From positions 9,362,001-9,426,000 of the forward strand of contig OZ017766.1 in NCBI GenBank assembly GCA_963969345.1: a DNA stretch of 64,000 nt, written 5' to 3'. This stretch comes from Turbatrix aceti. Taxonomy: Eukaryota > Nematoda > Chromadorea > Rhabditida > Panagrolaimidae. The notes beneath the pieces were generated by a model. The model was not told the DNA's origin. It did not search any database and was given only the letters and a program-made list of their open reading frames with translations. A program made the translations under genes and the position numbers. How positions within the stretch are numbered: the first letter of the stretch is position 1; each line of letters opens with the position of its first letter. Below are positions 1 to 64,000 of the stretch, one piece after another.

Positions 1-254
1 AAGTGTCAAAACGTTAGAAAAACTGACGATCGGAGAAATCAGAAAAAAACTGACGATTTTTTAGCAAAAGAATCAGTTTTTTTCTGACTTTTCGAGACAA
101 CTTTCGCATGCACAAATTTTCACTTTTTTGCTAAGTAAAACGTCAGTTTTTTTCTTACTTTTTTTGTCAGTGTAGTTGAGAATAAAAGTATTTGGCAATC
201 TGTCACAAGTTTCTGTGATTTTCAAGCAAATTTTGCGACATGCTCGCATTTTGC
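1..254. repeat. AACTGACGA/TCAGTTTTT repeat cluster
   Basis: No gene seen. The motif AACTGACGA or its complement TCGTCAGTTTT recurs several times in 1-180, separated by A/T-rich spacers. The same motif family reappears at about 4385-4545, on the other side of the palindromic element at 255-3281 and of the MITE-like repeat at 3593-3957. It may be the broken ends of an older element into which later elements inserted, or a dispersed minisatellite. Confidence 0.5.
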
Positions 255-3200
255 CACAGCGCGTCAATAGGTCTCGACGCGAAAATTTTTTAAGTTTTTA
301 TAAAGTGTTATGTATTCGCCGGCATTTTTCACATGTTCATGCATTCTCGTTCGTTTTGGCACTTTTCAGTGTAATCAGGCTAAGACTGAGCTAACTAATC
401 GTCCTTGGGCTGAGTTGATAAATTATCGGAGAAATATGCTAGAAGGCGCTAAAGTTGCCTATTTTGAAAACGCATTTCAGGTTTTTTCTCCATACCTGTT
501 GTGTACAGATGAATTCTGGGGCTGATACCGAGTTGCCCATACCTATAGCTTGGAGGCCCACCCAACTTTACCTAGGTCGGCGACTATTAGTTTTCGAGTT
601 ATTCACGATTTTATATTCAGTGCTTTCAGGTGCTCGCTTCGGTTTGGTCGAGGAAAGTCCAATATGCACGATTTCACTTTTCTGAGGTATATCGACCCCA
701 AGGATGTCAAAAAACAAAAAATAAAACGGCTATCGTAACGCAGAAGCTCAATAAAAAATCACCAAAATATACGCGGTTTGGGTAAAGGGTCAGACCGGTT
801 TGGCGCATGGCACACCCAATGGTTAAGCATAGGACGCTCTCGATGTCTGACTCTCTTCAGCGCTCTCTGGTCCCTCACTGATTTCTTTTCGTTCAGCGCG
901 CGTCGCTCTCATGAAGAGAGATTTTCCCGCTGCCCGAGCGCGCTGGTCGAATTAGTTGCAAAAAAAGGAATTTTGGGCCAAATTTGGAAATTTTTACTTT
1001 TTCAAATTAGATTTGTAATTAGAATAATATTTGAAGCATTTTGATGTGTTTTTCGGAATTGTGGGACAATTTTTGATCAAAATCGAGTAGGGTTCGGGAG
1101 AAAAAATCCACGGATCTTCGAAATGTCGATAGAAAGCTGAAAATTTCAGGGTAGACTAAAAACAAAATTTCCTTTCGAATGGCTTACTCAGTTTTTTGAT
1201 ATCGAATCGATAAATGTCCGAAAAAACGGTTTTTTTCGGAAATTTGAAAAATTCGGAACTTTTTAGAACATTGATCGAAACGTGAATATCACTATTCGAT
1301 AGAGCAGTATCTTTTTTATCTACTCTGAAATTTTCACTGACTTACCGTATCCCTGGGGCATACGGTAGCGATTCTCCCGAACCATACTTGTTCAAACGCC
1401 TGAGGCTATGAGGTAAAGCGCTGCAGAACAAAGTGAGATAAAACATCTTGTAAGAAATTTTTCGGCCGACAAAATCGTGTAACTCCTGAATTTGTATCTA
1501 TTTTTTTGGCTTCGCGATTTTAATTCGCGCAACATACACTCATTTTTGGTACCAATTTTCCGACAATCGAGATCGAAAAAGTGGGGTATGGGAGAAAAAT
1601 CGCCGTCAAGCGAGTTTTAGAGTGTTATGGCATGAATCTCGACCCAAGACGTAAAAAACCCTGTAGAATTCAAAAATATTATTATTTTGTTTTTAAAGGT
1701 TCGAAAAAGTTCCGAAAAATGCTTTTTTTTCGAAAATTCGAACTTTTAGGAATTTTTCGGTCGAAATTGAAAAAAATGAATATCATCACCGCATTTAGAA
1801 TTCATTTTTACTCCTATCCTGAAATTTTCAGCAATATTGCTTTCAAACTGAACGAATGGCGATTTTTCCCCCAGACCCCACTTTTTCGATTTCAATTTTC
1901 GGAAAATTGGTACCAAAAATGAGTGTATGTTGCGCGAATTAATCTGGTGAAGCCAAAAAAATAGATACAAATTCAGGAGTTACACGGTTTTGTCGGCCGA
2001 AAAATTTCTTACAAGATGTTTTATCTCACTTTGTTCTGCAGCGCTCTACCTCATAGCCTCAGGCGTTTGAACAAGTATGGTTCGGGAGAATCGCTACCGT
2101 ATGCCCCAGGGATACGGTAAGTCTGTGAAAATTTCAGAGTAGATAAAAAAGATATTGCTCTTTCGAATGGTGATATTCATTTTTTGATCAAAGTTCTAAA
2201 AAGTTCCGAATTTTTCAAATTTCCGAAAAAAACCGTTTTTTCGGACATTTATCGATTCGATATCAAAAAACTGAGTAAGCCATTCGAAAGGAAATTTTGT
2301 TTTTAGTCTACCCTGAAATTTTCAGCTTTCTATCGACATTTCGGAGATCCGTGGATTTTTTCTACCGTACCCTACTCGATTTTGATCAAAAATTGTCCCA
2401 CAATTCCAAAAAACACATCAAAATGCTTCAAATATTATTATAATTACAAATCTAATTCGAAAAAATAAAAATTTCCGAATTTGGCCCGAAATTCCTTTTT
2501 TTGCAACTAATTCGACCAGCGCGCTCGGGCAGCGGGAGAATCTCTCTTCATGAGAGCGACGCGCGCTGAACGAAGAAAAACCAGTGAGGGACCAGGGAAA
2601 GCAGGATAGCCCAGACAGCCGGCGCGTCCTATGCTTAACCATTGGGTGTGCCATGCGCCAAACCGGTCTGACCCTTTACCGCGGTTTGCACCTCTCGAAG
2701 AGAGGGGAACACTACGCGCGCACTAATGTTCCCCGTCCTCTCTTTGTTTTCAGCTAGTTTTGAAGGACCGTATCACAGCCTGTATTGAGCTTCTGTGTTA
2801 TGATAGCCGTTTTATTTTTTGTTCTTTGACATCCTTGAGGTCGATATACCTCAGAAAAGTGAAATCGTGCATATTTGACTTCCCTCGACCAAACCGAAGG
2901 GAGCATCTGAAAGCACTGAATATAAAATCGTGAATAACTCGAAAACTAATAATCGCCGACTGGGGTAAAGTTGGGTGGGCCTCCGAGCTATAGGTATGGG
3001 CAACTCGGTATCAGCCCCAGAATTCATCTGTACACTACAGGTATGGAGAAAAAACCTGAAATGCGTTTTCAAAATAGGCAACTTTAGCGCCTTCTAGCAT
3101 ATTTCTCCGATAATTTATCAACTCAGCCCAAGGACGATTAGTTAGCTCAGTCTTAGCCTGATTACACTGAAAAGTGCCAAAACGAACGAGAATGCATGAA

Positions 3201-3281
3201 CATGTGAAAAATGCCGACGAATACACAACACTTTATAAAAACTCAAAAAATTTTCGCGTCGAGACCTATTGAAGCGTAGTG
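255..3281. mobile_element. Palindromic (foldback) DNA element A, about 3.0 kb
   Basis: The two halves are long inverted repeats of one another (for example 295-525 mirrors 3005-3240, and 778-1044 mirrors 2418-2690), so the unit could fold into a hairpin with arms over 1 kb. Termini read CACAGCGCGTCAATAGG on the left and, read inward from the right end, CACTACGCTTCAATAGG; both are followed by TCTCGACGCGAAAA. The hexamer TTTTGC lies directly outside both ends and may be the target duplication, although the T-rich context makes this uncertain. No transposase-like reading frame was seen; open frames inside are mirrored shadows. Its inner 1.9 kb resembles the element at 55588-58454. The CAC...GTG ends and shared terminal motif suggest a non-autonomous terminal-inverted-repeat DNA transposon, possibly CACTA-like; superfamily unproven. 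Confidence 0.75.
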
Positions 3282-5157
3282 TTTTGCTATGATTTTTGTT
3301 GTTCTTCATTTTCTTATTTTCTGATTCTGAAGTCACTGAGCTCACTGTCTTATTTTCTCGCTGTCGCAGTGAAGTCGATCATCAATCAGTCCGTCCGTCT
3401 ATCACACTTCTAACTTTTTCCGGCAATGATTTTCTGAAGAACGGCAAAGCAATCCGTAAAACTTCGAAACTACAGTTGACGTCAACAGTAAGTTTTTATT
3501 TTGGTATGTGAAAGAAAAGATACTTATTTATACATATTTTTATAAATGTTTTTCCGTTTTTTTTTGTTTTTTTAACCGTACTTGTAACCAATGCATAAAA
3601 CCGGCCTAAAAATCAGGCCGCCGGCCGGCTTGCGGCCGGCCTAAATTTTCAGGCCGAAGCCGGGCCGGCCGCGGCCTATTTTTTAAAAAAAAATTCGCGC
3701 TTTATTTTAGGGTTATTTTCGCAAAATTTGACCAAATTTGGAAAAAAAAATTTTTTGGAAACAATCTAATATTATGGAAAAATGCATAATAATAAATTCC
3801 CCTGTGGTAAAAAGTAAAAAAAAGACGAATGAAGAACGTCAGAAAATCATACTTTTTTCGAAAAAAATCAACTTTCGAATTTTTTCCGGCTTTTCCCGGC
3901 TTTTTCGGCCGGCCTTGAATCGAAAAGCCGGCCCGCAGCCGGCCGGATTTTATGCCATGCTGTAACTGCGGTTTTGACAAGACAGAAAAATAAAAAAATG
4001 GAATATTCTCGTTTCAAAATTACGTTTTTTTTCAACAGCACATAAACAATGACTAAAGTTGTACTGTTTTCAGAAAAATAAAAAATGAAACCATATTGTT
4101 GCAATTCTACAACTACAAGGAGCAACTTTTGAAGAAAACGCCAAGTAAATTCGAATCGACAACCACATCAATGACTGTTTTTTTATAATTTGGGTATATT
4201 TAATTTGTTATTTGTATTGTAAATGTGTATACGTGCATGTATAAAGATGACAAAAAGGGTTTCAAAGACGACGATCGCATCGACTATGCAAAACTAATAG
4301 GCCAGAATTGAACAGGAGAATAATGAACGAATATCGGGGACGATTCGCCAAGCGGTTTGGGAAAAGTGTTTTTTCCTACTTTTTCAATTCGTCAGTTTTT
4401 CTAACGATTAAAAAGTCGATGTCTGCAATCGTCAGTTTTTCTAACGAATGCAAAACTGACGTTTGCAATCGTCAGTTTTTTTCTAACTAATGAAGAAATC
4501 AAGAAAACTGACGAAAAATCGTCAGTTTTCTTGACGATTTTTTTTTGCGTGTACATATACCAAACATTACAATAGTCAGAGAATGATAGGCGTAGCTGCA
4601 CGTAGAGCGGCATATCAGCAGTATCCGTAGCAACGTAATAAAAAATCATTTATCATTATGAAATGCACTTTATTTATTTATTTCACCATTTATCAGTGGT
4701 TAGTTATCATAAGACCAGATGTTTTAACATCATTCAATATAACATTTAAACAAAAACTTCACATTTTTGTTATGTATGTTGACATTCGTGATTTGTAATC
4801 GTCAAATTGCCATGTTCGAACGTTCTGGAAAAATCTTCGAGAGGAAAAAAAGGTCCATTGAATCAAAATCATTTTCGCTGAATAAAGTGTGTTTGAAAAT
4901 GATAGACTCTGCCGTAGGTTTACTTTATGCCGATTCTCGGCGGTCACCGACCCTCAGAATCCCATTATTGTTGTATGGGGTTTAATTCCCCAAAATGAGT
5001 AATAGATTTTTATCCAAAACCTGCCCCACTGTTCTTCTGTATGTTATTTTATTCAGAACCAACATATTAGATAAAAAAAACTTTGTTTGCGGATTGATTG
5101 AGTTTACTGCCGTTATTGTAGTTCGTACCGTTCGGTCGTAAATCCTGTTTTTAGGGA
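3282..5157. other. Gene-free interval with short repeats
   Basis: About 1.9 kb without a supportable gene. It contains the MITE-like inverted repeat at 3593-3957 and, at about 4385-4545, a cluster of TCGTCAGTTTTTCTAACGA-like units matching those at 1-180. The rest is AT-rich with only short, unsupported open frames. Confidence 0.5.
3593..3957. mobile_element. Short MITE-like inverted repeat with GGCCGG-rich ends
   Basis: About 365 bp bounded by GCATAAAACCGGCC on the left and GGCCGGATTTTATGC on the right, which are near-perfect inverted complements. Next to each end lies a run of GGCCGGC-type sequence (3600-3680 and 3905-3950), strongly different in composition from the AT-rich middle and surroundings. 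There is no coding potential. The size and structure fit a miniature inverted-repeat element; I could not see a convincing target-site duplication. Confidence 0.55.
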
Positions 5158-6256
5158 TCAGTCTATCATTTTCTTTGAAGAATTGTTCACCATGTCGCAA
5201 ACCATTTTAAATTTGATATGCTGTGGAATTTCTTTGTTGTAGGAAGGGACTTTGTAAAAATTAATGTAAGACCAGGCTTCATTCAGCTGGTCCTCCGCTT
5301 CGATACTTTCGATACTTGATGACAGCGTTAACAATTTGTGGACATTTTTTTGGAACTGATCAGGATAATCCCATTCCCACTCAGAACGTGTAACGGTACG
5401 TTCTGAGTTTTGCCATCCGATATAAAACGCCTGGTCACATGGGAAGTTGTAAATTTTAAGGAAGGCTTTGTCCACTTTTTTAAAGGGATGGACACTCACA
5501 TTCACTGCATTTGAATCGACGATGTTCTGAAAAAAAAAATTAACGAAAAAAATTTAAATTCATTAAATAATATTTACAAAAATGAAATTATTCATAAACA
5601 AATTTATTGTTATTTAATCAAAAACTGTACCCCTGTGATTGGATCAGAAAAGTTTCCGTAATTATGATGTATCGATATATTTTCAAAGTCTGGAAGAAGG
5701 GCTTCTATGTAGCTCAAACACTCAGCCCCAATTGCCATATTTTTGGAGAAACGCATCAGATTCTTAATGACTTCAGGCGACATTTCATAGTTTTCCATTA
5801 ATTCAATGCTCAATTCCAGAAGATCTAAAAATTGTCAATGTTTTTTATAATTATTCATTTTTAAACGTTAAAAAAATTACTGCAATTTGTGTCTTTAATT
5901 TTTTTCAGAAAAATGTCATTGTTTTCCACCTCCGCTCGAAAACCATAAATCCGAAGCTTCCAAACGAAACCCGCAAGCCAGGTATTTTCTGCGCCTTTGC
6001 CGACAATACCATACCATTGCGGCTAAAGAAAACGTTTACAAATGTTAAATACAATATCTAAAAAATTCACATTGAAACTTCCGAATTTCGATTTGTAAGT
6101 GACTAAATCGTCTTTGTAAAAAACTTTCACATTTATCATAAAATTGTGAAAACTTTGAGACATTTCAGGAGAAGACAAAACCAGACGTTTTGTTAAATCA
6201 GCGTTCCCAGCGTTTTCGAATAAATCATGGTGATAAGCCGAAGACAGACGACGCAT
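5158..6256 (-). CDS. Unrecognised four-exon protein, about 296 aa
   Basis: Exons (minus strand): 6256-6071, 6022-5881, 5824-5631, 5526-5158. All junctions are GT/AG and the phases match (0, 1, 0), giving 296 residues; the N-terminus starts MRRLSSAYHHD. No signal peptide or membrane segment is evident, so it is probably intracellular. Visible landmarks are a Trp-rich stretch around PQWYGIVGKGAENTW in exon 2 and WEWDYPDQF in the last exon. I do not recognise the family; an F-box-associated type of domain is possible but I cannot support it. The intron 5630-5527 begins with in-frame codons and a TAA, and carries AATAAA, so retention would give a shorter protein of about 202 residues. The start is the first ATG of the open frame; an upstream exon cannot be excluded. 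Confidence 0.6.
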
Positions 6257-7166
6257 TTTGATTAACTTAAAAAATGACTTTTTTTAATAATTGTGTTAAT
6301 GGAAAAATAAACACGACCAATAAGAAAACGTAAAAAATTACGAAATAAGTAGGCCCAGCAGTTTTTCTCAATCACTTTATGAACAAAAATCGGGTCGACT
6401 AATGTAAGTATCTCGGTTCTGTTTTCATATCTGATAAGTGACAATACAATCAAAAAATATATGTTGAAATTAGAAAATCGCCAAAAAAACTAACAAATAA
6501 TTCATGCGAGTCATATGTACACTCTACATTCTGCTTACTGAGTGAGCGCTTTGACAAAAATCAGCCCGACCCTCCTTCACATTAACTGATGTGAGCGCTC
6601 ACATCGGAGACGAGTACTGTTAATAGATTATATAATATAGTAGTGCATACTTTGATAAGACAAGGACGTGCAAATTTTGAGAAACGCTGCGAGACTCACC
6701 GTTCCAACATTCATCACATGCTTGATATCAAGGTAATGCATCTATCACAAAGTCAATAATAGACAACGTGTAAACACATTTACTTTGAAATACATATATA
6801 TTCCTCGTTTTAAGCAATTTTGGTTTGCGTCATTGATATTCGCCGTCATTAAAGAATCTTGATCGGCTATCGTTTGTTTTTTACTTCTTTTTTTGGGGGT
6901 GTGCAATGACATCCGACAAAAGAAACGCTCAAGCCGTTACAGACGAAAAACCTCCAGTAGATTTGCAATGAACATTTTTGTCTATCTGCTTCTGTAAAGG
7001 TAACAGAAACTGAGCATTTAAAAAACACCTGTTACATATATTTCATACATATTCCGCTAGTCTGCGATTTGAAAACAGGTGAACCGAACAGTACTAAATT
7101 TTTTTGGGAGCATAACATTTGGTGTTACATCATTGTGCGCCAGTTACATATGAAATAATCGTGATT
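6257..7166. other. Intergenic region upstream of two divergent genes
   Basis: It lies between the minus-strand gene starting at 6256 and the plus-strand receptor starting at 7167, so it should hold both promoters. An open minus-strand frame at 6262-6453 has no phase-compatible splice into the downstream gene. A small imperfect dyad, GTGAGCGCTCACAT, occurs near 6590. Nothing else is clear. Confidence 0.4.
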
Positions 7167-7208
7167 ATGAACAACTCCGCTTCTACCAAAAATCCTAATG
7201 CCCCTAAC

Positions 7209-7443
7209 TGTCGGGAATTCTTCCCGAGTGTGGGAACGCTTGGCGTTACGTCCCGAACGCGTCTCTCTTTTCATCGTCGTACCTACGTTTTTCCCTATTC
7301 ATTGTTGTTTTCCCAAGATGTAGCGTGCGGTTGTTTTCTCCGGAGTTCTCAATAAACGCTACTATCCATCTTGTGAGTCTTCCTAACAACAATATCGTGT
7401 TCTGTTCTCGCGTGGTCCAACTCCGTTGTGGAATTGGAAGGAC
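7209..7443 (+). repeat. Left LTR of the palindromic retroelement
   Basis: It begins TGTCGGG and ends GGAAGGACA, about 235 bp. Copies occur direct at 8093-8325 and inverted at 8326-8389 (partial) and 9040-9273. It has an internal short palindrome at its very start (CGGGAATTCTTCCCG). A TGG-containing stretch lies 13 bp downstream of the LTR end (from 7457), but I could not identify a primer tRNA. Confidence 0.65.
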
Positions 7444-9273
7444 AGAACTCCGATACATGGTGCATCGGCCGGGAAGCGGGTGTACTTTCGGGTGCATCTG
7501 CTGTTCTACGAACCCGGCCTCTTCTCTACTGGACGCATGGACGCAGGGTATTTCGGTCAATCAACATGGTATTTCGAGGCATCAGTGGTATTTTCAAGGC
7601 TCGTGAGTCAATGGCTGAACCAAATCGGTGGTCGTGGAGAAAAGGCAGCGAGTGATGCGTCATTCTGCTCCCAGTGATTAACGATAAGGTCACACTGGCG
7701 CGACAGGGGGGAGCCTACTCAGGGTAGTAAGTCCGGAGCCGGAAACACGTCCACATCTCGGTGGAGTGTGAAGGGAGGCAACCTGAGGACTCGACGAAGC
7801 AAGAAGTCGTCATACGAGAAGGCAGCGACTACAGTAAGCAGGACGCGGTTGCAGACACCTGCGGAGCACAAAGGGCGGACACCTGCGGAGCACAGAAGGC
7901 AAACTGTAGTCGGCGCGCGGACAATGGCCTACAGAAACCAGCGACCATTCCTACAGAAGACAGCGACTTGGTCTACAGAAGACGGTAACCCCTTGATTGA
8001 CTGATCTCTTTCTACCCCTTCCTTTCATTGTGACCTCCCGCGGCCCCAAGATTGGCTGTGCCAGTTGCCGGTGGCGGCTCGATGGCGCGCAGTGTCGGGA
8101 ATTCTTCCCGAGTTTGGGAACACTTGGCGTTACGTCCCGAACGCGTCTCTCTTTTCATCGTCGTACCTACGTTTTTTCCCTATTCATTGTTGTTTTCCCA
8201 AGATGTAGCGTGCGGTTGTTTTCTCCGGAGTTCTCAATAAACGCTACTATCCATCTTGTGAGTCTTCCTAACAACAATATCGTGTTCTGTTCTCGCGTGG
8301 TCCAACTCCGTTGTGGAATTGGAAGGAAAAGAGAGACGCGTTCGGGACGTAACGCCAAGCGTTCCCACACTCGGGAAGAATTCCCGACACTGCGCGCCAT
8401 CGAGCCGCCACCGGCAACTGGCACAGCCAATCTTGGGGCCGCGGGAGGTCACAATGAAAGGAAGGGGTGGAAAGAGATCAGTCAATCAAGGGGTTACCGT
8501 CTTCTGTAGACCAGGTCGCTGTCTTCTGTAGGAATGGTCGCTGGTTTCTGTAGGCCATTGTCCGCGCGCCGACTACAGTTTGCCTCTGTGCTCCGCAGGT
8601 GTCCGCCCTTTGTGCTCCGCAGGTGTCTGCAACCGCGTCCTGCTTACTGTAGTCGCTGCCTTCTCGTATGACGACTTCTTGCTTCGTCGAGTCCTCAGGT
8701 TGCCTCCCTTCACACTCCACCGAGATGTGGACGTGTTTCCGGCTCCGGACTTACTACCCTGAGTAGGCTCCCCCCTGTCGCGCCAGTGTGACCTTATCGT
8801 TAATCACTGGGAGCAGAATGACGCATCACTCGCTGCCTTTTCTCCACGACCACCGATTTGGTTCAGCCATTGACTCACGAGCCTTGAAAATACCACTGAT
8901 GCCTCGAAATACCATGTTGATTGACCGAAATACCCTGCGTCCATGCGTCCAGTAGAGAAGAGGCCGGGTTCGTAGAACAGCAGATGCACCCGAAAGTACA
9001 CCCGCTTCCCGGCCGATGCACCATGTATCGGAGTTCTGTCCTTCCAATTCCACAACGGAGTTGGACCACGCGAGAACAGAACACGATATTGTTGTTAGGA
9101 AGACTCACAAGATGGATAGTAGCGTTTATTGAGAACTCCGGAGAAAACAACCGCACGCTACATCTTGGGAAAACAACAATGAATAGGGAAAAAACGTAGG
9201 TACGACGATGAAAAGAGAGACGCGTTCGGGACGTAACGCCAAGCGTTCCCAAACTCGGGAAGAATTCCCGACA
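7209..9273. mobile_element. Palindromic LTR-type retroelement (inverted dimer of a TRIM-like unit)
   Basis: The 2065-bp unit begins TGTCGGGAATTC and ends GAATTCCCGACA, and is flanked on both sides by CTAAC, a 5-bp target duplication as made by LTR-retrotransposon integrases. An LTR-like block (7209-7443, TGT...ACA) is followed by about 650 bp of non-coding interior, then a second direct LTR-like block from 8093 to about 8325. There the sequence turns round: 8326-8389 is the first 64 bp of an LTR inverted, and 8390-9273 is the interior and outer LTR inverted. Arms (7209-8156 and 8326-9273) are almost identical; I saw only a few differences, such as a one-base indel near 7900/8585. The interior carries small tandem repeats (ACCTGCGGAGCACA, CTACAGAA) and no gag-pol. 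It therefore depends on another element for movement. Confidence 0.8.
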
Positions 9274-10750
9274 CTAACAGCACATCGCTTCAAAGCATTC
9301 TTTATATGTTTAATTTATATTACAATCGGCACTATCTTATTACTTTAAATATTTACACAGAAAACATTCATCATTATATCAAGGTTATCAATTTTTTTGT
9401 AATTCTTTTTGTTGTTGTTTTTATGCTTAAGTCTGTGATCTCCAAGAACAGTGTGTTCAGAACACCTTTTTTTATCATTATCTTATTTGGTTGCATTTTC
9501 AAAACAACGTTTGATGGTATTTATCTTATATTGCACACAATTTTTAAAAACAAATTCTTAATAATTGATACGATTACTACCATGTTAATAATTTCATTAA
9601 ATGTTATTTTATCATATAACAAATTTTCAAGTATGTATGTTTTTTACATGACAACATTCAACGAATGTAAATTTGTAGTTAACAATGCTATTACATAATA
9701 AATAATTTTAGACATCATTCAATGGCGAATGGTTCACAAAATTTTTAATAAATACACAACAATTGGTTGGATTGGTTTATCTTTAGCCTATACTTTTCTG
9801 ATACCATTACTGTTATATCTTACGCACTACCCTAAATATGAGGTTTCTGATTCTGTGGTTATTCGTTTTAATTACATTCTCAGCATTATTAACTTTGTTG
9901 CAACGGCGATATCTACATGTCTATGTCTGGTCACTGGACTGCACAGCCGATGTCATCGAAACGACGTTTTTGATTTCAGCGTTTCCATAGAACAACGAAA
10001 CGCAGAAAACAATCTTCTCATTCAAACAACTGTGTTTTCGGTAGCATCATTGCTGGTTGCAATACTAAATGTTTTGTATGACCCGCCAAGTGATCAACGT
10101 CAACTATGGAAAAGTGGAATTATAGTGAATTGTTATAACATATTGAGAGAACTTTTAATGCCAATACTGGTTTTACCATTTGTTATAATCGACAAATGGA
10201 GGCACAATTTATTTCAATCCCAACGGTTAGCATCATTTATTTCGAAGTTGGGAGCTTTTTTTGTTATTTCAATACTAAAACAAAGATTTGACAATTCAAA
10301 GCTTCATCGCGGTTTAAAACGTGTTCCAGCAAGCGTTTACCTGGGATTGTTTTATTTCGCGGGTTTACTACGGTGTTTTTGGTATGCTTATGGGGTTGTC
10401 GAAGAATTCGATGCTGATATAGAAGACATGCTGAAATTGATGTTCAAAAAACCAACGCATGTATAAAGTTTTTTTTTTGATTTTTGTAGCCATAGTAAAC
10501 ACATCAGTTTAATAAAATATCAACGTGTTGTTGTTAATAAAGTTTGAATGACTGATTTTATGCAAATATAAAACGTTTGAATTTCAAATAGTTGCAGCTT
10601 TAATTATCGATTTCCGTTTATATTATTTGAAAAAGTTTTTGTTCATTTTTGATGATCTGCATTCCGATTTCGATTCGATCTGATACCGATTGCATTTTCT
10701 ATAGAAACGTAGAAACTGAATACGATATCTATAAAAACTCCCAGTAAAAA

Positions 10751-11276
10751 ATGTTTACAATGAAAGTTTTTAGAAATCAAGTGCAACAACATGTTCAACG
10801 CATTATTGAATACGACACTCGCGATGTCGTTCACGTGTTCTTTATCGGATTAGATGCCATTCGCCTCAACCTGGAAATTGAGCCTGGTTTCATTGCGTCA
10901 GCTTAGGGAACGGGGAATCAAACTCTGGTTTCTGTTTCCCGAAATCGGTGATCTGGCTGACAAAAAAAAATTGTGCCACCAAATTTGGAGAATTGTAAGT
11001 TTTCAACATTCTTTGTTAAAATACATATTTATTCAATCGTTTTTACAGGGAGAACGTGTCCTTGTTTGACTTCTCCAAATTGGGCCTGTTTCGTCCAGAA
11101 ATGAGTGATTACGAACGATCCCGTTTGCTTTTTGAGTTCTTCGAGCAAAAATATGACATCAAATTACTGAATCCTGTTTATGCAAATCCAGAGAACTTGA
11201 TCATCATGGCGACACCTCTGCCCACAATTGCTCAAAAATTTAAGAAACTTCTTCGCTCTAAATAAATTTTGCGTCC
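10751..11276 (+). pseudogene. Decayed SGNH/GDSL-like family copy
   Basis: A frame from 10751 encodes YDTRDVVHVFFIGLDAIRLN, matching the paralogue at 11700-11800 (YDSRDAIHVLSFGFEAISLN), but reaches a TAG at 10904. The match continues in another frame (RGIKLWFLFPEIGDLAD, about 10911-10964), then after an intron-like gap at 11049-11265 (LFDFSKLGLFRPEMS to KKLLRSK). The equivalent of the paralogue's first exon was not found. The frameshift, short deletion and missing exon indicate a pseudogene, next to its intact relative. Confidence 0.7.
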
Positions 11277-11434
11277 TGTCTAAAACGGTGTAAATACATT
11301 CGAATATCACTTGTATCGATTTGCATAACCATTTTATCATGAACCCACTTATGTACATACATAGCTTTATAGTATGTGTTTCTGTCAACTCACCGCGCGC
11401 ATCTGAATTATCTTTCTACTTATTATTTCCCGCA

Positions 11435-12245
11435 ATGACGTCTAACGACAAATTATCCCTTCCTGACGCATCTTATTTGAAAAATTTCGAAGCTTCGGTC
11501 TACAAAACCGAATACTCGAAAAAGTTTGTCATCGTTGCTGATTCTCTGTTTTGCGCCTTCAAGGAACGAAATCGGCCAGTTGTCGGCGTTTTTGTTTACC
11601 CAAACATTAGCAGCGTTCATGACGTCAACGTAGTTTACCGGTAATAATTTGGAATTTTTTTCTGGGTTTGGAGATTTGTACAAGTCAGTAGTATTTTAGA
11701 GCAGAAATCTGCGACTACGTCACCAAAGTTCTGAAGTACGATTCCCGCGATGCGATTCACGTGCTGTCTTTCGGTTTCGAAGCAATCTCCCTTAATCCGA
11801 CAGAAAACGTTGGAAAAATAGCCAGTAGTATTTTATCTGCCCTGAAAGACGCTGCAAAGATGATCAAAAGCCGTAGAATTAAGCTCTGGTTTCTCACAAT
11901 TCCCGAGATCGGAGATTTTGCTGCCAAGTTCCGCGAATTCAACAATTTTTTTCGAAAGGCAGTGAAAAAATCTGGAAATTTGTAAGTTTTTTGTTTTTAT
12001 AGCAGATAATCGAAATTTATTAAACAAAATATGTTATTTATGTAATTTTGTTCAGAAACCTGGCATTGTTCGATTTTTCTAAACTAGTGATGACTCGGCC
12101 CAAAACAAATGAATTGGAGCGTTTTCGGATGCTTTTGAAGTTTTTCGAACAAAAGAAGGGACTTCAATTGTTGCCGGTTTTACCAGATCCTGAGAATTTC
12201 GTCATCCGGCCTGAAGCTTCGAGCAGTTCTGTAATTGATGTTTAG
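11435..12245 (+). CDS. SGNH/GDSL-hydrolase-like protein, 225 aa
   Basis: Exons 11435-11640, 11700-11981 and 12056-12245; GT/AG junctions, phases 2 and 2. Near the N-terminus FVIVADSLF fits block I of SGNH hydrolases (usually GDS with the nucleophile serine). IHVLSFGFEAISLN resembles the GxND block, IKLWFLTIPEIGD the central strand, and LALFDFSKL the region near the catalytic Asp/His, all in the right order and spacing. The oxyanion residues are not canonical (VADS for GDS, GFE for GxN), so activity is doubtful. No signal peptide is seen. A decayed copy lies just upstream and a third copy is at 38016-38895 with the same intron positions. Assignment rests on fold-level motifs, not a database match; such domains also occur in retrotransposon-encoded proteins. 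Confidence 0.6.
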
Positions 12246-12572
12246 TGATATTTGGTGAAGTAAATACTGATTTTTATCGGTAAAAATCAGACAACAGTTT
12301 TTTTTCTTTTTTTGATGCAAAAAATAGATTTTTGTAAAAAAAAACAGTTTTTTAATTTTTTTCTAAAAAATTGTATTTTCTAAAAAATAAAAAAAAATAA
12401 GTTTTCTTTATAATTTGTTTGGCAACATTTTCCCAAAAAAATGGGTTTTCTTTGAACAAATTTTTTTCCAGTTTTGCCGGTAAATTTCCAACTGATTCGC
12501 ATCTGCAGCATTTTTCGTCCTTTTCATGTTTTTTCAGATTGTAAGCGTAAACTTTCAGAAATTGTATTTATT
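12246..12572. other. AT-rich gap between convergent genes
   Basis: The plus-strand SGNH-like gene and the minus-strand Str-type receptor end towards each other here. Homopolymer-rich sequence; I see no further feature. Confidence 0.4.
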
Positions 12573-13732
12573 TTACCAATGGCGTGCCGTAGCAACAAAC
12601 GGTAAAACCGAATGAGAAACAATGATTTTCTTTTGAAATCGAGATCCGATTGTGTTTCGGAAGGATTTTATGGTCAAGATTTTAATCAAAGGGTAAACTG
12701 CCGGCATGAGTGGCTGAGAGATTCTAAACCATACTCCAATTGCCTTAAACGCAGTACTTTTTTCGTCGAAGCTGATATAGCGAATGGTTTTTGGAAAAAT
12801 CACCGCAAACAGAGGAACGGCAGCTTCGACTGTCATAACAATTGTGAATTGTTTGTGTACAGCGTTGACTGTTTTTAACGATGTCAGTGATCGGAGTCGA
12901 AGGTAAACTACGATGCCGGAAATTATGATGATAGCGTACGAGTAAGACATGATAATTGTTGACGCTGTAGTTTTTATAATGGCCAGGGGTATGCCAAAGG
13001 CATCGGGATCGTATATTTCGGTGTAGTTCTCTCTGATATCCGCGTGGAAGGCTTCCTGGATTTCAGGTTGCCAGAGAAGGTGAATTTGCGGGAAAACCAT
13101 AAATCCAAAAACAGGGCACGCACTGATGAGCACGATACCTGCCATTATCAGCGGTGATAGCGTGATGTCAAACATGACAAAAAAGAAACGGTAGACAAAT
13201 TGAATGGTTATACAATTGACGGACAATAAAATTGAAGCGATATGAGTCATGCTGGTGATATATGTGCAGTTGCCAGACCAGTTTCCAAGAATGCCGCTGG
13301 CGTATTGAATGTACCATTTCCCCGCTATGCGACTATCCTGCAAGCGCAAAAAATTATATATATTTTTAATATTTATACATATATGTACATATAAAATTTA
13401 TGCTATTATGTATTTTATATATACATATTGTTACTATATACAAATACAATACTATACTGTATATATATGATGATACAACATATGTATAAAATTTGTATAT
13501 TTTTTATATTCAAAAAACAATTTGTATCCGATAAAAGAAAACATACAAATAGAACCAAACAATTTAAAATAGAAGTCAATAAATCATGAATACATCCGTA
13601 GTACAGTACTTTTTTATAACCCTGCATACTGGGCGTACATTTGTTTTTGATAAACCACAATAAAGTTACATTGCACAGAACAGCGATGCAACTTATTATA
13701 GAATTGTATAGCCAATGGGAAAAGCCTATCAT
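12573..13732 (-). CDS. Str-type seven-transmembrane chemoreceptor, 316 aa
   Basis: Exons 13732-13547 and 13337-12573 (minus), joined at a strong GTATGT donor and TTGCAG acceptor in phase 0. The protein opens MIGFSHWLYNSI, running directly into TM1 with the N of CNVTLLWFI, as in nematode Str/Srd-type receptors; TM2 follows GYKKVLYYGCIHDLL. The extracellular loop carries NWSGNCTY glycosylation sequons. Further hydrophobic segments lie at LSPLIMAGIVLI, ASTIIMSYSYAIIIISGIV, FTIVMTVEAAVPLFAVI and the seventh ends PLIKILTIKSFRN, closely like the P-L-I-x-I-xx-I-K-x-F/Y-R signature of the Str superfamily. Such proteins sit in sensory cilia and couple to G proteins. I chose ATG 13732; a GTG-led extension would need an upstream exon. 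No defects are seen. Confidence 0.8.
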
Positions 13733-15150
13733 TTGTGCCACTGATGTGAAACAATAAAAGTATGAGAAAATAAGTTGTTAACCGAGTTGCATATGTTTGT
13801 GGAGTGTACTCTTAATTAACAAGCAACTGTTTTTTGTGTTGTGCATACATATGGCATTGGGATAAAAATGGTTATTAGTCACACACAGGTGCAAAAACTA
13901 ATCATTGTACAACAAAAAATCTTGTGACCATATTTACATATTTTTTGCTGAGTGATACTAACAAATTTGCGATGCAGACACAATTTTGCTTTGCACAAAA
14001 ATAAGTACTGCGACAAAACATTGGTTATTTTTTTAAATAAATATTTTGTGTCATCAAAAACAAATTTTAAATTTATATTTATTTTTTTTTTAAATTCTTA
14101 ATAAAATATGAATCAGAAAAGTTGATTGTAGCAAAATTGAGATCGACTCCATAAACTCTGAATCCAAGAAAATTTTGACTTGAGTTACACAGTATTTCCC
14201 ATTTTTCCGTTCACGCCCTCTGAATGCCACTGTAAAAACAACATTTTTTATGCACTTTTCTGCAAGTTACAGACATGAAATGACAACGAACAACGTTATC
14301 AGAAAAACTCGTAGACACTTTTGTATGGAATAAAAAAGATATAGGTAAAGTACAGGTGGGGTGGGGTCAAACTGTCCAAATTAAAAAAAAATTAAATTAA
14401 ACTGGTAATGTTCTCAAAAAATATGTATAATACAGAATACAGTACTGACTCGAAAAAATGTAAAACTATAAAAAGGCGAAACGGTGGTACAATAAAAAAA
14501 GGGTCGGGGTAGGGGGAGTGTAAGTGCACTTATGACGCGACGTCTTGGGGCTTAATTAAGACGGCTTAAAACTATACGTATTGCTGGAAAAAATTGAGTA
14601 AGTTGTAAAAAATTGAAGAAATCGTTCGAAATAAGTATAAAAAAGTCGAATTTGTATTTAGCATCGTTTCGCAGAAGTTGAGCTTCAAAGCATCGTGGTT
14701 CACCGGTTTGCGTAGTTGGTTGGATGGTTGTTCAGGGTACATAGATTCTGCAAAAAAATTTAGTTTTTAGATTGAAAAAATTGAAATAAACAAAACAAAA
14801 AAAATCGACTTTTTAGGAACACAATTATTTAATCGTTGATTTTCGTGTCGAAACCCAAAAACATTGATATTTTTCCAAAAAAAAAATTCGTCCCAGAAAC
14901 CAAAAAAAATTATTTTTCGTCCTAGAAACCCAAAACAACAATTTTAGTTCCAGAAACCCAAAAACGCGTAGTTTTCGCACATTTTGCATGTTTTATCAAC
15001 GAATTTGATTTTGTTCGTATTCGTTCAGAAAAAAATACTTGAAAAACGTTCGTTTAACAAACAAAAAATTTAAAAAAAATCATGTTCGTTTCCCAAAACT
15101 TTTTTTTGTTGGTTACAAACAAATTTTGTACCCCCTTCCCCAAAACTCAC
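13733..15150. other. Gene-free interval including the kinase 3' UTR
   Basis: Holds the Str receptor's upstream region and, at about 14600-14747, the last non-coding exon of the kinase transcript. A series of diverged ...CGTCCCAGAAACCCAAAAA... units at 14840-14960 resembles the CTCGACACGAAA-type repeats elsewhere. Otherwise AT-rich without coding signal. Confidence 0.4.
14600..14747 (-). other. 3' UTR exon of the kinase gene
   Basis: After the stop codon (15163-15161) the kinase exon runs only ten more bases before a strong donor, AAG|GTGAGT, at 15151/15150. A matching acceptor TTTTTTTGCAG|AATC lies at 14747. The exon's distal end is approximate. An intron this close to the stop would not be expected to trigger nonsense-mediated decay. 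Confidence 0.5.
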
Positions 15151-15160
15151 CTTAATCCCA

Positions 15161-18100
15161 TCAAATCACCGAACACGAAGTTGCATTCTCATACCGTTGT
15201 CTCCGCTGCTTGCTGAGTGCCTTCGATATCGCCGGCCTTCTCGGTGTCGTCGCCGTCGCTGCCGTCCTTCGACACAGACACATTGCCCTCTTGATAATCG
15301 GTGTCGAAGTCACCGACGGAATTGTGTTCTGATTTTGGCTGCCAGGAGCCATGACAATCGTGTCAAACATCACCGCTGTCGTCGTCGTTGACGTCGGTAA
15401 AAGTTCACTCGTTGTTCGGGAAGTTGTCCAAATTTTCGGTGGCACAATTATTGATTCTGTTGCCGATTGTGGAATTTTTGATTTTTCTAATAATTCTAAT
15501 TCGTCCAAATCGACGATTTCAAATTGACTGTCAGGTTCGATGGGGTCAACTTTGATTTCGGGTTGATTTTCGTCCGGTGCTATTTCGATGTCCATTTTTG
15601 GTTCCAAAACTCCAATCGACCTAGACTGACTCGTTGACAGGTGAAGTCCAAATGCATAATTCAGTGACATTTTTTTCATCATATCCGAATGCGAATCCAT
15701 GGGTTGGGCATTTTCCTGTTCGTCGTACGTCGGTGAAGAAATAACCGACGATGAAGACAAATCGTTCATCGATGGCTCAGAAATGCTTCGATAGAGTCTC
15801 CTCCGACGTCGGTCCCGACCACCTGGACTACTACCGGTTTCATCTGCCGACGGTAGAAGTTCAGGTGACTGTACAAACTTTTTCCTGCCCCCGCAGACTT
15901 TTGCATATTCGTCATCCAGATCCAAGCTGCAGTTGTTGTTATTGTTTCCGGAAAATCTTCGTCGATTGAATGATTCGAAGGGTTTCATTTTGCGGCAACT
16001 GTTCCGAATTCTTCCATCGCCTCGGAATGGACTCTTGGAATCCATCTGCAAAATTGAAAAATTTAAGAAAGTACTAAAAAAAGTTGGAAAACTTTTCTAA
16101 ATTTTTTTGGAAAAATATAATTTTTTATTACAAAAAATCTGAAAACTGTTTTTTTTTTGTTTAAAAAAAACATTTTGCTTGCTTAAAAATTAGAAAATCA
16201 AAATTTGTGGTTGAAAAAAAGAAAACTAAAATTTATGAAATAAAAAAATTTTGAGAACTTTTTTAATTCAAAAATTCCACAATTTTTTATGAAAATTCAA
16301 AAACTAAAAAAATTTGATCAGCAATTTGTTAAAAAAAACTATTTTTGTTAGTAAAAAACGCGTTTTTAAAAAATCTAAATTTGTACACAAAAAGTAAAAA
16401 ATTGGTTCAAAACGAAAAAAAAGAAAAATAAATTTTAGAAAAAATAATTTTTTTTTAAATTTCGTAATTCCCAAAATTTTCCCCCTCCAAACTCACCCTC
16501 GGTTCAGCAACAGAAAATCGTTCAGCAATTTTCCGGATATGTCCCTGTTCGACGGCGGAAAGCGAGCTCGCAACCGAGCATTCGTCCAGCTCGGCGCCTT
16601 CAACGATCGTCGGCGTTCCGGATGTCGGGCGTTGGGCCACGGCTGCAGCCGTCGCTGCGGCAGCGGATTTGAGCTCGGCGTCGGAGAGCGATCGTCCGAT
16701 GGCGCCGACGTGACGGACGATGACGTTCCACTTTCGAAGGTCGTCTTCGACGAGTTTGCTGATCTCTTCGTACGCTGAAGCAAATGATGGACGGGTCGAG
16801 GCGTCGTACTGTAAAAATTGATGTTTTACAAAAAAACATTTTTTAGGATAAAAATAAAAAAAATTACAAAAAAAATTTTTAGGATAAAAATAAAAAAAAA
16901 TTCGAAAAAACAAATTTTTAGGATAAAAGTAAAAAAAATACAAAAAAAAAATTCAGAACAAAAATGGAAAAAAAATACAAAAAAAAAATTCAGAACAAAA
17001 ATTGAAAAAAAATACAAAAAAAAATTTTTATTTCATAAAAATAATGTTTTTTTTGGATTTTTTAAAGAATAAAATTAAGAACAAATAGTGCGAAATTCTT
17101 TGTTACATAAAATCTTTTTTTTCTGTTAAAAAGATATAATTTTAGAATTTTGATTTTATTATTAAATTTTTTTCCAACTTTTTGAATTTTTTTTGCTTTT
17201 TAACCGAATTTTTGTTTTCTTTATTTTTCATTCCATTTTTTGTATATTTTTGGAAAAAAATCTGTTTTCAAGCCAATTTTTTTTTATTTGGTTGTCATTT
17301 TTTTTGATCCCGTTTTTTAATGATATATTTTCTTAGATATTTTTTATTTTTTACCCCTATTTATGCCCCCAAAATCCCCACTCACCCTACAACACTTGAA
17401 CGCGAGCAACAAAAAGTTGACCGGTGTATCGGGAGGACATTTTTCGGCAAAACCCGTGTAATCAAGACCAAATTTGTTTGTCCGCGATAGTCCATCATCT
17501 GGGTCAGCGTTGATGCGTGCAATCATCTGGCAGAGAATTATTCCGAAAGAAAATACATCGGATTTTTCGTTGTACGGCTTTTCATGGAGCATTTCGGGTG
17601 ACATGTAATTTTCGGTTCCCGCCTGCTGAGCGTACCTCCCGGGCTGGGGTATCGGAGACGATAGACCAAAATCCGCAACTACAGCTTTGGGAAACGGTGA
17701 CGTGTGAGTCGTCTGGATGAGGACGTTCGTCGCTGTCAGATCGCGGTGCATGAATCCGCATTCGTGGACGTAGCTCATGCCACTGCTGACGTCACGGGCA
17801 AAGAGGCATCGCTGGAGCCAGGGAAAGTCGCTGTCATGGTTGATGATCGCCTGCTGGAGGGTTCCTCGGTCGCAGAAGTCCGTCACGAGGTGGATTGACC
17901 ACTGAAGACCACAGCGCTCGATGCAGAGGCACCTGAAAAAAAAAGATTCGTAAAAAAAAATGTTGACAGACAAAAAAAAATTATCGAAAAATAAAATTTG
18001 TTCGCGAACGTGGTCAAAAATGTTTGCACGTGTTCGTGTTTTTTTCGCCAACAAAATTCAAATTTCAAATTCTGCAAAAAAAATTTCCTCCGACATTTTT

Positions 18101-20473
18101 TTCCAGGAAAGTTTTATTGCTTTTTTTTTGTTAGAAAAATTCTAAAAAAAAATTAAAAAATTGCAAAAAAAAACCCTAAATTTTTGTTCGTTGCAAACAA
18201 ATTCAAAAAATCTATAAAAAAATTTTGTTAGAAAAAAAATTTCTTTCATTTTGTTTGCAAACAGGTAAAAAACATTTGCATGTGTTTGTGTTCGTTCACG
18301 AACAAAATAACAATTTTTTTCAAAATGTTTGCATTTGCAAACAAAATTTTTAAAACCAAAAAGTTTTCAGGTAAAAATTTCCAATTTTTTTTATTTCCGA
18401 AAAACGTCAAAAACCAACCGAAATCCAACAATATTGTCGTGCTTGAGTCTCGTGAGCATGCAAGCTTCCTTCTCGACTTCTTTCTTTGCGCAAAGACGAG
18501 CACGTTCGACGTCTGGGCCCTTGATCTTGGCGACCTTCATCACAGAAATTTCGGGTTCATCTGTGAATTCGCCAAACGATCGCACAAGGTATACGTCAGC
18601 AAAGAATCCAGATCCAAGAAATTTGATGACTTCAAAATCGTCCCGCAGTCTGATTTGCCCGATTGCATCTCGACTTGAGCCTTTGTGGTAGAGGTGATTC
18701 TGAAAACGGTATTTGGTTATTTTTCGTTACGCGACAAAAAAAAACTTTGGAAAAAAATACGCTTCAAAACTAAAAAAAATTTGCCGTGAAATTATAAAAA
18801 AAATATTTAAAAAAAAAGTCGTTTCGAGACCACAGAATTTTTTTTGGTAAAAACGGTCGTTTCAAAGTGAAAATGTGTCAATTTTTTATATGTAATAAAA
18901 TTTGATTTTATGAGTTTCGAAAAAAATGTACACCTTCCAAAGAAAAAATTCGTTTTGAAACCAAAGAATAAAAGTTTTTAGAAAAAAAAATCGTTTTAAG
19001 ACAATTTTTTTTCATGACAAAAATTTTTTACAATAATTTAGTTCCAAAAACCACAACAAATTTTTTTTTCGTTTCAAGACCCGAAAAACCAACCCTCAGG
19101 GCGAGTCCTTCAATTCTCGAAATCACAGATCTCGTCGTGGGTGACATCGGAGTCGTCGTCGTCGTTGAAATCGTCGTCGACGGCGAAAGATGACTCGCAG
19201 CCGCTGCAGCAGCCATCATCGGTCGACTTCTTCCAGTCGTTGCTGCCTTCGAGGCAGCGCAGAGATCGGTGACAAAGCTGGTCGACGTCGAAGGACTTGA
19301 ACTCGTGTAGAACGTTGGCTCATCCGATTCAATTGATCCATTTCTGCAAAAACACAAAAATAAAAAAAAATTATAAGTCGCATACAAAATACAACATTTT
19401 TTCAACAGTTCTAAAAAATTGGGGGTAATTGATTCAGTTCAGAAAAAAAATGAATGCATGACACCAAAAAATTGAAAAGTGGCCAAATTTAGTGAGTATC
19501 CTTTTTTGGAACAAAATGATGGGTGCGATGCTAATTTGGAGGTCAAAGTGCCAAAAGAAATTGTTTGCGGATTTTTTCGTGGTCTTTGAAACAAAAAATA
19601 ATAATAGGTACTTGAAGTGCGTTTTTTTGGCTCCAAAAAATTTTCAAGTATGAAAAATGAACTCAAACATGAAAAAAAAAACAGAACAAAAATTGTGATA
19701 AAACAATTTTTTTTAAATAATGTTTTGAACCCAAAAATAACAAAAATTAGCTCAAGAAGAAGTTCGGAAAAATGTTTCCAAATAGCGTGCGCACTTTTGA
19801 GTCAAAAATTTTCGCTGTAGGAAAACCCTGAAGAATTTTCGTTGCGAAAACCTTCAAAAAGATAATTTTTTTTTTCAGTTTTCTTTCATTTTTGTGTTGT
19901 TGAAAATCCAAATTTTTTTGTTTTCCCCCAAAAAAATGTAATTTATCAATCAACACACCAGATAAATCTTACGTGCATAATCTCAACATTCTTTGCATTC
20001 CATTCCTTAGCCTAAATTTGGAGAAGAATTTCTTCCCTGTTTTCACCTCAATTGCATTCTTTTCTTTCTCCTTTTCTTTCGCTTACCTAAATATGTACCT
20101 ATCCTAAAGCTATCGAACACACAAATGACTAACATAAGCGTAAGCAGGACCCGATCTGGTGACTGATGACTACCGCTCTCGCAAGAGCAAAAATCGTAAG
20201 TCAATACCAACACATTCAAAATAAATACATAAATATGTAGTATTTTATGTATTTATTCCGTCCGTCAACAAAATTCTTCTCGCGAGCTCTTGATCAGTCA
20301 GGATGGAACGTAAAAGCGCAAAAATGAGTCATCAACGATACTCACCTTGATGACGAAGAATAGTCAGCGATCGACGATGACGAAGTGGTCGACGAAGCCG
20401 ACGACGATGGCTTCTCTGCTGCCGGACAGCGGCCGCCGCCGTGGCAGTGGTCGATCGGCGTCACAACCATCAT
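15161..20473 (-). CDS. TESK/LIMK-type protein kinase with C-terminal CaaX-like CSVI, about 800 aa
   Basis: Exons (minus): 20473-20346, 19343-19094, 18699-18419, 17932-17386, 16808-16497, 16045-15161; all phases agree and sum to 800 codons plus stop. Kinase domain is roughly residues 147-430: glycine loop GSGFFADVY (155-163), Lys181 in VMK, HRDLTATN (282-289), DFG (307-309), then NADPD and FGLD...FLLLAFKCC, strongly like testis-specific protein kinases, which phosphorylate cofilin and regulate actin. Thr instead of Lys in HRDL-T is normal for LIMK/TESK. The Ser/Thr-rich N-terminus (1-125) and long basic/Ser-rich tail are outside the catalytic core. The tail has RSISEP (592-597), a plausible 14-3-3 site, and ends ...NATSCSVI, a possible prenylation signal preceded by KQRRQR. 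The frame stays open upstream of ATG 20473 to a stop near 20585, so a slightly longer start or a preceding exon is possible. Confidence 0.85.
16826..17035. repeat. Intronic tandem repeat in the kinase gene
   Basis: Four to five diverged copies of a roughly 42-bp unit, GATAAAAATAAAAAAAATTA-like and later CAGAACAAAAATGGAAAAAAA-like, fill the intron between kinase exons 4 and 5. Reading frames through it (FRIKIKK... on the plus strand) are by-products of the repeat. Confidence 0.6.
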
Positions 20474-20689
20474 CTTGGACGCTGACGGTGGTGGGGTCGT
20501 GGTCGGGGCCGGGGTAAAGGTGACGGCGATTTGTGGGTGGCAACTGGTTGTGCGCTGGGTTGTGTTATTCTTTCACGATTGAAAGCAAAACAAAAAACGA
20601 TGCTACATTACAGAAAGCTTTGGAGCTGCAAAAATAACTAAATTAGGAGAAAATTCATTAAAAATACTTTTCTTTCAGGTTTTGACACG

Positions 20690-20945
20690 AAAAAATAAAT
20701 AAATACATTTTGAGGTCTCGACGCGTAAAAAAACGTTCAGGGTCGAAACATGAAAACATGAATAATACTTGGGTCTTGACACGAAAAAAACCGTATCGGT
20801 TCTCGACACGAAAAAAAAATGCGAATAATGATTTCGTCGTGAAAAAACTTTTTTTTTGGTTTCTGACACGATAAAAATACACAAATACGTGTCTCGGCAC
20901 GAAAACATACGCAACACAGGGTCTCGACACGAAAATTGTTTTTTC
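20690..20945. repeat. Degenerate CTCGACACGAAAA repeat array
   Basis: The phrase GGTCTCGACACGAAAA or a close variant occurs about seven times (near 20713, 20740, 20773, 20796, 20860, 20890 and 20920) with irregular spacing of roughly 25-60 bp. Related units occur at 23700-23790, in kinase introns (18826, 19070) and, further diverged, at 32809-32966 and 35400-35590. The phrase also matches the terminal part of palindromic element A (GGTCTCGACGCGAAAA). Confidence 0.6.
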
Positions 20946-23562
20946 GTCCTAAAACAAGAAAAAATCGAAAAATACGATATTTCAACGCGATTTCAACACA
21001 AAAAAAGTCGTTTGAATAAAAAAAATACACGCACAAAATTACCACAATTTTTTTGTGAATTTCAAAATTCATCCAAACTTTCCAACTGAAAAAATCCTCC
21101 CACAAGCAGCATGACTCCGGCGACGACTCAACCATTAAATTCGTCAGTTATTTGTCACATAACGAAATCCATGTTATCCTCAACGAAAAAAAAACAAACG
21201 CATACAGATAAAAAAATAGTAATTGGTTTGTGTATCGTGAAAAAAAACGGCGTTCGTTTGTTTCTGTAACCAATTTGTAATCGCGCTCTGTTCTGATTCG
21301 ATTACAAATCCCAAAGATGTGGTGCAAAAAAACAAAGGCGAAAAAAAAAACTGTCAAAAAATTAGATAGATTTTAGGCAAACAAATGACAAAAATTGGAA
21401 AAAAAACAGGATAAACGGTTTTTTATTGCAGCTGGGTTTGTAACGGTAAAAAGTAATCAAATATGAAAATAAATAACAGAAAAGTAAAAAAAACTATCAA
21501 AAAATCAATATTAGGCAAAACACAAAAAAGTTCACAGTAAAAAAAATCTAAAAGAAAAAAATAATAAGAACTTTCGTTTCAGGAACCGCGTTTTTTATTC
21601 TCAATCGTAACCTATTTTCAATTTTTCACTTTTTTTCACCTGCAATGCCAATTCGGTAAGACAAAAAAAAGGTGAAGTCACTTGTAGTGGTGGTAGTTGA
21701 CATTTTTCACGCACGCAAACTTCAAAATTACAAAAAAGGGAAAGAAAAGAAAAAAACCGAAACAAAAGAAAATGCTGCTGCATTTTTGAAAAAAAATCGA
21801 ATACATAAATTTCTTTTTACTATTTTATATTTTTATTTTTAAGAGTCTGCCCGCAGCAAAGATTTGTGAAAGCAGGCACGCATGCATGAAGGATAACAAG
21901 GACGTCATAAAATTCCATAATAAAAATTCACTTGAAAATTGAAAACTGAATACGTACATTGTACTTATTTGACATTCTTTTTGTCGATTATTGAGTGAAC
22001 TGTTGAATATTTTAATTGACCAATTTTACAGGGAAAAAATCGATAATGAAAAAAATATTTATTTAAAAATGGGAAAAAAAATTACACGAAACATAAAAAA
22101 AATCGATTGGTACACACATAAGTCCAGAAACTTCTATTATAGCAACGCGCTGTCTATACATAGCTGGAAATCGATCGTAAAGACAAAACAAACAAACATT
22201 GCAGCAGGCTGGTTGTCAAAATTGTGGACCGGGGCGGCTCCCTGAAAAAAACTGTTTTTGACAGAAAATTTTACAAAAATTGTAAAAAAAAATTGTATTT
22301 TTTTAAAATCCGCAAAAATTTATATAATGATTTTTTCGTTTTAAAAAGGAGTGCAAAAGATGTTCTTAAAGACCACAAAAATTGATGCCCCGAGCAATGA
22401 CTCAAAATTTTTGTTGCCCGCGTTCATGATTGTTTTTAGGAATTTTTGAAAAATTATTCACCGTTATTTACTTCAAAAAATTGTTTTGTTAGCGTTTGGA
22501 AAATTTTACTGATTTTTACGGGTGCAGATTTTTTGTACAGACCGAGGATAAATATAAAAAAACGGCGCGAGTTGGTAAAAAATTGATCAATCGAGGGAAC
22601 AAATGCGTGCATTTTGTCATCCTGCCAAGCTCCAAACAAAAAAAAACAGTATGAATGGGGTTCAAAATCGACCAAGCGATCAGCTGGGCTGGCCCGATTG
22701 ATGCTGGCTGACCAAACAAACAATCGAGTTCAAGAAGGAAAAAAGGAGAAAAAAAAACGAGTTCAACGTTGATAGTCAAAGATCACTTCGGGGAACAAAA
22801 AAATATGTATGATACAAAAAAATATTCAAGTCAGGAAAAAAATTTTGGTTGCAGGAAGTTTGATGGGAAAAATTCTGCGTTCAGTCAGCAAAAAAAATAT
22901 TTACAAGGAAAACTGCGACTTGGAAATGGGTCTGATGTGAGGTGAGCTAATCGATTGTCATCGTCGCATGCATGCATGCAACCAGCTCCTCCACAGCCAA
23001 AAAAAAACGAAGAAGAACAGTTTTGACAAGCAAGCAACCAACAAAAAAGAAAAAAAAATGACACGAACACAAACGCGATGGATGTCGACGTCGAAATCGA
23101 CGTTTTCGTCGTCGTTGATGGCGACTGACACAGACACCCCCACAACAATCGAAAAATTTCTGAAATACGTATTTATGTATCTATAAAAAAAATTCTCCGT
23201 TGCAAACGTTCGAACAAACGTGAGAACAACATCCAAAGGTGAATGAGCGTGGAATGTTATACGTACACCAGCACCAGCACAGCACGCACGCGCGCGTGTG
23301 GATTGGATTGAATCTGTCACACGCTGCTTCGCGTACAACAAATATGTACCACCACAAAAATCAACAATATCACATCGATGACACCAAAAAAGGGAATTCA
23401 AAAAAAATGTCAACACTCAACACGTCGCCTGGGGTCGGTCAGATCAAAAAAAATAAAAAAATCAAGAAAAAGGAAAAGTTAGAAGCATTTTTAACAAAAT
23501 GAGTCATATAAAACCGCTGGACATCATCAGAAACTCTTCAAGAAGTGGTCACTCGCTGGAAT

Positions 23563-24080
23563 TAATTTTTCGTGCAGAGACCAGCTGCGTTGCGCGTTTT
23601 CTGGCTTTTGCGCGTGTTTTGGAGTTTGAAAAAAAAGTCATATTATAAAATGAATTTTTTGAACAAAAAAAGGTTATTTCTGTTTTTTAGTTTAGTGTGA
23701 AGGTATTTTTGAATCTCGGCACGAAAAAATGCAATAACCATGGTTTCGACACGAAAAAATGAAAATGTTGGGGTCTCGGCGCAAAAATTGTATTTTTAGT
23801 TTTTGCACAAAAAAATAATGAAGCAAAATTTTCCGGTATAAAAAAATATTTTAATTTGTGCCACAAAATTTTGTTCAAAAAGTACGTTTTTTTCAAACTC
23901 CAAAATTTAAAAAAAAGGTGACGAAACAAAAGAAAGTGTTTTTTTATTTTATAAATTTTTCGTGCAGAGACCAATTGCGTTGCGTGCGTTTTGGAATTTG
24001 AAAAAAAAACATGGCAAATAGATGCTTAAAATTACATAACTTTTTTGAACCAAAAAAAATTATTTCTGTTTTTCAGCCGA
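23563..24080. repeat. Direct duplication, two copies of about 120 bp
   Basis: Copy 1 (23563-23690) and copy 2 (23957-24080) both start TTTTTCGTGCAGAGACCA, continue with GCGTTGCG, TTTGAAAAAAAA and end TTATTTCTGTTTTT. They differ by short indels. The stretch between them contains CTCGACACGAAAA-type repeats. Confidence 0.6.
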
Positions 24081-26223
24081 TTGCGGAGACAGACGACGAC
24101 GTAACGGTGCGCGGTCAGGTGAATTACGGTGTGGCAGTCGCCAAGGGTGTACACAAGTGCAAAGCGGCAGCGGCAGCGACGACATCGGCGGAGACAAAAA
24201 AAAGCAGATCTTCTGGTCTTTGAAGATGAAAAGAGGATTGCAGGAGTTTTTTTTTCTTTGCCTCCTCCTGTTTCGACGTCGCCGCCATCATCATCTTTTT
24301 CTTCTTTCTTATCGACGTCCTCCGCGGTCGTGGTCGGCGACTGGCCGGCTGGTTGAATGGCTGGACGATTAGCTGTTTCACATAAAAAAAAAATGTGCGC
24401 AACAACAAACAAGCACTATTTATTTGCTTTTTTTAGTCGGCGTCGAACTATTATGTAAAACTCCGGACTCCGGACAGCGGCGCCAGCTGCTGCAGCTGCT
24501 GCTGTTGCTGCTTTCCCGGATGGTCAGTAAAAAAAACACAAAAATTGTACTAGGGACAGAAAAAAAAGTCGTTTGGCAACGGAAATGTTATTCATCGTTA
24601 TTCATCCTGGTGGACAGCAGCTGTTTTCTGAACTGGCCAAACTGAACAAAAAAAATGTTTATGTGGATAAAAAAATGTAAAAATTTGAAAATTTGATAAA
24701 AACGTTGAGAAACAATTTTTTGATACAGAACAGTGAATGTAATATTTTTTGGAAATTGCAAAAATTTTATTATGAACGCGAGCATTTCTTAAAAAAAAAA
24801 TAAAAAATGCTTTTTGAAAATTTTTCAAGATCACTGAAAATTTTCTAAAATCAGAACTGGCACGCGTGCATTTTTGCGCAAAAAATATGTGTATTTATTT
24901 ACATTTTTTAAATGGTTACATACAAAAAAGCAACTAGCCAGCTACAAAGATGACTTTTAAAAGAAATGAGAAACGAGGAACACGGATCGAAGGACGTCTA
25001 GACATGTACTATGTCTGTTTGTAAAACCCGAGCAACCAACAAACGAATAACATCCTGCATAAGTGCTTTCCATTATACATATTTATACACATACATAGAT
25101 ACAAGTTTTGTATTTCCATATATGTATATAAATACAAGTTTGGACTGTCAACTGATATGATGAGAGAAAAAAGTGGAATTTAGAGCGTTCAGGATGAGAA
25201 TGAGGATAGGGACAAGAAAGAGGGGAGGGAGCTGTTCAAATAAACAACAACCAAATGTCTTTTGGCTTGTTTTTCACATGAGTGGATTACTGTCCAGGAA
25301 AATAGATAAGTCTGAAGAAAAAAAAACAAAAACTTTCAGAAAACCAATGGTCGTGGAATGGTCAGTTTTTGTTGACGTTATCAAAAAATAAACTAAATAT
25401 TTTGGACAAGAAATGTCGTTTTTTTGAACAGTTGTCAAAAAAAAATTTAGAAATCGTAAAAAAATTTTGACGCTGCGGAGCGCGGCGCCAAAACTTCCGT
25501 GTTTGAGAATTTTTTTGAGAAAAATTCAAAAAAATTGAACGATGGTAAAAATAATTTCAGAAAATTAATAAAAAAAACTTCATTGTGCCAAATTCGCAAA
25601 AAAATTACCTCGTTGACGGCACTTTTTTCCAAAAATATCCTAAATTTTCGTTTTCAAGATAAAAATAGACCAAGAAATTCTTCAACATAATTCTGGCGTA
25701 AAACCCCGAATGAATGTATTTATGAATGCATGAAACCTCTTTTTCTCTTTTTCCAAGGTAGTCATTATCGAGCAATCCTCATCTTCGGACGACCACAAAG
25801 AGAAAAAAAAAATTTTCCCAGACAAACCAACAAGTGAAAGGTCACGTTTCTCTGCGAACACATTTTTGTAAGACACGTCATCATGCCTCAATTTTTCTGG
25901 TATGTTTTATATTTTGTTGTATGATTTTCAACAGAAAAACTACCCTGATTAGCAAAACATATATGTATTACATAATTTTTACATCCACGCAACTTTGAAA
26001 ATATGGAAGTAGTACTCATAAATTCTGAGTCAGAATGTCACAAAAAGCGTCATCAATAACCTCGTTACTACCCGCGACATGGTTGGCGACCTGCCAATTT
26101 TTCTTGTAAACATAAATTATTATACATACCTGTGCTACCTGCCTATAAAATTTAATGCCATTGGCACATGTTGGAAATTTTTTCTGACTCGAGTCACAAC
26201 TTTCAGCAAAAATAGTATTCAAA

Positions 26224-27540
26224 ATGCCGTTTTATGATTATTTAGATCAAAATTTTGATCGCCCCGCGGGAAGCTTGTACGACAGTTTGGACAACGTTCA
26301 TAACAATTCGAGTATCTGGGAAAAAGCGGATTCTACAGTAACTCACGCTACGTCACTTATCATCCAGATAAATTTGGTTTTTATGACTGCTGTTTGGGCG
26401 GCTTTGATTTTCAAAGTGGCTTCTGCTGGAAAAACTGGGAAGAATTTTTATAGGTTTGTCTTTAAAATTTTAAAATTGGTAAAAACGTAAAAAACGGTGA
26501 TCATTTTTTTTAAATTTCGCAAAAAAATTATGGAAACGTTTTTTTTGTAATTTTTTGCAAGATCTATTTTTTTGAGGTTTTTAAAATTATTTTACAATTT
26601 TTGCCAAGGTTTTTTGCGAAAATAAAATTTTTCGAAACACACTTTCAAAATCACAAAAATTTCAAAAATATGTGTCAATCATTTTTCTAGATAAAATTCG
26701 GCCCAATTTTAAGTTGGTCATTTTGGATAACTTTTACATTACAGATCGTCGTACTACATCTTGTACCTCATCGGCGCAGCTTATATAATTGTTTCCTCAT
26801 TTTGGTTTACGGTAGATTACTATCGAGGCTTTAAGGACGGTTTTTGGCACGATTTGGACAATTTACTCAACTGGCACTGTGATGACCTGATCCCCCTCTG
26901 GAATCTCAGTCTAGCGATGAATCGATTCGGTATCATCGTCCTCAAAGCTCCATGGCAACTCAGGCCCCACCAGTATCTAGTCATCGTCCTGGCACTGTTC
27001 ACCTACCCATTTTGCACCCTACTTCCGAGCTTGTCAAACTTTTCATGCTTATTTGAAATGCGAGGAGGCCAAGCTATCGGTATCTGCCGCGAGATGCGAA
27101 ACACATCCGGCCAGATAAATACAGTAGTTGCAATTGTGTTTTCGCTACTGTCCCTTGGTCTCGGAACGATTACAGCGCTCTACGCGAGAATGTGTACGGA
27201 TTATAAAATTTCAAGCGTGACAATCAAAAAACAAAATGTTTTATTGGTTCAGTCGATTGCATCTTCGTTGTTTATGGCCATGGCTTCAATTTTCTCAGGG
27301 ATCAAACATTGGAACAATGACTTGAATTTACACACTTTTCATTTTCTGACATACCTGTGCCTTATTTTATTTTACGCTACTTTATATTTGCCGTTTTATT
27401 GGAAGTAAGAGATTTTTAGTTGAATTTCAAATTGCTAACTGTAAATTTTCAGGGGAGCACAATCAGTTAAAAAAAGGTTGCTAAATCAGCAAAGTACAGT
27501 TGGTACAGCTCGAGTAATGAATAACGTTTTTTTCGCATAG
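26224..27540 (+). CDS. Srg-superfamily (Srv/Srx-like) chemoreceptor 1, 325 aa
   Basis: Exons 26224-26453, 26745-27404 and 27453-27540, phases 2 and 2. The product starts MPFYDYLDQN, has an acidic extracellular head with an N-glycosylation sequon, then TM1 (about 45-68), TM2 around ILYLIGAAYIIVSSFW, TM3 ending in MNRFG (the NR motif that replaces DRY in this superfamily), TM4 YLVIVLALFTYPFCTL, TM5 SLLSLGLGTITALYARM, TM6 SIASSLFMAMASIFSG and TM7 LCLILFYATLYLPFYW, followed by a short basic tail encoded by the last exon. It is the first of three tandem paralogues on the plus strand. TTTCAG just upstream (26201-26206) could be a trans-splice acceptor. A possible AATAAA lies near 27581. Family call is from topology and the NR motif; Srv, Sru and Srx are hard to separate by eye. 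Confidence 0.75.
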
Positions 27541-28087
27541 ATGTTCTAAATTTAGTGCACCAGCGAGTTTTATTCTGTAAATAAATTTTACTTACTCACT
27601 TAACAAATTATTCTTATACAGATATTTACTAAACGGATAAATCTAATTATTTATGTACATAGTAAACACGATTCACCTGAGATTTTTGATGTGAGTTTTG
27701 ACGTCATTCAAAAAATCGAAAAGATTCGTTATCAATTTTTCAAAAAAAAAATCAAATTCAATGTAATTTTTTATGCCGGCGAATTACAATTCAAATAAAT
27801 ATTTATTTGAAACTCATGGAATACAGTATCCCAGAATCTGCTGATGCCAAATGTTATGAAAAAAAACTTAAGGAAAAAATTGCACAACTGCACGCAACTT
27901 TGCAAAATGACATGAAACTACACAAAATGCCTCAAAAATCCCTAGTTGGCAACCTGTAATTTTTCTTGGTAAACAGTAATTATCAGCACATGACACGGAT
28001 AATCGAATTGCATACATACTAGTAGGTGCATGTTTGGTTCATTTTTTCTGACATCAGTCACAATTTTTTTTTGTAAAACAATCCGAA

Positions 28088-29139
28088 ATGCCGTTCTACG
28101 ATTTTTTAGTTTCTAAATCCCAGCGCCCCGGTGGACTGGTTTATGGCGATTTGACTTCAAAGAAAAACACAAGTATTTGGGAAAGCGCGGACACTACATT
28201 GACTCATGCTACGACATTTATAGTCCAGGTGAATTTTGTGCTTATGAGCGCTGTTTGGGTTGCTTTGGTTGTCAAAGTAGCTTCTGCTAGCAGAACGGGG
28301 CAGAATTTTTACAGGTAAATTTTTTATTTCAAAAAAATGTAATATTAGGGTGGAATGATTTTACAGATCGTCGTATTACATTTTGTATCTCATTGGCGCA
28401 GCTTATATAATTGTTTCCTCATTTTGGTTTACGGTAGACTACTATCGAGATTTTAGTAAAGATGATTTTTGGCACGATTTGGACAATTTTATCAACTGGC
28501 ACTGTGATGACCTAATTCCTCTCTGGAATCTGTGCATGGCGATCAACCGATTTGGCGTAATCGTCCTGAGAGCTCCATGGAAGTTGAAGCTCTACCAATA
28601 CCTGATCATCGTTCTGATTCTTATCAGCTACCCCTTTTGCATCCTACTTCCGAGCTTGTCAAACTTTTCATGCCTCTTTGAAATGCGAGGCGGCCAAACT
28701 GACAATCCATGTTATACCACGCAAATCCAAGCAAACCAGATATCTACAGTACTCACAATTGTTCTCTCCCTACTGTCCCTCGGTCTCGGCACGATTACAG
28801 CACTCTACGCGAGATTGTGTACGGATTTTAAAATTTCAAGTGCAACAATAAAGAAACAAAATGTTTTATTGGTTCAGTCAATTGCTTCTTCGTTTTTTAT
28901 GTCTATGGCTTCAATTTTCTCAGGGATCAAACATTGGAACAATAACGTGAATTTACACACTTTTCATTTTCTGACTAATCTATGCCTTATTTTATTTTAC
29001 GTCACTTTGTATTTACCTTTTTTTGGAAGTAAGATACAATTTTTGAATTTCAAATTGTTACTAATTTTATGTTTTCAGAGGAGCAAAATCGGTTAAAAAA
29101 AGGCTGTTAAAACCACAAAGTACAACTGGCACATCATAG
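28088..29139 (+). CDS. Srg-superfamily chemoreceptor 2, C-terminal frameshift
   Basis: Exons 28088-28314, 28367-29028 and 29079-29139, same intron positions as its upstream neighbour and about 75 percent similar by eye across the transmembrane segments, with INRFG at the end of TM3. Exon 2 is one base shorter than the paralogues predict: after the CC of the TM7 motif there are seven T before GGAAGTAAG, whereas the neighbour reads GTTTTATT before GGAAG. In the uncorrected sequence the splice falls out of phase and the basic tail is replaced by a short unrelated end (KEQNRLKKGC). This may be a true mutation or a homopolymer error. All seven membrane segments remain. The first intron is only 52 bp against 291 bp in receptor 1. 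Confidence 0.7.
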
Positions 29140-29342
29140 GAAACTAAATCAGGTTTTTTTTTTCGCATGAGTGTTCTAATTTTGCATTACAACTCAATTA
29201 CAGTGCCTGACCAAAAATTATTCTAACGTACATATCTATACATGGATAAACTCAATTAGTACTTACCTGTCCTAGACTAACCTGACATCAGATGTCTGAT
29301 GTGAATATTGATGTCATTCAAAAAACCGAAGTCCTCATAAAA

Positions 29343-30624
29343 ATGCCGTTCTACGAATTTCTTGTCGAAAAAAATACAATCCCATTGTCGCCATTCATGC
29401 CTGTGGACTACGATCTGGAAGGCGCAGAACACAGTATCTGGGAGTCAGCTGATGCTGCTGTGGCCCAGGTGACTACCCTAATTGTCCGGATTAATCTTGT
29501 ACTCATGGGTGCTGTTTGGGTAAATTTACTTTTCCATGTGGCTTTTTCTGGCAAGACTGGGTCGAATTTTTACAGGTATTTAATTTTTTTTTTGAAATTT
29601 GAAAACCCAGGTAAACGGGTTTTTTTTAGATCCCCGTACTACATTTTGTACCTCTTTGGCACAGGTTATATAATTATTGCTTCAGCTTTTTTTTCTATGG
29701 ATTACTCATTTGCTCTAAAAAATCAAATTTTGCACGACATCAACAAAATCGTAAATTGGCACTGCGATGCACTGATTCCGCTTTGGAGTCTGGCACTGGC
29801 TATGGATCGTTTTGGGCTGCTAGTGTTGAGAATCCAGTTAAAAATGTACCATTTATTAGCAATCGTAGCCGGGCTTATGGCCTATCCCATCTTCACTCTC
29901 ACCCCAGAATTTGGCAATTGGAAATGCATTTTACAGTTACAAAAAGATTCCTGGAATGAAAAATGCGAAACAAGCAAAAACAATTTTGCGTTTCTAATTA
30001 CCGTATTCACAGTCATTCTATCGCTCTTTTCACTCGGATTTGGCACGCTAGCAGCTCTGTACACGAGATTATGTACGAATTTTGTGGTCTCAAATTCGAC
30101 GGAAAAGAAACAAAATTTTCTACTGACGTTATCGATCGTGTCCTCGGCACTTTTATCGGTGTCGTCGATTTTGACATGGATTACCTACTGGGAAGACGTA
30201 AAAAACCGCGAAAAAGTTTTTCATCTGTGGGGCAATGTTAGCCTTATTTTATTTTATGGAACGCTATATTTTCCGTTTTATTGGAGGTGAATCTATGAAA
30301 ATATCGTAGAAAAATACATTTTTTTCAAATTGAGTCATCTTCTAAAAAAATAATAAACAAAATTAAAAATATTTACGATTGTTAGTCACAGTTTTGTTGA
30401 TTTTTTATAAAACCAACGTTTTTTATGAGCAAAAAAAAGTTATTGGACTAAAAATCATTTTTTTATATTTTTTGAATGAAAAAAATTTTAGAGCATTTTT
30501 TGACAAAAATAATTTTTTTTCTCGTACAAATTCATTTTTCTTGACAACGCCAAAAATTTTCAGTTGGATCAAATTGGCAAACAGAAAGCTGAAAAATCTG
30601 AGAAAACAAAATACACTCAGTTGA
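29343..30624 (+). CDS. Srg-superfamily chemoreceptor 3, 316 aa
   Basis: Exons 29343-29575, 29630-30286 and 30564-30624, phases 2 and 2. Start MPFYEFLVEKN aligns with receptors 1 and 2; an in-frame ATG at 29292 would add 17 residues. TM3 ends MDRFG, a DR instead of NR. TM7 ends LYFPFYWR; the last exon gives a basic tail SWIKLANRKLKNLRKQ. The 54-bp first intron has no stop and is a multiple of three, so retention would insert 18 residues between TM1 and TM2. More diverged than receptors 1 and 2 are from each other. The distal exon is inferred from the acceptor TTTTCAG and phase and is the least certain part. Confidence 0.7.
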
Positions 30625-31768
30625 AATGTTCGAATTTGACGCGAAAACGATCAAGATCAGCAATTACAAAATTATTTGATATGCAGAAATCCAAAAACTC
30701 AAGTCACCCAAAATAAAGCTCAAAAAAGCCTTCAACTGATGGACAGAACGAACAGGACAGGACACCCAAATTCAAGACATGAAAAACCATCGGTTGGTCA
30801 CAAAATAAACACGCTGCCGCCACACCCTCTATTCTTCTATTTTCCATCTTTCATCTTCCATTCTCGAGGCATCATAATCTATGAAGCATTCATTCATTGT
30901 TGAAAGCGCCGAAGAATGAGTTATACTATTTGATCGCTGATAGCATACAATAAATCACCCATTCGGTAAACAATCAAAATCAGAATGATAAAAGAGAATA
31001 CCCCATTTACGAAATTTATCATATTAAATAAAATCGCTTTTTTTGTTAACAAAAAAACAGTGTCGTTAAAAAAAAACTACCATTATCAAGCGGCGTAATA
31101 ATGGCTCATGTGCACGAATAAGAATCAAAAAAAACAGCGAATTGGGGCCAATGACAAGACGTAAGAAAAAAAACCACAAAGGAACCAAAAAAATGTCATC
31201 AAAAAACGAGACATTTGAGAAAAAGAAAAAATGCGAAGAGTCACTGGGGAATAGTCAGTCAGCTGCGGATGCGAGCGAAAAAACATGTCAAGGCGAAGGA
31301 GAAAAAAAAACAGATTTGATAGTCTCAAAGTGCGAAATTTCGGTCTATTGAAAAAATTACGTTCGGATAACAAAAAAAAACACAATGTTTTGGTGGTTTT
31401 TTTTGGCGAACCCGGAAGATTTTTCAAAATTGAGGGACAACATGGAAGATAAATTTGATTAGGAAAAAAATTTGAATGCGGAAGAGGGAAAAAACTAAAA
31501 ACTGGGTAAACAACGTGGAACAAAAAATTGGGTTTAGGAATGTAAAATTTTTTATCAGAAAAAAAACTAAAAAAATAAACAATTTTGAAAAAAGTGTACC
31601 CCTCAAATTCAAAAAAAAACCTATCACCTGCAATTCGTTCATTCACCTTTTACGAGTCCTAAACGCCAATTCTTGCAACAAAAGAAGGAAAAACGACGTT
31701 TCCACGGTTCAAAAAACCATCAATCACACTTCCCAATTATTTACGATGGTCCTTGTTCCTGACCTCGA

Positions 31769-31804
31769 CACCTGTACACCTGTACACCTGTACGCTTGTA
31801 CACT
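31769..31804. repeat. CTGTACAC tandem repeat
   Basis: About four consecutive units of CTGTACAC, the last slightly changed. Simple repeat with no evident function. Confidence 0.7.
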
Positions 31805-32808
31805 GTGAGAACAGTGATTGATGACAATGACAGGAAAACGCGAAAAAAAGAAAAGAGCACATGGACTTTTGACTTCTTTTCCACCAATCATTTATTTATT
31901 ATTCGTGAAAATCAATCTCACCTGCTGGGATGATTTTATTTGTGTATTTGTGTGAAAGATCTCACACGGATAAATTGTATTTTTTTTTGCAGAGTCAAAA
32001 TTTATTAGGATACACGCATACAAATTGTTTTAAAAAAAATGGGATTTTTTCCGTCAAAGAAAAAAATTTCTATACTGAAAAAACAAATTAGTACTGTGAA
32101 TTTTATTAATCGCGAACTAAAATTTATGCGCACGAATAAAAAAAGAAGAAATTTATTGCATGCAATATCCGTCACATCCCAGCAGTAGGATGGGATTTAT
32201 GTAATGTAATCAGGATAAAATCAGAACTTTGACTCATCATTCAACAAAAACGGAGTGGGATGGAGGGCATCAATTTCAAGTGTCGAGGTCACCGACTGTC
32301 AACTTGCTTCTTTCTTACTTGGAGCAAGCAAATATTGGAAATGTATGTAGTATTATAACCATGCCAATGCAAACAGTATCAGTTTATTTGTACTGACAAA
32401 AAAAAGATTTTACGACCCATAAAAAGTATAATAAAAATGCACAAAAATATCACGACAGTGCAAAAAAAATATTGTTTAGGGTTAAAAAAAGAACAAACGC
32501 GAATGAAAAAAGCGAGATGATAAATGAAGACGTAAAATAAATCAAAGTTAATGACAGTTCAAGAATCATGGAATGGAAAACGGAAGTGAAGTACATTCAG
32601 GTGAGAATACTGAAGAATTTCATGTGAATTATTTTTTGTGACATACGTTCATTCATTCATTTATTCTCTAACTCGTACGCACCATATCATACATACAACA
32701 CTACAATGAACAGTCAGAAGGTGATGAAGATGATGATTTTTTTGTGACAACAAGATATAAAAAAAAACAAAAAAGAACGTAAAAACAAATTTTTTGTAAA
32801 ATTTTTTT

Positions 32809-32966
32809 CAAAAAACGCGCCAAAATGAAATTTTCGTTTGGAAACATCGAAAAAACGCGCCAAAATAAAACCTTCGTTTTGAGACAGCGAAAAAACGCGC
32901 CAAAATAAAAACTTTCGCTATGAGACCGCAAAAGCGCGCCAAATTGAAAACTTTCGTTTCGAGACC
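32809..32966. repeat. Minisatellite, about 55-bp unit
   Basis: Three to four copies of a unit containing GAAAAAACGCGCCAAAATAAAA followed by a CTTTCGTTTCGAGACC-like phrase. The second half resembles the CTCGACACGAAAA family found around the kinase gene and in the terminal repeats of element A. Confidence 0.6.
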
Positions 32967-35900
32967 GAATTTCATTTCAAATAATCAACAAAGCGCTTTT
33001 TTACTTTTCAAATGATTTTACGGCATTAGAACAATTAAAAGTGCAATTGTTGTAGATCACGTTCAAACCAGTCAAACATCGAGTGCAAAAAAGGCGGAAC
33101 CCCAAAAAATCCCAAAATCCTCGAAAAAACGAGAAAATAAAAAAAAGGAAAATCGAACAAAACGGAAGCCAGATCAATCGACAAATCTCCAAAACCACAA
33201 CCAGGCGACAAACCAGAAAAATCAAAGCTGCGCAGGCGTCGATGAAAGAATCAAAGAATCACATCCCATCACCATTCCGTTACGTAAAAATCCGACCCGC
33301 CTCATGTCAACTAACCCGCGTGGTGGTGGTTGAATGTGGTCGCTGTAATAAACATTCTATTTACGGACGCGGACGCGTTGCGAAAAACCGGAGGCGAACA
33401 TCCACAAAAAGGAAAAAAAGAAAACAACGTGGAGAAACGAACGAACGAACGAACGGCAGAAAAGTCAGGTTTTTGATTTTCTGTCGAAGAAGGAAAGGAA
33501 AGAAGATAGATTTGTGGATGCTGGAATTCAGGTCAGTGCTCCTTCCTTTCCTGTCATGACATGTCACGCACGCGCGTATGTAAGTAAAAAATTTTATTTA
33601 TAATAATTACGCAACGGACAGACAAATGCTAAATATTTATTCAAATGCTGTCCGTCCGTCTGGTCTTCCAAGATTTTGTGGATGGGGGGATGATTTAGTA
33701 TCTCCTACTACCTTTTCAACGGTCAGTATAGGATAGTCGATCAGTGACACGAAGATAAGGTCGTCAAAGGGAGTGATTATCTGATGAACCCAGAACAATT
33801 CATTCTCAAAAAAATAATTGGCAGTTAAAAATATCCACAATTATCTGTTAAAAAAAGACGATCTCATCAGTGTAAATCACGCACTTACCACCTCATTATG
33901 AGGTGTATAACTGGAACAAAGGTAGTACTATTCCAGCTTGTAAATAATTTTAACCCTAAAAACGCACTTTTTTACCCGAAAGATTTTTTTTGCTCATTGT
34001 ACTGAGCGACAAATCTTCTTTTGTTTCGCTGCGGTCACCGGATCAGCAGACAAAAACACAAAAAACAAGACCACTTCTCAGGTACTGAACTTGTAAATAA
34101 ATGGAGCGATAATTGTTAGCAAAGTTTTTTTTGGTCAGAAACATGTTTTGTAGATTTTTTTTTGGGTATTTTCAATTTTTGGTTGCAAAAATGCTCTTTT
34201 TTAATGAATGATTATAAAAAATTGTTCACTTCAACTTTTTTAATTATGATCAAAATTTTCTGTTCAGGAATTAAGTGCCAACAAAACGTAGAAAAAATGT
34301 AAAAAAAACTTATAACATAAAAAAAAAACATTCAACAATCTCATTTTTCGAAAATACAAACAATAATTCAAGTGCAAAAAAACACTTCAAAAATGCAAGC
34401 AACAACAGTCCAATCAAGTTCATCTCCATGAAATGCATCCATGAAATGAGAGCTTTTCAAAAAGTTTGCAAAAATAAGGCAATCAAAAAGAATCATGGAC
34501 CAGCAACAAAAAAAAAGAAGGAAAAAATCAAACCGGAATACTATAAAAATGCAAACCGGGAAGAAGCCCATGCGCGCAGTTTGTTTCCGGCTGGCAGGAG
34601 TCAATCGAACGAACGAGAACACTCGATCATTGACTCGGGATGGGACAGGATGACTGGTCAATGTACCTTGACTGTCATTTTGTAATAGATCGTCGGTCAG
34701 TCACGACGAGAAGAAATAAAAAGAATCAAGCTACTCAAAAAAATGGAACAGGCTCGACAGACGACTTCCTTTTCTGCTTCCGCTCAAAAAAGTTTTTTGT
34801 AAGTCAGAAAAGACGAAAAAAAATTGTTAACCGAGCAGAAAGAAAACTACCGCCGGCTGCTTTTCATTTTTCCATTTTTTTGTGGAGTCAAAATTGTTTA
34901 CTTTTTTTTAGCAAAAAAAGGGTTTCTTGCAGATAGAAACCTTAAAATTTGAAAATTTTATGAATTAAGCAAATGAAAAGTGAAAATTTGTTCAGGCGAT
35001 TGAAAACCGTATAAAACGAATGTTTGTCATAAGATCCTCCGTGGACGAGGCAAAAATGAAATCTTTTGCAGCAAGGAAGCTGTGCGCGATCACGATCAAA
35101 ATGATCACGATCGCAATCGCAATCGCGTTTCCCATGACCGGATGAAATCGGAGAAAAATTCTCTTAAGAGCAAGAAAAAGAAAAAGAAGAATGAAAGAGA
35201 GAGGATAAATAATAAATAACCTTGATCAAAGTCAGTCCCAGCTAATCGGGTAAAGTGATTGCTCTTCCTCTCTTTTAGGATGCTAGATTAAAGTCACTTG
35301 CGATTTATATTATTTAGATGAGGAAGAAGAAAATAAATATAAAAGGAAAGAGAAAACATTCATAATTTCTTGTTTTAAAAAAAAACATTGCGGTTTGCAA
35401 AAGAAAAAAATGTAAAATCGTGGTTCTCGCACGGAATTTTTTTTGGCGCCAAAAAAATATTATAAGATTTTACTTTCGTATTTGTTTTTTTTTTGTTTTT
35501 TTATCACCGTGGTTCTTGAACGGAAAATGTACTATTACAGCTCGGGTCTCGTACGGAAAACAATAACAACATGTTTCTCGCACGGAAAATTTTGAAAATG
35601 GCGCAGTTTTGCAATTTCAAAAAATGGTTTTTTGTTTGTTTCTTTTAATACAATTTCATTTTTTAAAATCAATTTTAAATTGTTCTTTAAAAGTTCTTAA
35701 AAAAGTGCCTGAAAATCGTGTAATAAGATAGTCTAATAATTCGTTAATTTCCTGAAATTAATACAAAGCCAATTTGAAAAACGCATAAACCAAACAAAAC
35801 TCAAAATTCTTTTTGTGGCACACAAAAAATGAAAGAACCCAAAAACACAAAACAGAAAAATTTTGGATTGGTGGCCAACCACCAATTTCACACCACGTTC

Positions 35901-36849
35901 GTTGGACACCTTTCTCCTCCCCTACCTCACCAAAAACGTGATACACATTGTTCACCATGGAACAATGAAGAATGAGTCACTGACTCCGATCGTCGCTGAC
36001 GATGGGCCCTGTCCGACACAACCATGGTTGCGTCGTCGTCTACAACGTCAACGTCGACAATGCGTGAAAAAGTAGGGAAATGAGAGGGAAAGAGGCAGGC
36101 AGAACAGCCATGGGCTCACCCACCCACTCGAAGCGAGCAAGCGATCACCCCCCCTCCCCCAGGACCAAACAAGTCATCATGAGTGTGTTCTCCACGCAGG
36201 CAGGCAGGCAGGCAGACCACCGTGTGCCACAAAGACCCGACGTCACAAGTGCTTGCTTTGCGCACCAAAATAGAACGTAAGCCGATCGGAGCCAAGGACG
36301 ACAAAGGAGAAAAGCGTACCACAGCAACCCCTAATTTTTCTGGGCAGACCGGCTCAAATGATCCGGGCACAAGACGGACGTACACGAAACATTTACGATT
36401 TACGTCAAGAATTGGCTCTGATCATTTTCTGGACTGTTTTTATGGCCATGAAAAGGGTTTTGCGCCAAACATCAAAATTAAGGGCTGCAAAAAAATGCAA
36501 ACTGAAAAAAATAAATTTAACGATCTCAAAAAAAAATTGAAGAGTAAAAAAAAAGAATTAACAAATCCTAAAAAATTAAAAAATTAGAAAAAAAAATTGA
36601 AGTTCGGTGTGCGATGCAAAATTCGTATTCAGCAAAATTTTTTTTTTTAAATCGTCGTAAGATTTGCATTTTCAAAAAAAAAATTCGCGTTGAGATTTGC
36701 AAAATGCTCTCAAAATTTGAAAAATTATACAAATGTTTTTTTAACTGTAAACTACAAAAAAAAGTTTTTTTTGGAATTAAAAATTCTTTATTCACAAAAA
36801 ACGCACCAAAAAAACATTTTTTTTAACCAAAACAGAAAAAAAATCAAAA

Positions 36850-37611
36850 TTAATTCCTATTCCTCGACGGTTTGTTGCGAAGTCTTCTGCCAACGCTCAT
36901 CGTCTTTTGACTGCGTCGATGATGCCGACAAACAATCTAAAAAAATACCCGTTTTCCAAAAAAACAAAACCAAAAAAATAACTAACAGCATTAGAAGACG
37001 ACGTGTCAGACGAACAGCTCCGAGCGGCGCGGCAGCCAAGAAGAGTATCGGACATTGACGCCGACGAGTACCCTTTTTCGTTATCAGCTGGGCGTTTTTT
37101 GACAACTTTTTCGTCGTATTCGCCTCCGTCTTCGCTGTCAGAGCCGTTACGATCATCGGGGATGACGTCGAGAGGCAACGAGGCGCCCTTAGCCTTGATC
37201 CAACGATTCAGAACGATCGGGATTTCCTTTGGCTGATGAACGACGAGTTTGATGCCGTCGTAGGCCCGGTGATGGTGCAGAGCGAGGTGCAGCTTGCGTT
37301 CCTGGCACGTGAAGTAGTGGTCTTCGTCGAGGGGACATCTGAAAACAAAAAAAAACAATTTTTTAAAAAAGCAAAAAATTTTTTTGAGGAACATACCTGA
37401 AAACATTGACGTCACCTGGATAACGATTCATGAATTCGTTTCGGCACTCAAAGACATGGGCAAGAGCTTTGGTGATGTCAGTTGGTAGACGACCATGAAC
37501 GCGGTAGTACGGACAGTACAGCGGAGTTGGGGAAGCTTCTTTCTGAAACGACTCGGGAACGAAAATAAATTTTCAGCAGAAATGAAAAAAACCGACCTTC
37601 TTGCGACCCAT
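36850..37611 (-). CDS. gtsf-1: GTSF1-like double CHHC zinc-finger protein
   Basis: Exons (minus): 37611-37597, 37542-37397, 37338-36987, 36936-36850; phases 0, 2, 0; about 199 residues. The tiny first exon encodes MGRKK; the longer alternative frame starting at 37646 does not splice in phase. Finger 1 is CPYYRVH...H-x3-C (C15, H21, H34, C38). Finger 2 is CPLDEDH...H-x3-H (C55, H61, H71, H75), where the fourth ligand is His instead of Cys. Tandem CHHC fingers are the hallmark of GTSF1/Asterix proteins, cofactors of Piwi or, in C. elegans, of the RRF-3 small-RNA machinery. An acidic region (DRNGSDSEDGGEYDEK) and Ser-rich tail follow, as expected for a GTSF1-like tail that binds partners, with a Trp in LNRWIK. 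The last exon is uncertain: a different acceptor would give SKDDERWQKTSQQTVEE. Confidence 0.7.
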
Positions 37612-38015
37612 TTGACGAGTTTTGTGAAGTGAATTCTATTTTGCATTTTTTTTTATTTTTGAAAAGCTGAAAATGTAAATTTTTGAAAAGTTGAAAGTCA
37701 GTTGAGTTCGATGATCTGTTTTTTTTTGACTGAACAGTTTGTCAAAGAAAATCTCGAAAATTCTAAATATTTAGTTTTGTGAAAACAAGGTATAATTTCG
37801 AGATTGAGCTGATAATAATTTTTTTTAGAGCTCATAATAATTTTTTTCTTTGCATGCAAAGTAAACAAAATGTATAGTACATTTCGATATCAATACTCGT
37901 GAAAAACCTCCATAAATACAGGCTAACATTCAGTTTTTGTGCACACTTAAAACTGTTCACGTTGATTTTATTTTTATTTTTCTTCGTTCAAGTTCGTCCC
38001 CGTTTTCATAAAAAA

Positions 38016-38895
38016 ATGTCCGAAAACTGGGTTGGAGATGGCGATCGCCTGATACTACCGTGCAGTGATGGGAAAATTGGAATGATTTCGTGTTATGGTA
38101 GCAAAACCTCAGACGGCGATATTAGTCGTAAAAACTGTTATCAAAAAAAATTTATAGAACAGTCCGACTTTTTGTTTTCATTAACTAGCCCGTCTGATTC
38201 TAATGTGGCTGCTAGCAGATATTTTACAACCCGCCGTGAAGAAAACGATGGATTGAGAGCTATGTATGTAACAAACAATTAAAGTATACTAATTGTAAAC
38301 TCTTCAGAAATCATATAAAAACCCATGTTGATTGGACAAAAGAGTATAACAGTCGTAACGCAACCCACGTCTTGATCTTTGGGTTTGACGACATTCGATT
38401 CAACATGGACGTAAAACCGTCTGCAATTGCAACAAAAATTATAGCTGCTTACAAAGATGCTGCCGAAGAGGTCAAAGCCCTGGGAATAAATCTTTGGTGC
38501 ATAACGATCCCTGAGATTGGAGATCTGGATGCAGAGTTTCGAGAATTCAACATTTATCTACGCCGCGCTGCTGTTGAAGAAAAACTGTAATTGTTTATTA
38601 TTATCAATCGTTACCATTTTTTTTTGTTAATTTCAGAGGAGACGCAAAATTGTTTGACTTGGCAGCAGCAGTTTCGTCACGTTCGAATTCTACTTTGAAA
38701 GAACGACATCACATGCTTTACTCATTTTTTGAGCATCAACTTGGCATGAAATTGATGAAAGAAGAAAGCAGATCCGAATTTCCTTCGCTACAAGATCCAG
38801 AAAAGTACATTGTTGGAAAGTGTGTTGACCAAACATTGCCTGAAGAACAGCTTAAAAAATTGGATGAAAAACAGAACAGTTGTTCTATTATGTAA
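38016..38895 (+). CDS. SGNH/GDSL-like protein ending in CSIM, 261 aa
   Basis: Exons 38016-38263, 38308-38586 and 38637-38895, phases 2 and 2, the same structure as the copy at 11435-12245. The conserved core is THVLIFGFDDIRFN, INLWCITIPEIGDLDAEFREFN and KLFDLAAAV, in SGNH-hydrolase order. The nucleophile region reads ILPCSDGKIGMI, so the GDS motif is lost and catalysis is unlikely. Compared with the paralogue it has a longer C-terminus that ends QNSCSIM, a good CaaX prenylation box (farnesyl type from the final Met), suggesting membrane attachment. It lies about 26 kb from the other copies. A possible AATAAA lies near 39019. The start was chosen at ATG 38016; the upstream frame from 37899 adds a hydrophobic leader and is less convincing. 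Confidence 0.6.
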
Positions 38896-41036
38896 TTTTG
38901 TTTCGTGTAAATATTATATAGTTGTGTGTATGCAACTGATATCTGAAAAAAAATCTGTTATAATACATATTTATGTGAGCGTTTTTTATATGGATTTTTA
39001 AAAACTGTTTCTTTAAAAATAAAATTCTTTTATACATACATAATTTACATATATAAATGTTGGTTTGCTATTTCAAATTTTTTTTGTGTTTCAGAAAATT
39101 TTTTGGAGCTTTTTGGAGCACCAATATTGTTGTTAGCGTGAGTTGCAACCCTGTATCCGGTTCAAGACAATTGGCTTCATCATCGGTTTTTTGTGGTTCG
39201 GGTTCGTAAACATCGGAATTTTACCAAAAGGAAACAATTGACACAAAAACTTTTTTTTAGATTTTCAAAACCATTTTAAATATTGGCACATTTCGTTTAT
39301 TTTTGTGTTTTGTGTTCTATAATTTTGTTCTATAATTTTTAAAAATGTTGAGTATACATTAAAAAAAGTCAAACAATTCATAAAAAGCCGGCTTCGATCC
39401 AATACGAATATTTAGATTTTTTGACAGATTTTCACCCCACTCAGTCATTCATTCACTTATCAAGTGCCCCGTCCCAGATTCAATGACCCAAAGCATCATC
39501 CATCATTTTTTCTTTTCAATTTCAAATTTAGTTGATAACTTTTTTTTCACAAAACTTTTTTTTCTGAAGTCAGAAAAAAGGGCTCAAAAAATCTCTTTTT
39601 GATGTGGTCGCACTTTTACTCACGAGTCGCGAGTCGCGACTTTTCATCGGCGTTGCCGTCGTCGCCGTCGTTGCAACGCCGGATGAGTGAGTGAGACTGA
39701 CACCCTCTCCCCCCTTTTTCCCTGACCGGGTTTTGCCCTCCTTTCCTCCCTCCCGGCCAGTGCCGGCCGGCAAAATGTGTCACTCTTCGTCTCAAAGTTT
39801 TAAAAAAATTGAAATTGACCCTCCTTGTCGTCGCCGTCCACGACGACGACGACGACGACAACACCGACGAAGGAAAGGCGCCGAAGTTGTTACACGGGCG
39901 GTCGGTCTTTTTGATGCAAAACACCCCTCTCCTGTATTTTTTTTTCACCCTCATGACAGGGTAAAAATGTGCACGGAAACTTGTCGGGTTGGCGTTGGAG
40001 AGGGGGTTTTTTAAGTAATTCGTCGAGATTGCTTGCTTGTCTTGTCGGTCGGTCGAGAGACGTGATGCGATGCTTCTGTTTTCTTGTCATCAATTTTTCA
40101 GGTTTTTTTATTGCCGCTAATTGCTTTCAAGTTTTTTTAATAGAAAATGGATTTTTTAGAAATGGGATTGATTTTTTTCTGGTTTAAAAAAAATTAGGAA
40201 TACAATATAAAAAAAATCGTTAGCTAAAATACCGCTTTACCAATTTCAAAAGTTAAAAAAAAAACTGAAATTAGTTTTTTGTATTTGTAAAAATGTAAAA
40301 AAATGTATATGAAAAAAAAAGTAAAAATGTATTTGAAAAAATAATCGATTTTTTTTTGTTTTTGAAAAAAATACAGTTAAAAAAAATTTATACTAGCAAC
40401 TTTTGATCGTCGCTGAAATTTCAGAAAATTTGGTCAAATTATAAAAAATTATTACATTGTTATTTATTTTTTAAAACGAAAATATTTTTTAGTGCATTTT
40501 TTTATTTTTGTGTATTTAAAATTAATATTTATTTATCGGAAAAAACATCTACAAAATTTTTTTTGATATAAATATTTTTTATTTTTATTTTTGAAAATTT
40601 CGATGTTTGAAGAAAAAAATCGAAATAACAAAAGGTAGTCCAAAAACGGCACAAATGCGCGCGCCTTACAACCTCTATGCCGGTCGATTTATGCCTGCTT
40701 TGGCCTTGGGGTCCAGTAGTCAGACAGCAAGCTAAAGCCAGCAGTTGTGTGAATCTGTTTTCCCCTACCAAATTTATACATAGAACAAAAAAAAGTATGT
40801 ATGTAATTATCTGAAGATAATAATAATCTGTGACTTGAACAACTTTTTTAAGCCTTCGCTAATGTTTTCTAAATATTTATCGTGTTTTTTTTAAGCGTGT
40901 GTTAATTTTTTCAATGTGTATTTGGTTTTTTTTTCAGTTCCAAAAAAGCAATAACCTACAAACTACGATTTTGATTTTGATTCATTTTTTTAAATGCCGT
41001 GACAATTTTTTTCAAGAAATTTACAACAATCAGATA
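38896..41036. other. Gene-free interval
   Basis: Contains a GC-richer patch at 39610-40060 (including a CGACGACGACGACGA run near 39840) and another at 40633-40770 whose ends are complementary (GGTAG...CTACC). Neither has a convincing reading frame or splice context. The rest is AT-rich homopolymer sequence. Confidence 0.4.
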
Positions 41037-43313
41037 ATGACTTTTTCACTTCCCACGTTTTTGACGTGCCTTTCATTCTTTGCTTCCATTGTCAGTGTAA
41101 CAGTTGCGACCATGCTTCTGACGCCTACGACATCGCCGGGGCAGACTATGGTTGTTCTCAGCGAAGATGTCAATTCTGTCGATCGAGGATCATCGGGTGG
41201 ATCTGGAGATTCTTTTGGGGACATGACAGCCGATCAGGTCATGCAGGTGTCAGCGTGTTTGCTTCGGTGCAAAGATGAGCACATGATGAAGGTTTGTGGA
41301 TTTTTTTACCTGTATGCTTACAGGTAAAAAATTTTTTTTATATTTGTTAGCATATTTATTTATTTTTTGTAAATTTTAATTTATGCAAAATACACTTTGT
41401 GCTAAACTTATTTATTATATTTATGAATTTACAACACAGCGCCCCCAAACTCTGTTCAAAATAGGTTCAGAACATGCCGGGCGCGCTGCAACAATGCCCT
41501 TCTTTGTTCGAAACGCGCGCGTCATGCGGACCAGGCGGTGTGCTAAATATTTTGCGCCTCCAAAAAGAAAAATGCCGGTTCCCAGTTTACCAGATGCTTT
41601 AGTGTGCTAATCTTCACAAAGGACCAAAGGGGTACACGAGATGCGATTACGCGCGTGTAGTGCCAGGGCAGAGGAAGCAATTTTGGTAGTGGTGGTTACC
41701 GACAACACAACAACACTTGCATAGACGCGATAATATTTACAAGATGACAAATGGGGGCGAATAAATTTAACAAAAGGCAAAAAATTTTTTTTTTAATTTG
41801 AAGTAAAAAACATGTTTTAAAAATTTTTTTTGAAATGTCATTTTCGGCACTTTAAAAAAAAGTTGTTGGCTTTTACATTTTTTAAAATTTTTTTTGTTAT
41901 AAAAAAATTAATATCAAACTACAATATTTTCCGATTTTTGAAACGTTACTTTTGACACTTTTTTTGCAACAAAAAAATTTTTATTGGTTTTTACAATTTT
42001 TACAAATTTTTGCATCATAGAAAAATTGATATAGTAATAATAAAAAAATTTCCAGATGGACAACGAGTGGTCAATGGATTTCGCATTTCCTCTGTTGAGT
42101 TTATTACGGTCAAATGGCAGCGTGGATGCGGCAAAAGCCAAAGCTTACACCATCTGCGAGTTCGTTAATTTTTTCCCATTAACAAAAAAATCAAAAAAAA
42201 AATTTTTTCAGAGATAATTCACTCCTGGACGAATGCTTTTTGAATTGCAACGCCAGCATGGAACGAAAAATTCTTCGAATCGGGTTGAAGCCGTGGACCG
42301 AGCTTTGCATGAGGCTTGATCGTGGGTCTTGATGTTGGAAAAAAAAACAACTTGAATTTTATTTTTTTTTTCAGTTTTACAAACACAATTTCAATGCTGG
42401 AGGAACAACATTGATACTCTTCTTCTTGGCTGTCATCTGGAAAGTCATCGTTTGAGGCAATCAATGGAGATTCTCACTCATAATCACTCTATTTTGATTG
42501 TTGACGATGTCTGCAAAGCGATGAATGTGTTATCTATCTGCAATATTGAGGAGTACGCAAAGCATTGCGGGGATGTTACCAGAATGGTAGGTTCTTTCAA
42601 AAAATTTCAAAAAGGCAATTTGAAAAAAAATTTAAAAAAAATTTAAAAAAATTTAAATTTAAAAAAATTTATGAGATCAAAGAAATTAAATTTAAAGCAA
42701 AAAGTGAAAAAAAGATTGCTTTAATTTTCAAAATTTTTTGTTTTTTTGTAAATTTTGTAAATAAAAAAAATTAGTAAATGTTATATTTTTTTTGATATAT
42801 TTTTTTAAAATTTTTTTATTAAAAATGTTTTGCATTTTTTTTATTATTAAAAATGGCATTTTTTTTTATTAAAAATGGCAGTTTTTTTATTAAAAATGGC
42901 ATTTTTTTTTATTAAAAATGCCAAAAAATATTTTTGTTTTGTTTTTCATATTTTTTTTCGATACAAAATTATGTAAAAATTATATTTTTTTTATCTAATA
43001 ATTTTTTTTTTAATTTTAAAATTTTGTGATTAACATTTTTTTCACAATTAAAAAAAAATTTCAGCTCCTAATCCGACTCTTCCGAACATCTCGAACATCC
43101 GTAACCGATATGCTACGAATAAAATGGCCCGTGCTGCCAGACGCGTGCACACAACGCATCGAATACTACGAAGAAGAAGAGCATCAACTGGCTCTTCTCA
43201 GTCGAGACGGGCGCCCCTCACCACCTTCAATAACGACCATCTTTGGTTTTTTCAGTTATGTACAAATTTTATTTTTTATCTTTGGTATTAATTTCAACTT
43301 GCTCATTAAATAG
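41037..43313 (+). CDS. Secreted Cys-rich protein, CPG4-like (chondroitin proteoglycan), 309 aa
   Basis: Exons 41037-41291, 42056-42159, 42212-42321, 42375-42586 and 43065-43313; phases 0, 2, 1, 0. The N-terminus (MTFSLPTFLTCLSFFASIVSV) is a signal peptide. A linker with VDRGSSGGSGDSFGD offers several Ser-Gly pairs of the kind used for glycosaminoglycan attachment. Then regularly spaced cysteines follow: ACLLRC, TIC, LDECFLNC, ELC, QCW, LLGC, DDVC, SIC, KHC and DAC, with the helical texture of the CPG4 domain of nematode chondroitin proteoglycans. The protein ends in a hydrophobic stretch (IFGFFSYVQILFFIFG), which could be a membrane anchor or GPI signal. Intron 1 (764 bp) encloses a GC-richer island at 41440-41750. 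Family identification is from Cys pattern and SG motif only. Confidence 0.6.
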
Positions 43314-43396
43314 ATATAAGTTATAGTATTACATAAGTGAATTATAGAATCTGGGGGTGAAGACAATGTGATAAGTATTATGAAGCAGGGAATTAA

Positions 43397-44131
43397 TTAA
43401 AACCAAGGTCCAAATCCACCGCGAGGACCAAAGATCGGTCGACCAGGATGCTGGGGTCCGAATCCACCGTGATGGTTATTGTTCCAGCCGCCACCAAAGC
43501 CTCCGCGCCTTTCCTGACGACCTCCAAAGCCGGGGTTACGGTCGCCAAAGCCCTGGCTACCTCGATTGCCGTTGAAATCGCCGCTGTCACGGTTGTTACG
43601 GTCACCGAAGTTGGAATTACGGTCACCAAATTCTTGACCACCACGGTTGCCATTGCCATTGCCGTTGCCGTTGCCGCTGAAGCCACCCATGCCGTTGGGA
43701 TTTTGGTTGTTGTTGCCAAAGCCCTGATTACGGTCGCCAAAGTTGGAATTACGGTCGCCAAATTCCTGGCCTCCATTGTTGCCGCCCAGGTTACGGTCAC
43801 TGGGGCCTTGACCCTGACCCTGGCTGCCGGCACCAAATCCTTGATTACGGTCATCGAAACCAGAATTCACAGATCCGAATCCCTGATTACGGTCAATAGC
43901 GCCAGTTCCAATGTTACGGTTGTCGGGTGAGGAACCGAATCCGATGTTGGGGTTACCATCTGCTCGGGGATTACGGTCGGGTTGATTGCCATCAATGGAA
44001 GGTTGAAGTGGAGAGTTGTTAGGAACAGGTCCGAGGTCAAAATCACCAGAATCACGGCTGGGAGAAAGTTGAGCTTGTGAAATCCCAACAAACGCTGCGG
44101 CAAGCAAAAATATTAGAGTTGTAGGCTGCAT
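43397..44131 (-). CDS. Secreted Gly/Asn-rich repeat protein, 244 aa
   Basis: Single exon. A signal peptide (MQPTTLIFLLAAAFVGISQA, cleavage after SQA) is followed by low-complexity sequence built on the repeat DRNxGFG / FGDRNSNFGDRN, with GNGNGNGNGN and, near the C-terminus, GGFGGGWNNNHHGGFG and GPRGGFGPWF. It has no cysteine, so it is unlikely to be a knotted peptide; it may be a structural matrix, cuticle or mucus-type protein, or an antimicrobial-like Gly-rich secretion. The function is not recognisable. The antisense frame is also open over 160 codons, a consequence of the repeat composition. A TATA-like TATAAAAAG lies about 70 bp upstream of the start. Confidence 0.75.
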   Translation of the reverse strand: MQPTTLIFLLAAAFVGISQAQLSPSRDSGDFDLGPVPNNSPLQPSIDGNQPDRNPRADGNPNIGFGSSPDNRNIGTGAIDRNQGFGSVNSGFDDRNQGFGAGSQGQGQGPSDRNLGGNNGGQEFGDRNSNFGDRNQGFGNNNQNPNGMGGFSGNGNGNGNGNRGGQEFGDRNSNFGDRNNRDSGDFNGNRGSQGFGDRNPGFGGRQERRGGFGGGWNNNHHGGFGPQHPGRPIFGPRGGFGPWF

Positions 44132-44200
44132 GTTTTGAATATGTACGAATACAAAATATCAAAGTAGTCTGAAATGCTAAAGTTCCACCCTGCGATCGAC

Positions 44201-44209
44201 CTTTTTATA
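44201..44209 (-). promoter_or_regulatory. TATA box of the Gly/Asn-rich gene
   Basis: TATAAAAAG on the minus strand, about 70 bp upstream of ATG 44131, in otherwise mixed-composition sequence. Position and match fit a core promoter. Confidence 0.55.
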
Positions 44210-44517
44210 CTACATCATACCCAGGTTTTCGGACGTAGGCGGAAGTTTGCGCATGCGTATACGTCAACAATAAATCAAATGTCAGCAGTGTTCAAAAAAA
44301 CAGACGACAGCGTTAACACAATTGTGTCTGTTTTGAGCATGCGCGAATGAATGCGTATGCGCAATCAATTTAGCGAGCAACCCACAAAAGTCAATTGGAA
44401 ATCAAAAACTGAGCAATTATCTACTATGAATCATGATTTTTTTTCTGTTTATTATTTTTAAATATGTATCAATGTTTGATAAAAAACAAAAAAACAAAAA
44501 TTACGATGTACACATAA

Positions 44518-46342
44518 TTATTTTTTGTGTCGAGCTTCCCACTGATTGACGAGTTCGGTGAAGTAAACTGTGCTATGATCGAGTTCCGGTGCCACAATCG
44601 ACGGCTTTTTTGCTTTACAAAATGCAGCATCGCCAAGCCGGGGCCAGATTACGAATTGTAGCAGCGGAGACACGACACAGTAAACAGCGATGCCGCAATT
44701 GAAGAGCATCATCAAAAATCCCTCCCAGCAATCGTATCTGCCAAACTGGCTGGTGAGGGTGATGCAGCCGCTGACAAAGGCTGTCATGATAAATGTTAGC
44801 ACCAGGTAGGGCACCATTGAAAGGCAGAATTCAATGTTTTGCTTGACCTGGAATTTTTTTGGTGTCAAAAAATTGATCGGCAAGCAAACAAAAAAGTTTT
44901 GCAAAAATTTAAATTAAAGAATTGTAAACAAATTAGAAATTTAATATATAGTTTTTAAAATTTATTATATAATTTAAAATTTTTTAACAATTGAAAAAAA
45001 ATTAAAAATTGAACTTTTTTGCTAAAAAAATTTTTAATGTAAAATAAAAAATATAAAATCATAAAAAAACATTTCTTGTTCTGAAATTTATAAAAAAAAA
45101 TAAATTTGTAAAACGACAAAAATAAAATTTTAAAATTTTTTTATTAAAAATTTAGATTTTTTTATTTAAAATTAAAAAAAAAATTTAATTAATTTATTTT
45201 TTTTTAATTAAAAAAATTTTTTGACAAACCTGAAACCGTTCACCGAGCGAAAAATCATAGTATCGCTTGAGATAAGCCTTGTTCTTCCGGTAAATGACAA
45301 TCGTACCAAGGAGATCAATAATATGCGAACAAAAAACAATGGTACTCATCAGAAAAATCGGCACAATTCTCAAATAAGTAATAGGAAACAGAATCAGCGT
45401 AACCAGAAGATTTGCCGTGGTAAAATAGTAAAAAGAACCGATCGAAGTGTCTTTTTCGTATTTCATTGGATCATGGGCTGACAGAAAGCATTCGAACAAA
45501 ATTCCATGAAAAGTCATGCAAGATGAGAAGAAAAAAGAATGCTTAGCGTAGTGCAGGAAGCTTAGCGGGCCTTTGATCGATATGTCTGAAAAAAATTTTT
45601 TTGTGAAATTTTTTTTGTGTTGAATTGTAGTTTGTATTTTAGTGAATGAAACATGTATGATATCTGTTAAATGTAAACTTGTGAACTGCTATGCAAGGTA
45701 TAACCTGGTTATCGTTAACCTTTTTTTCATGCTCTTCTGGGAACAAAAAATATTACATCACCCGGCAAAACTCTCCATTCTCACAGAAAAAATTCAACAA
45801 ACAATAAATTAATTAGTAATATAAATATTACTTGCCAGTAAGCAATATATTGCTTGCTAGTAAGCAATACGCATTTTTCAACATTCGTATTACTTTTTAG
45901 TAAGCAATAAATTGCTAAATTGCATGCAGTTTTTTTCTTCTGCGCACCGCGTTGTAAAACGGTTACAAACCTTGTGACACCATAAGAGACGCATCCAAAA
46001 GAAGAATGCCTCTGACCAAGAGACCAACGCTGGCATTGACAATTGCGTACATCATAAAAGGTTTGATGCGTCTTGGAAAAGTCCTGACACCGGTCGAATA
46101 AATAGCATACAGGTAAGGAGGTCCAATTACGATCAGAGATAGCATCAAAAGTATTTCAATAATTGCAATGTAGAAATTCAGGTCTCGAAGAAACAGTGGA
46201 ACTTCTGAGATGTCGCCTAAAATGGAAACTACAAAAATTGAAAGTGTCCAAAAATAGTAAACTTGCATGAATTCACGCCCATGGAAACGGTGTACAGCTG
46301 CTCCTTCAGCTTGGATCGATTAAACAACAGAAGAAATTGCAT
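44518..46342 (-). CDS. Sre-like chemoreceptor 1, 335 aa (GC-AG first intron)
   Basis: Exons (minus): 46342-46267, 46216-45971, 45585-45230, 44847-44518; phases 1, 1, 0. Seven hydrophobic segments; exon 2 encodes TM1-TM2 with FPRRIKPF between them, exon 3 holds TM3-TM5 with FECFLSAHDPMKYEK after TM3 (the position of the Sre-family ER...DYE motif) and ends LGERFQ, and exon 4 opens VKQNIE, matching the (E/R)-R-(F/Y)-Q-xx-(E/Q)-N-I motif of the Sra/Sre superfamily. The first intron starts GCAAGT instead of GT; its five paralogues have GT at this point, and the split Cys codon (T|GC) is kept. Last exon ends in an NQWEARHKK tail. First member, at the 3' end of a six-gene head-to-tail array. Confidence 0.75.
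45836..45920. repeat. Short palindromic AGTAAGCAAT repeat
   Basis: AGTAAGCAATATATTGCTTGCTAG is followed by AGTAAGCAATACG, a spacer and CGTATTACT...AGTAAGCAAT, forming nested hairpins about 85 bp long in the intron between exons 2 and 3 of Sre-like receptor 1. Possibly a very small MITE. Confidence 0.5.
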
Positions 46343-47819
46343 TTAGAACTGCGAATGTGACAAAACTTCTCGAAAAGTGCCCTGGGATATGTAACACAAA
46401 ATTTTTAATGATAATCTTTGTTTTGAACAAATTTGTTGTGCATGACTAAAAAAACGTAACTGATTACGCGAATTCACATTTTTTTTCGAGTGTATATAAA
46501 ACATTATCTGAGAACAAACACTTTTTTATGCATCACGAGGCATTCACACAAGTCACGGACAATTTTATGTGTAATTAGGAGAAAAAAAATATTTGTGTTT
46601 AGAACATCGTTGAGGGCGCTATCGGATAAATAGAGTTCAAAAAGCGCAAATTTTTTAAAAACAGCATCGAAAAGTCAAAATTAGTTTGAATTGCGCGTAA
46701 TGGAATATTTTTTTCTAAAAATGTAAAATTATAAGCTAAGATAACCTTCGCAGGTCAAACTAAATATGCACGAGGGGCATATGCATAAGTTAGAAAAAAG
46801 TAAACTGAAAGAGTGCCAAACGACCGATGAACTAACTACTGGAACGGTGTCTCTGGCAGTCATGACTGCAAACGGGTAATTTCAATTTTAATCCGATGTC
46901 CGAGCTTCAAAGCGCAGTTTAGTAGTAATAATAATATTTTTAAAACTGAATAAATATCTGACGTAAATGAAAATAAAAATAACAATTATTATATAAAGCA
47001 ACCTCTTTAATTTTGTAATGAGTAATTATGCACGAGTAAGAGTAATAAAGTAAAGTAAAGTAAAGTAAAGTAATATAAAGCAACCTGTGAACCAGCAAAA
47101 AATGCGTCTTGTAGCGTATAAAAGAGTTACGGAAAAGGTTTTCTGGGTTTTTTTTATCAATGACGGAATAGAAAAAGGGGGAGGTTTTCGTTGAAAAAAA
47201 GGAAGTATTACTCATATAAAATTAAGTTTTCCTCAATCAAATCAAATATTTATTAATATTGTGCATTGATAGCGAAAAAAAGGTATATATTTTTTATATA
47301 CGTTATTCGTTGGAAACTTGTGCAGTTGTCGTACACACATGTAATGTATGTGTTGAATATATTCAGAGTATACCGAGGTGCGAGGGTGTTGAAACGGAAA
47401 TTGTAAAGGTTAAGAAAAGTACCGTACCCTGCGGCATTGACGCAAGTGAAGAACACCTGCCATGAAATGAGTTCTCGGTTTGCCACGTTTTTTTTTGTAC
47501 TCAAAAGGCCAAACAAAAAATGGTTGTCGGGATGAAATTCATCTGCTTGGTTAAAATATATATGTATTTATATTATAGTTTTTGATTATCGTTTTGGACT
47601 TTGTTGACCGCAAAAAATCGAATGTAAGAAACTCAGACCAGCAAAAAACATCATTGTCTAAAGAAATGTTTTTTTAATACTTGACAAATGTTAAAATAAA
47701 TAAATATATTTAATCTGTAACACGGTACTATCAGAATTCAATAAACACAATTAAACTATAATTTATTGCAAAACTTCACTGCAAATATTTATACATTACA
47801 TCTATAACTGTGTTATTTA
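46343..47819. other. Intergenic region between Sre-like genes 1 and 2
   Basis: AT-rich, no gene supported. Includes a TAAAG microsatellite (47045-47073). It should hold the promoter of Sre-like gene 1 and the 3' end of gene 2. Confidence 0.4.
47045..47073. repeat. TAAAG microsatellite
   Basis: About five consecutive TAAAG units. Confidence 0.75.
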
Positions 47820-48994
47820 TTATGTCCCAGAATATTTATTTTTGTGCTCAGATTCCCACTGATTGACGAGTTTTTGAAAGTAGACGCTGCTAATTGCAGC
47901 TTGGGGTACGACGACTGATAATCTCCCTTTTCTGCACAAAACCGCGTTTCTCAAACGAGGCCAAACAATGAACTGGAGAAGCGGCGCCAGAGAAAGGTAA
48001 GAAGTGATTCCACATTGAAAAAAAGCCATCATAACGCCCTGCCAACATTCATTTTTATCAAATTGACTGGCAACGATCAGGCATCCGCTGATGAATGACG
48101 TCATCATAAATGTCGGAACCAAAAAAGGTATCAAGGATAAACAAATTTCAATATTTTGTTTCACCTGAAAGAAAAAAATTCAAACGTATGTACTAGAAAA
48201 AATTGAACAAACCTGAAAACGTTCTCCAAGTGTGATACTGTAGTACTCCTTGAGCAGAGCCTTGTTCTTACGGTACACAATCAACGTACCAATAAGATCG
48301 ACAATGTGTGAGAAAAAAACAATGGTGCCTATAAAAAGGGTGCTTACGATGTTTAGGTAAGTCAGGGGTAGTAAGATCAGTGTAACCAACACATTGACAA
48401 AGGTTATGTAATAAAAGCTGTCAGTTGACGTGTTTTTCTCGTATTTTAGAGGATCTAACACGGATAATACACATTCAAAGAAAATTCCGTTAAAGGAGAG
48501 ACAAGCGGTGAAGAGAACAATTGTCCTGATGATGTGGAGGTAGCCAAGGGGACCGTTTACTGATATGTCTGAAAGTGAATTTGTTTGTACGGTCCGTCCA
48601 AAAAACAGTAACTCAACCGTCCGAAATATCAAAAAACGCGTCGACGATAAGATAAATACGGATCAAGTATGCTATCAGCGCAAACAAAATACCGTAAATC
48701 ATGAATGGCGTAATTCGTCGCGGAAATATCGTAAAACGGGTAAAGAATATTGCATAAATGTAAGGTGGTCCAAAAAAAATTAATGAAAATATGAACACTA
48801 TTTCAACAATTGAAATGTAAAAAGTCAAATTCAGAAGAAAAATTGGCAGGTCAGTTGATTTACCTTTAAAAAATGGCGAATAATGTATTGTAATGTCAGT
48901 CGCTGATAAACTCACATGAATTGAAATCCGCCGAAATATCGTACAATCGTTTCTTTAACATTGCGTGATCATCGGACAACAATAGAAAATGCAT
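47820..48994 (-). CDS. Sre-like chemoreceptor 2, 341 aa
   Basis: Exons (minus): 48994-48916, 48863-48618, 48568-48213, 48164-47820; phases 1, 1, 0. Exon 2 (246 nt) and exon 3 (356 nt) have exactly the lengths seen in all six array members. Landmarks: MHFLLLSDDHAMLKK start, FPRRITPFM between TM1 and TM2, FECVLSVLDPLKYEK after TM3, LGERFQ/VKQNIE across the last junction, and a slightly longer tail ending HKNKYSGT. The acceptor of exon 2 is AAAG rather than TTCAG, weaker than in its neighbours. Introns are short (49-52 bp for all three). Intact. Confidence 0.75.
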
Positions 48995-49583
48995 TTAAAA
49001 TTATTCGTTTAATAAAGTTTCGTTTAGTAACGAAAAACGATCTAACCTGTTCTTACAAAAAAAACAGTAGATATAGCATTAACATGAACGTTCATGTTAC
49101 CGATAACATCTGTTATTTTTTGACGTATTTTGGTTAATTATGCTTACGAAAACAAATTTCATAAAAAAGAACTGTCCACAAAAAAACGAAGCAAATTTGT
49201 TGGTAGCATACAAAAATGTTCAACAAATGTCATTAAACTTCATTGCTACACATTTGATGCAGCTTGAGTGGAAAAATTGATTTTCTATTTAATTTTTTAT
49301 TTAAAATTGTTTATTTTTATTTAAAATAATGTTGTTTTTTTTTCGTTTTGAAAACCATAATTTTTAAGATTGTGTCCAAAAACGCCAACCAAAACCCAAT
49401 TTTTCGGGTATCCAGAAGCCAGTCTTTTTCTGCTTCCAGATGAAATTTAATGTTTAAATTTTGTTGATACCATTTCTGGGGCCGACATTTGTGATGATAA
49501 CATTTATTTGTGTTTACATTGCATAGTATTTATTATGTTTGTACTAATTTTTAATTATTACGTCCATAATTACATAACAGAGT

Positions 49584-50765
49584 TTAGTTTATATTTTTTT
49601 CCATTCTAAACCGTAACTCCCACTGATTGACCAGTTCTGTAAAGTATATCTGAGAATGCTTGATTTGCGGCGCCACTAGGTTTGCCTTCTGTTTCCTGCA
49701 CAACGCCGCATTCAACAGACGAGGCCATGTTGCGTACTGTAGAATTGGGCATATCAAACTATAAAATGCTATGCCACAGTTGACCGATGTCATGAGAACA
49801 CTGTCTATGCACTCCGCCATGTGCATAACCGTAAATGCTATTACGCATCCACTGAGAAATGTCATAATTGCCAGCGTCGGAACCAAAATCGGCACCATAG
49901 ACAAGCTGACTTCGATGTTCTGCTTTACCTGAAATTTTTCTGTTTTATGAAATTTCTATGAAAATCAGTAAATATTTACCTGAAATTTTTCTGCCAAGGA
50001 TTTATCATAATATTGTTTTAAATACGCTTTATTCTTACTGTAGACAACAATAGTGCAGATTAAATTAATGCCGCAAGATAGCAACATGATGGAAGCTCCG
50101 GGCATAAGGCTGACGATTCTTAGGTAGGTAATTGGGAAAATAATGGATATAGCGATAAAATTTATAAAAGTTATGTAGTAAAACGAGCCCTGAGATTTGT
50201 TACGTTCGTATTTTAGAGGATCTTTGGTAGACAAAATGCATTCAAAGGTAATGCCGTTTAGAGTTAGAGATGCCAGAAAATACATACTTAATTTTAAGTA
50301 ATGCAGGAATGAAAGCGGTCCGTTAATTGAAATGTCTGAAACAAAACATTTTATTTTCCATCAAAAGAGATCCTAACAAACCGTCTGAAATAGCAAACGC
50401 AGCATCAAATAAAATGTAGCCACGTAGAACATTGCCTATGGCTGCAAGAATTACGGCAAGAAACATGAAAGGCTTTATCCGACGTGGAAATAGTATAGCT
50501 TTTGTAGACACGAGTGCATAAAAATACGGCACATTTAGTAAAAGTGCTAACACTAAAAATACTATTTCGGTTAAAGTGATGTAAAAATTGATTTTTTGGA
50601 TATTAATTGAAACTTGAGAAATGTTGCCTGAAAGTTATCTTATGTTAATTGAAAAATTTCTCGCAGCATGATACAAAAAAAAAACTCACAAGAATCAAAA
50701 TCGACCGAAACATTGTATAACTGATGCCTTAGCATTTCAGGATTTGAAAACAAGTACAACTGCAT
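49584..50765 (-). CDS. Sre-like chemoreceptor 3, 340 aa
   Basis: Exons (minus): 50765-50690, 50627-50382, 50335-49980, 49928-49584; phases 1, 1, 0. It begins MQLYLFSNPEMLRHQ. TM1-TM2 are joined by FPRRIKPF, the post-TM3 segment is FECILSTKDPLKYER and the TM5/TM6 loop reads LAEKFQ/VKQNIE, with Lys replacing the usual Arg. The C-terminal PQIKHSQIYFTELVNQWE is shared across the array. Closest by eye to receptors 4 and 5 (all have LNGITFEC). Intact. Confidence 0.75.
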
Positions 50766-51058
50766 GTATTTATAATTTTTACGCCGTAACGGGCGCTGCA
50801 GTTTATACGGAAAAATATGAAAAAAGTGCGACAAGCCGTAACATTGATGGAAGTCCGAAAGCCCAAATCCAAAACACCTGTCATTTTTTTTATTCAAATG
50901 ATAGAGCAAAATGCGGTGGAACAGTATTAAAACAGTTTATGCATGATAGTTTAAAAAATCATCTGTTTGGGGCAAAAGAAATTATTAATGTGTAAACATG
51001 TTTGTGAAACCAATATGCTAATTATTAGTCACTATATTTCGGCAAAACATGGATTCCA

Positions 51059-52242
51059 TTATTTACACCGTACTAACTTCCACTGACTGGCCAACTCGGT
51101 AAAGTATATTTCAGCATGTTGGGTTTGAGGCGCGACCACAGATGTCCTTGGTTTTCTACAAAGTGAGGCGTGCCGCAGACGAGGCCATGCTAAGTACTGT
51201 AGAACGGGACATAAAAACATATAAAAAGCAGATCCGCAATTAACCAATGTCATTAGAACACTCTGCACGCATTCTTCACTCTGCATACTGGTAAAAGCTA
51301 TTATGCATCCACTCAAAAGAGACGTCATTATCAGCGTGGGTATTAGAATTGGCATCAAAGACAAACTGACTTCGATGTTTTGCTTTATCTGAAATTTTTC
51401 TTTCAAAACGTGTTCGAATAATTTTTCAGCAGAATCAAACCTGAAATCTTTCAGCCAAGGAAATATCGTAATATTGTTTCAAATAAGCTTTGTTTTTACT
51501 GTAGACAAACAGAATAAAAATTAAATCAATGCTACCGGATAGAAAAACAATGGATGCACCGAGCACCAGGCTGACAAACCGTAGATAGGTAATCGGCAGG
51601 AGAACTACGGTAGCGATAACATTTATAACTGTAAAGTAGTAAAAAGAGCTTATAGACTTGTTACGTTCATATTTGAGCGGATCGATAGTTGACAAAACGC
51701 ATTCAAACGTAATACCATTTAAAGTTACAGAAGTAAAAAAATGTGTAGCTTTGTTCAGGAGGTGCAGAAATCCTAGCGAACCTTCTACCGATATGTCTAA
51801 AACAATCATATAAATTTAAAACATTATTTTATCAGATTTCAACAAACCGTCCGAAATAGCAAACGAAGCATCAAAGAGAATATAAATGCGAACAAAATAC
51901 CCAAAAGCTAAGGAAATCACGGCAAAAAATACGTAGGGTTTTATGCGACGAGGAAATAACGTAGATTTTGTAGCAAATAGAGCATAAATGTACGGTGCAC
52001 CTACCAAAGCTGTTAAAAACATAAAGACAATCTCGGTTATTGTAATGCAAAAGTTGATATTTTGGATATGAGTTGGCACTTGAGTAACATTGCCTAAAAT
52101 AGTATGTATAATTTAGTATGTTACGATGGAGTACGTTTTCAAATACGGTGATGTTTAAAATAAACTTACATGAATAAAAAAACGTCGAAGCTTTGTAAAA
52201 CTGATCTTTTAACTCATCGTGATTAAACAAAAGAAACTTCAT
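51059..52242 (-). CDS. Sre-like chemoreceptor 4, 334 aa
   Basis: Exons (minus): 52242-52170, 52093-51848, 51796-51441, 51388-51059; phases 1, 1, 0. The chosen start gives MKFLLFNHDELKDQFY, aligned with the paralogues; an in-frame ATG four codons earlier (52254) is possible. Core motifs FPRRIKPYVFF, FECVLSTIDPLKYER and LAERFQ/IKQNIE are present. The last exon ends early (WKLVRCK), giving a shorter tail. Intact. Confidence 0.75.
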
Positions 52243-52664
52243 TGAAGTCGACAAATGTAAAAAATGTTTATACTACCTATGTAAGGTTTAGTATTCAGAC
52301 AACGTTAAACTTATACACCGAAAAAATTATTTTAATGTACACATACAATGTGTACGTGCGCATCATCAGACAGAAACACAGATAAAGTTTATTGCATTAG
52401 AATATTAATTTGCAATAATCAACCAACCCTTATTGCAAACACTCAATGAGTACATTATTTTATTTTAAGTCAGTACGTGTTTTGATTACTTTTACATAAT
52501 ACTATGTAATCATTTTTTGTGCTTTCAAGTTTGCATGCACAAGATATAACGAGAATGAAGGTTCAGTTACATATTTCAAAACCGGTGAAGCTTATCAGAG
52601 TACATTACATTTGTCTTTTTAATAGGTATTAATGTGCATATATGTTTGTTGACCAACAATACAT

Positions 52665-55384
52665 TCATTTTAATCGTAAGTTCCACTGATTGGTCAGTTC
52701 AGTGAAGTATATCTCAGTGTGATCCATTTGAGGTGCAACAAGTGATGATCCTGATTTTTTGCACACCACCGCATTCCACAATCGAGGCCATGTTGCAAAC
52801 TGCATAATACAGTGGTGTGCATAAAGATAAGACCACCTCTAAATTTCAAATTTTCACCTGTTTACCGATAAGCTAGACAAATTCTGTTTTCAGCAATGAA
52901 TTCAGCGACCCAGAAAACCCCATTGCGGTTGAGATTCACGTGATTCATAGCCGCCGTGAATCAAAATTGCTAAAACTTGGATTTTGGGGGTGTGCATAAA
53001 GATAAGACCACTTGGCTTAAAATTAATTTAGCGGGGTAAAGGGATGATGTTGACAACTTTGACTGTTTTATACAACTACTAGCACTGTAATAAAAATAAA
53101 AAATGTACATACCCGCGATATTCAGCCGAGATTGTGAGACATTTTTGGCAAAATTCTGTTTCAATATCCTCAACATCGACAACGGCATCCTAGAGATCTG
53201 TATTCTTGTCCACTTGTCTTCTATGGACATAAAATGCTTTGCCACAAGTTGTTCACAAGTTTAAGATCATAATAGCACTAAACATTTACTTTGGTATGCC
53301 ATAAAATTTGATTTTTTGAACTTGAGGTAGCTCCAAGAACTCCTTTTTGAGGTAAATCGAGGTAGTGTTGTGTACGAAAAAATTTTTTTGCTACGTTTTA
53401 TTGCATATCCTGACCGATACAAACTTTGTCAACATTGTCAAAACGCTATGTTGTACAGAATGCTCGTGTCGATGATAATGTGATGCTTCCTGTTCTCACA
53501 AAAAACCATAGGTGTCATACCGCTAAAGTTGCATCTGCTAAAAATTTTATTTTCATATGTAAGTCATGCCAAATATCATGAACTATCTTGTTTTCTACCA
53601 TTTTTCATTAAGAAACAAAAAAAAATCAAATGCGCAATGTTTTCGATAAAAAAAAGGGGGTTTAGTAATCTTTCCGAAATAAGGGTAATTTATGTAAAAA
53701 CAAACCGATCCGTATCGGTGTTGTAACACATTGACTGAACTGCGCGTTGCTCTTACAACGTTGATATAATTTGTATCGGTCGGGATATGCAATAAAACGT
53801 AGCAAAAAAATTTTTTCCTACACAACACTACCTCGATTTACCTCAAAAAGGAGTTCTTGGAGCTACCTCAAGTTCAAAAAATCAAATTTTATGGCATACC
53901 AAAGTAAATGTTTAGTGCTATTATGATCTTAAACTTGTGAACAACTTGTGGCAAAGCATTTTATGTCCATAGAAGACAAGTGGACAAGAATACAGATCTC
54001 TAGGATGCCGTTGTCGATGTTGAGGATATTGAAACAGAATTTTGCCAAAAATGTCTCACAATCTCGGCTGAATATCGCGGGTATGTACATTTTTTATTTT
54101 TATTACAGTGCTAGTAGTTGTATAAAACAGTCAAAGTTGTCAACATCATCCCTTTACCCCGCTAAATTAATTTTAAGCCAAGTGGTCTTATCTTTATGCA
54201 CACCCCCAAAATCCAAGTTTTAGCAATTTTGATTCACGGCGGCTATGAATCACGTGAATCTCAACCGCAATAGGGTTTTCTGGGTCGCTGAATTCATTGC
54301 TGAAAACAGAATTTGTCTAGCTTATCGGTAAACAGGTGAAAATTTGAAATTTAGAGGTGGTCTTATCTTTATGCACACCACTGTAGGACATATAACGCAA
54401 TAAAAAGCAGTGCCACAGTTGACCGCCGTCATCAGAACACTACGGATGCATTTGTCCCTGTTCATATGGCTGAAGGCTATTATACATCCACTTAGAAAAG
54501 ACATTATTGCCAGCGTTGGAATCAGTATTGGCACCAATGACATACTGATTTCGATATTTTGTTTTACCTAAAGTTTTCATCCATATCATATTTTTACATT
54601 TTTACGAAAAATAGCACCTGGAATCGTTCAGCCAATGAAATATTGTAATAATGTTTTAAATAAGCTTTATTCTTACGGTAGACAATAATTAAACAAATAA
54701 GATCGATGCCGCTTGATATAAACACGATGGAAGCGCATATCACTGGGCTTATAAATCGCATATAGGTAGTCGGCACAAGGACAAATGCAACGCCAATATT
54801 GAAAGTCGTTATGTAATAAAATGAACCAACAGACTTGTCACGTTCGTATTTTAGAGGATCAATGGTTGATAAAACACATTCAAATGTAATTCCATTCAGA
54901 GTTAGCGACATCAAAAAATACATGCTTATTTTAAAATAATGTAGGAATCCTAAAGGACCCCCCACCGAGATATCTAAAATGATGTGTTTAATGTTTTTTT
55001 AAGAATTAGAGATGTATAATACCGTCAGAAACAGCAAACGCAGCATCGAAGAGAAGATACATGCGGGTGATAAATCTCAAAGATGCTGCAAACATGGCAA
55101 AAAATACGTAAGGTCTTATACGACGTGGAAATAATGTCGATGTCGTTGTCAATAGAGCATAAAACCACGGAACACCTACTATGATTGCTAAAAATGTAAA
55201 ACATATTTCTGTTATTGTGATGCAAAAATTGATATTTTGGATGTACATCGGCACTTGTGAAATGTTGCCTAAAATTGCAAAATCATTTATTTGCAATCAC
55301 AAAATATGACTTACATGAATCAAAATCAGTTGAAACGCGGTACAACTGATATTTTAGCTCATCGTGGTTTAAAAATAACTTCAT
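52665..55384 (-). pseudogene. Sre-like chemoreceptor 5, last exon split by a Tc1-like foldback element
   Basis: Exons (minus): 55384-55315, 55268-55023, 54973-54618 and a last exon in two parts, 54567-54386 and 52809-52665, separated by the element at 52810-54383 and one copy of its TA duplication. Counting the TA once, the last exon is 327 nt and stays in frame to TGA at 52665, and the local spacing equals that of receptor 3, so the gene was intact before insertion (332 residues). The break falls within the TM7 region encoded by the last exon. As it stands the transcript would lose the end of TM7 and the C-terminal NQW tail. Other motifs (FPRRIRPYVFF, FECVLSTIDPLKYER, LAERFQ/VKQNIE) are preserved, arguing for a recent insertion. 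Confidence 0.75.
52810..54383. mobile_element. Tc1/mariner-type foldback element, 1574 bp
   Basis: It begins CAGTGGTGTGCATAAAG, ends with the exact inverted complement, and is flanked by TA on both sides, the target duplication of the Tc1/mariner group. The terminal repeats are about 615 bp each (52810 to about 53425 and about 53768 to 54383), nearly identical, around a 340-bp spacer. Both arms carry the same 90-codon outward-facing frame (53245-52970 minus and 53948-54223 plus) with KWTRIQISRMPLSML; this weakly recalls the C-terminal end of Tc1-family transposases, but I would not call it one. A second copy of GGTGTGCATAAAGATAAGACC lies inside each arm at about 52990 and 54190, so each arm carries a doubled terminus. 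Non-autonomous. Confidence 0.8.
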
Positions 55385-55587
55385 TGAATTTGATCAACAG
55401 CAACACTTGCCAAAAATGTTACATGTAATATTTAATTTGAGCGATGTCATTAGTTGAACGACAGAATGAAATGAGGAAATCAGTTATGTGGAAAGAAATT
55501 TATATAATACATTGAACATTGCACATTACGCAAAATATATTAATATTATATCACCAGACAGGAACACGGTAAAGTTGGTTGCATGTA

Positions 55588-58454
55588 ACACTATGCGCCC
55601 ATGGTTCTGACACGAAAACGTTTTCTGACGTATTTTTTAGAATTTTACATATCTAATGTGTCTAAATGTTAGAAACAAGTAGTGTTTTGGGGGTTATCGA
55701 TGATGGCGGATTTAAAGGACGCGTCCGTTTAGCTTCGCGAGTTTTCCTCCCATCCTTCCTCTACTTTTGTAGTTCGATGACGTGTTATAGCGTGGAATGA
55801 ACTTCTCATGCTGGAGCAACTCCTGTGCGCGCTATTTTTGTTGTTACAAGCTCTGAACTTTATTCTCACTCGCTTACATATGCGAATGCGCGCGAAAATG
55901 GATTTTCAAAAAAAATGAAATATTGTTCAGCGCGCGTTGGCCGAATTAGTTGCAAAAAAAGGATTTTGGGCCAAATTTGAAAATTTTTACCTTTTCAAAT
56001 TAGATTTGTAATTAGAATAATATTTGAAGCATTTTGATATGTTTTTCAGAATTGTGGGACAATTTTTGATCAAAATCGAGTAGGGTTCGGAAGAAAAAAT
56101 CCACGGATCTTCAAAATATAGATAGAAAGCTGAAAATTTCAGGGTAGACTAAAAACAAAATTTCCTTTCGAATGGCTTACTCAGTTTTTTGATATCTATT
56201 CGATAAATGTTCGAAAAAACGGTTTTTTTCGGAAATTAGAAAAATTCGGAACTTTTTAGAACTTTGATCAAAAAATAAATATCACCAGTCGAAAGCGCAG
56301 TATCTTTTTTATCTGCTGTGAAATCTTCACAGACTTACCATATCCCTGGGGCATATGGTAGCGATTCTCCCGAACCCTACTTGTTTTAGCGCCTGAGGCT
56401 ATAAAGTGAAGCACTACGGAACAAAGTGAAATAGAGCATCTTGTTAGAAATTTTTTGGCCTACAAAATGTTGTAACTCCTGAATTTTTATATATTTTTTT
56501 TTCTTCGCAATTTTCGTTCGCGCAACATACACTCATTTTTGGTACAAATTTTCCAAAAATTGAAATCGAAAAAGGGGGGTACGGGGGAAAAATTGCCAGT
56601 CGTTCAGTTTGAAAGCAATATTGCTGAAAATTTCAGTATAGTAGTAAAAATGAATTCTAAATTCGATGGGGATATTTATTTATTTCCATTTGGACCAAAA
56701 AGTTTCTAAATTTTCAAATTTTCAAAAAAGAAGCATTTTTCGGAACTTTTTCGAATTTTTAGGAACAAAATACAATTTTTTTTGAATTCTACAGGGCTTT
56801 TTACATCCCAGGTCGAGGTTCGTGCTATAACACCCCAAAACTCGCTGAACAACGATTTTTCCCCCGTACCCCCCTTTTTCGATTTCAATTTTTGGAAAAT
56901 TTGTACCAAAAATGAGTGTGTGTTACGCGAACAAAAATTGCGAAGCCAAAAAAATATATAAAAATTCAGGAGTTACAACATTTTGTAGGCCAGAAAATTT
57001 CTAACAAGATGCTCTATTTCACTTTGTTCCGTAGTGCTTCACTTTATAGCCTCAGGCGCTAAAACAAGTAGGGTTCGGGAGAATCGCTACCGTATGCCAA
57101 CGAGAATTGGTAAATGTCTGAAAATTTTACAGTAGATCAAAAAGATACTGCTCCTTCGATTGGTGATATTTATTTTTTGATCAAGTTTCTAAAAAGTTCC
57201 GAATTTTTCTAATTTCCGAAAAAAACCGTTTTTTCGAACATTTATCGAATAGATATCAAAAAACTGAGTAAGCCATTCGAAAGGAAATTTTGTTTTTAGT
57301 CTACCCTGAAATTTTCAGCTTTCTATCTATATTTTGAAGATCCGTGGATTTTTTCTTCCGAACCCTACTCGATTTTGATCAAAAATTGTCCCACAATTCT
57401 GAAAAACATATCAAAATGCTTCAAATATTATTCTAATTACAAATCTAATTTGAAAAGGTAAAAATTTTCAAATTTGGCCCAAAATCCTTTTTTTGCAACT
57501 AATTCGGCCAACGCGCGCTGAACAATATTTCATTTTTTTTGAAAATCCATTTTCGCGCGCATTCGCATATGTAAGCGAGTGAGAATAAAGTTCAGAGCTT
57601 GTAACAACAAAAATAGCGCGCACAGGAGTTGCTCCAGCATGAGAAGTTCATTCCACGCTATAACACGTCATCGAACTACAAAAGTAGAGGAAGGATGGGA
57701 GGAAAACTCGCGAAGCTAAACGGACGCGTCCTTTAACGGTGCTATCAAAAATTTTATATTCGTTCAATAAATAGCAAAACAAAATTGTATTTTTTGTCTT
57801 TATTAGCGAAAATCACAATAAATTAGCTTATCGTAATCAGCGGTATCGAAAACCCCGGTGTGGAAAAAATGAGCAAATTCGGTGCATGAAATAAAAAATA
57901 ATTTCAATTCCAAATTTTTTTTCATACAAAAAGTGCGCGCTGAAGCATTTCAGTCGAAGGAGAACACAGTGCGCGCATGCAAATGCGCGTAGTGTGTTGC
58001 CTTCGGAAGCTTCGTGCCAAGCCGGTTAACCATTCTTATATATGAACTTTGGCATAATGATGAAGTTCGTCTTAAACTTTGCAATGAACTTTGCCCGGTA
58101 AAAAAATATTAATTTTGAACCGTGAAAATTAATTATTACTATTAATTTTTAAATTCGAAATAACTTCTTATTTCATGAACAGAATTTTTTTGTTTTTTGC
58201 TTTCGGGGGTTTTCAAGGACGTAGAACACGATGCAATAATTTATTGTGATATCGGCTAATAATTTCGTGAGTTACAGTAATTTTTACCTCAAATTATCGA
58301 TTTATCGATCGAATTTTGATTTTTTGATGGCACCATTAAATCGGCCGTAACCGATTACCCCCAGAACCATCTTTATGTCCGAAATATATCTACTCTGTGC
58401 ATATGAAAATAGCAAAAAAAAAGTTTTCGTGTCAAAACCATGGGCGCATAGTGT
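55588..58454. mobile_element. Palindromic (foldback) DNA element D, about 2.9 kb
   Basis: Ends read ACACTATGCGCCCATGG on the left and CCATGGGCGCATAGTGT on the right, followed inward by (T)GACACGAAAAC and its complement. GTA lies directly outside each end, a possible 3-bp target duplication. Inside, about 55710-57737 forms a long inverted repeat (for example CGTCCGTTTAGCTTCGCGAG near 55727 and its complement near 57715) whose centre is offset from that of the termini, because the right side carries about 700 bp of extra AT-rich sequence. The palindromic core matches that of element A at about 930-2560. No transposase frame. CACTA-like ends suggest a non-autonomous member of that or a related superfamily. 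Confidence 0.7.
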
Positions 58455-58496
58455 GTAGTACATGTATGTAACTATCATTAATGAAATGCTACTAAC

Positions 58497-60125
58497 TGTT
58501 GTATCAGTACAACAAGGTTGGAGAGAAGAGAAGAGAAGAGAGAGAAGGTGATCCCGGCCGGGCGATCACATAGAGAAGAGCGTTGAAGCACAACGACTCA
58601 AAGCACAGAGGGAAAAGAGTCTTTATTCAAATGCCATAGCACGCTTATATACTACAACAAAGGTGAGTATGTAATTTCGTAGCGACGCCATACAACACGC
58701 CCTCCAGTCGTTTAGCAGGGATCCGGAGCGAGACGGCTGGATCCTGAAGACGACTTGAAGGAGCGGCGCCTGTGTGAGTGATGTGACTCAAAAAACCTCG
58801 AATCGTGCCAGTGAGTTGGCTGAATAAAGTAAACTGCCATCCGCATCTACTGCACCCATTCCTCTGTCAAGAATGAGGTGCTTCGAGTTGGAACAAACTG
58901 AAAGCTGCATTCTACTGCACAATGTCTAACAAGTGAAGGATGCATTCTACTGCACCCTTTCCTCGTTGAGGTTTAGGTGCTTCAAATGTCTAACAAATCC
59001 GAAATAGGTACTAGTTGGCGGTTTCTTTTAAGAAAAAAAATTAAAATTCGATTACGTGCACCTTTTCCTCTCCCGGGAAGAGTAGAGGTTTAGGTGCTTC
59101 ACCGAAAAAGAACGAGTTCATTCGCAAGAATGAACTCAGTTCGACCGTTTTCCCGTAATTCGGTACTCCCAGCGCGAAATTTCTTGCCGGAAGTATAAAA
59201 GGCGGTAAGGGCGAGGGAACAGCCCATTTCGCTCTTCTTTTCGAAGTCGGTGTGACCCGTCCGATCCTTCTTCTAGTCTTCTCCGTTTGGTCCAGAATGC
59301 GCTCGTATCACCGCGAACCGGACAACCATGGTCGTGATTGGACTCGGCACAGTTCCCCAACTGTCCACCGTCTTATCAAGTCGGCGGTTCAGGAGGCCCT
59401 GACTGCCGCGCCCGTCATCCACCATGTTACTTCTGCCATCCCCGTGGCTCCAGCTCCTGCTGAAGCGGGGGGCAAGGTTCCTCGGCCGAAGAAGAAGGGA
59501 AATCAAGAAGGTGGCCTCGACGAAGCCTGTTGCTCCCGCCGTCCCCATTCCAGGCGGTACGCCTCTCACCGAACCATTTACCGAGCAGGTCCTGATCCTT
59601 TTGGTGAGTTGCATTTTTCTTATGACCGCCCTGAGGTCTAGGGGACTTGGTTGTAGGCTGCGATCCTGGGTGTCCTTGAAAAACAAATCCCGTCTGCCGG
59701 TCACACTGGACACGCTACCAATCCCGTCGTCCGTCCCCTCGGTCCTTCTCCGCCCCATGGCGTTCCTGAACCCAGTGGACTGCCGATGACTCGCCCCTCG
59801 AAGGAAGCGGCTACCCTTGCTGAACGTGGCCAGCCCGTCGATGACGGGCAGCCCGGGCCCTCGGGCGTTTCGGGGCCCTAATGCCGCCAACGCCACTCGC
59901 TACTTGGGTCGTTAGTCAGGATAAATACTTCTTCGGCGACGGTCTGGACGTCCGCTGCATCGGGCTGCCACATGGGTCTTACCTTTTTCCAAGGGAATGT
60001 CCGCCTCGGGTCCTCGGGGTCTCGATTATCCGCTTATAGTCCTTCTGCATCCAGAATCGTCTTGTCTGTCGCCGATCGAAGTCGTTGGTGCTGGTCAGTT
60101 TCCGCTGGATGCCGTCGCTGATGCC
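58497..60125. mobile_element. GC-rich retroelement remnant
   Basis: This 1.6-kb block is far more GC-rich than its surroundings and begins TGTTGTATCAGTACAAC. On the minus strand, a TATATAAG box (58651-58644) precedes AATAAA (58627-58622) and a TGTTGT...ACAACA-type end, arranged like an LTR read in that direction. On the plus strand, TATAAAAGG (59194) precedes an ATG at 59297 opening MRSYHREPDNHGRDW, a 114-codon Pro/Ala/Arg-rich frame with a gag-like look but no recognisable domain. Diverged TTCTACTGCACC...GGTTTAGGTGCTTC repeats lie at 58840-59100. No reverse transcriptase, second LTR or target duplication could be found, so the element class is uncertain. Confidence 0.45.
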
Positions 60126-60486
60126 TCAAAACATTATTTTAAGTCAGCACGTGTTTTAGTATGTGTACATTTTTAATTCATTAAAAAATAATTATTCAAG
60201 TTGTTTATGTAATTGCTTTAATTTAATTTAATTTGATTCAGTAAAACCATGTTTTAACACTTGATACAAATTGATCTATAATACGTTACATTTTACTTAA
60301 TTTTTTCAATTAACAATTTCATATTTATACTATCCCCCTTGGCTCAACACTTGTTAGACAACAAACAAACACTTCACGCACCTGCTTGCAGCATGCGTCA
60401 TTACGTCAATGCCGACCAATTCTCTCAGAATACAATCACCAATCCACCTGATACCACGCTTAACTCTTTTTATAGATACAAAAACA

Positions 60487-61675
60487 TTAGTGAATATTTT
60501 TCTTGTACAGTGTTTCCCACTGGTTAACAAGTTCGGTAAAGTAAATCTCAGTCTGATGATGCTGCGGAGCGATAATGGACGATCGCTTTCTGTTTAGCAC
60601 AGCATCCCGCATTCGAGGATATATGATAAATTGAATAATCATGTAGAAAGCACAGTAGGCGGCAATTCCCAAGTTAAATACAGTCATGAGAAAACTCTGC
60701 CAGCAGTCATTTTCACCGTAGCGATCGACGACTATGGCACACGCGCTGATGGCACACGACATGACAAGGGTCGGGACAAAGATTGGCACCATGGATATAC
60801 AAATTTCTATGTTTTGTTTTACCTGGAAGTTTTTGAAGTTCTAAAAAATTTGCTAAATAAAAATATCCGAACCTGAAATCGTTCGCCTAATGTAATATCG
60901 TAGTACTGCTTCAGATATTCTTTATTTCTGCTGTGAACAATTAGAATACCCACTAGGTCAACGACGTTAGAAAAAAATACAATGGCACCTCCAAGCAATA
61001 AACCAGTCATTCTCATATAGGTACTAATTAGGACAACTAGCGAAATTCCAAGATTCAGCAGCGTAATGTAGTAAAATCCCGTTACGGAAACATCTTTTTC
61101 ATACTTCAGCGGATCAATGACCGACTTGATGCACTCAAATAAAATTCCATTGAACGTAATTGCAGCGGATAGGAAAAAACTCTTATGAACGTAATGAATC
61201 CATCCGATGGGGCCTCTTACTGTAATGTCTGGAAATTTGATAGTTGTAGAAAAATTCGAAATGATTGACAAAAGTTTTTACAAACCATCGGAAATGCATA
61301 AAAATGCGTCAAAAAGCAGGTAGCCTCGAGCTGCGCTGCCCAACGTGCCTGTGTAAATAATGTAAATCATATACGGCTTGATTCGTCGTGGAAATACAGA
61401 TCCCTTGGTTGAGTATATTGCGTAGTAATACGGTATGCAAACTACGGATGCCAGCAGCATGCAAAGGACTTCTGCAAGTCCTATGCAAAAGTTGGCATTT
61501 TGAATGGATGATGGCACGTGTGAGATGTTGCCTAAATATTCACATAGTACATATGTAAATAGTATGTAAAACAATTTGAAGATTAAAAAATAAACATACA
61601 AGAATTGTATTCCATTGATACTTTATAAAGTTGATGTTTGAGTTTGACAGGGTTTAGAAATAAAAAGAGTTGCAT
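60487..61675 (-). CDS. Sre-like chemoreceptor 6, 337 aa
   Basis: Exons (minus): 61675-61600, 61531-61286, 61228-60873, 60822-60487; phases 1, 1, 0, with the array-wide exon 2 and 3 lengths of 246 and 356 nt. Start MQLFLFLNPVKLKHQ. Motifs: FPRRIKPYMI between TM1 and TM2, FECIKSVIDPLKYEK after TM3, LGERFQ/VKQNIE between TM5 and TM6, and YFTELVNQWETLYKK at the end. It is separated from the other five by the palindromic element D and the GC-rich retroelement remnant; its downstream flank at 60128 (AACATTATTTTAAGTCAG) resembles the flank downstream of receptor 5 at 52453, as expected for a duplicated gene unit. Intact. Confidence 0.75.
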
Positions 61676-62285
61676 TAAGAAAAAACAACGTATCCTGCAA
61701 ATTTACTATTTTAGAATTACTGATTGTTTTTAACAGAAAATATTATTTATAAAAATATAGTTATAAAATATAACACAATATAGCTAATAAAAAATGAGAT
61801 TGTATAATTTTATTCCTTTATTGGGCTCGCAAAAAAACAACTAATAAAAACAAGCATTGCAAATGTATGTAAGTTACACGCGGAAACGCACTAACATAAG
61901 TAAGTAGGCAAGCTATGAAAACATCTGCTTTTCGATATAAGACGATGACAACAAAAATTTTTTTCAACAGCCTGTTTTTTTAACGTTTTTCGAACACTCA
62001 AAGTAGACCTCACAGTAATTCATTTTTTGCGTTTATACAACAAAAAGCATCCGGAGTTCGGCCCAGAAGCCAAAACTTGCTATTACTGCTTTTTCAGAAA
62101 ACACCACAGGAAAATTCTGCAACAACTCTTTTAGTGCATTTTTCGTTCAAACTGCGATCAGCGTTTATAAATATAGTGATCAGGCGCAATATTTTTGAAT
62201 TATAATAATTTTGTCATTTCATTGTACTGTGAAACTATTTTTACAATTTTTTTGCACATTGCGTCCATGATTTTTTTATGATGCG
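61676..62285. other. Intergenic region upstream of Sre-like gene 6
   Basis: AT-rich, with no gene seen; presumably the promoter of Sre-like gene 6. Confidence 0.4.
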
Positions 62286-63490
62286 TTTTATTCTCAATCA
62301 ACATAAAAACAATAACAAAAACAACAACAAAGTAATGGAAAAAAGACGGTGGAGGAATACCCTTACGCAGTAGCATAGCTCGGCTACTACGCCACCCCGA
62401 CATAGTTTGGCCATTGCGCCAGCCCAACGTAGTAACATAACTTGGCTACTGCGTCAAAGAGGAGAGGGAAGCAGCACGCCGCAATATAGCGTAACTTGGC
62501 TATTGTGTCGAGATGGGAGTTGAAAAAATTTACACGACGATTACAATTACAAAAAATGATACTTTATCCGTTAAAGAGCATTGTCCAAGAAAAATGATAA
62601 AAAAAATATCCAGTAACAAATCAAAAAAGGATGATTTTAGAGAAACAATTACGACGACGATGTTAGCTATTTTAGAATCGATTGTGATTAACTTGGGTCA
62701 ATTTCCACGAGCAGCGAAGAGGGTAGCCATCCGAGTAAGCCGAATCCTGAAAAATAACACGAAATAAACGCCATAAGAAGAAAACGGACAAAAAACTCAA
62801 AAAACGATCAGAAAAAACTCATGTAATCAAAAAAGTCAGAACAGTTATCTTTGATTGCCCCGCCACGAAAAGTCGAACAAACAGTCCACACTACAACGTT
62901 GTTCGTTTGTCCAATTTTTCGTAGCGTTACATAAGTTTTTTCTGATCGTTTTTTGAGTTTTTTTGTCTATTTTCTTCTTATGGCGTTTATTTTCGTGTTA
63001 TTTTTCAGGATTCGGCTTACTCGGATGGTTACGCTCTTCGCTGCTTATGGACATCGACCCAAGTTAATCACAATCGATTCTAGAATAGCTAACATCGTCG
63101 TCGTAAATGTTTCTCTAATCTCATCCTTTTTTAATTTGTTTCTGGATATTTTTTATCATTTTTCTTGGACAATGCTCTTCAACGGATAAAGTATCATTTT
63201 TTGTAATTGTAATCGTGGTAAATTTTTTCAACTCCCATCTCGACACAATAGCCAAGTTACGCTATTGCGGCGTGCTGCTTCCCTCTCCTCTTTGACGCAG
63301 TAGCCAAGTTATGTTACTGCGTTGGGCTGGCGCAATGGCCAAACTATGCTACTACTGCGTCGGGGTGGCGCAGTAGCCGAGCTATGCCACTGCGTAAGGG
63401 TATTCCTCTACCGTCTTTTTTCCATTACTTTGTTGTTGTTTTTTGTTATTGTTTTTTGTTATTGTTTTTATGTTGATTGACAATAAAAAG
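62286..63490. mobile_element. Foldback element with subrepeated arms, about 1.2 kb
   Basis: Left end TTTTATTCTCAATCAACATAAAAAC and its complement at the right end bound two long inverted arms (about 62286-62830 and 62940-63490) around a short centre that itself contains a small palindrome (CAACGTTG). Each arm carries several diverged copies of GTAGCATAGCTCGGCTACTGCG separated by GC-rich spacers. Such internally repetitive inverted arms are typical of foldback elements. Frames at 62513-62767 and 62953-63189 are mirrored shadows. No clear target duplication seen. Confidence 0.7.
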
Positions 63491-64000
63491 TGTTTTTACG
63501 AAAAAAGTAATAATGCAAAAAAACCGTTTATTTAAATCAAACCGCCACCGTGTATCAGATTGAATAAAAACGCAACATTTACGTTCATGTTTGGACTAGG
63601 TGTTCAAAATTATCGAATAAAAAGAGAAGAAGCGTCAACAGGTCGTTCGCGACTCAGGTTATCAGAAAAAAAGAGATTTTAGGCAATTAAGCGTCTCGAA
63701 CATGTCTGAAAAGTAAATTTGCCATAATTACGCATCATGGAAAATGATTCCGAGTTTCGGGGCAACTACGATGGAATATGCTTTTTTGAAGCACTTTACG
63801 TTGTAATAAAGTAAACGCTGAAAATAAGTGCAAAAAAAAGGCTCATAAAAAAAATTTTTGTTGTCATCGTCTTATATTATTACATATAAACAAAAAATGT
63901 ACAATATTGCCATGAAAAATTGGAACGAAAAGAAATCAATTTTTATTATTAAAGCATGGTTAATTACGGTTTACGAAAACTGTATAAAAAAGAAAAAACA
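63491..64000. other. Gene-free right edge
   Basis: AT-rich; I see no coding or repeat feature. Confidence 0.4.

What the first reader, a model, noticed from the sequence alone, without database searches (positions are those of the whole stretch)
7209..9273. An LTR-type element integrated as a near-perfect inverted dimer with a single 5-bp target duplication
The ends TGT...ACA and flanking CTAAC show one integration event, yet the unit holds two copies of a small LTR element head to head, fused through a shared middle LTR (8093-8325 direct, 8326-8389 inverted fragment). Both outer termini are the same 5' LTR edge. This implies that an integrase accepted a palindromic cDNA dimer, or that a palindromic LTR element is itself the replicating unit. 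I know of no standard named class with this architecture.
Basis: seen in the sequence. Interest (0 to 1): 0.85.

Follow-up and report, generated by a model that had tools for sequence, protein, structure and literature searches.

The report
Inverted dimer of a miniature retrotransposon
In what looks like a roundworm genome, two copies of a tiny non-coding retrotransposon were joined tail to tail and inserted as one palindromic unit; a similar case was printed for maize, but this one carries sequence clues that its two halves came from two different source copies.

Summary
Window 7209-9273 is a 2,065-bp inverted dimer of a ~1.13-kb miniature LTR element (TRIM) with CTAAC on both sides and otherwise different flanks. 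Both outer ends are the U3 edge. The centre joins LTR positions 1-235 to inverted LTR positions 64-1 with a 2-bp overlap. The same genome gave 43 LTR matches (a lower bound), which I grouped into 22 loci, mostly monomers and solo LTRs; 15 of 22 have a 5-bp duplication. The dimer's junction was found once, so a self-propagating palindromic family is not supported. L025 is a smaller inverted LTR pair, U3 outward, with its own duplication (CCACC) and a different centre. L020 is a direct tandem inside one duplication. All 7 differences between the halves lie at sites that also vary among 13 other aligned copies, and the dimer has no letter absent from these. The three joined insertions all mix family alleles; only 2 of 13 two-LTR monomers do. 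Best explanation: two cDNAs from different source copies were joined near their U5 ends, then inserted by integrase through two U3 ends. A maize inverted TRIM pair with one duplication is in print (PMC4717578), so the kind is known.

The parts
7204..7208 (.). left copy of the 5-bp target site duplication CTAAC
7209..7455 (+). left outer LTR (247 bp, TGTCGGG...CCGATA; AATAAA at 7351-7356)
7456..8092 (+). left internal region, no long reading frame, no polypurine tract evident by eye before the inner LTR
7458..7475 (+). primer binding site TGGTGCATCGGCCGGGAA, complementary to the 3' end of tRNA-Gly(GCC) plus CCA
   Evidence: tRNA-Gly(gcc) genes in 4 of 4 loci scanned
8093..8327 (+). left inner LTR, positions 1-235 only (last 12-13 bp missing)
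8326..8327 (.). dimer joint, 2-bp overlap GA shared by both arms
   Evidence: found in 1 of 75 fetched loci
8326..8389 (-). right inner LTR, positions 1-64 only, inverted
8390..9025 (-). right internal region, inverted copy with 3 differences from the left one
9006..9023 (-). second tRNA-Gly primer binding site
9026..9273 (-). right outer LTR (248 bp), U3 edge outward
9274..9278 (.). right copy of the target site duplication CTAAC

Best explanation
It is one insertion of an inverted cDNA dimer of a non-autonomous TRIM, probably mobilised by a BEL/Pao-like retrotransposon of this (likely nematode) genome. Shown: architecture, single CTAAC duplication, U3 edges at both ends cut as in monomers, and two halves carrying different alleles of the family. 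Inferred: (1) RNAs of two different source copies were reverse transcribed together; (2) strand exchange between the two products, most simply plus-strand strong-stop DNA moving from one minus strand to the other, gave each half a 5' LTR of a different type from its 3' LTR; (3) the U5-side ends, incomplete or defective, were joined by host end joining or by a polymerase template switch with 2 bp of homology; (4) integrase paired the two intact U3 ends and inserted the product with a 5-bp staggered cut.
For: Single duplication and unlike flanks. The family makes 5-bp duplications at 15 of 22 LTR-bearing loci. 7 of 7 half-to-half differences fall on columns that segregate among 13 other aligned copies (37 of 953 columns segregate), and the dimer has no letter absent from those 13. 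Outer and inner LTRs of each half differ in U3: left G22/G30 outer against T22/A30 inner, right T22/G30 outer against G22/G30 inner. Inverted LTR pair L025, U3 outward, duplication CCACC, joined in the primer site. Direct tandem L020 with one duplication. Allele-type LTR differences within the locus occur in 3 of 3 joined insertions (window, L025, L020) against 2 of 13 two-LTR monomers (L009, L018); comparison made after the fact.
Against: No reads and no empty allele of another strain; the joined-flank search found no paralogous empty site. Mosaic LTRs also occur in monomers (L009, L018) and can arise by gene conversion among copies, or by a later inversion between the two arms that swaps outer against inner types. 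The 235/64 asymmetry could be a later central deletion of a longer palindrome. Of the seven differences, one is a T run (slippage possible) and one (688) varies in a single monomer. L025 lacks one terminal T and has a 6-bp repeat at its left LTR end. 7 of 22 loci show no clean duplication or could not be tested. The helper integrase was not identified.
Confidence: 0.7

Rival explanations
1. Snap-back of a single plus strand: the 3' end in U5 folded onto its own LTR and copied itself back, giving a one-molecule palindrome that was then integrated.
For: Geometry fits (loop = LTR 65-235); 2-bp overlap at the joint.
Against: The halves differ at 7 sites, all segregating in the family, none private; self-copying predicts identical arms or private errors.
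Confidence: 0.12
2. Chromosomal event after integration: fold-back duplication or sister fusion at a monomer, or two neighbouring opposite insertions followed by a deletion.
For: The same genome has a case that looks so: a TRIM LTR, inverted internal region and inverted LTR at the centre of a palindrome whose flanks are inverted too (L023/L029).
Against: Here the flanks are unlike each other and bear one direct 5-bp duplication at exact U3 edges on both sides; two insertions would need the identical target site.
Confidence: 0.08
3. A self-propagating palindromic LTR family whose replicating unit is the dimer.
For: A second U3-outward inverted pair exists (L025), and a single-copy element of another tRNA-Gly family (L060) has inverted U3 edges at both ends.
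Against: The joint was found once; L025 has a different centre; L060 has no matching duplication (CTGTC against CTCCC).
Confidence: 0.03
4. Assembly artefact from a palindromic read or mis-joined copies.
For: No reads could be inspected.
Against: Unlike flanks with a duplication, and arms that carry two different allele combinations.
Confidence: 0.05

Closest known systems
Inverted tandemly arrayed TRIM (Zma-SMART, maize; PMC4717578, section 8 with Fig. 2 legend read, figure not seen)
   Same: two TRIM copies in inverted orientation flanked by one 5-bp target site duplication
   Different: plant family; the legend does not tell which LTR edges lie outside, and section 8 gives no account of how the inverted array formed; here two-source allele evidence and a tRNA-Gly-primed family of a likely nematode
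Direct tandem TRIM arrays of plants, bivalves and cestodes (PMC4717578, PMC6934838, PMC4558846; passages read)
   Same: multi-LTR TRIM loci; L020 in this genome is of this direct kind
   Different: direct, not inverted; for the bivalve and cestode arrays the passages read invoke recombination or unequal crossing over
BEL/Pao LTR retrotransposons
   Same: an element in this genome (L069) has rve, H2C2, DUF5641 and RVT_1 domains in the two pieces scanned, and LTR edge ...CGACA followed by TGGTGCATC; that DUF5641 marks BEL/Pao is recalled
   Different: its LTR did not appear among this TRIM's LTR matches; it shares only edges and the first 9 bases of the primer site, so partnership is inferred

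Membership tests
TRIM | short direct LTRs around a short internal region | tested here: met
   12 monomers of about 1.13 kb with ~247-bp LTRs, three of them with damaged edges
TRIM | no coding capacity | tested here: met
   no stop-to-stop frame of 180 aa or more overlaps 7209-9273; the longest there is 170 aa and crosses the joint
TRIM | primer binding site next to the 5' LTR | tested here: met
   TGGTGCATCGGCCGGGAA two bases after the LTR; tRNA-Gly(gcc) genes with the matching 3' part
TRIM | polypurine tract before the 3' LTR | tested here: not met
   GGTGGCGGCTCGATGGCGCGCAG precedes the inner LTR, judged by eye; other priming sites not tested. So the TRIM filing rests on the other features, and 'works like a TRIM' is the safer claim
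TRIM | short target site duplication | tested here: met
   5 bp at 15 of 22 loci
Inverted tandemly arrayed TRIM | two inverted copies within one duplication | tested here: met
   window 7204-9278
Self-propagating palindromic element | many copies with the same centre joint | tested here: not met
   one copy
BEL/Pao | own pol genes of BEL/Pao type | tested here: not met
   the TRIM is non-coding; BEL/Pao is only the candidate kind of helper

The most novel reading that the evidence does not exclude
Inverted U3-U3 dimers are a regular salvage route: cDNAs (or strong-stop DNAs) of this TRIM with unusable U5 ends are joined to each other in or near the particle, and integrase then works in vivo on two identical U3 ends. 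Two independent cases in one small family and a possible third in another tRNA-Gly family hint at this; the mixed alleles in all three joined insertions would show that different cDNAs met, and exchanged strong-stop DNA, before joining.
Probability: 0.3. Interest if true: 0.6.

Novelty: new member of a known kind. Interest (0 to 1): 0.42.

Why it matters
Inverted dimers with one duplication record a cDNA joining step that happens before integration. Here the alleles in each half let one read that the pieces have different sources. If the reading is right, an integrase of this group can use two U3 ends. Such insertions leave long inverted repeats in the genome, which are generally unstable (established knowledge).

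Tried and rejected
Empty-site paralogue of the joined flanks: none; only the two flanks themselves and two partial matches, 87% and 73%. A helper element with the same LTR: none seen among the 22 loci; the 1,571-bp piece that interrupts L022 was not examined. Naming the host: one protein search gave nothing at E 0.001; of 5 window ORFs scanned, one matched an Str chemoreceptor, one a kinase, three nothing, so 'nematode' rests on that one receptor family and is a likely phylum only. Other families: of 14 exact tRNA-Gly primer-site loci outside this family, all 14 were self-compared and 6 read; 4 have direct repeats fitting LTR pairs, L060 has inverted U3 edges without a matching duplication, L053 has an inverted repeat outside its LTR, and the other 8 showed no inverted repeat in the stretch fetched. 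Integrase (rve) list of 70 matches, read by eye: one opposite-strand pair within 20 kb (C1, 13.3 kb apart, different scores, not compared further) and one same-score opposite pair 36 kb apart on C5, not followed. Nested insertion of one element in the other's LTR: rejected, since CTAAC follows the right U3 edge directly.

Literature: ten searches; others gave no paper. The maize paper was listed; the inverted case was seen.

The P value printed assumed all differences at non-singleton sites; one of the seven (688) is a singleton among the monomers, so that number is not used. In one search one of L020's four LTRs was dropped by a naming slip, so one search compares three of its four.

Full report
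Observation. The sequence at 7209-9273 is an inverted dimer. The arms 7209-8156 and 8326-9273 match at 99.3%. Left to right: CTAAC, LTR (7209-7455), internal region with a tRNA-Gly primer site (7458-7475), LTR positions 1-235 (8093-8327), joined through a shared GA to inverted LTR positions 64-1 (8326-8389), inverted internal region, inverted LTR (9026-9273), CTAAC. Both outer ends are U3 edges. The flanks beyond CTAAC differ.

The family. The genome held for this window (59.9 Mb, 28 contigs) gave 43 LTR matches (40 of 45 candidates scored, so a lower bound). I grouped all 43, from coordinates and fetched sequences, into 22 loci: this dimer, 12 monomers (L009-L019, L021), 2 interrupted or rearranged monomers (L022, L024), 1 direct tandem (L020), 1 inverted LTR pair (L025), 1 copy at the centre of a chromosomal palindrome (L023) and 4 solo LTRs (L027, L028, L035, L036). 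Shorter fragments (L026, L037-L042 and others) were left out. A 5-bp duplication at the edges was found at 15 of 22: this dimer, 8 monomers, L020, L025 and the 4 solo LTRs. L017 had a 5-mer match two bases off a damaged edge; L012, L018, L021 and L024 had none; L023 had none at its edges; L022 could not be tested, one flank being N. Pairing flanks of different loci gave any match in the same box in 15 of 462 pairs, and within a summed shift of 2 in 2 of 462. Monomers with clean edges run TGTCGGG...CCGATA. The element is non-coding and fits a TRIM, except that no polypurine tract is evident before the 3' LTR. The primer site fits tRNA-Gly(gcc), found in 4 of 4 loci scanned of the 14 matches to its 3' part; at least two of those 14 matches are primer sites themselves (L060, L061), not tRNA genes.

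Other joined insertions. L025 (C1:2914068-2914586) is an LTR with a 6-bp repeat at its end, three bases of the primer site, then eleven bases of the inverted primer site and an inverted LTR, flanked by CCACC; its left edge lacks the first T. L020 is LTR-internal-LTR joined, through CAT, to LTR-shortened internal-LTR, inside one duplication, AGCAC on the plus strand. Thus 3 of 22 loci carry joined products inside one duplication, two of them inverted with U3 outward. Among the 22 I saw none with U5 edges outward inside a duplication. The sample is small.

Two sources. Seven positions differ between the halves (22, 79, 688, 760, 805, 906, 914 of the left unit). At all seven both letters occur among 13 other aligned copies (12 monomers and one unit of L020; the other loci were not in this alignment); 37 of 953 columns segregate there, some at damaged edges; the dimer has no letter absent from those 13. 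Position 79 is a T run and 688 varies in L019 only, so those two weigh less. A self-copied palindrome would be expected to show identical arms or private errors. The outer and inner LTR also differ within each half, at 3 sites on the left and 1 on the right, which ordinary reverse transcription, copying both LTRs from one U3, does not give (established knowledge). Of 13 two-LTR monomers (L022 included), 10 have identical LTR pairs in the columns compared, L015 differs by two letters not both seen elsewhere, and L009 and L018 differ by family alleles. L009 has a clean duplication; L018 has none. In the three joined insertions, by contrast, LTRs differ by family alleles in all three: window, L025 (one site) and L020 (two sites, three of four LTRs compared). 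This contrast was noticed after the fact. The LTRs of L023 are identical, as its palindrome would predict. Transfer of plus-strand strong-stop DNA between two minus strands explains the window and L009; gene conversion between copies, or an inversion between the two arms after insertion, could not be excluded.

Mechanism. Best-supported: two cDNAs from different source copies, joined on the U5 side and inserted by integrase through two U3 ends. Whether the joint was made by end joining, by a polymerase switching strands, or trimmed later by a central deletion is open; a 2-bp overlap fits all three. Helper: 32 exact primer-site matches, 14 of them outside the family, show that other tRNA-Gly elements exist here. 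One autonomous-looking element, L069, has integrase and reverse transcriptase domains of BEL/Pao kind and similar edges, but its LTR is not among this TRIM's matches, so the helper is a guess.

Known or new. Gao et al. 2016 (PMC4717578; section 8 in full plus passages) list a maize TRIM array 'with two inverted TRIMs' and duplication CTTCA, among structures checked by PCR and sequencing. So an inverted TRIM pair in one duplication is in print. Passages of PMC6934838 and PMC4558846 describe direct tandem TRIMs, put down there to recombination or unequal crossing over; in PMC4558846 the word 'inverted' does not occur. Passages of PMC3281118 gave nothing on inverted copies. The abstract and outline of PMC1905944 concern integrase cutting two-LTR junctions and do not bear on U3-U3 insertion. 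In the ten searches listed under Tried and rejected I found no account of two-source evidence in such a dimer, but the library lacks most subscription papers and I read few of the papers listed.

Noticed in passing
L029, L067, L068 (C1:11055500-11085499): A chromosomal palindrome with matching stretches of 3,037, 5,045 (both 100%) and about 1,108 bp (99.9%), arms spanning about 14.7 and 10.6 kb of the 30 kb read and differing by inserted pieces, has a TRIM LTR, inverted internal region and inverted LTR at its centre; its outer limits were not reached.
   Followed up: partly
L030 4598-5361 (C1:1032197-1032960): A palindrome (340-nt arms, 98%) with fragments of the same LTR at its centre, flanks included in the arms.
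   Followed up: partly
L060 (C5:2672388-2673691): Single-copy element with another LTR and tRNA-Gly primer site: full LTR at one end and inverted U3 positions 1-89 at the other, U3 outward on both sides, no clear duplication; the internal part looks like a BEL/Pao integrase end (by eye).
   Followed up: partly
window 7209-7232; L053, L059, L060, L064: Five U3 edges that I picked all begin TGTCG and can fold into a hairpin (no shuffle control; L062 and L063 not folded); its role is unknown.
   Followed up: partly
window 260-3276, 781-2680, 52808-54385, 55712-57736, 62295-63464: Several long inverted-repeat elements; 781-2680 is flanked by GCGGTTTG on both sides and 52808-54385 has TACAGTGG...CCACTGTA ends, both looking like DNA transposons.
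   Followed up: partly
window 8070-8092: No polypurine tract is evident before the 3' LTR of this TRIM, so plus-strand priming is unexplained.
   Followed up: no
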